Shown piece after piece: positions 1 to 43,771 of a stretch of 43,771 nucleotides of DNA. The stretch lies in assembly GCA_016874655.1 (NCBI GenBank), contig VGTO01000004.1, positions 1 to 43,771 of the forward strand, in the 5' to 3' direction. The translations under genes were made by a program, and so were the position numbers. Source of the DNA: Bacillota bacterium (GTDB lineage: Bacteria; Bacillota; Dethiobacteria; DTU022). The notes beneath the pieces are model-generated. The model worked only from the letters and a program-made list of their open reading frames with translations, made no database searches and had not been told where the DNA came from. Positions within the stretch are counted from its first letter, which is position 1; each line of letters starts with the position of its first letter.

Positions 1-2
1 AG

Positions 3-113
3 GGCGAAACCATAGCTGAACTTGAAGAAAACATTAAAGATGCTTATATAATGATGACCTTGGAAGATGTACCGGTAGAACACGAAATTAAAGAACTGGA
101 TATGACAATTTAA
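3..113 (+). CDS. C-terminal end of a HicB-like antitoxin-type protein (partial, cut by the window edge)
   Basis: Open frame GETIAELEENIKDAYIMMTLEDVPVEHEIKELDMTI*; the 'GET..EL.ENIKDA' pattern resembles the HicB family. Confidence 0.55.
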   Translation, partial: GETIAELEENIKDAYIMMTLEDVPVEHEIKELDMTI

Positions 114-144
114 AATACAATGCTATTCATACTGATCCGATTAA

Positions 145-168
145 AAGGACGCCCGAAGGCGTCCTTTT
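145..168 (+). terminator. Rho-independent terminator
   Basis: aaaggacgcc-cgaa-ggcgtccttttgt hairpin with T-tract after the HicB-like stop. Confidence 0.8.
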
Positions 169-205
169 GTAATAAACATTTGTTTTAAGCAGAACAGTGT
201 AGGGT

Positions 206-1969
206 TTAGAAAAGACCCTGCACTTTGCCGGTTTCCACATCAACATCAACCCGACGATAAGCAGGATTGGCTGCGGTGCCAGGCATTAGTGAAATTGCCC
301 CGGCAACGGGAACAACGAACCCGGCGCCACCGTAGGTGAGAATATCGCGGATATGCAGCTTCCAGCCTTTAGGAACACCTTTAAGAACAGGGTTATCGGT
401 AAGGCTGAGGTGGGTTTTAACCATGCAGGTCCCCATCTTCTGAATCTCGGGATCTGCTTCCATCCGCTTGGCCTTCTCGAGTGCCTCGGCGGAGTATTCA
501 ACGCCGTCTGCCCCGTATACTTCCTTGGCAATCAGCTCAATACGCTGACGCAGTGGGGTTTCGAGTTCATAGAGGAATTTGAAGTCGTTCGGCTCGTTGC
601 AGGCTTCAACAACTGCATCGGCGAATTCGACTGCGCCTTCACCACCGTACTGCCAGTGCTTCGAAAGGGCAACCCGGGCGCCGGCTTCTTCCGCCAGGCG
701 ACGAACAGCCTTTACTTCGTTGTCGGTGTCAGTATAGAAGTGGTTGATACAGACAACAGGATTGATTCCGGCTTTTTTAACGGTCTTGATATGGTGAATC
801 AGGTTTTCGCAACCCTTTTCAACCCAGCCGACATTCTCCTGGCTGTATGCAGGATCAAGCGGCTGACCCGGAAGGGGAATCGGAGCACCACCATGACATT
901 TAAGGGCCCTGATTGTGGCCACGATAACCGCACAGTTTGGAACCAGACCGGACATCCGGCACTTTAAGTTCCAGAATTTTTCGAAACCGATATCAGCAGC
1001 AAACCCGGACTCGGTAATCACATAATCGCCCAATTTAAGGGCAACGCGGTCGGCAATAATTGAAGATTGGCCGATAGCAATGTTGGCAAAAGGACCAGCA
1101 TGAACAAAGACTGGCTGTCCTTCAAGGGTCTGCAACAGGTTCGGGTTGATCGCCTCAACCATCCAGGCGGTCATCGCTCCGGCAACATCAAGATCGCCGG
1201 TAGTAACAGGTTTGCCTTTTTTATCATAGGCGACCACTATTTTAGCCATCCGCTCCCGCATATCTTTCAGGTCCTTAGCCACAGCTAAAATGGCCATAAC
1301 CTCAGAAGAAACAGCGATGGCAAAGTTAGAGTTCATCATGAAACCATCTTTTCGGCCGCCGAGACCGATGATAATATTGCGCAAAGCTTGAGCACAGAAG
1401 TCAATAATCCATTTCATTTCCACATTGCGCGGGTCGATATTCAGCCTTTTCAGACCGCTACGCTCCAGAAAAGCATCGGTAGAGTTAAATTCATGCTGAA
1501 TCCGGGAAGTAAGCGCAACCATGGCCAGGTTATGGGCGTTCATAATCGCGTTGATATCTCCGGTAAGACCAAGCGAAAAGGGAGTCAAGGGAATACACTG
1601 CGCCAGACCACCGCCGGCTGCAGAGCCCTTAACATTCATGGTCGGACCACCGGAAGGCTGGCGAATGGTAGCGATAACATTCTTGCCACGCTTGCCCATT
1701 CCCTCGGTAAGTCCCATAGTCGAGGTCGATTTACCCTCGCCCAGTGGAGTGGGGGTGATTGCCGTAACGTCAATATACTTGCCGTCCGGCTTGTCTTTCA
1801 GTCTTTCAAGCACTTTCTTGTAATCAACTTTTGCCACATAGTGGCCGTGGGGCAGGAGCTCCTCCTTATCAAGGCCGAGCTCATCCGCTAACTGGTAAAC
1901 TTGCTTCATATTTGCTTCAGAATCTTCGGCAATTTCCCAGTCAGCATGTTTGGTAGGATCCAACGGCAT
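206..1969 (-). CDS. fhs: Formate--tetrahydrofolate ligase
   Basis: 587 aa; [17 protein letters not shown]-loop and full-length FTHFS-like sequence; aaggagg RBS. Confidence 0.97.
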
Positions 1970-2092
1970 TAAAACAACCTCCTTATAATATAAATATCTT
2001 TCCTAACACAACCACCTACAGATTTAAGCAGACAAATTAACTATTTCAACAAAACCTTCATAATTCCTGCCGCAATGTTAAACTATTCACAT

Positions 2093-3046
2093 CTATTTAA
2101 TATGCAGGTCCGAAAGCGCAGGAACCCCTCCTAAAGATTTAGCAGTGTGCGCTGAGCGCCTGACAGCCTCGGCTACAGCTTCTGCAGCCATCAGGCTAAC
2201 CAGGTTGAGGTCAGCGGCAATGGCACCTTTAGATACTGCAAAGATTGTATCGCCATCCCACATCGTGTGAACCGGCCAGATTGATCGGGCAAGACCGTCA
2301 TGGCCCATGCGGCAGATTTTTTCGAGTGCGGCTCCTTCAAAATTGGCATTCGTAGCAACTACGCCTAAGGTTGTATTACCTGGAAAGCCCTGTGCTTCCT
2401 GGTCCAGCATCAACTCAATCGTTTTTTCCATCCTTCCACTTTGCGGGTTGCGCGGGCCGGCTAAAAGCGTACCATCCGTATTGTAAATATCGCCAAAAGC
2501 ATTAACTACCACCAGTGCGGCAACGATCAGATCGCCTTTGCGGCGGACCGCTGAACCCTGGCCGGTCTTAATCGCCCCGGCTGTGCCGTAAAGCTTGCCT
2601 ACGGTCGCACCGGTGCCAGCCCCCACCGAACCCTCAGGTACCGGTCCATTGCCGGCAGCCAGGCAAGCCTGGTAACCCATTTCTGCATCCGGCCTGATCG
2701 CACCGTCACCAATAAAAAGATCAAATAGGACTGCTGAAGACACGATTGGCACACAATAAGGAGCAACCGCAAAGCCGCAGTTTTGTTCTTCCAGATACCT
2801 GACGACTCCCGATGCGGCATCCAAGCCAAAAGCGCTTCCCCCAGCCAGAACCAGGGCCTGTATTTCGCTCACCAGCTGCCCTGGCTTCAAGAGGTCCGTT
2901 TCCCTGGTGCCCGGAGCAGAACCACGCACTTCCACTGCTGCCCGCATGCCATCTTCAGCGAGGATTACCGTAACCCCGGTTGCCGCTTCAGGGTTTGAAG
3001 CAACACCTACCTTAATGCCTTTTACTGCCGTTAACCCGGAACTCAT
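2093..3046 (-). CDS. P1 family peptidase (DmpA-like, S58)
   Basis: 317 aa; GGSAFGLDAASGV and GNTTLGVVATNA motifs. Confidence 0.9.
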   Translation of the reverse strand: MSSGLTAVKGIKVGVASNPEAATGVTVILAEDGMRAAVEVRGSAPGTRETDLLKPGQLVSEIQALVLAGGSAFGLDAASGVVRYLEEQNCGFAVAPYCVPIVSSAVLFDLFIGDGAIRPDAEMGYQACLAAGNGPVPEGSVGAGTGATVGKLYGTAGAIKTGQGSAVRRKGDLIVAALVVVNAFGDIYNTDGTLLAGPRNPQSGRMEKTIELMLDQEAQGFPGNTTLGVVATNANFEGAALEKICRMGHDGLARSIWPVHTMWDGDTIFAVSKGAIAADLNLVSLMAAEAVAEAVRRSAHTAKSLGGVPALSDLHIK

Positions 3047-3117
3047 AGCACAAAAAACCTCCCGCTGGTATAATTGTTTACCAGGTAGATATTATTCATG
3101 AAAAGCGGTGAACAGAG

Positions 3118-3939
3118 ATCTTCAGGTTAATCGACAGTCATGCCCACCTTTTCCCAGAAAAAATGATGAAAGCTATTTACACTTTTTTCTGGAAACAATA
3201 TGGTTGGAAAATAGATTTTCCGACCGCTCCAGATCAGCTTCTTGATCTGCTGAAGGAAGGAGGCGTGGAAAAATGTATGGCCCTGGCCTATACACACAAG
3301 CCCGGGCTGAGCCGTCCCCTGAACAGTTGGCTTCATGAATTCAGCCGTAAAAACAAAGCTGTCATTCCCTTTGGCGCCGTTCATCCGGCTGACAGCGATC
3401 TGGAGCAGACTGTTATTGAGTGCTTTGATCGTTATGGTTTCGCCGGCATTAAGATTCACTGCCTCGTTCAGCAGTGCCGTCCTGACGACGAGCGGCTATT
3501 CCCCCTGTTTGAAGCAGTGGTTGAAAGATCCAAGGCGCTGGTCATGCACGCCGGTAGTTTTCCCCAACCGGCAGAAAACTTAAAAGTCAGTTACGTAGCC
3601 AACCTGTTGCGCCGCTTTCCCACTTTAAAACTGATCATTGCGCATCTCGGCTTAAATGATATTTCGGCCTATACCGATCTGCTGGCAGCTCACAGCGGTT
3701 TATATCTCGATACAGCTTTTGTTTTTCAAAATAAAACGGTAAAAACACCACTCGCTGATATTCTTGAGGTAATCAGGCTCTTCCCTGAACGCATTCTTTA
3801 CGGCAGCGATTTCCCCTTTATTTTAGAGCCGCCACAAAACGGCATGGCCAGAATTGCAGCCCTCGATCTGCCTCAGGAGACCCTGCAGCTGCTATTTCAC
3901 CAGAACGCAGAGAATTTTCTGGCCGCTTTAGGTCAATAA
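3118..3939 (+). CDS. TIM-barrel amidohydrolase family protein
   Basis: Frame carries LIDSHAHLFPE upstream of the first ATG (3163), plus HAGSFPQP, IIAHLG and ILYGSDFPF motifs; start codon uncertain (possible ATC at 3118). Confidence 0.8.
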   Translation: MFRLIDSHAHLFPEKMMKAIYTFFWKQYGWKIDFPTAPDQLLDLLKEGGVEKCMALAYTHKPGLSRPLNSWLHEFSRKNKAVIPFGAVHPADSDLEQTVIECFDRYGFAGIKIHCLVQQCRPDDERLFPLFEAVVERSKALVMHAGSFPQPAENLKVSYVANLLRRFPTLKLIIAHLGLNDISAYTDLLAAHSGLYLDTAFVFQNKTVKTPLADILEVIRLFPERILYGSDFPFILEPPQNGMARIAALDLPQETLQLLFHQNAENFLAALGQ

Positions 3940-3942
3940 AAT

Positions 3943-3973
3943 AATGGAGCCATAAAGGCTCCATCTGTTTTTT
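3943..3973 (+). terminator. Probable bidirectional terminator between convergent genes
   Basis: atggagcc-ataaa-ggctccat followed by ctgttttttt. Confidence 0.75.
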
Positions 3974-5978
3974 AATCAGGTTTTTCCTTTGTTTTGTCGC
4001 GCCTGGTAAATGAGGCGCGGCGATCAGGCTTTTTGCTGATCACTTTGATCTTTTCCTCTTTTAAGTCGCCGTTTAGAGCACTGTCCTGCTCTTCCGGACT
4101 TGCATTCCCCGTTGCTTCATCGGTCTGGTTTGCACCGGACTGATCCACTTGATCTTCAGTTTCTTCTAGCGGGCTAACTATTTTTACCGGTAGTGGTTTA
4201 CCTTCCACCAGGGCTTTGATTTCCGCTGCGTCCAGAGTTTCCTTTTCAAGCAGAGTCTGGGCCAGGTTTTCCAGCTTGTCACGCTCTTTCTCCAGGATCT
4301 CCTGCGCCTTCTGGTAACAGTTATCGATTGTTTTTCTGATCTCCTGATCGATTGCCTTGGCAATTTCCTCACTGTAGTTGCGATCGCGGGCCAGGTCGCG
4401 CCCCAGAAAGACCTGGTCATGTTTTCTGCCCAGGGTAATCGGGCCCAAACTCTCGCTCATCCCATACTCCATGATCATCTGGCGAACAATTGAAGTGGCT
4501 CTTTCCAAGTCGTTTTGAGCGCCGGTGCTGATGTCGTTTAGCACCAGTTTCTCGGCCACCCGGCCCCCCAGCAGGGTGCTGACCCGATCAAGCAGCTCTG
4601 ACCTGGTCATGTAATAGCGATCTTCTTCCGGGAACATCAGGGTATAGCCGCCCGCCCGCCCGCGGGGAATAATCGAAACCTTGTGGACCGGGTCGGTGTG
4701 CGGCAGAAGATAGCCGACCAGGGCATGTCCGGCTTCATGATACGCAACAATCTTCTTTTCAAAGGGGCTGATCACCCGGCTCGTTTTTTGGGTTCCGGCT
4801 ACGACCCGCTCAACCGATTCCTCCAAATGCTGCATGCCAATCCGTTTCAATGATTTACGGGCGGCCAAAAGCGCCGCTTCATTAACAACATTTTCCAAGT
4901 CGGCTCCGGTAAAACCGGGTGTGCCACGGGCTACTATTTTCAAATCTACCGCTTCCGAAAGCTTTTTATTCCTGGTGTGAACTTTTAGAATCGCTTCCCG
5001 CCCGTTGACATCTGGCAGACCGACAGTGATTTCACGGTCAAAGCGACCCGGCCTGAGCAACGCCGGATCGAGAATATCCGGGCGGTTGGTGGCCGCGATA
5101 ATAATGATTCCTTCATTTACATCGAACCCGTCCATCTCAACCAGCAACTGGTTCAGCGTCTGCTCCCGTTCATCATGACCGCCACCTAAACCGGCTCCAC
5201 GCTGACGACCGACAGCATCGATTTCATCAATAAATACTATACAGGGTGAATTTTTCTTGGCGTTTTCAAACATATCACGGACCCGGGAAGCGCCGACTCC
5301 AACAAACATTTCAACGAAATCAGAACCACTGATGCTGAAAAAAGGCACCCCGGCCTCACCGGCCACAGCCCTGGCCAGCAAGGTTTTACCCGTACCCGGA
5401 GGGCCAACCAGCAGCACTCCCTTAGGGATCCTGGCCCCGATTTCAATATATTTACGGGGATCCTTTAAGAAATCGACAATCTCTGAGAGCTCGGCTCGCT
5501 CTTCATCGGCTCCGGCAACGTCCTGGAAAGTAACTTTCTTTTTTTCACCTTCCTGCAAGCGAGCACGGCTCTTGCCGAAATTCATTACCTTGTTGCCTCC
5601 ACCCTGAGTCTGCTGCATGAAGAAAAAGAAAATTCCGATCAACAGCAGAAAGGGGATCAGATAGGTCAGGGCACTTTGCCACCATTTTGGTCCCCGGGGC
5701 AGATATGTTTCCAAAGTTACTTTGTTAGCAAGAAGCAACTCGGTCAGGTTATGATCGTCCGGCCTGATCGTTTTTACCACTGTGCCATCTTTTAGTGTCG
5801 CCTCAACCTCACTACCGTAAAGGGCAACGCTTGCAACCTCGCCCTTTTCAACCCTCTGGATCAGCTGATCGTAAGAGATCTCCTCCGGTGGGGTAGTATT
5901 ATTAAAGGATGAAAGTAAAATAAACACTACCAGGGCAATGACCAGGTAGAATGTTATTTGTCTTAAAAATGGGCTCAA
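3972..5978 (-). CDS. ftsH: ATP-dependent zinc metalloprotease FtsH
   Basis: 668 aa; [16 protein letters not shown] region, HEAGH; TTG start after aaggaggg. Confidence 0.98.
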
Positions 5979-6256
5979 ACAGAACCCTCCTTTCCTGCAA
6001 CCGCCTAAAAGCCTGAACTAAATTCTAACATAGAGCATAAGCAGAAGCAACGAACTCCAGAAATATTAGTGTACAACAAATTATTATTTATTCCTAAAGC
6101 TAAACGGGAATGCTCCAGGGAAAAATCAAATGCTGTTAGATTAATCATTTTACATTAATTTAATAATCTTTTTACTTAATCTTTCTCTATTATAACCAAA
6201 ATGGTACAAAGCAATTCTTAAGCAATATGTTATTATATTTTAAAGGAGGCCATAAC

Positions 6257-7030
6257 ATGGATCAATCTATTGAAATTATATCTGTTGATGCTGATAACTT
6301 AGATCAGCATGGCTTTTTCTGCTACATGAGCAAACGCAAAGCACCCGGTTATAAACAAAAACGGGACTGGTTGGAGGCAAGATTTACTGAGGGCTTAAAA
6401 ATCAAAATGATTCACGAGATCGGCGGCCGCACAGTTGGTTTTATAGAGTATATTCCCGGGGAATTTGCCTGGCGGACGGTTAACGCCCCGGGATACTTAG
6501 TTATTCACTGCCTATGGGTCGTGGGAAAAGGTAAGAGAAAGGGCTACGGATCTCACCTGCTCAGGCTATGTCTTGATGATGCCCGTGCTCAGAATAAGAA
6601 CGGTGTAGTCATGGTGGCCAGCGATGGGGTATGGCTGGCTAAAAAAGATCTGTTTGTTAAGCAGGGCTTTAAGGAAGTAGGACAGGCTCCGCCAGCGTTT
6701 ACCCTGCTGGCATATCGCTTTTCTGATGATGCGCCGCTACCTGCTTTTCCTGCAGACTGGGAAGAGCGACAGAACCGTTTTGGCGATGGATTGACGGTGA
6801 TCCGCACCCCGCAATGTCCGTATATTGAAGATGCTACAAATTTAGCCCTGGATTATGCAGCCGAACAAAAAATTGCTGTACGGGTAGTAACTTTTCAAAC
6901 TGCTGAGGATCTACAGAAAAATTCCCCGAGCCCCTACGGCGTTTTCGGTCTGGTCCTCAACGGCAGACTGCTAGCCTACCATTACCTTCTGCACAAGGAT
7001 TTTGATAAGCTTATAAACCCTTTACTCTAA
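6257..7030 (+). CDS. GNAT family N-acetyltransferase, YoaP-like
   Basis: ATG preceded by aaaggagg; GNAT core GKRKGYGSHLL and YoaP-like C-terminus. Confidence 0.8.
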   Translation: MDQSIEIISVDADNLDQHGFFCYMSKRKAPGYKQKRDWLEARFTEGLKIKMIHEIGGRTVGFIEYIPGEFAWRTVNAPGYLVIHCLWVVGKGKRKGYGSHLLRLCLDDARAQNKNGVVMVASDGVWLAKKDLFVKQGFKEVGQAPPAFTLLAYRFSDDAPLPAFPADWEERQNRFGDGLTVIRTPQCPYIEDATNLALDYAAEQKIAVRVVTFQTAEDLQKNSPSPYGVFGLVLNGRLLAYHYLLHKDFDKLINPLL

Positions 7031-7288
7031 TTTCTTTAAACAATAAAGAGAAAATCTTGTAAAATAACTTTTGATTGAAGTCTTGATCAACAAATCTGAG
7101 GAACTGGATAATAATTATCTTTTTGCCATGTGCACCTGCACTAATTAATAATAAATCATCCTTAAGTCTGATCAGTACTCCTACTCTTGATCGGTGACTG
7201 AGTAATTTTGGTAGAATATAATTGTGCCAGCCCCACTTGGGAATGCGAATCAATGGGGTATGCAATAAAGATTTAAGGAGATGTGATT

Positions 7289-8791
7289 ATGAATAAAAAG
7301 TCGATCATCATCATTGGCGGAGGGCTGACCGGGCTATCCGCTGGTTGTTATGGGCTTATGAACGGTTACCGGACATCAATCTTTGAGCTGCACAGTATAG
7401 CCGGAGGGGTCTGTACAGCCTGGAAGCGCAAAGGCTATACCATAGATGGAGCCGTTAACTGGGTCATGGGAACCAGGCCGGGTACCGAGTTTTACCGCTT
7501 CTGGGAAGAGCTTGGAGCAGCACCGGGCTGGAAAATCCATAACCATGATCTCTACCTGGTCAATGAAAGCCGGGATGGTAAACCTTTTTTTGTCTACTGC
7601 GATGCTGATCGCTTTGAAGAATACCTGCTGGAAGTATCGGCGGAGGACGAAGGGGTCATAAAAGAGCTCACCGGGGCCATTCGTAAAGCATCAACTTTAT
7701 CAATGCCGGTGGATAAGCCACAGGAAAACTACAGTATGCTGGACAAAGTCAAAATGATCAAAATGATCACGCAGGTCGGTTTTTTCAAAAAGTGGGGTAA
7801 CACCAGCATCGGCGATTTTGCCGCACGGTTCAAAAACTCCTTCCTGAGAGAAATGCTCAGTGAAAGCTTTGGCCCTGAAAACCCAATGATTATGGCCTTA
7901 TTCGTGCTCGGGTTTCAGCATAGCAAATCTGCCGGTTATATTATCGGTGGAGCGCTCTCGCTGGTCGGCTCGATTGAAAAACGTTACCTGGATTTGGGAG
8001 GAGAAATAAACTATAACTCCCGGGTGGTTAAGATCCTGGTCGAAAATGACCGGGCGGTTGGTATCCGCCTGGCCGATGGCAGCGAACACCGGGCTGACTG
8101 GGTAATATCTGCCGCCGATGGCCGCACCACGATCTTCGATATGCTGGATGGAGTCTATTTGGATGAAAAGGTTAAACGCAAATATAACAATCCCAATCTC
8201 TTTGAGCCGCTGGTTTACGTCGGGTTAGGGGTAGCATGTCAGCTCGAAGATTTACCTGCTTCGATCGGGGGATTAAGCTACCCCCTATCAAAACCGATCG
8301 TAATCGCCGGTGAAGAGAAGAAGAGCATCAACGTCCGCTCATACTGTTTTGACCCCACCATGGCGGAGCAGGGAAAGAACACCCTCGTTGTGCAATTTAC
8401 AACCAACTATGATTACTGGCACAAGCTGAAGCAGGAACCGGAACAGTATCGCGCCGAGAAAACCGCTATCGTGCAGGCTGTCATTGCCGGTCTGGAAGAG
8501 CGCTTTCCGGGTATTACCGGGCAGGTGGAAATGACCGATCTGGCCACACCGATTACCTGGGAAAGGTATACCGGCAACTGGAGAGGCTCTTATGAAGGCT
8601 GGATGTTCGACAGCGATTTCTCACCGCTTTCTTCCATGCGCAAAACCCTGCCCGGCCTAAAGAACTTTTACATGGCGGGGCAGTGGGTTAATCCCGGCGG
8701 CGGCATACCAACTGCGGTTATGTCCGGCAACCATACCATCCAGATGATCTGCAGGGAAGATCATAAAAGTTTTACCAGCAGCAAACCTTAA
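7289..8791 (+). CDS. NAD(P)/FAD-dependent oxidoreductase (phytoene desaturase-like)
   Basis: IIIIGGGLTGLSAGCYG FAD-binding motif; C-terminal GQWVNPGGGIPTAVMSG; aaggagatg RBS. Confidence 0.9.
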   Translation: MNKKSIIIIGGGLTGLSAGCYGLMNGYRTSIFELHSIAGGVCTAWKRKGYTIDGAVNWVMGTRPGTEFYRFWEELGAAPGWKIHNHDLYLVNESRDGKPFFVYCDADRFEEYLLEVSAEDEGVIKELTGAIRKASTLSMPVDKPQENYSMLDKVKMIKMITQVGFFKKWGNTSIGDFAARFKNSFLREMLSESFGPENPMIMALFVLGFQHSKSAGYIIGGALSLVGSIEKRYLDLGGEINYNSRVVKILVENDRAVGIRLADGSEHRADWVISAADGRTTIFDMLDGVYLDEKVKRKYNNPNLFEPLVYVGLGVACQLEDLPASIGGLSYPLSKPIVIAGEEKKSINVRSYCFDPTMAEQGKNTLVVQFTTNYDYWHKLKQEPEQYRAEKTAIVQAVIAGLEERFPGITGQVEMTDLATPITWERYTGNWRGSYEGWMFDSDFSPLSSMRKTLPGLKNFYMAGQWVNPGGGIPTAVMSGNHTIQMICREDHKSFTSSKP

Positions 8792-8806
8792 ACTTGAGGT
8801 GAAAGC

Positions 8807-9232
8807 GTGGAAACTATAAACAATATTGAGCTTAAAGATGAAAACATTTATCCTGACGAAACTGTATTACGGTCGGTTTTAGAAAAGGCCTACGACGCTT
8901 ATGCCAGGCTACTTGAATTCTTTGACCAAAATGAATTAGTTCATGAGTGGAGATATTACAATGATGGCAAAGCATGGCTCTGCAAAGTGCAAAAAAAGAA
9001 AAAAACCATAGTCTGGATGTCAGCATGGAAAGGTTATCTGCAGGCAGTCATCTATTTCCCTGAGAAATACTTGGATAAACTATACCAGTTAGATTTAACA
9101 GAGGGGATGAAAAATAATATAATGTCAACAAAGAATGTCGGGAAATCAAAGCCCTGTATCTTTGAAATAAGAGATGAAAAACTCTTCAGTGATTTTTCAA
9201 AGGTTGTTAATTTGAAGATTGCCTGCAAATAA
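8807..9232 (+). CDS. DUF3788 family protein
   Basis: 141 aa; EWRYYNDGKAWLCKVQKKKKTIVWMS pattern; GTG start. Confidence 0.75.
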   Translation: METINNIELKDENIYPDETVLRSVLEKAYDAYARLLEFFDQNELVHEWRYYNDGKAWLCKVQKKKKTIVWMSAWKGYLQAVIYFPEKYLDKLYQLDLTEGMKNNIMSTKNVGKSKPCIFEIRDEKLFSDFSKVVNLKIACK

Positions 9233-9424
9233 GTATGCCCCCTGATCACGGCATCTCTTGCCTAATGTGTGGTTGATGAAGATCAAGCAAAGCTTAACTC
9301 TCAAAATAGTGTCTGTAAAGTGTGCAGGATAGGCGATGGGAGCTTGATTAGTAACCACCCCTACCGCTGCGTTCATATTATACATTAATCCTTCACGTTA
9401 TATTGGTCGTAGATTGTTTTTGCA

Positions 9425-9561
9425 TCATAATCTACTAACTAACAATACTTCTTTTCCATCAAAAATTTGCAATCCAAGGCCCTTTTTTTTAACTCTTTAA
9501 TCACCTTGTATGCTCTCTGCTTCACCTCTAACGATGATAAATCAGTCCGGGAATCTGGTTT
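9425..9561 (-). pseudogene. Short coding remnant with an apparent frameshift at an A8 run
   Basis: Two frames join at poly-A as KPDSRTDLSSLEVKQRAYKVIKELKK / KGLGLQIFDGKEVLLVSRL*. Confidence 0.35.
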
Positions 9562-9657
9562 TTAGGCTCCGTTTAGATTGATCAGCAGCTTTATTGTGTG
9601 ATAGTATACTCTCGACAGAAAAGCAAATATATATCTTTGTTTCAGGAGGATAACTAC

Positions 9658-10968
9658 ATGGCAGATACACTTAGAAAGAAAGCAATTTGGGCCTGGACAA
9701 TGTACGATTGGGGCAATTCAGCTTTTGCCACTACCGTTATGGCAGCTGTTCTACCAAACTATTTTCTGACCTACATTGCTACCAACAACGAGGCTTTAGC
9801 TTTATGGGGCTACACTGTTGCCATAGGTAGTCTATTTGCTGCCTTAATCAGCCCGGTACTGGGCGCGATAGCAGATTTCCGCGGCTCAAAAAAGACATTC
9901 ATGGCGTTCTTTATCGGGCTGGGCGTGCTTTCCACCGCATTAATGTTTTTTGTGCAACAGCCTGACGATTGGCTGCTGGGATGTATCCTCTATGTAACCG
10001 GCATAATCGGGTTTGCTGGTTCCCTTGTGTTCTATGATGCCCTGCTGCCACACGTTGCTAATAATGATGAGATCGACTACGTGTCTGCGCGCGGTTACGC
10101 GATGGGATACATCGGCGGTGGGCTGCTTTTGCTGATCAACGTTATAATGATTTTCTTCGGTCCCAACCTTGTTCCCGACATGCCCATTGAAGAAGCAACC
10201 GCCCTGATGATGCGTCTCAGCCTTGTTTCTGTGGCGGTCTGGTGGGCAGTATTTTCGATTCCGATCTTCCGTCATGTCAAAGAGCCACAACGCATGATCC
10301 AAAAGGGCGAGGAAACCTTGAATGTCATCACGGTGGGTTTCAAACGTTTCTTCCAGGCTCTGGATGAGATCAGTAATTTCCGCGACCTGTTCACCTTCCT
10401 ACTGGCTTTCCTGGTCTATTCCAACGGCATCGGCACCATCATCACCATGGCTGTCGCGCTCGGCACCGATATGGGTTTTGGCACACTCACCCTCATTGGC
10501 ACACTTCTGCTTGTCCAGTTTGTCGCTGCGCCGTTCGCCATCCTTTTTGGCAAACTGCCGAAAAAACTCGGCTTGCGCCAAACCATTAACTTAAGCTTGC
10601 TGATTTACATCATAATAGCTATCATCGGCTTTTTCATGACCAAGGAATGGCATTTTATCCTCCTCGGGCTGGCGGTGGCGACAGTGCAGGGCGGCAGCCA
10701 GGCGCTCAGCCGTTCCCTGATCGGGCAGCTGATGCCAAAAAGCAAAACAGCCGAATTCTACGGATTTTTCAGCGTTTCAGAAAAGTTCAATACCGTTCTC
10801 GGTCCGCTGGTCTTCGCAGTTGTTAAAACAATCACGGGCAACAGCCGGCTGGCAATCATCTCATTGGTTATCTTCTTCCTGGCCGGCATCGTAATTCTCG
10901 CGAAGGTAAATATTGAGCGCGGAATTGAGACCGCCAAAGCTGAAGATGCCAAGATGATTTCTGTCTAA
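9658..10968 (+). CDS. MFS transporter, UMF1/Atg22-like
   Basis: WAWTMYDWGNSAFATTVMAAVLPNYF N-terminus, multiple TM segments, aggagg RBS. Confidence 0.88.
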   Translation: MADTLRKKAIWAWTMYDWGNSAFATTVMAAVLPNYFLTYIATNNEALALWGYTVAIGSLFAALISPVLGAIADFRGSKKTFMAFFIGLGVLSTALMFFVQQPDDWLLGCILYVTGIIGFAGSLVFYDALLPHVANNDEIDYVSARGYAMGYIGGGLLLLINVIMIFFGPNLVPDMPIEEATALMMRLSLVSVAVWWAVFSIPIFRHVKEPQRMIQKGEETLNVITVGFKRFFQALDEISNFRDLFTFLLAFLVYSNGIGTIITMAVALGTDMGFGTLTLIGTLLLVQFVAAPFAILFGKLPKKLGLRQTINLSLLIYIIIAIIGFFMTKEWHFILLGLAVATVQGGSQALSRSLIGQLMPKSKTAEFYGFFSVSEKFNTVLGPLVFAVVKTITGNSRLAIISLVIFFLAGIVILAKVNIERGIETAKAEDAKMISV

Positions 10969-10993
10969 TCTTTAGGATATCAAGTTCTGAAAT

Positions 10994-11020
10994 AAAGCGC
11001 CCAGTTTGTCTGGGCGCTTT
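10994..11020 (+). terminator. Rho-independent terminator
   Basis: aaagcgcccag-tttgt-ctgggcgcttt, 11-bp stem. Confidence 0.8.
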
Positions 11021-11248
11021 GTATATACGATTCCATATCTCTTCTATCTTTTTCAAATGTATTCCCCTATTCAGTGACGGTACAGCGACTGAAAAGATTG
11101 GCGCCTCACGTTTGCGGGTATGCGATGTTTTTTCTGCTGCGAATAAGGCGCGCGAATCAAAGCACCGAGCACCGCACAAGGCCTTATATTCCGGGTCGCG
11201 TAGCGAAGAGCATCCCCGCTGATGTGTGATGTGCTTGGGGCTTCTTAA

Positions 11249-11359
11249 TTAACATATACTAACTACAATACTTCCTTTCTTGTGACCTTTTTCAACATAT
11301 CTGTGAGCTTCAACTATTTCTTCAAGCTTATAGACTTTATCGATAACAGGTTTAATGCG
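11249..11359 (-). pseudogene. C-terminal remnant of a zinc-type (MDR) alcohol dehydrogenase/quinone oxidoreductase
   Basis: Minus frame [36 protein letters not shown]; similarity stops upstream at a stop codon. Confidence 0.8.
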
Positions 11360-11471
11360 ATGCAGAAAAATTTCCAAAATATAATTTTAGTTAAACCGAT
11401 TATTTAATCGGATCATAGTGTTATGATAGGTAGTAATTGTAATATATTTTGGGGATGGAGGGTGTTATTAT

Positions 11472-12800
11472 TTGAAAAAGATCTATGTTCTTGATACCAG
11501 TGTTTTACTCCAATCACCTAATGCTGTTCTCGGTTTTCAGGATAACCTGATAGTTCTTCCCGGCTGTGTATTGGAAGAGCTGGATAATATGAAAAAGGCT
11601 GCAGATTATGAAATCAGGGCCAATACCCGCTGGGTAGCCCGTTTTTTAGATCAGCTACGGGCCCAGGGTGAGCTAAACCAGGGGGTAGCCCTACCCAATG
11701 GCGGCGAACTTAGGGTTGAAATGAACTGCATAGATAACAACACCGATCTACCCTGCTCCTGGCCAGGTGACAAGCGAGATAACCGCATTCTGGCCGTTGC
11801 AAAAAACCTGCAAAAAACCAAACAACCGGTAATCATTGTTACCAGGGATGTGTTCTTAAGGATCAAGGCCGATGTCATCGGGGTTCCGGCCCAGGATTAT
11901 AGAAATGAGCAGGTAGAGTTTGATATTGACGAGCAGTACCGGGGATGGGAAGAACAGGATGTTCCTGAAGAGCTGATCGATCGCATTTACAGTCAAGGCC
12001 AGTTATCCTGGAACGGAAAACCTAACCCGATAAACAAATTCTTTCTACTTAAAGCCGAAGGCAGTGCCCAAAAAACAGCCTTAGCCCGTTATCGGGATGG
12101 TCGAATGGTGCTGCTCAAGGATACCCGGCCTGATTTTTTCGGTTTTAAGCTAAATCTGCTGCAAAAATATGCTCGCGAAGCGCTGCGTGATGACAGCATT
12201 CCCATGGTTACCCTGATGGGAGCTACCGGCAGTGGAAAAACTCTCCTTTCTTTAGGCGTTGGCCTGGAAAAAATTTTAGATGAAAGTGTTTACCGGCGCA
12301 TGTTGATCTGCCGCCCCAACGTGAGCATGGGCGAGGAGATCGGTTTTTTACCCGGGGATGAGAAAGAGAAGATTGCCCCATATATGCGACCAATATACGA
12401 CAATCTAGAACAACTGGTCGATTCGCACCCGGACCGTTATGACAATGAACATGAACTTGACGGCAAGGTTGCTTATCTTTTCGCAACCAGAAAAATAGTA
12501 ACAGAAGCCATAGCTTACCTGCAGGGCCGTTCAATCGTAGGTCAATATATCTTAATTGATGAAGCGCAAAACCTGACTCCGAAGCAGGCCAAGGGGATCA
12601 TTACCCGGGCCGGGGAGGGAACTAAGATCGTTTTGGTTGGCGATCCGGAGCAGATTAATAACCCCTTCCTTGATTCAAGAACAAACGGGCTTTCATGGGC
12701 TGTCGAGAAAATGAAAGGCAGCCCCCTGCATGCGCACATTACCCTGACCGAAACTAAACGTTCAAACCTGGCCATGGAAGCAGCGCGGTTGATGAAGTAA
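11472..12800 (+). CDS. PhoH family ATPase with N-terminal PIN domain
   Basis: 442 aa; YVLDTSVLLQSP PIN motif, GATGSGKTLLSL Walker A, ILIDEAQNLT Walker B; TTG start after ggaggg. Confidence 0.93.
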   Translation: MKKIYVLDTSVLLQSPNAVLGFQDNLIVLPGCVLEELDNMKKAADYEIRANTRWVARFLDQLRAQGELNQGVALPNGGELRVEMNCIDNNTDLPCSWPGDKRDNRILAVAKNLQKTKQPVIIVTRDVFLRIKADVIGVPAQDYRNEQVEFDIDEQYRGWEEQDVPEELIDRIYSQGQLSWNGKPNPINKFFLLKAEGSAQKTALARYRDGRMVLLKDTRPDFFGFKLNLLQKYAREALRDDSIPMVTLMGATGSGKTLLSLGVGLEKILDESVYRRMLICRPNVSMGEEIGFLPGDEKEKIAPYMRPIYDNLEQLVDSHPDRYDNEHELDGKVAYLFATRKIVTEAIAYLQGRSIVGQYILIDEAQNLTPKQAKGIITRAGEGTKIVLVGDPEQINNPFLDSRTNGLSWAVEKMKGSPLHAHITLTETKRSNLAMEAARLMK

Positions 12801-13000
12801 AGTAACTGAAATGTGGTTCATACCGGCTGCTCACAATAATTGTTTTAAACCGTATTTAACCTAAATTGAACACAACTGAAATATTGCTGTAACAATTTAG
12901 ATCAATAATAGGAACGACCCCCTCTTTTATGATAGATGTAGGCACAGCTGAGTAGCGGCTGTGCCTATGTACATTTCTTCAATACGAATAACATTAAGAA

Positions 13001-14296
13001 CTAATCTTTGCCCAAATTAAGAACAACATTCAAATCAGCCGGTCCCTCGTTATGCCATAAGGCATCCAGATATTTACTCAGACGCTTATAGACGAAACGT
13101 GCCCATAAGCCAAGATCATTTTCTTTAAGCACCGGGCGATTTTCAGATTTTTCATCTCCCAGTGAATGGGCAATAAATGCACTCGCTAAATGACGGCCGA
13201 TCAAAGCGGCATCTTGATCTGAAATACGGTATTTTTTTAGGGCTGAGATTATTTCGAGTTCAAAGGTCTTCTGCAAAAAAGTAAAAGCTACTTCAGCAAA
13301 TCCGCTTCCCGGCCGATAGCTTTCAAGAATTGTTTTTGATTCAATCTCAATTCTATTGTCCTTAATTTTACATAATCTCAACGGGCATGGTGGAGTGATC
13401 AGTGACCCTGTCTCAATATCATAAATAAAAGCGCCTTCTTCAAAATCGGCCCGGGCAATATCCTGCGCGTGATAATGGCCGGTAAAAACCAGTCGGACAC
13501 CGTATGAAGCCAAAAATCGGCTAAATTTCCGGTAATCTTCAACCAGGTAATCACTATGCAAGATGCTTTGCCCTATCCAGTGCTCAACAACTCCATGGTG
13601 AATCATTGCCATTACGGCTTTTCTTTCTTCAGCGGCCTTCTGTAGCATCCTGGCCAGCCAGTCAACCTGGTTTTGGCTGATTTTACTGCCTACATAATCA
13701 AAAGAAGATGTATTCCCTTTGTAACTGCAGGTATCGATACTGAAAAGCCAGAGGTTTTCTTTGAGCTCTGCCACATAACTTAATGAATGATCATCGCGCT
13801 CAATCGCCTGGTCATAACCGTAATTATGGTACAGATCTGCAAACTCAGAGGCAGCTAGTGTTTCAGCTGATTCGCTTCGGTCACCGACAAATTTCCGGGC
13901 TCCAAAATACATATTCAGATCGTGATTGCCGGGGATTACGTATACGTCTTTTCCTGCTGTTCGTAGCTTTTCAAGTAATTTCACTAATTCAAGATGGCCT
14001 ATCTTTTCTCCATCTTTTGTCAAATCACCCGGTATTAAAACAAACTCGGCTTCAGATTTTGCAATATGATTAACCGCCAGATCGATCAAATCCGCACTCT
14101 CTTTCAACAGCTTGCGATCCTGATGCAGATTCTTTTCAAATGCAGCCCCGCTGACGCCAAGCGAAAGGTTATAATAATGCAAATCACTGATAACTGCAAA
14201 CCTAACATCGGGAAATAAAGGATTTAAAATGCTGGAACTTTCTTGGTTTGGATAAACTAATTTATCTTTCTGCCTGATCCTGTTTAGCAATAACAT
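13001..14296 (-). CDS. Metallophosphoesterase
   Basis: 431 aa; ISDLHYYN, PGDLTKDGE, PGNHDLN, FTGHYHAQD motifs. Confidence 0.92.
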   Translation of the reverse strand: MLLLNRIRQKDKLVYPNQESSSILNPLFPDVRFAVISDLHYYNLSLGVSGAAFEKNLHQDRKLLKESADLIDLAVNHIAKSEAEFVLIPGDLTKDGEKIGHLELVKLLEKLRTAGKDVYVIPGNHDLNMYFGARKFVGDRSESAETLAASEFADLYHNYGYDQAIERDDHSLSYVAELKENLWLFSIDTCSYKGNTSSFDYVGSKISQNQVDWLARMLQKAAEERKAVMAMIHHGVVEHWIGQSILHSDYLVEDYRKFSRFLASYGVRLVFTGHYHAQDIARADFEEGAFIYDIETGSLITPPCPLRLCKIKDNRIEIESKTILESYRPGSGFAEVAFTFLQKTFELEIISALKKYRISDQDAALIGRHLASAFIAHSLGDEKSENRPVLKENDLGLWARFVYKRLSKYLDALWHNEGPADLNVVLNLGKD

Positions 14297-14393
14297 CCCT
14301 CGTTTATTAAAACTAATTATTACAGAGTGATTTTAACATAGCGAAGCGCCAATTCGATTTGCTTAACTTATTATTTACAATGATTTAACCTGA

Positions 14394-14552
14394 CCAAATC
14401 TTTTTCAACAGGTTACAATTATTATTACGCTGGGACTTTGGATCATTGGTCTGGATTTAATTTACGCTACTCCTCAGATCACCACATTTGTAAACCAAAC
14501 AATGGATCATGATTGGCAGGCTCAGAATGAATTTAATAATTCGTTATCTTAA
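14394..14552 (+). pseudogene. Possible C-terminal membrane-protein remnant or small ORF without ATG/GTG/TTG start
   Basis: Open frame PNLFQQVTIIITLGLWIIGLDLIYATPQITTFVNQTMDHDWQAQNEFNNSLS*. Confidence 0.4.
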
Positions 14553-14590
14553 ACCTCTGTATTGCCATATCAAAACTTAATTGACTGTCA

Positions 14591-15124
14591 TCATGGTTCA
14601 AGGACCCGCAAGTCGGCCAGGTGGCGGTAATCTTCATCAAAGTCTAACCCGTAGCCGATCACGAAACGATCAGGGATCTTAAAGCCGCAGTAGTCGGGAT
14701 TAAAGGAAACCTGGCGCCGATCGGGTTTATCCAAAAGGGTGACCACTTTCAGCGATTTTGGACCGCGCCTGAGCAAATTTTCGTAAAGATAAGTAAGGGT
14801 CAACCCGGTATCGATAATATCTTCAACGATCAGCACATCTTTATCAGTAATGCTCTGCTCAAGGTCTTTTAAGATCCGAACCACACCGGAGGAATTAGTA
14901 TCGGCGCCGTAACTTGATACAGCGATGAAATCGATCTCCACCGGTATTGTCAAATGGCGGACCAGATCGCTTAAAAAGATCACCGCCCCTTTTAAGACCC
15001 CGATAACGAGGATTTTCCTGCCCCTGTAGTCTTCGGAGATCTCTTCGGCCAACTCCTTAATACGCCCTTCGATCTGCTTGGCGGTTAGCATAACTTCCAT
15101 TTTTTCTTCAGCCATAGATGCCAC
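14591..15124 (-). CDS. hpt: Hypoxanthine phosphoribosyltransferase
   Basis: 177 aa; VLIVEDIIDTGLTL PRPP-binding motif; adjacent to tilS. Confidence 0.95.
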   Translation of the reverse strand: MASMAEEKMEVMLTAKQIEGRIKELAEEISEDYRGRKILVIGVLKGAVIFLSDLVRHLTIPVEIDFIAVSSYGADTNSSGVVRILKDLEQSITDKDVLIVEDIIDTGLTLTYLYENLLRRGPKSLKVVTLLDKPDRRQVSFNPDYCGFKIPDRFVIGYGLDFDEDYRHLADLRVLEP

Positions 15125-15177
15125 CCTTTCTGTTATTATTAAATCTTCCCCGCAGTATGCACAGCGCTCCAGGCCTT

Positions 15178-16566
15178 TTAATCAAGATAATCAAGCCAGA
15201 GGACCTTCACCGTTTTATCCGTTACCCTGTAGGGGTGGGCGATTCTTAACCCGGCAACCCAGATTATTTCACTACCGACGGTTACTAGTGGTAAAGTGTC
15301 ACGAAATAATTGATCTACCTTTTGGTCAATCAGAAAACTTTTTAGCTTTTTACTGCCCGCTGCTCCCTGGGGATGGAAACGATCACCAGGCTTTCGGGAG
15401 CAGATCACAATCTTGCCGGGAGGGATTGTATCGTAATCGAGATAAGCGCTATTTTGCTCAGGCGGCCAGTTTAGAACATCTTTTTGTACCAGATGGGCGC
15501 TAATTGTTTTTCCGCCAGGCAGCGCAGTCAGACCGGGGATAATAAGTTCCTGTTCGCCGATCTTTTCCGGCATTTGATTATTCTTCCGGGATATTATTAG
15601 ATTTTTTTTTGCCCGGTATGCTCTCAATCCGCCTGGCAGGTTAAGGCGGGCACCAATTTTACCTTCCCCAGCCAGCTTTAACAGCTGGTTCAGATGCACC
15701 CGGCCCAGTTCCCGCCCAGCCCGGTAATGGCGCAATAACAGCCGTAAAACCCGGCTGCTAATCGCACGCGGCAGGGCATTCAGAGAAGACGAATCAACTA
15801 GAATATAGTTTCCTTTGTGCTCAGCTATCTGACAAGCTCTTTTTCGGGCCTGATGTTCAAAATAATGGCGGTCTTCGGCAGCAAGCTCAGCCAGGCCGGC
15901 TAAAGCTTCGCGAATACGGGGATTATAACGTTCCTCGAGGTGCGGGATTAGCTCCAGCCGTAGCTTATTGCGAGTATAGTCAGTCTCCAGATTACTGCTG
16001 TCAGTATAAGGCTGTAGGCCATGCTCAAGGCAATAAGCTTCGATTTCAGAGCGCCTGAAATCAAGCAGCGGTCTGATCAGCTTCACACCGTTAATGCTTC
16101 GTAACGGAAGCATCCCGGAAAGACCGTCAATACCGCTGCCCCTGAGCAAGTTTAACAGGACTGTTTCTGCCTGGTCGTCGCGATGATGGCCGAGCGCAAT
16201 CGATTCCGCCTGAAAGTTGCGGGCCACCTGGAGCAGAAAGCGGTAGCGCGCTCTCCGGCCCGCCGCCTCTTCTGATAACCCAAATTTTTTTTTATAACTC
16301 CTGATATTGACCCTCTTGGACATAAAGGGAAGGCTCATCTGATCGGCAAGAGCAGCTACACCTGCTTCTTCAAGAGCTGCTTCCGGACGCAAACCATGGT
16401 TTAAGTAGGCTACTATTAGCCTTAAGCTATATTCAGAGGCCAGACGACTGAAGAGGTGGAGCAGGCAAAGCGAGTCCGGTCCGCCGGAGACAGCCAGGAC
16501 AATCGTCTCGCCACTGAAGACCAGTTCTTTATTATTTACATATGCTTTGAAACGTTCAAATAGCAT
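15178..16566 (-). CDS. tilS: tRNA(Ile)-lysidine synthase
   Basis: 462 aa; LAVSGGPDSLCLLHL PP-loop, GHHRDDQAETVLLNLLRG. Confidence 0.96.
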   Translation of the reverse strand: MLFERFKAYVNNKELVFSGETIVLAVSGGPDSLCLLHLFSRLASEYSLRLIVAYLNHGLRPEAALEEAGVAALADQMSLPFMSKRVNIRSYKKKFGLSEEAAGRRARYRFLLQVARNFQAESIALGHHRDDQAETVLLNLLRGSGIDGLSGMLPLRSINGVKLIRPLLDFRRSEIEAYCLEHGLQPYTDSSNLETDYTRNKLRLELIPHLEERYNPRIREALAGLAELAAEDRHYFEHQARKRACQIAEHKGNYILVDSSSLNALPRAISSRVLRLLLRHYRAGRELGRVHLNQLLKLAGEGKIGARLNLPGGLRAYRAKKNLIISRKNNQMPEKIGEQELIIPGLTALPGGKTISAHLVQKDVLNWPPEQNSAYLDYDTIPPGKIVICSRKPGDRFHPQGAAGSKKLKSFLIDQKVDQLFRDTLPLVTVGSEIIWVAGLRIAHPYRVTDKTVKVLWLDYLD

Positions 16567-16653
16567 CAGCGTGTAATTCCCGGCTCCGGGTAAAGATAAA
16601 AAAACACCCTGAACCAGAGTGCCTTTCTAAAAGATATCCCAAAGTAAGGTTGC

Positions 16654-17067
16654 TTAGAAAGCTTCCTTGAAGGAACCGCGACCGCCTCTTTTAGATTCAG
16701 TATTTCTTTTCAAATCAAGCAGTCGCTCATCACTTTCCTTAAGAAAACGGTTCATTTTATCTTCAAACGAGGCTTTATTGACCGGAGCAGGCCTGCTGCG
16801 TCCTTTACCATTCTGTGCCTTGTAACCTTCCGTCGCCTGCCGGATCGAGAGGCCAATTTTTCCATTGTTTTCGACATTTAAAACCTTGACCTTAACTTGA
16901 TCAGATTTTTTAAAGAACTCGTTGATATCCTTCACGTACTCGTCTGCCACTTCCGAAATGTGCACCAGACCGGTAACTCCACCGGGCAGCTCAACGAAAG
17001 CACCGAATTTCGTGATTCCCGTAATCACCCCTTCCATGATACTGCCGATTGCCAGATCTTTCTTGAT
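16654..17067 (-). CDS. S1 RNA-binding domain protein (YabR-like)
   Basis: GSIMEGVITGITKFGAFVELPGGVTGLVHISEVADEYVKDI; only canonical start is internal (17037); aaggagg lies 9 nt before an in-frame ATC at 17067. Confidence 0.85.
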   Translation of the reverse strand: MKKDLAIGSIMEGVITGITKFGAFVELPGGVTGLVHISEVADEYVKDINEFFKKSDQVKVKVLNVENNGKIGLSIRQATEGYKAQNGKGRSRPAPVNKASFEDKMNRFLKESDERLLDLKRNTESKRGGRGSFKEAF

Positions 17068-17133
17068 AAAAAAACGCCTCCTTGCTCAAAATTGATGCAG
17101 ACTAAGGCTATTATAACTGCTATTGCTTTATTG

Positions 17134-17466
17134 TCAATCCTCAAACTGGAAGATGACCTCATCCGGCCTGACCAACCCAAGCCGTTCGCGTGCCAGTACT
17201 TCGATATAGTCAAGATCCTGAAGCTTAAGAATCTCCTCTTCCAGGGTTGTTTGCTGCTCGCGCATTTCGCTGATTATCTTTTCCATCTCATCGAGAGCCT
17301 GACCGGCCTCCCGTTGCCTTAAATACTGGGCTCCGATAATGACCAACAAACCAATAACAATAAAACCGAGCACAATCACCAACAGCCTGTACATACTGTA
17401 ACGGTTTTCCCGGTGCCGGACGGGAAATCTTGAAACGGGGCTGCTTTTTTTTTGCCCTGACGGCAT
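17134..17466 (-). CDS. divIC: Septum formation initiator DivIC/FtsB family
   Basis: 110 aa; one TM helix, coiled coil, ARERLGLVRPDE motif; synteny. Confidence 0.85.
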   Translation of the reverse strand: MPSGQKKSSPVSRFPVRHRENRYSMYRLLVIVLGFIVIGLLVIIGAQYLRQREAGQALDEMEKIISEMREQQTTLEEEILKLQDLDYIEVLARERLGLVRPDEVIFQFED

Positions 17467-17510
17467 TTTGCCATCATCCCCAAACTAGTCGTTGTATAGC
17501 TTTAAGGTAA

Positions 17511-17540
17511 GACAAGTCCCCTTCAGAAAGGGGACTTGTC
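17511..17540. terminator. Terminator hairpin downstream of the HU gene
   Basis: gacaagtcccctt-cag-(a)aaggggacttgtc. Confidence 0.7.
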
Positions 17541-17585
17541 TTTATAAATCAGAAATTAATCATTGAAAGTCCTGTCTCTTGCTGA

Positions 17586-17858
17586 TTATTTGACTTTATC
17601 TTTTAGAGCTTTACCAGGCTTGAAAGCCGGGACTTTAAGGGCTTTAATCTTGATTTTCTCTCCTGTTGCCGGGTTACGCCCTTCACGTGCTTTACGGTGA
17701 CGTACTTCGAAAGTACCAAAACCAACTAACTGGACCTTCTCACCTTTAGCCAGGCTACCTGCAATGCCGTCCAAAATCGACTCTACCGCTTTCTTGCTAG
17801 TCTTTTTTGATAATCCGCCTTTCTCAGCAACCAAATCGACCAACTGTGTTTTATTCAC
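17586..17858 (-). CDS. HU family DNA-binding protein
   Basis: 90 aa; [26 protein letters not shown]. Confidence 0.97.
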
Positions 17859-17943
17859 TTACAAAGCCCTCCTTAAATAAGTAATAGATACCTACATTAC
17901 ATGCCTTATTCGACGTCTTTTTTCGGACTCCTTCTTTTTTTGC

Positions 17944-19389
17944 CTATATTCCTGATTTTTTTGCATCATTCCACCAATTATCCAGTTGATCAAGAGTAAA
18001 ATCAGTAAATATGTTACCGCTTTTTTCCACTTGTTCCATTACATACCTGAAACGGGAGATAAATTTACCCGTAGTCTTTCCCAAAGCCAGTTCAGGATTA
18101 ACCTTTAAAAACCGGGCCAGGTTGACCAGGGTAAAGAGAAAATCACCGAGTTCTTCTTCAATCGCTTCTTGCCCGCCTCTTTTGCAGGCCTCTTCGAGTT
18201 CAGACAGCTCTTCTCTGGCTTTCTCCAGCGGACCCTCAATCGTCGGCCAATCAAAACCAACCTTTGCGGCCTTTTTCTGAATTTTATAGGCCCTGAGTAA
18301 CGCCGGCAGCGCTTCGTCAACTTCTAGATAAAAGCTATTCTGCTCCTCCTTGCGCTCGACTGATTTTATTTCTTCCCACAGCAACTTTACCGCGTCAGCG
18401 TCAACGGCATTGCGATTCCCGAAAACATGGGGGTGTCTGCGAATCAACTTTTTTTTAATAGCCTCCACCACAGCATTAAAATCAAAGCGGTTTTCTTCGC
18501 GGCCAATCTGACTGTGGAAGATTACCTGGAGCAGAAGATCACCAAGCTCATCAACTAGTTCCTGGTCGTCCCCCCGGTCAATAGCAGCCACAACTTCATA
18601 GGCTTCTTCGATCAAATACTGTCTGAGACTATGGTGATCCTGCTTTCTGTCCCAGGGGCAGCCATCAGCAGCCCTCAACCGGGCCATGATCTCAATCAGT
18701 TCCCCGATGCTTTCCCCTTTAAAAGGAGATAAGTAGAGGGTGGTGTAGTGATCAAAAACAGCATAATGGTCTAAAACACACAGCTTTATTTCTTGCGTTC
18801 CGGCCCGGGTCATACCCGCGGCATTTACAATCAAAACGGGATAATCTTCAGGGTAAAGCTCAAGCAGCTTCAGCTTAACCCGCGAAGCAATCGCCTGATT
18901 ACAAACCTGAGCCAGAACCAAGTGGTTGCGGACCGGATCCTTCAGTTTTTCAATCGAAAGCGCATCAAGCACTGTTAAACCGTCAAGCAGGTCAAGCTTC
19001 AGCTGGCTGAGCAGCGGTTCTAAAAAGGAGAGCCCGGCAACCAGTTCGATTTTTATTCCTAAGCGGGGAGCGATCTGCCTCAGCCTTTCAACGGTTGCTT
19101 CACCAACGTTTGGATGGCCGGGAACAGCATAGCAGATCAGATCGTGCAGCTGACACTGCTTGATCAGGGTGCGGGTAATGGCGCGATAAACTTCTTCAAA
19201 ACTGTTCCCCTGATCATAGAGGTGATCAAAGGATCGGGCCTGTTCGCGCCGCGCAGCAATGTAGCGGGCAACGGGGTGTTTCAGGGTTCGTAGGAAAATA
19301 GGGCTACCCGAGGCCAGGTAACTTCGTGCCTCGACAGTCAGGTGCCGCGGACTACCCGGCCCGAGCCCGATTACTACTATTTTACCCAG
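17944..19389 (-). CDS. mazG: YabN/MazG family: tetrapyrrole methylase-like domain plus MazG pyrophosphohydrolase
   Basis: Frame is open upstream of the listed start, encoding KIVVIGLGPGSPRHLTVEA...; MazG LRAADGCPWDRKQDHHSLRQYLIEEAYEV; possible CTG start at 19389. Confidence 0.88.
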   Translation of the reverse strand: MGKIVVIGLGPGSPRHLTVEARSYLASGSPIFLRTLKHPVARYIAARREQARSFDHLYDQGNSFEEVYRAITRTLIKQCQLHDLICYAVPGHPNVGEATVERLRQIAPRLGIKIELVAGLSFLEPLLSQLKLDLLDGLTVLDALSIEKLKDPVRNHLVLAQVCNQAIASRVKLKLLELYPEDYPVLIVNAAGMTRAGTQEIKLCVLDHYAVFDHYTTLYLSPFKGESIGELIEIMARLRAADGCPWDRKQDHHSLRQYLIEEAYEVVAAIDRGDDQELVDELGDLLLQVIFHSQIGREENRFDFNAVVEAIKKKLIRRHPHVFGNRNAVDADAVKLLWEEIKSVERKEEQNSFYLEVDEALPALLRAYKIQKKAAKVGFDWPTIEGPLEKAREELSELEEACKRGGQEAIEEELGDFLFTLVNLARFLKVNPELALGKTTGKFISRFRYVMEQVEKSGNIFTDFTLDQLDNWWNDAKKSGI

Positions 19390-19405
19390 GAAAGATCAAC
19401 TCCAA

Positions 19406-21037
19406 TCAAGAGATCCGCAGTAATCCATGACGGGTTAAAAACTTCTCCAGCGTCTGCCCAATATAGGGAACCATTAATAATTCCTCTCGTTTTATACCAC
19501 CAAGCAACAGTAGAGAGATCCCGAAAACAGCAATCCCAAGCAGAATAGCAATTAGCACAGCAAGAGCGTTTAAACGGCTTGCTGAAATAAGATCCCCGCC
19601 AATGTGCATAATGCCGCCGTAGCTAAAATAGACTACCACCGACATCAGGGCAGTGGCGATCAGAGGCAGAAATGCAAACTCACTCCAGTTGACCCGCCAG
19701 CCGCTGTAGCGCCTGACATGGTTGAGGTTAAGGATAGCCGCAACAATAAGACCAATTACGGAAGCCAGGGCTGCTCCCCCGACATTCAGGGCAGGGATTG
19801 CTGTCAGGTACCAGGCAAAGACAGTTTTAACCAGACCACCGTAAAACATATTTATAGCAGGCAGGATTGGTTTACCAAGGCCCTGGATCAAACCGGTTGT
19901 CGTTACGTAAAGGCAAAGTGGGATGACTGACCAGGACATGTAAGCCAGTGAGAAACCGGCCTCGGCATTATTAAAGAGCAACAGCGTAACCGGCTCAGCC
20001 AGCAGGAAAAGCCCTAAGGCAGAGGGGAGGGAAAAGAGGGCGGTTAGTTTAATAGCAATAGCGCTCCGACTCTGAATCAAAGCCCTGTTCTGTAGAGCAA
20101 AAGCTTCCGAGATTGCCGGAACCAGACTAATGCTGAGAGCCAGTGCCACTACATTGGGAAAATATACTACCGATCCGGCCATCCCGGTCAGCTGGCCATA
20201 AAGGGCCCTGGCTCTTTCCAAATCGAAACCGGCAGCGAGCAGCTGCCGCGGAACTATCGCCAGATCGATCATCGTAATCAGGGGAATCACCAGGCCGCCA
20301 ATAGTGACGGGTATCGCGAGAGTAAGGATCCGGTTAATGATCCTCCTAACCGATTCCGGGTGATGTTCAGTTTGCTGCTTTCCTAAAACCTGCAAAGCAA
20401 CACGTTTATTAAAGTAGAAAACAGCGAGCAGCAGCAGCCCAGCCAAGCCTCCGGCTGCTGCGCCCGAGGTGGCTCCGGCCGCTGCATATTCAAGACCGGC
20501 AGGGATCAGAAGCAGCACCAAAGCGATAGAAAAACCGACCCGTACCAGCTGTTCAAGGAGTTGTGAAACTGCTGTCGGAACCATATTCTGCTGCCCCTGA
20601 AAAAACCCCCGCAGCGAAGCCATGATTGTAACAAAAAAGATTGCCGGCGATATAGCCATCAATGGATATAGTGCCTTGGCATCTCTGATCAGTGTCAGTG
20701 AAATATACTGAGCACCGAGCAGCATAACCAGGGTGATCACTAAGCCACTTAGGGCCAAGAGAAAAAAGGCAATCTTAAAAACCCGCTGCGCCTCAAGGTA
20801 GTCATTCAGGGCTATTTTTTCAGCCATGATTTTGGAAAGGGCAACGGGAATGCCAGCTGTTGACAAGACCAAGAGGGTGGAATAGATCGGGTATGCATAC
20901 TGATAAAGACCGATGCCCTCGTCGCCAAGAATTGCTGCCAGGACCACTCTGAAAACCGCCCCGATCACCCGGGCAGCAATCCCGGTTACAGCCAGAATTG
21001 CGGCGCCCCTGACAAAAATTCTGTTGCTGTTGGACAA
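19406..21037 (-). CDS. Polysaccharide biosynthesis / MurJ-SpoVB-like flippase (YabM position)
   Basis: 543 aa multi-TM MOP flippase-like protein; located between mfd and yabN. Confidence 0.9.
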   Translation of the reverse strand: MSNSNRIFVRGAAILAVTGIAARVIGAVFRVVLAAILGDEGIGLYQYAYPIYSTLLVLSTAGIPVALSKIMAEKIALNDYLEAQRVFKIAFFLLALSGLVITLVMLLGAQYISLTLIRDAKALYPLMAISPAIFFVTIMASLRGFFQGQQNMVPTAVSQLLEQLVRVGFSIALVLLLIPAGLEYAAAGATSGAAAGGLAGLLLLAVFYFNKRVALQVLGKQQTEHHPESVRRIINRILTLAIPVTIGGLVIPLITMIDLAIVPRQLLAAGFDLERARALYGQLTGMAGSVVYFPNVVALALSISLVPAISEAFALQNRALIQSRSAIAIKLTALFSLPSALGLFLLAEPVTLLLFNNAEAGFSLAYMSWSVIPLCLYVTTTGLIQGLGKPILPAINMFYGGLVKTVFAWYLTAIPALNVGGAALASVIGLIVAAILNLNHVRRYSGWRVNWSEFAFLPLIATALMSVVVYFSYGGIMHIGGDLISASRLNALAVLIAILLGIAVFGISLLLLGGIKREELLMVPYIGQTLEKFLTRHGLLRIS

Positions 21038-21136
21038 AAAGTAAACCTGCCTTTGTTAGTCTTGTGTTGTATTATATCAGGTTCAAGGTGGCCAGTCAGC
21101 AAAAGGTCAGAGAGCCACCTGATCATCACCACTGGT

Positions 21137-24100
21137 TCAGGCCGGTCTTAAAGCCAGAATGCTTTCAATTTCGGCCAGCAGATTCTCGAGAAAAGCGGTT
21201 CCTTCCGGCAGCCCGGTAATTTTTACCTGAAGCGGTCTTAGTCCGGTTACGGTCATTCGCTTGGCCAGATGCGATGGGTGTAGTTCGAGCATGGATGGAT
21301 TCATGGTGGTGGCACTGCTAAATTCCAGCACAACACTGTTTTTTCGGCGGCTGATCAGCAAAATCTCGGCCTCAGCCGCTCTGACCCTGATCCGAGCCAC
21401 TTGAAGTAGCAATTTGCCCGGCTCAGGCGGCGAAGCGAAGCGATCAAGCAGCTCTTCTTCAATTTCGGACAATTCTTCAAGGCTGACCGCACTATAGATT
21501 TTCTGGTAGAAATCAATCTTCTGATCCTGGGCTGCGATATAAGAAGAGGGCAGGAAAGCGCTTATATTCAACTCCAGGCGCGGCTCAACCTTTGTTTCGA
21601 CTTTTACATTTTTCAAGAGCGCTACTGCCTGATCAAGCATTCGCACGTAGAGATCAAAACCGACAGCTGCGATAAAGCCATGTTGCTCAGAGCCGAGGAT
21701 ATTACCGGCGCCCCTGATTTCCAGATCACGCAGGGCAATCTTAAACCCGGAGCCCAGTTCGGTAAAATCCCTTATCGCTTTTAGTCTTTTGCGAGCCGCT
21801 TCGTTGATCAGTTTATCTTTACGGTAAGTGAGGTAGGCATAGGCGAGACGGCTGGAACGCCCAACCCGCCCCCGGATCTGGTAGAGCTGGGCCAGGCCAA
21901 AGCGGTCGGCATCAAAGACAATCAGAGTATTGACGTTGGGAATATCCAATCCCGATTCAATGATCGTTGAACTGACCAGGATCTGGTAGTGTCCTTCCTG
22001 AAAATCGACCATTACTTTTTCGAGTCTCGCTTCAGGCATCTGGCCATGCCCGACAGCGACTGCAGCTGAAGGGAAAAGCTGTGCTATACTCTCGGCGTAG
22101 GCATCAATCTGCTGTACCCGGTTGAATACTATAAAGACCTGGCCCTGCCGGCTTAATTCACGCTGGACTACTTCCCGAATCAGGGTTTCCGAGTATTCGA
22201 GCACATAGGTCTGCACCGGAAAGCGATCTTCGGGCGGGGTGTCGATAATACTTAAGTCCCGGGCACCGGCCAGGGATAGGTGGAGAGTGCGGGGAATCGG
22301 CGTTGCTGTCATAGCCAGGGTATCAACATCAAGGCGCATTTTCTTGATCTTCTCTTTCTGACGCACCCCAAAACGCTGCTCTTCATCAATAATCAGGAGT
22401 CCCAGATCATGAAAGCGTAAATCTTTAGCCAGCAGGCGATGGGTGCCGATGACCAGATCAATCTTGCCGGCAGCAATTTTAGCAAAAATCTCCTTTTGTC
22501 TGGCCGGTGGGACAAACCGGCTGAGCTGGGCAATTTGCACCGGAAAACCCTCAAAACGTTCCTGGAAAGTGCGATAGTGTTGCTGGGCCAGCACCGTGGT
22601 TGGCACCATAATCGCCACCTGCTTGCCTTCCAGGACCACTTTGAAAGCAGCCCGCATCGCCACCTCGGTTTTGCCATAACCCACATCTCCGCAGATCAGG
22701 CGATCCATGGGGTGCTCTTTTTCCAGGTCAGCCTTTACTTCATTAATTGCCTGCAGCTGATCCGGAGTCTCTTCAAAGGGAAAGCGAGCTTCAAACTCTT
22801 GCTGCCAGGGATGATCCGGGCCAAAGCTGTAGCCCTTTGCCGCGTGTCTGGCGGCATAGAGCTCCAGCAGCTCGCGAGCCAGATTTTCAACCGACTCGGT
22901 AACTTTGCTTTTTATCCGCTGCCACTCCGCTCCACCAAGACTATGAAGGTGCGGAGCCGGACTGTCGCCTCCGGAATACTTACGAATCAGACTAACCTGA
23001 TCAATGGGAATATAGAGTTTGTCTGTTCCCCGGTATTTTAGCAGTAAATAGTCCCGCTCGACCCCACTTACTGCCAGAGTCTGAATACCCTGAAATTGCC
23101 CTATGCCGTGCTGCTCGTGAACCACATAATCCCCTGTAGAAAGCTCTTTGTAGCTGCTAAGCAGGGTTCCCTCGCGCGTGCTGATCCTTCTCTTCTTCTT
23201 TCTTCCGGGCAGCAGGTTCTGTTCGGTAACGAGCGCCATCTGCAGGGCAGGGATGATAAAACCATCATCGGGAGCAGCACTCATCCTGATGCAATCAGGA
23301 GCACCCGGCAGTTGCTCTGTCAGCAAGCCGACCAGACGATTGACCCTCTCTTCGCTTGCGGCGGCCAGGTAAACCTGATACTGCTTTTGTTGCCAGTTTT
23401 GCAGATCTGTTTGGAACAGCTTCCACTGCCCGTGATAGTGGGCAGCGCTTATTAGATCAAGATTATATGATGCAGAAAATTTTATGATTGCTGAACTGTC
23501 AGCAATGGCATTTAAAGCGATGAGGTGACCGCTGTAGCGGGCCAATAACTGATCGAAACTCCAGAGCAGGTTTAAGTTTTCTCCAAACAGCATTCCTGCT
23601 GCATAAGAGTCACTAAAAAACTGTTTTAAATCTGCGCTCAGGGTCTTTTCTTTTTGCTGTAATAGCATTGTCTCTTCTAGGACCAACAAAGAAGACCCGG
23701 GTAAATAATCAAGCAGGGTGGCGCCTGCACCAAAAAAATAGGAGAAGTAACCGGTTAGCAGATCAAGCCCTTCCGGGGAAGCCAACCGCTCTAAGTCGCG
23801 ACCGACCTGCTGGTTTAGCCTGGCAGCAGTTTCTCTTTCACCACGCTTACGCAGCTTCGAGAGGGCTTGATCAAGATCGCTTTTAATCAGGGGCGCGACT
23901 TTTTGATAGTGATCTTCATTGAGCATCAGTTCGCGGGCCGGCGCGATCAAGACCGCATTAATTATTTCGATGGAGCGCTGGTTTTGGGGATCGTAAAATC
24001 GAATTGATTCCAGGTTATTGTCAAAGAGCTCCAGGCGTACCGGTCTGCCCAGGCCAGGCGAAAAGATGTCAACAATATTCCCGCGGGCGCTAAACTGCCC

Positions 24101-24622
24101 GGGCACCTCCGTCAACGAGCTTCTTTCATACCCCCTGGCGACCAGTCCGCCAATCAGATCTTCGCGATTTAAAAGATCACCACTTTTTATCTTAAGCGTC
24201 AGATTCAGCCAATCAGCGGGGGGCAAGTTTCTGCTTAAAAGGGCGGCCAGCGGCGCAACGTAAATCCCAGTGGCACCTCCAAGCAACCATTGCATAAACT
24301 TAAGCCTCTGATGTTGGATCTCTTCACTGCGTGACAAGATCGTGGGGCTGACAAAAAGCTCCCGAGCCGGAAGCAGCATTACCTGCCCGGGCAAAAAAGC
24401 CTCGAGGTTGGTAAAAGCCTTTTCAGCGCCTGCCTGGTCGGCTGTGACCAGCAGCAGAGGACGACCTGAATAGTGGCCCAGGGCAGAGAGAAAAAAATCA
24501 CCGGCACTGCCTTCAATGCCATGAAATTCAACCCGGTAACCGGTCTTTTTATTTAAGTGATCAAGCAGGAATGTAAACTGCTCATCTTTGAGCCAGAGGG
24601 CTAACAATTCTGTAAGCTGCAA
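21137..24622 (-). CDS. mfd: Transcription-repair coupling factor
   Basis: GDYVVHEQHGIGQFQGI, GDVGYGKTEVAMRAAFK, ATPIPRTLHLSL; TTG start at 24622 after agaaaggag, so the ORF track over-extends. Confidence 0.97.
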   Translation of the reverse strand: MQLTELLALWLKDEQFTFLLDHLNKKTGYRVEFHGIEGSAGDFFLSALGHYSGRPLLLVTADQAGAEKAFTNLEAFLPGQVMLLPARELFVSPTILSRSEEIQHQRLKFMQWLLGGATGIYVAPLAALLSRNLPPADWLNLTLKIKSGDLLNREDLIGGLVARGYERSSLTEVPGQFSARGNIVDIFSPGLGRPVRLELFDNNLESIRFYDPQNQRSIEIINAVLIAPARELMLNEDHYQKVAPLIKSDLDQALSKLRKRGERETAARLNQQVGRDLERLASPEGLDLLTGYFSYFFGAGATLLDYLPGSSLLVLEETMLLQQKEKTLSADLKQFFSDSYAAGMLFGENLNLLWSFDQLLARYSGHLIALNAIADSSAIIKFSASYNLDLISAAHYHGQWKLFQTDLQNWQQKQYQVYLAAASEERVNRLVGLLTEQLPGAPDCIRMSAAPDDGFIIPALQMALVTEQNLLPGRKKKRRISTREGTLLSSYKELSTGDYVVHEQHGIGQFQGIQTLAVSGVERDYLLLKYRGTDKLYIPIDQVSLIRKYSGGDSPAPHLHSLGGAEWQRIKSKVTESVENLARELLELYAARHAAKGYSFGPDHPWQQEFEARFPFEETPDQLQAINEVKADLEKEHPMDRLICGDVGYGKTEVAMRAAFKVVLEGKQVAIMVPTTVLAQQHYRTFQERFEGFPVQIAQLSRFVPPARQKEIFAKIAAGKIDLVIGTHRLLAKDLRFHDLGLLIIDEEQRFGVRQKEKIKKMRLDVDTLAMTATPIPRTLHLSLAGARDLSIIDTPPEDRFPVQTYVLEYSETLIREVVQRELSRQGQVFIVFNRVQQIDAYAESIAQLFPSAAVAVGHGQMPEARLEKVMVDFQEGHYQILVSSTIIESGLDIPNVNTLIVFDADRFGLAQLYQIRGRVGRSSRLAYAYLTYRKDKLINEAARKRLKAIRDFTELGSGFKIALRDLEIRGAGNILGSEQHGFIAAVGFDLYVRMLDQAVALLKNVKVETKVEPRLELNISAFLPSSYIAAQDQKIDFYQKIYSAVSLEELSEIEEELLDRFASPPEPGKLLLQVARIRVRAAEAEILLISRRKNSVVLEFSSATTMNPSMLELHPSHLAKRMTVTGLRPLQVKITGLPEGTAFLENLLAEIESILALRPA

Positions 24623-24708
24623 ACGGTTACTCCTTTCTGCGGTGGTAATGGCGTACAGCAGAAGAGGGGAAAATAATAATTTTCCCCTGATCAGCTGTTG
24701 GAACAATT

Positions 24709-24819
24709 TTAACCAAGATCAGACCAAACCACTTCAACCGCAGTAAATACTTTAGTAAAAAGCAGTTTTCCCGGGTGGCGACCGTAAAATGTCTGACCCA
24801 GTTTAGAAATAAAAAAGCT
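24709..24819 (-). pseudogene. Possible short orphan coding fragment
   Basis: Open frame SLSFFISKLGQTFYGRHPGKLLFTKVFTAVEVVWSDLG* with no canonical start. Confidence 0.25.
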
Positions 24820-26000
24820 TAGACTTCAACTGCTGCTGCCTGCTGGTTCATCTTTTTCTTCCTCACAATCAGGAAGTAAGTAAATACTCCGGCCAAGACA
24901 AGCAGCGCAATAGCCAGCAAGGGCCGATAAAAGATCCAGGCAATGGCGATGACCACAAAAGTCAGGATTATGGCGATCAACCCGGCGATTAAGCCAATCC
25001 CCGATGATAGCAAACGGCCGAGAAACGGCAAGACCACCCCAACAGTAGCTAAAGGCTTCAGTATTGTGTTGAGACCGATGAAAAAGAGGAAAAAGCCGAG
25101 GACTCTGAAGATCCAGGTCCGTAATACATTGGCCGCCTTGGCTGCTTCTATCATCTCTTCAGCAGAATGCATTCCCGGTCTTAAGATCTCGATCGTTGTA
25201 TTCTGTTCCGTTCGGAAAGGACCAATCTGTCCATTCATCACCCGGCCTAAGACCGATACCTGACCCGGTACCGCGTACTGGTGTGAAATTCTAACATCAC
25301 CGATCTGCGGAGTGCCGGGATTACCGATATAAATCTGGTTTTTGGAAATAGCTGCTTTTTCTAAGATGGGCTCGGGGATGTTCGCCAGGTCAGGATTGGT
25401 ATAATCAATAGGCTGGTTGGCCGAAATCTGACCGATCAGGCCTGGCGATAGAGTATAGGCGCCAATCATTACTAGTTGGACAGACCAGGACTGTCCCTGG
25501 TAAGGCATCTGGGCCGGATTGGCATTTCTGGTTCTGGCCTCGGGATCTTTAAAAGATGAAGACTGAATCAGCGATGAAGACCATACCGGCTCGTAGGTGT
25601 ATGTAGTGGTTGTTTCCTCGGTTCCGCCTACCTTTTCAACCGTTTCGGTGGTGGCGATCTCTTTCCACTGGTACATCTCAACCTGGCGGACAAGATGGAT
25701 CGCACCTATGCTGACTCCCAGTTCACTATCCACTAAAATTTCCGGGGTGGAGGTTTCACCGATGCCGTGAACAAACTGGCCTTCCATCTCCGGCGCCAGG
25801 CTATTCAGATCTGCCGCCACAACGCTGCCGGCACCCTCTTCCAAGCCTTTATAGACTCTTACAGCATAACCCTCATTAATCCATAACACCGGAAAAGCTG
25901 CAATAAAGAGGATTAATCCGATTAGGACTCCTTTAATCGAGCCCATCATCCGGTTACCGTAATTTTGTTTGGTAACCACCTTATATGGTTGATTAGCCAT
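24819..26000 (-). CDS. TMEM43 family membrane protein
   Basis: N-terminal TM, large soluble domain, C-terminal TM cluster like the TMEM43/LUMA family; RBS gggaggg before ATG at 26000. Confidence 0.8.
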   Translation of the reverse strand: MANQPYKVVTKQNYGNRMMGSIKGVLIGLILFIAAFPVLWINEGYAVRVYKGLEEGAGSVVAADLNSLAPEMEGQFVHGIGETSTPEILVDSELGVSIGAIHLVRQVEMYQWKEIATTETVEKVGGTEETTTTYTYEPVWSSSLIQSSSFKDPEARTRNANPAQMPYQGQSWSVQLVMIGAYTLSPGLIGQISANQPIDYTNPDLANIPEPILEKAAISKNQIYIGNPGTPQIGDVRISHQYAVPGQVSVLGRVMNGQIGPFRTEQNTTIEILRPGMHSAEEMIEAAKAANVLRTWIFRVLGFFLFFIGLNTILKPLATVGVVLPFLGRLLSSGIGLIAGLIAIILTFVVIAIAWIFYRPLLAIALLVLAGVFTYFLIVRKKKMNQQAAAVEV

Positions 26001-26155
26001 AGAAACCCCTCCCTTTATCAATAATTATTATAATGTAACAGGCCGCTAATCCTTGGACAACAAAGGAATCAGGGATTCTGATGACAAGATGATACCACGG
26101 CAGAAGAGCGCAAAGCAAGCTGAACTTATGCAAATTTGGGAAGTTACTGACCTGT

Positions 26156-26194
26156 TTACCTGACAAACAAATGAAGGTAGCAAATGTTACCTGA
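26156..26194 (+). promoter_or_regulatory. Candidate upstream activator sites for the sigma-54 promoter
   Basis: TTACCTGA at 26156-26163 and 26187-26194 (31 bp apart); the second overlaps near-palindrome GGTAGCAAATGTTACC (26176-26191). Confidence 0.5.
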
Positions 26195-26319
26195 TTACGT
26201 CACATTAATACCGTATCCATTCTACAATCAGCAATAAGTTCAAGCATAACAGCATCGCCACAGTGAGCCAGGCCGAAGCAGGCCAGTGTTTACTAGTAAA
26301 TTTATTAAAGGATTGCTAG

Positions 26320-26337
26320 TTGGCACAAAGATTGCTT
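26320..26337 (+). promoter_or_regulatory. Sigma-54 (-24/-12) promoter
   Basis: tTGGCACaaagaTTGCTt; GG and GC spaced as in the -24/-12 consensus; about 60 nt upstream of the transporter start. Confidence 0.88.
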
Positions 26338-26393
26338 AAGTATGTTTCAGCAAGATTAATATGACGCAGCGAGAGAGAAAGGAGGCAATAACA

Positions 26394-27491
26394 ATGATCG
26401 ACAAGTGCGCATTCTGGAACGAATACGATTCAACAGCAGGGCATATCTGCTACTGTGAACTGGCCGCTTTTAACCGTCCGGTTAACCCTAATTTTCTGGA
26501 GGCCATCGGCTGCTCCAAAGAAAAACGGGTTGAATGCATGAAAACGATGGTGTATGCAACCGGAGCCGGGTTGGTCCCCGCAGAGCTGCCTGCACCAGTG
26601 TCTGCTCCCGCCACAGTTACCACACCGGTATTGTCCTGCGACCCGCCTGCAGAAATTGCCAAGACAGTGGTCGGAGTTGCTCAGAAAAAGGTTGCTACAG
26701 CAATTCCAGCCCTGATGATGTTGGCTATTCTCGCCGGTGCTTACATCGCCATGGGAGCAGTACTCTTTACCATTGTCACCAATGACTTAGCCTTATACAT
26801 TGGTGACGGCCTGAGCCGCCTGGTTGGGGGAGTTGCTTTTTCCCTGGGACTGATTCTGGTCGTATTGGGAGGAGCCGAATTATTCACCGGTAATAATTTG
26901 CTGGTCGCCGGCTATCTCGACAAAAAACTTAGCGGCAGACAGGTTCTTACCAACTGGTTCTGGGTTTATCTGTTCAACTTTGTTGGAGCCCTGGTGATCG
27001 TAGTGCTCTTTTACTACTCAGGGATCTGGAAAGCCAATGACGGAGGAGTAGTGACCAGAATCATTAACATCGCCGTGGCTAAGAGCAGCCTGACCTGGAG
27101 CGAGGCCCTGTTCAGGGGCATCCTCTGCAATTGGCTGGTCTGCCTGGCGGTCTGGCTTTCGCTGGCCGGCAAAGATGCAATCAGCAAGATTTTGGGAATC
27201 ATGATTCCGATCAGCGCTTTTGTCGCGGCCGGATTCGAACACTCGATTGCTAACATGTACTTCATTCCAATGGGTTTGATGCTGAAAAGCAGTGCTTTAG
27301 CCCAGGGACTTTTCACGCCGGCCGTGCTGCAGAGTTTGAGCTGGCAGGCTTTCTTCATCAACAACCTGGTACCGGTAACTATCGGCAACATTATCGGCGG
27401 AGTAGTCTTCGTGGCGATCGCCTACTGGACCTGCTATCTACGGCCACTGATGTCGAAAGAGATTGCCGTCAGTGCAAAGTTGCATATTTAA
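26394..27491 (+). CDS. Formate/nitrite transporter (FNT) family protein with N-terminal Cys-rich domain
   Basis: FNT-like core (GGAELFTGNNLLVAG, RGILCNWLVCLAVWLSLAGKD, AAGFEHSIANMYFIPMG); N-terminal CAFWNEY...CYC...GCSKEKRVEC; ATG at 26394 after aaaggagg. Confidence 0.93.
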   Translation: MIDKCAFWNEYDSTAGHICYCELAAFNRPVNPNFLEAIGCSKEKRVECMKTMVYATGAGLVPAELPAPVSAPATVTTPVLSCDPPAEIAKTVVGVAQKKVATAIPALMMLAILAGAYIAMGAVLFTIVTNDLALYIGDGLSRLVGGVAFSLGLILVVLGGAELFTGNNLLVAGYLDKKLSGRQVLTNWFWVYLFNFVGALVIVVLFYYSGIWKANDGGVVTRIINIAVAKSSLTWSEALFRGILCNWLVCLAVWLSLAGKDAISKILGIMIPISAFVAAGFEHSIANMYFIPMGLMLKSSALAQGLFTPAVLQSLSWQAFFINNLVPVTIGNIIGGVVFVAIAYWTCYLRPLMSKEIAVSAKLHI

Positions 27492-27528
27492 GGTGGCGCC
27501 GGAAAAGATAATTTAGGGAGTGAGAATT

Positions 27529-27786
27529 ATGGAAAAAATGGTAAGTTGCCCGAACTGGAAAGAATACCAGAGCCTTAACGGATGGGTAATGTTTTGTGGG
27601 GCTGGCGCCTACGGCCGCAAACTGACGGCGCAGGAGGCACGCAGCTGCGGCTGCAATGAACTGCAAAGATCAAAATGCAAAAAAATCATGGAAAACAATG
27701 TCGGTTACGGCCTGGTTCCGGAAATCTGTGAAGAATCGTTTGCCGAGGAAGCAAGAACAAACCTGGAACCGGTAAAAATAGTTTAA
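27529..27786 (+). CDS. Small Cys-rich protein paralogous to the N-terminus of the upstream FNT transporter
   Basis: MEKMVSCPNWKEYQSLNGWVMFC...GCNELQRSKC...GYGLVPE; gapless Cys alignment with the transporter; gggagtgag RBS. Confidence 0.85.
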   Translation: MEKMVSCPNWKEYQSLNGWVMFCGAGAYGRKLTAQEARSCGCNELQRSKCKKIMENNVGYGLVPEICEESFAEEARTNLEPVKIV

Positions 27787-27819
27787 GGGGAAATCTGATC
27801 TTTTGCTCATACTGGAACA

Positions 27820-27853
27820 TTAAAGGGGACACATTCTTTGGTGTCCCCTTTAA
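27820..27853. terminator. 13-bp perfect hairpin between the Cys-rich gene and the ADH gene (terminator, processing signal or REP-like)
   Basis: ttaaaggggacac-attctttg-gtgtcccctttaa. Confidence 0.6.
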
Positions 27854-28004
27854 GATGCTTAACCACCTTAATGAGATTGATCAAGTTAGATTTTTATCAA
27901 GTGGGCATCATAAAATAATGGTTTTTCAGAAGAAGCAGGTATTACCACCGATTATATCGAAGGTTCATGCAGAAAAAGATCTGCTAAAGGAGGAGGGTCA
28001 TAGG

Positions 28005-29174
28005 GTGTATACCAGTAAATTCGTGACCCCGGAAATTATTTTTGGTACCGGATCACTGGACCAGATTGGCGAATGCTGCAGCCGACTGGGTTCAACGAAG
28101 GTTTTTCTGGTCGCCGACCAGGGCATCGAACGCTGCGGCTGGGTGGATAAGGCCCTGGTTTTCTTACGCGAAGCCAGTCTTGACCACTTTCTGTGGAGTG
28201 ACTTTTCTGCCAACCCCCGCGATTTTGAAGTAGAGGAAGGATGCAAGCGTTACTTAAAAGCAGGCTGTGACGCCGTTTTGGCGATTGGCGGCGGTAGCGC
28301 TGTCGACATTGCCAAGGCTGTAGCCACCTTGTCAACCAACCCTGGCCGGATCCACGATTACGAAGGTATCGATATGATCCAGGAACCACTCCCTCCGCTG
28401 ATTGTTGTTCCATCCACTGCCGGCTCCGGCGCCGAGGTATCACAGTTTGCCATAATCTCTGACAGTAAACGTAAAATAAAAATGACCATCATTTCAAAAT
28501 CTCTGGTCCCTGATATCGCGGTTTCCGACCCCCTTATACTTTCCACTGTCAACAGCAAACTGACTGCCAACACCGGCATGGAGGCGTTAAGCCATGCTGT
28601 GGAAGCTTACCTCTCCCTTGCAGCCACGGATATGACAGATATTCATGCCCTGCAAGCGATCAGGCTAATCGCAGCCAGCTTACGCTCATCGGTGGCCAGC
28701 CAGGTTGATGAAGCGGCCAAGATTGCCATGGGCCAGGCCAGCCTGCATGCCGGTATTGCTTTCTCTAACGCCGTACTGGGCCTGACTCACGCTATGACGC
28801 ACCAGATTGGCGGCCTCTTTGATCAACCGATCGGTTCGATTAGCGCCGTTTTGTTGCCATACGTGATGCGTTTTAACATGATTGCCTGTATTGACAAGTA
28901 TGCCGCCATTGCTGAAGCAATGGGCGCGCAGACCAAACATCTCACAAAGCGTGAAGCAGCAGAAATGGCGATCGAGATGGTCCGTGAGTTGGCCCGCGAT
29001 GTGGGGATACCGGCCGGTCTGGCCGAATTAGAGCTACCGGAGGAAGCTATTCCTGAACTAAGCCGCAACGCGATGAACGATGCCTGCTTTATTACCAACC
29101 CCCGTGATGCTGATGAGGATGATATCAGCAATATCTTTCGTGAAGTTTTAAAAACCAGGGGAGGTGAGCATTAA
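28005..29174 (+). CDS. Iron-containing alcohol dehydrogenase
   Basis: GGGSAVDIAKAVA, STAGSGAEVSQFAI, GMEALSHAVEAYLS, LTHAMTHQIGG; GTG at 28005 after aggaggg. Confidence 0.93.
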   Translation: MYTSKFVTPEIIFGTGSLDQIGECCSRLGSTKVFLVADQGIERCGWVDKALVFLREASLDHFLWSDFSANPRDFEVEEGCKRYLKAGCDAVLAIGGGSAVDIAKAVATLSTNPGRIHDYEGIDMIQEPLPPLIVVPSTAGSGAEVSQFAIISDSKRKIKMTIISKSLVPDIAVSDPLILSTVNSKLTANTGMEALSHAVEAYLSLAATDMTDIHALQAIRLIAASLRSSVASQVDEAAKIAMGQASLHAGIAFSNAVLGLTHAMTHQIGGLFDQPIGSISAVLLPYVMRFNMIACIDKYAAIAEAMGAQTKHLTKREAAEMAIEMVRELARDVGIPAGLAELELPEEAIPELSRNAMNDACFITNPRDADEDDISNIFREVLKTRGGEH

Positions 29175-30355
29175 TGGTTATTAGGAGCAAAAAAATATTA
29201 ATCGAAAAACTTACCGGTGTACACAGTTCAAAAAAGTCATACTATGTTGCCCTGAAGAATAAAATCAACGAGCTACTGGAGATTAAACGCGACTGGGAGG
29301 TTACTTTTTCCGCTGTCACCGATCTTCTGGTCTTTATCAACCAGGATTATGAGATCCAGCGTGTAAATCAGGCGGCTACCGATTTTTTTACAATGCCCGA
29401 GGAAAAAGTGGTCGGCGCAAAGTGTTACCAGATTTTTTACGGCCGCGAAGCAAAATGCAATCCCTGCCTGGGAGATCAGGTGCTGCAATCCCAAAAAACG
29501 TCATACCAGCAATCGCGGACCCGTTATAACCGTGTGCTCGATATTTTTGCCTACCCTGCCTTCACCGAGCAGGACGAACCTTACGGCGTAACCTATTACG
29601 CTAAGGATGTTACCCGTTTTGTAGATTCGATCAAACTGGTTTCAATGGGTGAAATGTCAGCCGGAGTGGCCCACGAGTTAAACAGCCCGCTGACCGCTAT
29701 AGTTGGCAACGCCCAACTGCTGCTGAGGGAATCTGATCCTGATAATCCACAGCACCAGCTGATCAAAGACATACACAGCAGCGGAATTCGCTGCCAGCGG
29801 ATCATCAAAAACCTACTGACCTTCTCGCGGCAGGATGAGTTTTCTTTTGAGGATGTCAACCTAAACGATGTGGTTGACAGTGCTTTAGCCCTTGCTACTT
29901 ACCAGATCGAAAAAAGCAGAATTGAACTGCTTGTCAATAAACACCCGGATATTCCTAAGATTTCGGGCAGTGCGAACAGCCTGGAGCAAATTATCGTAAA
30001 CCTGCTGCTTAACGCCAGAGATGCTGTAGAAAGCAAGTTTCAGGCCGGAGGTAAAAATGGAACAATCGGCCAGATCACATTGGATACCAGACTTCACCCT
30101 GAGGGGGAACTTGCCCTGGTTGAAATCTCCGATAACGGCTGCGGTATTGAACAGGACGATATCCCCCAGATTTTTAATCCATTTTTCACTACCAAGCAAA
30201 GTGGTAAAGGCACCGGTCTTGGCCTCTCAGTCAGCCTGGGCATCGCCCAGGCCCATGGCGGGTTCATCGATGTGCAGACCGTAATTGGTCAGGGCAGCAC
30301 TTTTAGCCTGATTCTGCCGCTGAAGAAGGCTGACTGTGAAAGCGAAGAGAGCTGA
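29174..30355 (+). CDS. PAS domain histidine kinase (NtrB-like)
   Basis: PAS with CYQIFYGREAKCNPC; H-box GVAHELNSPLTAI; HATPase NLLLNARDAV and GTGLGLSVS. Confidence 0.93.
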   Translation: MVIRSKKILIEKLTGVHSSKKSYYVALKNKINELLEIKRDWEVTFSAVTDLLVFINQDYEIQRVNQAATDFFTMPEEKVVGAKCYQIFYGREAKCNPCLGDQVLQSQKTSYQQSRTRYNRVLDIFAYPAFTEQDEPYGVTYYAKDVTRFVDSIKLVSMGEMSAGVAHELNSPLTAIVGNAQLLLRESDPDNPQHQLIKDIHSSGIRCQRIIKNLLTFSRQDEFSFEDVNLNDVVDSALALATYQIEKSRIELLVNKHPDIPKISGSANSLEQIIVNLLLNARDAVESKFQAGGKNGTIGQITLDTRLHPEGELALVEISDNGCGIEQDDIPQIFNPFFTTKQSGKGTGLGLSVSLGIAQAHGGFIDVQTVIGQGSTFSLILPLKKADCESEES

Positions 30356-30449
30356 ATGTGTAAAATAAATCAGCTGATAAGCCACTGAGGGTTCTACCTT
30401 TCTGAATAGCCGGATCCCGATTTGCCCGGGTTTACACTGGAGGTTGAAT

Positions 30450-31961
30450 ATGTCAAGCAAAGCATCTTTTCTGATTGTTGATGACGAGCAGGAAGTCTGC
30501 AATTTTTTTAGCTACCTGCTCAAGCAAAAGGGGTACCGGGTGATTACCGCCAACTCCGGAACCGAGGCTATGGAAATAATTGCAGAAAATCACTTTAATA
30601 CAGCCCTGGTTGACCTAAAACTACCTGATGCCAACGGCCTTGATATCCTGAAAGCAATAAAAGGAAGGCAACCTGACTGCGAAGTAATCATTATTACCGG
30701 CTACTCAACTGTCAAGTCTGCGGTTGAGGCGATTCAGCTCGGCGCTTTAGATTACGTAGAAAAACCTTTTGTTGATATCAACGAGATGGAAGCACTGCTT
30801 GATAAATCTCTGACTGTCAGGCCGGTAAGTGAAGAACTCTCCAAAGCAATACAGGAACAGGGTTTTATAATCGGCCGCAGTCAGAAGATGCTGAATTTAA
30901 TATCAGCCGCACAGAAGATCGCTAAAAAAAATATCACCATCCTGATCCAGGGGGAGACTGGCACCGGCAAGGAAGTGCTGGCACGGTACATTCATTCTGT
31001 CAGTCATCGCAGCGATCGTCCTTTTCTCGCTTTTAACTGCGGAGCCTTCACTGAAACACTGCTGGAGAGCGAACTTTTCGGCCACGAAAAAGGCTCCTTT
31101 ACCGGGGCAACTCACCGCAAAAAGGGAATCTTTGAACTGGCCCACAAAGCGACTCTTTTTCTGGATGAAATCGACTCAGCAAGTCCGGCGATTCAGATTA
31201 AGCTGCTAAGGGTTCTGGAAACTGGTGAATTCTTAAGGGTCGGTGGTGAAGAGATGTGCAAGATTGATGTCCGAATTATCACCGCCACTAATGCCGACCT
31301 AGCTGGTAAAGTTGCTGAAAACAAGTTCCGGGAAGATCTTTTTTACCGCCTTGACGTAGCATCCCTAAATATTCCGCCTCTTCGCGAACGGCAAGAAGAC
31401 ATTGAGCTGTTTATAGAGTTTTTCCTGGGTAAAGAAGCGCAGGCCAAACAGATTTCCCTGAAGCAGTTTAGCCCTGAAGCACTGGAGTTGATCAAAAAGC
31501 ATGAGTGGCCCGGAAATATTCGTGAACTTTCCAACACTGTCGCCCAGGCGCTGCTACTGAGCAAGGGCAATCTAATTGAAGTCGAGGACCTACCAGAGCG
31601 AATCCGTCGGGAATTCAAAATAAATAATTTGGAGAGCCTTGAGCAGCAGATGACAGCTGCAGTAAGCAAATCTGCTTTTGCCTGTCTTCCTGAGACGGGA
31701 GAAAAACTAAACAGTCTGCTCAATCAGTTTGCAGACAATCTTTTTAACGCTATAACTTTTCGTGAAGGGTTTGATTTTGAACTTTTCAATACCGAAATTA
31801 GCAACTGGCGCGACGACTTGCTCGCCACTTTAATTGAAAAAGCACTGGATGACACTTACGGTAATCAGGTCAAGGCCGCTGAACTGCTGCAGGTAACCCC
31901 GCGTGCTTTACGGTACCACCTGCAAAAAGCACGTAAGAAAGATAATACAAACCAGAGCTAG
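30450..31961 (+). CDS. Sigma-54-dependent response regulator (NtrC family)
   Basis: Receiver FLIVDDEQEV, GETGTGKEVLARYIH, GSFTGA loop, Fis-type HTH NQVKAAELLQVTPRALRYHL. Confidence 0.95.
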   Translation: MSSKASFLIVDDEQEVCNFFSYLLKQKGYRVITANSGTEAMEIIAENHFNTALVDLKLPDANGLDILKAIKGRQPDCEVIIITGYSTVKSAVEAIQLGALDYVEKPFVDINEMEALLDKSLTVRPVSEELSKAIQEQGFIIGRSQKMLNLISAAQKIAKKNITILIQGETGTGKEVLARYIHSVSHRSDRPFLAFNCGAFTETLLESELFGHEKGSFTGATHRKKGIFELAHKATLFLDEIDSASPAIQIKLLRVLETGEFLRVGGEEMCKIDVRIITATNADLAGKVAENKFREDLFYRLDVASLNIPPLRERQEDIELFIEFFLGKEAQAKQISLKQFSPEALELIKKHEWPGNIRELSNTVAQALLLSKGNLIEVEDLPERIRREFKINNLESLEQQMTAAVSKSAFACLPETGEKLNSLLNQFADNLFNAITFREGFDFELFNTEISNWRDDLLATLIEKALDDTYGNQVKAAELLQVTPRALRYHLQKARKKDNTNQS

Positions 31962-32563
31962 TCTTCATCGTTCGTTTCCCGAACGTCGGTTTTGTCCCCT
32001 CTAACCTGATTATAGCTGTTCATGACCGCCAGCGGACCCTCAACGACAAACAGAAGCGTGGCTTCAACCGCTCTGTCGATTGCTTCCGCAAGCAGTGAGC
32101 GATCCGGTTCATCCACCGAGCCGGTGACATACTCTGCTGAATCCAAGCCCTCGGGTGTTTTGCCAATGCCGATGCGCAGACGGGCAAACTGATCTGTGCC
32201 CAGATCATCAATGATTGACTGTAATCCACGGTGGCCGGCACTGCCGCCCCTTTCACGCAACCGGATCGCACCGGGAGGCAGATCGAGATCATCATAGATT
32301 ACCAATATTTTCTCCAGCTCGACCTGATAGCTGCAAACCAGCTCGTTAACCGCTTTACCGCTTAAGTTCATATAGGTCAGAGGCTGAACCAGTAGCAGCT
32401 GCCTGCCGTTATACTCTGTGGGAGCACAAAGCGAGCGGTGTTTTGCCTCTGGTCGGGAGCTGCTAAGCATTTGCGCCAGCGCTTCAACGACCCGGAAGCC
32501 AAGATTATGCCGGCTGCCGACATAAGCTTTCCCGGGATTACCGAGTCCTACGATTAAGTACAT
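31958..32563 (-). CDS. pth: Peptidyl-tRNA hydrolase
   Basis: MYLIVGLGNPGKAYVGSRHNLGFRVV; internal ATG at 32563 preferred. Confidence 0.96.
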   Translation of the reverse strand: MYLIVGLGNPGKAYVGSRHNLGFRVVEALAQMLSSSRPEAKHRSLCAPTEYNGRQLLLVQPLTYMNLSGKAVNELVCSYQVELEKILVIYDDLDLPPGAIRLRERGGSAGHRGLQSIIDDLGTDQFARLRIGIGKTPEGLDSAEYVTGSVDEPDRSLLAEAIDRAVEATLLFVVEGPLAVMNSYNQVRGDKTDVRETNDED

Positions 32564-32659
32564 ATACTCACTTCCAACATAGTGTTCTGCTATAAACAAT
32601 GCCCCTCCAGAGAAGGGGCAATAAGTTTATGCCAAACAGGTTGAGTGTTGATCAGCCTC

Positions 32660-33328
32660 TTATTCTTCCCCTGCTGCCTCAGCTTCAGAAGTCTCTGCGG
32701 CTGCAACCGTTACTTCAGCGGCAGTTTCTTCGCCTTCTCCAACTTCCGGTTTCTCTTCAGCCATCGGTGCCAAAATCTGGGCTAAGAGAGTATCCGGAGG
32801 GGTTAACACTTCAAACTTCTGATCGATATCCAAAGCATCGGCGGCAAGACTGTCACCAATTTTTAAGGCTGAGATATCGACATCAAAATGCTCGGGAATA
32901 TCGCCTGGCAGACATTTGATCGCCACTTCTCGGGTAACCATGGAGAATACTCCGCCTTCAATAAGACCGGCCGCTTCACCGATGAAGTTTAGTGTTACAG
33001 CAACTTCAATTTTATCAGTCATCGAGATCCGAATAAAATCAACGTGGATAATTCGATCCTGATAAATAATATCTCTCTGAACATCTTTGAACATCACTGT
33101 TTCCTGGCGGTTTTTTTTGCCCTTGTCCTTAACAGCCAGATCAACGATAACGTTGCTGCCTCCGGTGATTAAACCCTGCCTCAGAATACGCCCGTCTACA
33201 GTCAAGGGTAACGTATCTTCGCCCCTGCCATAAATAACTGCCGGCACTTTTCCTTCACCGCGCAACTGTTTGCGCTGCCCTTTGGACATGGACGAACGCG
33301 TCTGTGCTTCCAAAACCATTCTTTCCAT
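32660..33328 (-). CDS. rplY: 50S ribosomal protein L25/general stress protein Ctc
   Basis: 222 aa; VPAVIYGRGEDTLPLTVD; acidic C-terminal tail; between prs and pth. Confidence 0.94.
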   Translation of the reverse strand: MERMVLEAQTRSSMSKGQRKQLRGEGKVPAVIYGRGEDTLPLTVDGRILRQGLITGGSNVIVDLAVKDKGKKNRQETVMFKDVQRDIIYQDRIIHVDFIRISMTDKIEVAVTLNFIGEAAGLIEGGVFSMVTREVAIKCLPGDIPEHFDVDISALKIGDSLAADALDIDQKFEVLTPPDTLLAQILAPMAEEKPEVGEGEETAAEVTVAAAETSEAEAAGEE

Positions 33329-33358
33329 TACTTCCAGCCTCCTTCTGCAACAGTATAC

Positions 33359-33387
33359 AGTATACAGCAGGTAGCAGACAAAATCAA
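33359..33387 (-). promoter_or_regulatory. Sigma-A-like promoter for rplY
   Basis: Minus strand TTGATT-N17-TATACT; the -10 element is duplicated (TATACTGTATACT). Confidence 0.55.
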
Positions 33388-33388
33388 C

Positions 33389-34342
33389 TTAATCAAAAAG
33401 TTCACTGACTGATACCCGATTCTGAATGCGCTGAATCGCCTCGGCGATCAGTGGGGCAACCGATAGTTGGCGGAAACAGTCCCGTAGTCCGGTCAATTGG
33501 CCCCTGTCTACCGGAATTGTGTTGGTATAGATAATTTCTTCCAGCGGTGACTTACTGAGTCGCTGAAGAGCGGAGCCTGAAAAAACGGGATGAGTGCAAC
33601 AGGCATATACTGCGCTTGCGCCCTCTCTGATCAGTGCTTCGGCGCCTAAAGTGATCGTTCCAGCAGTATCGATCATATCATCAATAAAGATAGCAGTTTT
33701 ACCTTGTACATCACCAATGATATGCATTATTTCAGCCTTGTTGGGCGCCGGTCTTTTCTTTTCAATGATCGCAATCTGCATCCCCAGCCGGTTTGCTAGA
33801 TCGCGGGACCGGGTCACTCCGCCAAGATCAGGCGAAACAACTACGCCGTTCTCGATCTTTTTCTGTTCTAAGTAATTGGATAGGATCGGGAGCGCAGTAA
33901 GGTGATCAAGGGGAATATTGAAAAAACCCTGGATCTGACCGGCATGCAAGTCCATCGCTACAACCCGGGTCGCACCGGCAGCGGTGATCAGGTCGGCCAG
34001 CAGTTTAGCAGTGATCGGATCGCGAGCTTTGGTTTTCCGATCCTGCCTGGCATAGGCATAATAGGGGATAACAGCATTTACTGTTTTTGCCGAGGCCCTC
34101 CGGAGGGCGTCGATAATGATTAACAACTCCATGATGCTTTCGTTGATCGGCGACACGAGTGGTTGAATCAGAAATGCGTTAGTGCGCCGCACACTTTCAC
34201 CAATACTGATCGATATTTCTCCATCACTGAAGCGGCTTACTTCACAGTTACCAAGACTGACCCCCAAGCATCCGGCTATTTCCTCCGCCAATCCGCGGTT
34301 AGCGCTGCCACAAAATATTTTCAGCTCTTCACCGTTTACCAA
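33389..34342 (-). CDS. prs: Ribose-phosphate pyrophosphokinase
   Basis: LKIFCGSANRGLAEEIAGCLG, YARQDRK, DDMIDTAGT; TTG at 34342 after gggaggg. Confidence 0.96.
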   Translation of the reverse strand: MVNGEELKIFCGSANRGLAEEIAGCLGVSLGNCEVSRFSDGEISISIGESVRRTNAFLIQPLVSPINESIMELLIIIDALRRASAKTVNAVIPYYAYARQDRKTKARDPITAKLLADLITAAGATRVVAMDLHAGQIQGFFNIPLDHLTALPILSNYLEQKKIENGVVVSPDLGGVTRSRDLANRLGMQIAIIEKKRPAPNKAEIMHIIGDVQGKTAIFIDDMIDTAGTITLGAEALIREGASAVYACCTHPVFSGSALQRLSKSPLEEIIYTNTIPVDRGQLTGLRDCFRQLSVAPLIAEAIQRIQNRVSVSELFD

Positions 34343-34449
34343 TTCGAACCCTCCCGCTGATAGTTGATATCTCTTTCCTTCGCCTACCAGATCGCCTTTT
34401 CCTGCTGCAAAAAGAAAACTCCTCATGCTGACGGCTAGACGAATAATTT

Positions 34450-35451
34450 TTAACAGACAGGAGTAATCACAGTGAAGGGTTTTAACTTTGCATCATCTTT
34501 AACGACACAGTCTTCAATAACTGAGTAGCTAACTGAAACCCGGTTGCCGACTACTGCCCGCTTCAGGTGTACGCCAGGTCCAATGCTGCAGGATGCGCCA
34601 ATGACCGTGCCGCTTTCAAAAATACAGTTCGGTCGAATGACAGTATCGTGGCCAATCTCAACTCCACTGTCGATCCAGGTTGAAGCAGGATCTTCTATCG
34701 TGACCCCATCCTGCATCAGCCTAAACATGATCTCACTTCTGATTAAAGCTGCAGCCTCTGCAAGCTGAATCCGATCATTAATGCCCAGCCCTTTACGATG
34801 ATCATCAATCACCAGGGCATTAACAGATAGCCCGTCAACACGCATCATCGCTACCAGGTCGGTCAGGTAATATTCGCGCTGAGCATTATTATTAGAGAGC
34901 AGGGGCAGATAGTGACGCAGCTGTTTTAAGTCAAAACTATAAGTGCCGCAGTTAATCTCACAGATCTCTTTTTCCGCAACCGTGGCATCCTTTTCTTCAA
35001 CGATCCGATCGATCAGACCGCATGAGTCACGAATAATCCTGCCATAACCTGCAGGATTGGTCACACTAGTGGTGGCAACAGTAGCAGCTGCCCGATCATC
35101 ATCAACGGCAGCAAGCTGTTTTAAGATCTGATGATCAATCAAAGGGGTATCTCCACAGAGAACCAGGAGGCGCCCATCCTGAGGCAAAAGCGGCATGGCC
35201 TGCAGTACAGCGTGACCGGTGCCGAGCTGCTCTTCCTGTAAAGCATAGCGCCACTGATTCCCAAGCTGCTCTTTAACCAATGATGCGCCATGCCCGACAA
35301 CAACAACGATATCTGCTGTCAGCGCAGCTGCACTTTGTAATATATAGTCGATTAGGGGTCGGCCACAGCAGGGGTGCAACACCTTGGGCAGTGCTGACTT
35401 CATTCTCTTCCCTTCGCCTGCAGCCAAAATTACAACTGAAGTGTTACTCAA
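34450..35451 (-). CDS. glmU: GlmU-like UDP-GlcNAc pyrophosphorylase, lacking most of the C-terminal acetyltransferase domain
   Basis: VVILAAGEGKRMKSALPKVLHPCCGRPL; ends ...VVKDDAKLKPFTVITPVC* at 333 aa. Confidence 0.88.
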   Translation of the reverse strand: MSNTSVVILAAGEGKRMKSALPKVLHPCCGRPLIDYILQSAAALTADIVVVVGHGASLVKEQLGNQWRYALQEEQLGTGHAVLQAMPLLPQDGRLLVLCGDTPLIDHQILKQLAAVDDDRAAATVATTSVTNPAGYGRIIRDSCGLIDRIVEEKDATVAEKEICEINCGTYSFDLKQLRHYLPLLSNNNAQREYYLTDLVAMMRVDGLSVNALVIDDHRKGLGINDRIQLAEAAALIRSEIMFRLMQDGVTIEDPASTWIDSGVEIGHDTVIRPNCIFESGTVIGASCSIGPGVHLKRAVVGNRVSVSYSVIEDCVVKDDAKLKPFTVITPVC

Positions 35452-35522
35452 CCGTTAACCCTCCTGCCGGATAATCTGTTGCAGCCATTATACTAAAGCT
35501 GAAAGCAGGAGGCAAAATATGA

Positions 35523-35798
35523 TCAGGCCTGCAGCAGATGACCGGTCAGCTCAGCCTCATAAGCCTCAAGGACTGATTGTTGCAGGTGCCTGCGGGCCTC
35601 TGAGCTAATCGGGTGTGCGATATCCCTGAAACCACCGCCGAGTATTCTCCTACTAGGCATCGCCACAAAGAAACCATGAGGACCCTCGATAATCCTGATG
35701 TCGTGAATCACAAACTGATCGTTTAACGTTACAGAAACAATCGCTTTCATTTTTTCATCCCGGGTTATTTTCCTGATTCGGACATCTGTAACTTTCAT
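35523..35798 (-). CDS. spoVG: Septation regulator SpoVG
   Basis: [42 protein letters not shown] at 35798. Confidence 0.96.
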
Positions 35799-35993
35799 TA
35801 TACCCCGCCTCTGCTGTTGATTATCCTGCTGACAAAAACTCTGTCCATGATTGGCAAGGCTGCCAACCAAGTTGGGCCGGCTTTTCCATCAGATAAAAAG
35901 CTGTTACCTGAACAGTAAACAGCAAATTATTTGCAACGTTATGGCAATTATATAGTTTAATTCTAAATTTTCATATTAATTATTGTGCGTTTT

Positions 35994-36035
35994 TGCAAAG
36001 AAGAATATGCGAATTATCGCATATTCTTCTTTGCA
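35994..36035. repeat. 19-bp perfect inverted repeat with 4-nt loop
   Basis: tgcaaagaagaatatgcga-atta-tcgcatattcttctttgca. Confidence 0.9.
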
Positions 36036-36065
36036 TAGTTGCTTAACTGTTCTACTAGTTGGGGG

Positions 36066-36818
36066 TTAGAGCAGCTTTCTAACCTGCTCCAGATCGCTGA
36101 TCTTGTCAACATCAAGACCGATTTCGGCACACTGGCAGAGCACAGCATGTGCCTTCATTTCCAGCAGGTTGGATAAGCTCTTTTCCAAATCGGTCAGCGA
36201 AAGCTTTTTCAGGTAGTATTTTAATACCAGTGAGAGAGGTAAAATGCGTAGCAACTTTAGCGGTTTCTTACGATACGAGATAAAAAGTTCAAGACTGTCT
36301 TTTTTCTTGATGAACCAGGCAGGATTTACCAGCCCGATATTGCCACCGGTTACCGGGCCTTCTTTTAGGACCACATAAGTCCGTTTTGTATCGGGATAGC
36401 TTTTCTGGCAAGTCTCTTCGCTCAAAACCGGATAATAGAGATCTCCATCATAAGGAGCACAGAGATTAAGAAATTCCTCTAGAGCAGCCCTGCTGAGCAA
36501 GGGAATATCCCCGGTGACGACCAGGCAGAGACGACTCGGTTCAGCGTGCTTTATGGCATTGGAAACATTATTTAATAGAGTGTCACCCTCATTGGCAATC
36601 AAAAAATTATAGCCTTCCTGCCTCAGTGTTTCCAACTCCTTAGCAGGACCAACTACGATAATAGTACTGACCGCCGGGGTTGACGCCAGTGTGTCGAGGA
36701 TATAGGTAATCAGTGGCCTGCCCTTAATCGGAATAAAAGTCTTATTGTGAACTCCGGCATATTCAGTCAGAGGGTCGTTTACTTTACCGCTTCCAGCCAG
36801 GACTAGTGCATCAAACAT
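36066..36818 (-). CDS. MobA-like NTP transferase domain protein
   Basis: FDALVLAGSGKVNDPL...KTFIPIKGRPLITYILDTL; ATG at 36818. Confidence 0.85.
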   Translation of the reverse strand: MFDALVLAGSGKVNDPLTEYAGVHNKTFIPIKGRPLITYILDTLASTPAVSTIIVVGPAKELETLRQEGYNFLIANEGDTLLNNVSNAIKHAEPSRLCLVVTGDIPLLSRAALEEFLNLCAPYDGDLYYPVLSEETCQKSYPDTKRTYVVLKEGPVTGGNIGLVNPAWFIKKKDSLELFISYRKKPLKLLRILPLSLVLKYYLKKLSLTDLEKSLSNLLEMKAHAVLCQCAEIGLDVDKISDLEQVRKLL

Positions 36819-37704
36819 GGTGATCACTCCCGTTTGCATTTTCTGTCCAGCAGAGATAGGCTATGGCTCCCGCCTGCTCTACTGTCCGCGAGGCCAAGAC
36901 TGCTTCTGCCAGTGAATCAAAGAGCATAAAAAGGGTCGGCCCGCTCCCTGAGAGCTGTGGCCGCAAACCACAGGCGATTAGATCAGCTTTTAGTTTTTTG
37001 GAAGATCTTGTTTCCGGCAAGTCAGCGGTTGCCAGGGTGTTGGTCAGCTCTTCGCCCATCCACGCATGTATTTTCTTTCTGTCTCCGCTGTGTATTGCCC
37101 GAACTAGCTGCTCCTGGGATGGTTTGCCCCTTAATCTATGATCAAAACCGCCATACGCAGCAGCTGTGGAAACTTTTGCCCCCAAAGGTAAAGCTAAAAC
37201 CACCCAGAAAAAAGGGCTGGCCGGCAGCTTTTCCAATATTTCACCTCGGCCTCTGGCCAGTGCAGTCCCACCCTCGAGGCAGAACGGAATGTCGGAGCCG
37301 AGCTCCGCCCCGATTTCCAGTAGCGTCATTCTGGGCAGATTAAGTTTCCAGATAACATTCAACCCCATAAGAGCAGCAGCCGCATCGGCACTGCCACCAG
37401 CCAAACCTGCCTCAACCGGAATATTTTTATAAAGAACAATTTTTACGCCCGGCATTCTCTTTCCGACCAGGCTTATCAGCTTCTCTGCCACCTTCCAGAC
37501 CAGGTTGTTCGATCCGGCAAGAACAGGATCGGTGCAGTGAAAGAGAGTCTCACCGCCACCGGCATCCTCTAGGAGCAGGGTATCAGCCAGGGAAACCTGC
37601 TGCATGATTGACTCGATCTCGTGAAACCCATCAGACCTCTTTCCATGCACCGTGAGACCTAAGTTAATCTTTGCCTTGGCCCTGATGATGATCTTCTCCG
37701 TCAT
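36811..37704 (-). CDS. ispE: 4-diphosphocytidyl-2-C-methyl-D-erythritol kinase
   Basis: AKINLGLTVHGKRSDGFHEIESIM, EAGLAGGSADAAAAL GHMP motif. Confidence 0.95.
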   Translation of the reverse strand: MTEKIIIRAKAKINLGLTVHGKRSDGFHEIESIMQQVSLADTLLLEDAGGGETLFHCTDPVLAGSNNLVWKVAEKLISLVGKRMPGVKIVLYKNIPVEAGLAGGSADAAAALMGLNVIWKLNLPRMTLLEIGAELGSDIPFCLEGGTALARGRGEILEKLPASPFFWVVLALPLGAKVSTAAAYGGFDHRLRGKPSQEQLVRAIHSGDRKKIHAWMGEELTNTLATADLPETRSSKKLKADLIACGLRPQLSGSGPTLFMLFDSLAEAVLASRTVEQAGAIAYLCWTENANGSDHHV

Positions 37705-37706
37705 GA

Positions 37707-38267
37707 TCAGCTGATTTTCTGCAGGCGCTGATTTTCAATTATCCCCGGAATACGGCCTCTTTTAGCCAGCGGACTGCCTGCAACCTCTTTTAAGTCCATG
37801 GTCATATCAATGGCCGGCTCTCGTGAGATATAACTCCCGACACCAAATGAGTCTGCTTCCGCCTCCGCCAGCAAAGTGATTCTTTCCGGGGTTAACCCAC
37901 CGGAAACCACGATCTGAACCTGCTTAAACCCTGCCTGATTCAAGCGTGCTCTTGCTTCCCGGACCAACCCGGGGGTGACGCCACCGCGTTCTCCGGGTGT
38001 ATCGAGCCTCATGTCATTGAGTTTCATGCCCAGTGCTTCGGCAACTCGCAGAGCTTCTTCGATTTCATCTTTGAAGGTGTCAACAAGGATAATCCGCGGA
38101 GTCTTACTGTCGACAAAGCGATCAAATTCATTAGCCAGTTCAACAGTATCACCGACGATCAGAAAAGCGGCATGCGGCGAAGTACCAACCGGCTTACGGC
38201 CCATCAACAGTGCACCAAGCACACAACTGCAGGCATCGGCCCCACCTATGAATCTTTTTCTGCTCAT
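37707..38267 (-). CDS. Nicotinate phosphoribosyltransferase-like protein, N-terminally truncated
   Basis: 186 aa; RIILVDTFKDEIEEAL, MRLDTPGERG, IVVSGGLTPERI, SFGVGSYIS; N-terminal domain absent; ggaggg RBS before ATG. Confidence 0.7.
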   Translation of the reverse strand: MSRKRFIGGADACSCVLGALLMGRKPVGTSPHAAFLIVGDTVELANEFDRFVDSKTPRIILVDTFKDEIEEALRVAEALGMKLNDMRLDTPGERGGVTPGLVREARARLNQAGFKQVQIVVSGGLTPERITLLAEAEADSFGVGSYISREPAIDMTMDLKEVAGSPLAKRGRIPGIIENQRLQKIS

Positions 38268-38366
38268 CCGTTCCCTCCGGGTGACTTAAAACTTAATTGC
38301 AAGCTTTTTCTATACTCTTTTGCCGAATCCTGCCACGCCGATAAATCTTGGCGGACAAAAAAAGAA

Positions 38367-38389
38367 AAACCGGATTCATGATCCGGTTT
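38367..38389 (-). terminator. Terminator downstream of veg
   Basis: Minus strand aaaccggatcatgaatccggtttttcttttttt. Confidence 0.75.
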
Positions 38390-38471
38390 GCTGCTCCGTA
38401 AAAGGGAGCCGACCGGGCAGGCGCAGCATTTAAAACTTAAATAACTGCACATTCCGGTTATACTAAAGTAT

Positions 38472-38738
38472 TTAAAGACCGACAGTACGTCTTAAATCAC
38501 CTTCATCGAAACTAAGTTCGACTGTTTCGGTAAGAACGTCGGCGTAAGTGAAGGATAGACGCTGGAAATAGCTATTTTCGTCAACCCTGACAATGAAAAT
38601 CGAGGGGTAAGTGCTCTCCAGGATTCCTTCTTTCTCATAGGTTTTTCTTCTACCGCGATTCGCTTTCAGCTTAATCGTCTGACCTAAATGCGATTCAAGC
38701 TTTTTACGGATTTCAAATAGGACGTCTTTGGCCACCAT
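38472..38738 (-). CDS. veg: Veg family protein
   Basis: 88 aa; VLFEIRKKLESHLGQTIKLKANRGRRKTYEKEGILESTYPSIF. Confidence 0.93.
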   Translation of the reverse strand: MVAKDVLFEIRKKLESHLGQTIKLKANRGRRKTYEKEGILESTYPSIFIVRVDENSYFQRLSFTYADVLTETVELSFDEGDLRRTVGL

Positions 38739-38860
38739 TTAAAAACCACCTTATTTGTATTCTAATCGAGATTATAACATAATAACGGCCTATTCGTCAA
38801 GAAAATGGGCAAAATACGGCATTTAACGAGGCAGAAGGGAGAAAACAGAAATTTTTGGCC

Positions 38861-39337
38861 CTATTTCGTAAAACGATCAGCAACCGTGGTAGCTCCAAAT
38901 GAGTAGGGCTTAATTCGGGCTTCGTAACCGCTACCGATCACCATCCCGACTACTTCCTTTATAATATCGCGGGTTTCACCTTTTTCACCTACATCAAGAT
39001 GAATTTCCACGTTCAAGTGGCAATCACTGCTTTGGGCCAGCTGTTCAGTTAAGCGGGTAGCTACCTCCAGGCTGAGAAAAGTTTCGTAATAAATTCTCTG
39101 GCGCAGGCTTTCCATGTATCGGGTTTTTTGTTTATGATAGAAAAAACGCCCCCCTTTGCCGATCCTGTGGACCACAACCGCTGTAACAAAAATAACTGAT
39201 TCATTGAGAAAAGAATGCGAGTCGGTGCCAATAATCAGTTTATAGTTGTCGTCGGGATATTCATTGGTGTAAGCTACAAGGTTCTCGAAGAGTTCCTGGA
39301 ACGAAACCTGACCCATTGTTGGGCTGGTAAAATACAT
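38861..39337 (-). CDS. YkuK-like ribonuclease H-like protein (DUF458)
   Basis: 158 aa; IIGTDSHSF, FVTAVVVHRIGKGGRFFYHK, EIHLDVGEKGETRDIIKEVVGMV. Confidence 0.88.
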   Translation of the reverse strand: MYFTSPTMGQVSFQELFENLVAYTNEYPDDNYKLIIGTDSHSFLNESVIFVTAVVVHRIGKGGRFFYHKQKTRYMESLRQRIYYETFLSLEVATRLTEQLAQSSDCHLNVEIHLDVGEKGETRDIIKEVVGMVIGSGYEARIKPYSFGATTVADRFTK

Positions 39338-39362
39338 CTGGTCGGCGACCTTTCAGCGTAAT

Positions 39363-40235
39363 TTACTGATGATTATTATAGATTATCTGGCTTAGCTTTG
39401 CAAATTGCTCAACTTCGATCTCCTCGGGACGGGAAACAGGATCAATACCGGATTCCGTCAGGAGATCAGTTAATTGATCGCGCAGGGCCGGCAGCAACCG
39501 AACCATATTGTTGAATATTGTCTTACGGCGTTGCTGGAAAACTCCTTGCACGATGGTCCAAAAAAGCGGCTCCTCCCCCAAGGCCAGTAACCGCGAGCGG
39601 GGTTTCAGTAAAATCACCGCGGAGCCGACTTTCGGTTTTGGCCAGAAAACATTACTACTTACATCGAATAACACCTTACCTTGTGTGTAGTAACAACAGA
39701 GCACCGAAAGCGCTCCGTAGTCAGGGTCACCGGGGGCAGCAACCAGGCGGCGGGCTACTTCTTTCTGCAGCATTAAGACTGCCGCTTTAAACGGGAATTG
39801 CTCTTTCAGGATTGAAAAAAGAAAGGGACCCGATATTACATAAGGAAGATTAGAAACCAATTTAACCTCAAGATCTGAACCAAAATATTCCCGAATTAGT
39901 TCTCGCCAATTAACCTTTAAGGCATCAACTTGCTGAACTGTTACCTCCGCACGGCCGGCAAACAGGGTATTTAACAAATGCACCAGGCCGCGGTCAATCT
40001 CTAAAGCGAGAACCTGGTAGCCATCTTTGTAGAGGAGGAGTGTCAGGGCTCCTGCACCCGGCCCGATCTCAATCGCTGCCTTGCCCGGAACTGCTGCTAA
40101 AGCTGCCGCAATTTTATGGGCAACATTAGCATCCACTAAAAAATTTTGACCCCACTGGCGTCTGGGGCTTAGATGGTGTTCTTTAAAAAGTTCCCGCAAC
40201 ACTCGCGGAGAGGTTACATCCGGCAGTTCGCTCAC
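39363..40235 (-). CDS. rsmA: 16S rRNA (adenine(1518)-N(6)/adenine(1519)-N(6))-dimethyltransferase
   Basis: 290 aa; QNFLVDANVAHKIA, EIGPGAGALTLLL, VSNLPYVISGPFL. Confidence 0.96.
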   Translation of the reverse strand: MSELPDVTSPRVLRELFKEHHLSPRRQWGQNFLVDANVAHKIAAALAAVPGKAAIEIGPGAGALTLLLYKDGYQVLALEIDRGLVHLLNTLFAGRAEVTVQQVDALKVNWRELIREYFGSDLEVKLVSNLPYVISGPFLFSILKEQFPFKAAVLMLQKEVARRLVAAPGDPDYGALSVLCCYYTQGKVLFDVSSNVFWPKPKVGSAVILLKPRSRLLALGEEPLFWTIVQGVFQQRRKTIFNNMVRLLPALRDQLTDLLTESGIDPVSRPEEIEVEQFAKLSQIIYNNHQ

Positions 40236-40330
40236 AGGCCACTCCTTTCAGGCTTCGATCCAGCCTCATTCTATCCCCCTGTGCCATTTCAGTCAAACTT
40301 CAGAAAATTAAGGGGAGCTGTAAAAATATA

Positions 40331-40359
40331 ATGACAAACAGTTTCCTTTGTCATATAAT
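40331..40359 (+). promoter_or_regulatory. Sigma-A-like promoter overlapped by an inverted repeat (putative operator)
   Basis: ATGACA-N17-TATAAT with ATGACAAA-N8-TTTGTCAT inside. Confidence 0.65.
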
Positions 40360-40489
40360 ATATTTTACACCAGTAATATTTCACCTGGTTAAGCAAATTG
40401 AGAAGGAAAAGGAGGGAGCAGCGTCGAAATAGACACTTAAGGGTTTTGAATCGCTGCATTAATAATTTTTTAAGGAGGCGTATTATAGA

Positions 40490-40816
40490 ATGGCAGATTT
40501 CAAGACAGTTTTAGACAGCCTGAACAAGAAGATTGCGGCAGCAGATCCGGCAAAGATGAAAGGGGTCAGTGCGGTATACCAGTTTGAGCTTTCAGGAGAT
40601 GATGGTGGAGTATTTCATGCCGCAGTAGATGACGGCAAAGCGACCGTTGTTGAAGCAGCTCATGACAGCCCCAACATTACCATTACCATGACCGCCGAAG
40701 ACTTCGCTGCGATGCTCGAAGGTAAGCTGAACGCAACTTCAGCTTTCATGGCTGGAAAACTAAAAGTAAAAGGCGATATGTCACTGGCCATGAAACTGCA
40801 GAGCCTGCTCGGTTAA
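40490..40816 (+). CDS. SCP2 sterol-binding domain protein
   Basis: 108 aa; AVYQFELSGDDGGVFHAAVDDGKATV, MTAEDFAAMLEGKLNATSAFMAGKLKVKGDMSLAMKLQSL. Confidence 0.92.
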   Translation: MADFKTVLDSLNKKIAAADPAKMKGVSAVYQFELSGDDGGVFHAAVDDGKATVVEAAHDSPNITITMTAEDFAAMLEGKLNATSAFMAGKLKVKGDMSLAMKLQSLLG

Positions 40817-40849
40817 AGAGCAGCTTTGCAGTAAACTAGTTTTAAAAGC

Positions 40850-40886
40850 AAAAAAGCGCTTTCAGAAAAGCTGAAAGCGCTTTTTT
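40850..40886. terminator. Bidirectional terminator, 16-bp perfect stem
   Basis: aaaaaagcgctttcag-aaaag-ctgaaagcgctttttt between convergent genes. Confidence 0.88.
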
Positions 40887-40902
40887 GATTGGTAGTCAGA
40901 CA

Positions 40903-41688
40903 CTACCGATCAACAAGACGGTCGGAAAAAAGACGGATGGCATTCAGATAGAGCTGTTTTGCCAACTGCTCCGGATCGCTATCAAGAGCCAGGGCAACCC
41001 GATCGTAGGTCAATTTAACGTAAGCCGGTTCGTTGCGCTCACTGCGAAAAGCCTGTGGTGAAAGGTAGGGGGCATCGGTCTCGAGCAGCAACCGATCCTC
41101 GGGAATAAAACGCAGCAGGTCGCGCAGGTCATGCGACCGGGGGTAGGTAACCGGACCGGCGATAGATATGTAAAAACCGAGCTCAAGACAGGCATCAAGC
41201 CAGCCGCGATCGCCGGAAAAACAGTGCATTACACCAACCGGTCCGGGCAACTCTTCCTCTTTTAAAATGCGCAATGTATCGGCATTGGCTTCACGACTGT
41301 GAATAATCAGCGGTTTGCCAACTTTGACCGCAAGACGAATTTGTTCCCGAAAAACCTGCTCCTGAGTTTCACGGGGAGAAAGATTACGGTAAAAATCAAG
41401 CCCCATTTCACCGATCGCCAGAACCGTCTCCTGCATAGCGAGTTTTTCTAGCTGCACCCGCCAATCCCCACTCACTTTGGCCGCGCCATGGGGGTGAACC
41501 CCGACTGAAGCACTGATAGCCGAATAGCAAATGCTTAGATCCACGGATCGCTGTGAGCTTCTTAGATCAGTGCCGGCATTGAGAACAGCAACTACCCCTG
41601 CTTCTTCCGCCCGGAAAAGAACCTGTTCTAGGTCTTTGCTGTATTGGGGAAAATCCAAATGGGCATGGGTATCAATTAGGATCTTCAA
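40903..41688 (-). CDS. tatD: TatD family hydrolase
   Basis: KILIDTHAHLDFPQYSKDLE, IGEMGLDFY, LLETDAPYLSP; TTG at 41688 preferred over ORF-track start. Confidence 0.94.
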   Translation of the reverse strand: MKILIDTHAHLDFPQYSKDLEQVLFRAEEAGVVAVLNAGTDLRSSQRSVDLSICYSAISASVGVHPHGAAKVSGDWRVQLEKLAMQETVLAIGEMGLDFYRNLSPRETQEQVFREQIRLAVKVGKPLIIHSREANADTLRILKEEELPGPVGVMHCFSGDRGWLDACLELGFYISIAGPVTYPRSHDLRDLLRFIPEDRLLLETDAPYLSPQAFRSERNEPAYVKLTYDRVALALDSDPEQLAKQLYLNAIRLFSDRLVDR

Positions 41689-41689
41689 A

Positions 41690-43642
41690 TTAGCTGATCC
41701 TGCTTCCCGGAGGCATATCGCGTTCCAACGCAGTAAGTGACAGGCTGCCATCCTGGGCCGTTGCGGCCAGGAGCATCCCCTGCGATTGAACGCCACGCAG
41801 CTTTACCGGTTTCAGGTTGGCAACGAAAATCACTTTTTTACCAATCAGGGCGGCCGGTTCATAGTGTTCGGCGATACCAGCTACCACCTGGCGCTTTTCT
41901 TCCTCACCGATCAGTACTGCAAGTTTTAAAAGCTTATCGGACTTAGGGATTCTTTCGGCTTCGACAATTTCGGCCACTCTTAAGTCAACCTGCTGGAACT
42001 GGTCGATACTGATTAAACCCTGCTGCTCTTCCTCGTTTGCAGTTTTTTCCTCTTTATCCTCACTGACTGCCTTTTCACCCTGCATTTCGCGGATTTCAGC
42101 CTGCAGGTTCAGGCGGGGGAAGAGATCATCGCCCCTCTGAATAATAGTTTCGGGACTGATCGCTCCCCAGTTACTGAGAGAGTCCCAGCTCTGAAGAGCG
42201 CTGTTGCCTTTTAAACCGATCTGTTCAAAGATGCTCATCGGGGTACGCGGCATAAAAGGCTTCAGTAACACCGCAATGATGCGGATGCTTTCGATTAGAT
42301 TGTAGATCACCGTGCCCAGGCGGGGTTGGTCTGCAGGATCTTTGGCCAATTCCCAGGGCAAATTTTCATCAATGTACTTATTGCTGCGCCGCACCAGCAG
42401 CCAGAGGTCGGCCAAAGCATCGCTCGTTTTCAGTTCACTCATTGCCTGCTCAACAGTGCCAGGTGTTCTTAAGGCCAGGTTACGTAACTCCTCGTCCCCG
42501 GGTCCGGCAACAGTGGATGCGGGTAGAATCCCTTCAAAATAGCGCTCGGCCATCGTCAGCGTTCTGCTGACCAGGTTACCCAAATCGTTAGCCAGATCAG
42601 TATTAATACGGGTAATAAAATTTTCAAGGCTGAAAATACCGTCCTGGCCAAAAGGTATCTCGCGCAGCAGAAAGTAGCGCAAGGCATCGGAGCTGTAACG
42701 GGCAGCCAAAACCCGCGGGTCGACAACATTTCCTTTTGATTTAGACATTTTGCCATCCTGCAACATCAGCCAGCCATGCCCGAAAACTGTTTTCGGCAAA
42801 GGAAGGTCAAGGGCCATCAGGAAGATCGGCCAGTAGATTGTATGAAAACGCAAGATATCTTTACCGATCAGCTGTACATCAGCAGGCCAGAACAGTTCAA
42901 AGTTGCTCTGCTCTTCACCGTAGCCGAGAGCTGTGATGTAGTTGCTGAGCGCGTCTAACCAAACATAAATTACATGCCCCTGATCGAAGGGTACCGGAAT
43001 GCCCCAGTCAAAGGATGTTCTGGAGACACAGAGATCTTCCAGACCGGGCTTCAGGAAGTTATTGACCATTTCATTTTTACGCGAAGGAGGCTGGATAAAC
43101 TCCGGATTATTTTCAATATGTTTCAGCAGGCGATCAGCATACTTGGACATCTTAAAAAAGTAGGCTTCCTCGGCAATTAATTCGACATCACGGCCGCAGT
43201 CGGGGCATTTGCCCTCAGCCAGCTGCCGCTCGGTCCAGTATGCTTCACAGGGCGTGCAATACCAGCCTTCGTATTTATCTTTATAGATATCCCCCTGTTC
43301 ATAGAAACGGGTGAATATTGCCGCAACCTTCTTCATATGTCGGTCTTCCGTAGTGCGGATGAAATCGTCGTAAGCAATGTCCAGCTCTTGCCAAAGTTCT
43401 TTGATCCAGGCAACTATTTCATCGACAAATTCAATCGGCTTCTTGCCGGCAGCCTCGGCCTGACGCTGAATCTTCTGCCCGTGTTCATCAGTACCAGTTA
43501 AAAACCAAACTTGATACCCGGTCAACCGCTTAAAGCGGGCCATGGCATCGGCTGCCACGGTTGTATATGAATTGCCAACGTGCAGTTTATCACTGGGATA
43601 ATAGATCGGGGTTGTAATGTAAAATGTGTTATTGCCTGCCAC
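41690..43642 (-). CDS. metG: Methionine--tRNA ligase
   Basis: 650 aa; TPIYYPSDKLHVGN, KMSKSKGNVV, zinc knuckle CTPC...CPDC, C-terminal tRNA-binding domain. Confidence 0.97.
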   Translation of the reverse strand: MAGNNTFYITTPIYYPSDKLHVGNSYTTVAADAMARFKRLTGYQVWFLTGTDEHGQKIQRQAEAAGKKPIEFVDEIVAWIKELWQELDIAYDDFIRTTEDRHMKKVAAIFTRFYEQGDIYKDKYEGWYCTPCEAYWTERQLAEGKCPDCGRDVELIAEEAYFFKMSKYADRLLKHIENNPEFIQPPSRKNEMVNNFLKPGLEDLCVSRTSFDWGIPVPFDQGHVIYVWLDALSNYITALGYGEEQSNFELFWPADVQLIGKDILRFHTIYWPIFLMALDLPLPKTVFGHGWLMLQDGKMSKSKGNVVDPRVLAARYSSDALRYFLLREIPFGQDGIFSLENFITRINTDLANDLGNLVSRTLTMAERYFEGILPASTVAGPGDEELRNLALRTPGTVEQAMSELKTSDALADLWLLVRRSNKYIDENLPWELAKDPADQPRLGTVIYNLIESIRIIAVLLKPFMPRTPMSIFEQIGLKGNSALQSWDSLSNWGAISPETIIQRGDDLFPRLNLQAEIREMQGEKAVSEDKEEKTANEEEQQGLISIDQFQQVDLRVAEIVEAERIPKSDKLLKLAVLIGEEEKRQVVAGIAEHYEPAALIGKKVIFVANLKPVKLRGVQSQGMLLAATAQDGSLSLTALERDMPPGSRIS

Positions 43643-43678
43643 GGGAAGGCCTCCTCAATGCTTCTAAAAGATGTGGTT

Positions 43679-43706
43679 ATTATATCAGAGCAGCCCTTAG
43701 TGTCAA
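43679..43706 (-). promoter_or_regulatory. Sigma-A-like promoter for metG
   Basis: Minus strand TTGACA-N16-TATAAT upstream of metG. Confidence 0.7.
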
Positions 43707-43771
43707 GCAAGACGGGTTTTTTCGAGTTTTTACTGCTTATTTCCATGCCAATACAAATCCGTAAAAAGCTA

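Follow-up and report, generated by a model that had tools for sequence, protein, structure and literature searches.

The window, meaning the whole 43,771-nucleotide stretch of DNA that was analysed, contains a run of five genes on the forward strand. The first (26394..27491, +) encodes a FocA-type formate/nitrite channel of 365 aa, termed C4-FNT here, in which the channel family PF01226 was matched at residues 87-345. Residues 1-63 (26394..26582, +) form a small domain with four cysteines at positions 5, 21, 40, and 48, which we call C4. The second gene begins 37 nt downstream and encodes a free-standing C4 protein of 85 aa (27529..27786, +) with its four conserved cysteines at 7, 23, 42, and 50. 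The remaining genes encode an ErcA-like homologue of iron alcohol dehydrogenases (ADH) (28005..29174, +; NCBIfam ErcA), whose start codon is probably the GTG at 28005 that follows AAAGGAGGAGG, a PAS-domain histidine kinase (29174..30355, +; PF02518, PF00512, and PAS; cassette member c2), and an NtrC-type sigma54-activating response regulator (30444..31961, +; PF00072, PF00158, and PF02954; cassette member c3). The regulator has the receiver, the AAA sigma54 domain, and the Fis-type HTH that define the NtrC type. The initial annotation had located the channel and small-protein pair correctly but had placed its start at 26397; the ATG of the channel is at 26394.

A sigma54 (-24/-12) promoter, TTGGCACAAAGATTGCTT, is located at 26320..26337 (+), 57-74 nt upstream of the channel start codon. 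The intergenic region that separates the C4 gene from the ADH-like gene contains a perfect inverted repeat of 11 bp, AAAGGGGACAC...GTGTCCCCTTT (27822..27851, +). The repeat occurs once in the window, was not called by the terminator scan, and is a possible attenuator, terminator, or mobile hairpin. Divergent from these genes is one for a TMEM43-family membrane protein (24819-26021, -; PF07787, a family named for an animal protein). An ORF at 206-1969 (-) of the same contig resembles, by eye only, a formate-tetrahydrofolate ligase, which accords with one-carbon metabolism.

A four-cysteine domain on a formate-type channel and beside it

The body of the channel matched PF01226 at 269.4 bits against a gathering score of 34.6 (E=3.2e-80), and its nearest PDB entry was FocA (3q7k, E=2.6e-50). 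The sequence missed the cut-off of the FocA equivalog TIGR04060 (247.7 bits vs 290.1) and passed that of the broader subfamily TIGR00790 (250.8 bits vs 232.3); it is therefore a formate/nitrite family transporter, FocA-like but not FocA proper. When the FocA pore residues listed in PMC9380403 were compared, T91, K156, N172, E208, H209, S210, and N213 were kept in all 35 C4-FNT sequences, as were both candidate asparagines for N262 and an acidic E at D88. A Y-L-R/K motif follows the last helix of FNT channels (PMC5572259) and reads YLR in the window; among the 35 sequences, Y was found in 30 (F in the rest), L in 35, and R or K in 34. With these residues kept, a formate-type channel would be the natural reading. 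The N-terminus of FNT proteins is cytoplasmic (PMC5572259), and in E. coli, FocA has an N-terminal helix that gates its pore and to which PflB docks (PMC11841067). The C4 domain is thus placed where a relative exerts gating.

The first 63 residues of the channel aligned with the 85-aa protein by BLASTP at 20/58 identical and 29/58 similar positions with no gaps (E=6e-12), and the spacing C-x15-C-x18-C-x7-C was exact in both. These results confirm the proposal that one Cys4 domain occurs fused to a transporter and free-standing in consecutive genes, and they reproduce the gap-free alignment with about 20 of 58 identities that had been made by eye. As far as alignments can tell, the similarity of the two domains is far above chance and is kept between species. 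In a set of 77 distinct homologous copies from Bacillota, the four cysteines and their spacing were invariant (77/77); conservation of these cysteines among homologues had been set beforehand as one test of the domain. Alignment columns G17, A26, G40, G58, and P63 were also 100% conserved, followed by M53 (99%), R46 (97%), and T42 (96%). Two further motifs held in part. The first G and the P of the proposed GxGLVP signature are invariant, but its remaining positions vary; the W after the first cysteine is present in the window pair but is not universal, as HTH-fused copies and copies linked to formate dehydrogenase (FDH) have R or other residues.

Neither the N-terminal domain of the channel nor the 85-aa protein had a Pfam or NCBIfam match above cut-off. 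Searches of the PDB by sequence found no solved relative of C4 with phmmer and one chance match with a profile (E=0.61), so the earlier remark that no named family is known for the domain agrees with these three databases. A search of the papers accessible to the analysis found no named FNT fusion of the C4 kind and nothing on DUF2769 (PF10967), the one family to which C4 could have been assigned or related. DUF2769 proteins are likewise small, rich in cysteine, and without an assigned function, and a weak Pfam match to this family was obtained (14.6 bits, E=0.051; 3 of 13 C4 members). That score is below the gathering score of 22.8, and DUF2769 has eight or more cysteines in a CxC-x2-C pattern. 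A true member, L109:1306-1734, reads CxCxxCP...FC...CxCPxC, and the C4 profile did not match it (-6 bits with HMMER; hhalign probability 0.1%). Membership was rejected, and kinship with DUF2769 is hardly credible. By the sequence evidence, C4 is a genuine, previously unnamed domain family, and its fusion to FNT is a new architecture within a known kind of system, namely a formate channel under two-component and sigma54 control.

Two AlphaFold predictions of C4, built from shallow alignments, had pLDDT values of 60 and 55. Foldseek searches of the PDB with these models returned nothing at E<=0.001 and no match below E=1. Because the models were poor and no match was found, we make no claim about the fold. 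Zinc ribbons typically contain a CxxC knuckle. The C4 domain lacks this knuckle, and its four cysteines are widely spaced. To judge from the invariant cysteines alone, the cofactor is most likely zinc or an Fe-S cluster; cysteines so spaced would fit either.

A conserved cassette, its paralogues, and sigma54 promoters

The five genes recur in other genomes in the order C4-FNT, C4, ErcA-like ADH, PAS histidine kinase, and sigma54 response regulator, while the flanking genes differ among genomes. We recovered 23 cassette copies of the ADH-like gene, 22 of the histidine kinase gene, and 22 of the response regulator gene. C4 was present in 29 of 71 genomes of the same order, most of which have fused and free copies adjacent to each other, an arrangement found in different genera. 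When 300 genomes of the same phylum, Bacillota, were searched with a profile, C4 was found in 13, some of them from lineages that do not belong to the order, and class-level searches yielded further copies beyond the phylum-level set. The named records among close relatives were metagenome-assembled genomes labelled Syntrophomonadaceae or Bacillota. No C4 was found on plasmids.

The ADH-like protein of the cassette had ErcA (NF041833) as its best NCBIfam match, at 459.8 bits and below the cut-off of 550. The metal ligands of iron alcohol dehydrogenases are Asp-His-His-His, as in FucO-type enzymes. With the identity of the ligands taken from this general knowledge, the first Asp is changed to Glu and the last His to Ile in 23/23 cassette copies; the motifs read GMEALSH for GMDALTH and PIG for PHG, at positions checked against the PDB sequences 8zrl and 3bfj. 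As both changes occur in every copy, an ordinary iron-ADH active site would be unlikely. In Pseudomonas, ercA adjoins the kinase gene ercS (table in PMC12997753), and by analogy this neighborhood suggests a sensor role for the cassette protein. The cassette ADH clade is probably a pseudo-enzyme sensor.

Several arrangements of the domain were found apart from C4-FNT with an adjacent free C4 in the conserved cassette. In one lineage of another class, C4-FNT occurs without any free C4, which shows that a free copy can be dispensed with. The neighbors there (corrinoid and URO-D methyltransferase genes and an aromatic amino acid lyase) showed no consistent functional link. In f9, a genus of large genomes, only free copies occur, with no FDH or FNT genes nearby. 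The genome of the window itself has a third, stand-alone C4 copy (G000:C42:2906-3163). A natural 171-aa protein with two C4 domains is encoded at L043:1297-1809; its first half is of the FNT type and its second half of the free type, and its gene adjoins the cassette response regulator gene. Three operons contain a second C4-FNT gene (L062:4797-5921, L060:3592-4740, and L050:4181-5377). The C4 domains of these second copies have neither the W after the first cysteine nor the region after the fourth, and the copies appear to be either degenerating or specialised.

A tree of the C4 domains was built from 64 columns and resolved few inner forks. It separated all FNT-fused copies, which come from two distant lineages, together with the first half of the L043 protein, from all free and HTH-fused copies with support of 99/97. 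The HTH clade (98/92), the clade of FDH-linked free copies with those of f9 (99/96), and the clade of cassette free copies (100/98) were separate. Because of the 99/97 split, the window pair can be regarded as ancient paralogues that travel together. The initial annotation had the two domains arising by duplication; as a recent local event this was not supported, and a recent tandem duplication in the window's own genome was rejected by the same split. That old paralogues are kept side by side, and are joined in the L043 protein, suggests that the two C4 types act together.

The sigma54 promoter was searched for with the pattern TGGCA[CT]-N5-TTGC, of which 26320-26337 is the sole occurrence in the window; the consensus reported for Clostridiales is TTGGCATNNNNNTTGCT (PMC6615313). 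A site preceded 31/31 leading C4-FNT genes with readable upstream sequence, the 31st being L049, and in 30 of these it scored at least 10/11 and lay 52-93 nt upstream. No site was found before the internal second C4-FNT genes of the three operons. Five stand-alone C4 paralogues and the L043 double-domain gene were also preceded by a site. In the 683 kb of sequence that was retrieved, 40 of 46 sites preceded C4 genes. The window's own genome had 11 sites, compared with 0 for a reversed-pattern control, and two of them precede its two C4 transcription units. Other sites in this genome (L135, L137, and L139) precede two genes that by eye resemble aminotransferase genes and one that resembles a gene for an NAD-linked dehydrogenase; these are probably a small set of sigma54 targets.

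These findings bear on the possibility that C4 is a plain structural domain, in which a Cys4 zinc site would help the channel pentamer or an HTH dimer to fold and the free copy would be a redundant paralogue. The small size and four invariant cysteines would suit a structural zinc site, and the lineage that has C4-FNT with no free copy also favours this reading. However, other FNT channels assemble without C4, as the solved structures of FocA and NirC show. Moreover, the free type has been kept as a clade of its own beside the fused type; it also has paralogues that are driven by sigma54 promoters, and in the natural L043 protein it occurs together with an FNT-type domain. We regard a purely structural role as quite improbable.

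Formate dehydrogenase loci and the proposed role of the domain

In four genomes from three families, a formate dehydrogenase operon is immediately preceded by a gene that fuses an XRE-type HTH to C4, and before that gene stands one for a free C4. At these loci a single in-frame stop, probably a selenocysteine TGA, splits the reading frame of the FDH alpha subunit (TIGR01591); in genomes of the order, the same family likewise shows "1 TGA" inside it. The alpha gene is followed by those for an Fe-S beta subunit and then a flavin/NAD-binding gamma subunit. At L096-L099 the beta and gamma subunits are sulfhydrogenase-like, and a divergent second HTH gene is located upstream. No sigma54 site was found at the FDH loci with HTH-C4. 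The initial annotation included neither this link to FDH in other genomes nor the sigma54 promoter and the ErcA-like, kinase, and regulator genes. Whether or not they had the cassette, nearly all genomes of the order had FDH alpha (69/71), so joint presence or absence of cassette and FDH gives no support.

The connection of C4 to formate would come from two independent genomic contexts, the FNT fusion and the HTH fusion at the FDH operon. C4 probably binds metal and is a control element common to different parts of formate handling. In our preferred reading, to which we assign a probability of roughly 45%, C4 acts in the cytosol, where it binds a metal or an Fe-S cluster and serves both formate channels and formate regulators as a regulatory domain, and the free copy is its partner.

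The mechanism that we infer, for the cofactor, the binding between C4 types, and the signal as much as for gating, is as follows. C4 would be a small cytosolic Cys4 domain that binds one zinc or Fe-S cluster and serves formate metabolism as a regulatory and protein-contact module. Each subunit of the pentameric channel would carry one such domain, giving five on its cytoplasmic side, where the N-terminal helix of FocA gates and docks PflB. The separate C4 protein may bind the fused domains, or else the mouth of the channel, and determine the timing or the direction of formate passage. The kinase and regulator pair would switch on the channel and the C4 protein from the sigma54 promoter, with the altered ADH-like protein as the probable sensor. 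In other Bacillota, the pair of free C4 and HTH-C4 would regulate the formate dehydrogenase operon. A more specific version is that a redox or metal switch on the cytoplasmic mouth of the channel sets its opening or direction with a diffusible C4 partner, and that the same two-copy switch on a DNA-binding protein controls FDH, so that formate transport and enzyme supply are coupled to the redox or metal state of the cell. We consider this version unlikely.

Alternatively, C4 could sense nothing and be a docking adapter. A site stabilised by zinc would then bring an enzyme that makes or uses formate (FDH or a glycyl-radical enzyme) to the mouth of the channel, and the free C4 would be a bridging subunit. 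FocA does recruit PflB (PMC11841067), C4 genes adjoin FDH genes in other Bacillota, and FDH alpha is nearly universal in the order. PFL-like enzymes were also commoner in genomes with the cassette (22/29 vs 20/42; Fisher p=0.027, a test that ignores kinship). However, no PFL-like match was found in 7 of the 29 cassette genomes, among them several with a completeness of 93% or more, which rules out PflB as the general partner and gives no support for it as an obligatory one. Furthermore, the cassette itself has no FDH or PFL gene, and fusion of C4 to a DNA-binding HTH points to a regulatory role rather than a scaffold. Docking as the sole function is possible but doubtful.

Control of FNT channels as known from E. 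coli consists of a short N-terminal helix and PflB docking, and C4 is added at that very spot; as it is supplied both in cis and in trans, it offers a testable system for FNT gating and for the choice between efflux and uptake. Its presence on a DNA-binding protein beside FDH also suggests a shared part of formate control in anaerobic Bacillota that is absent from the family databases searched.

Comparison with known systems

C4-FNT shares with FocA (PF01226/TIGR04060) the FNT family, the pore residues, the Y-L-R/K end, and the cytoplasmic N-terminus. It differs in its N-terminal Cys4 domain and Pro/Ala-rich linker, its sigma54 promoter, the co-encoded free C4, and a TIGR04060 score below cut-off. 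The cassette resembles the ErcA/ErcS pair of Pseudomonas, which regulates ethanol oxidation, in that an Fe-ADH-like protein is encoded beside a histidine kinase. In contrast to ErcA/ErcS, the pair in the cassette is accompanied by a formate channel as well as a sigma54 response regulator, and its ADH-like protein scores below the ErcA cut-off; the ligand comparison covered sequences other than ErcA itself. Like the FhlA/sigma54 formate regulon of E. coli (PMC11841067), the cassette has formate-related genes under sigma54. The regulators differ, as the cassette encodes a two-component NtrC-type protein whereas FhlA is a one-component formate sensor, and so do the targets, which in the cassette, unlike the FhlA regulon, are a channel and a C4 protein.
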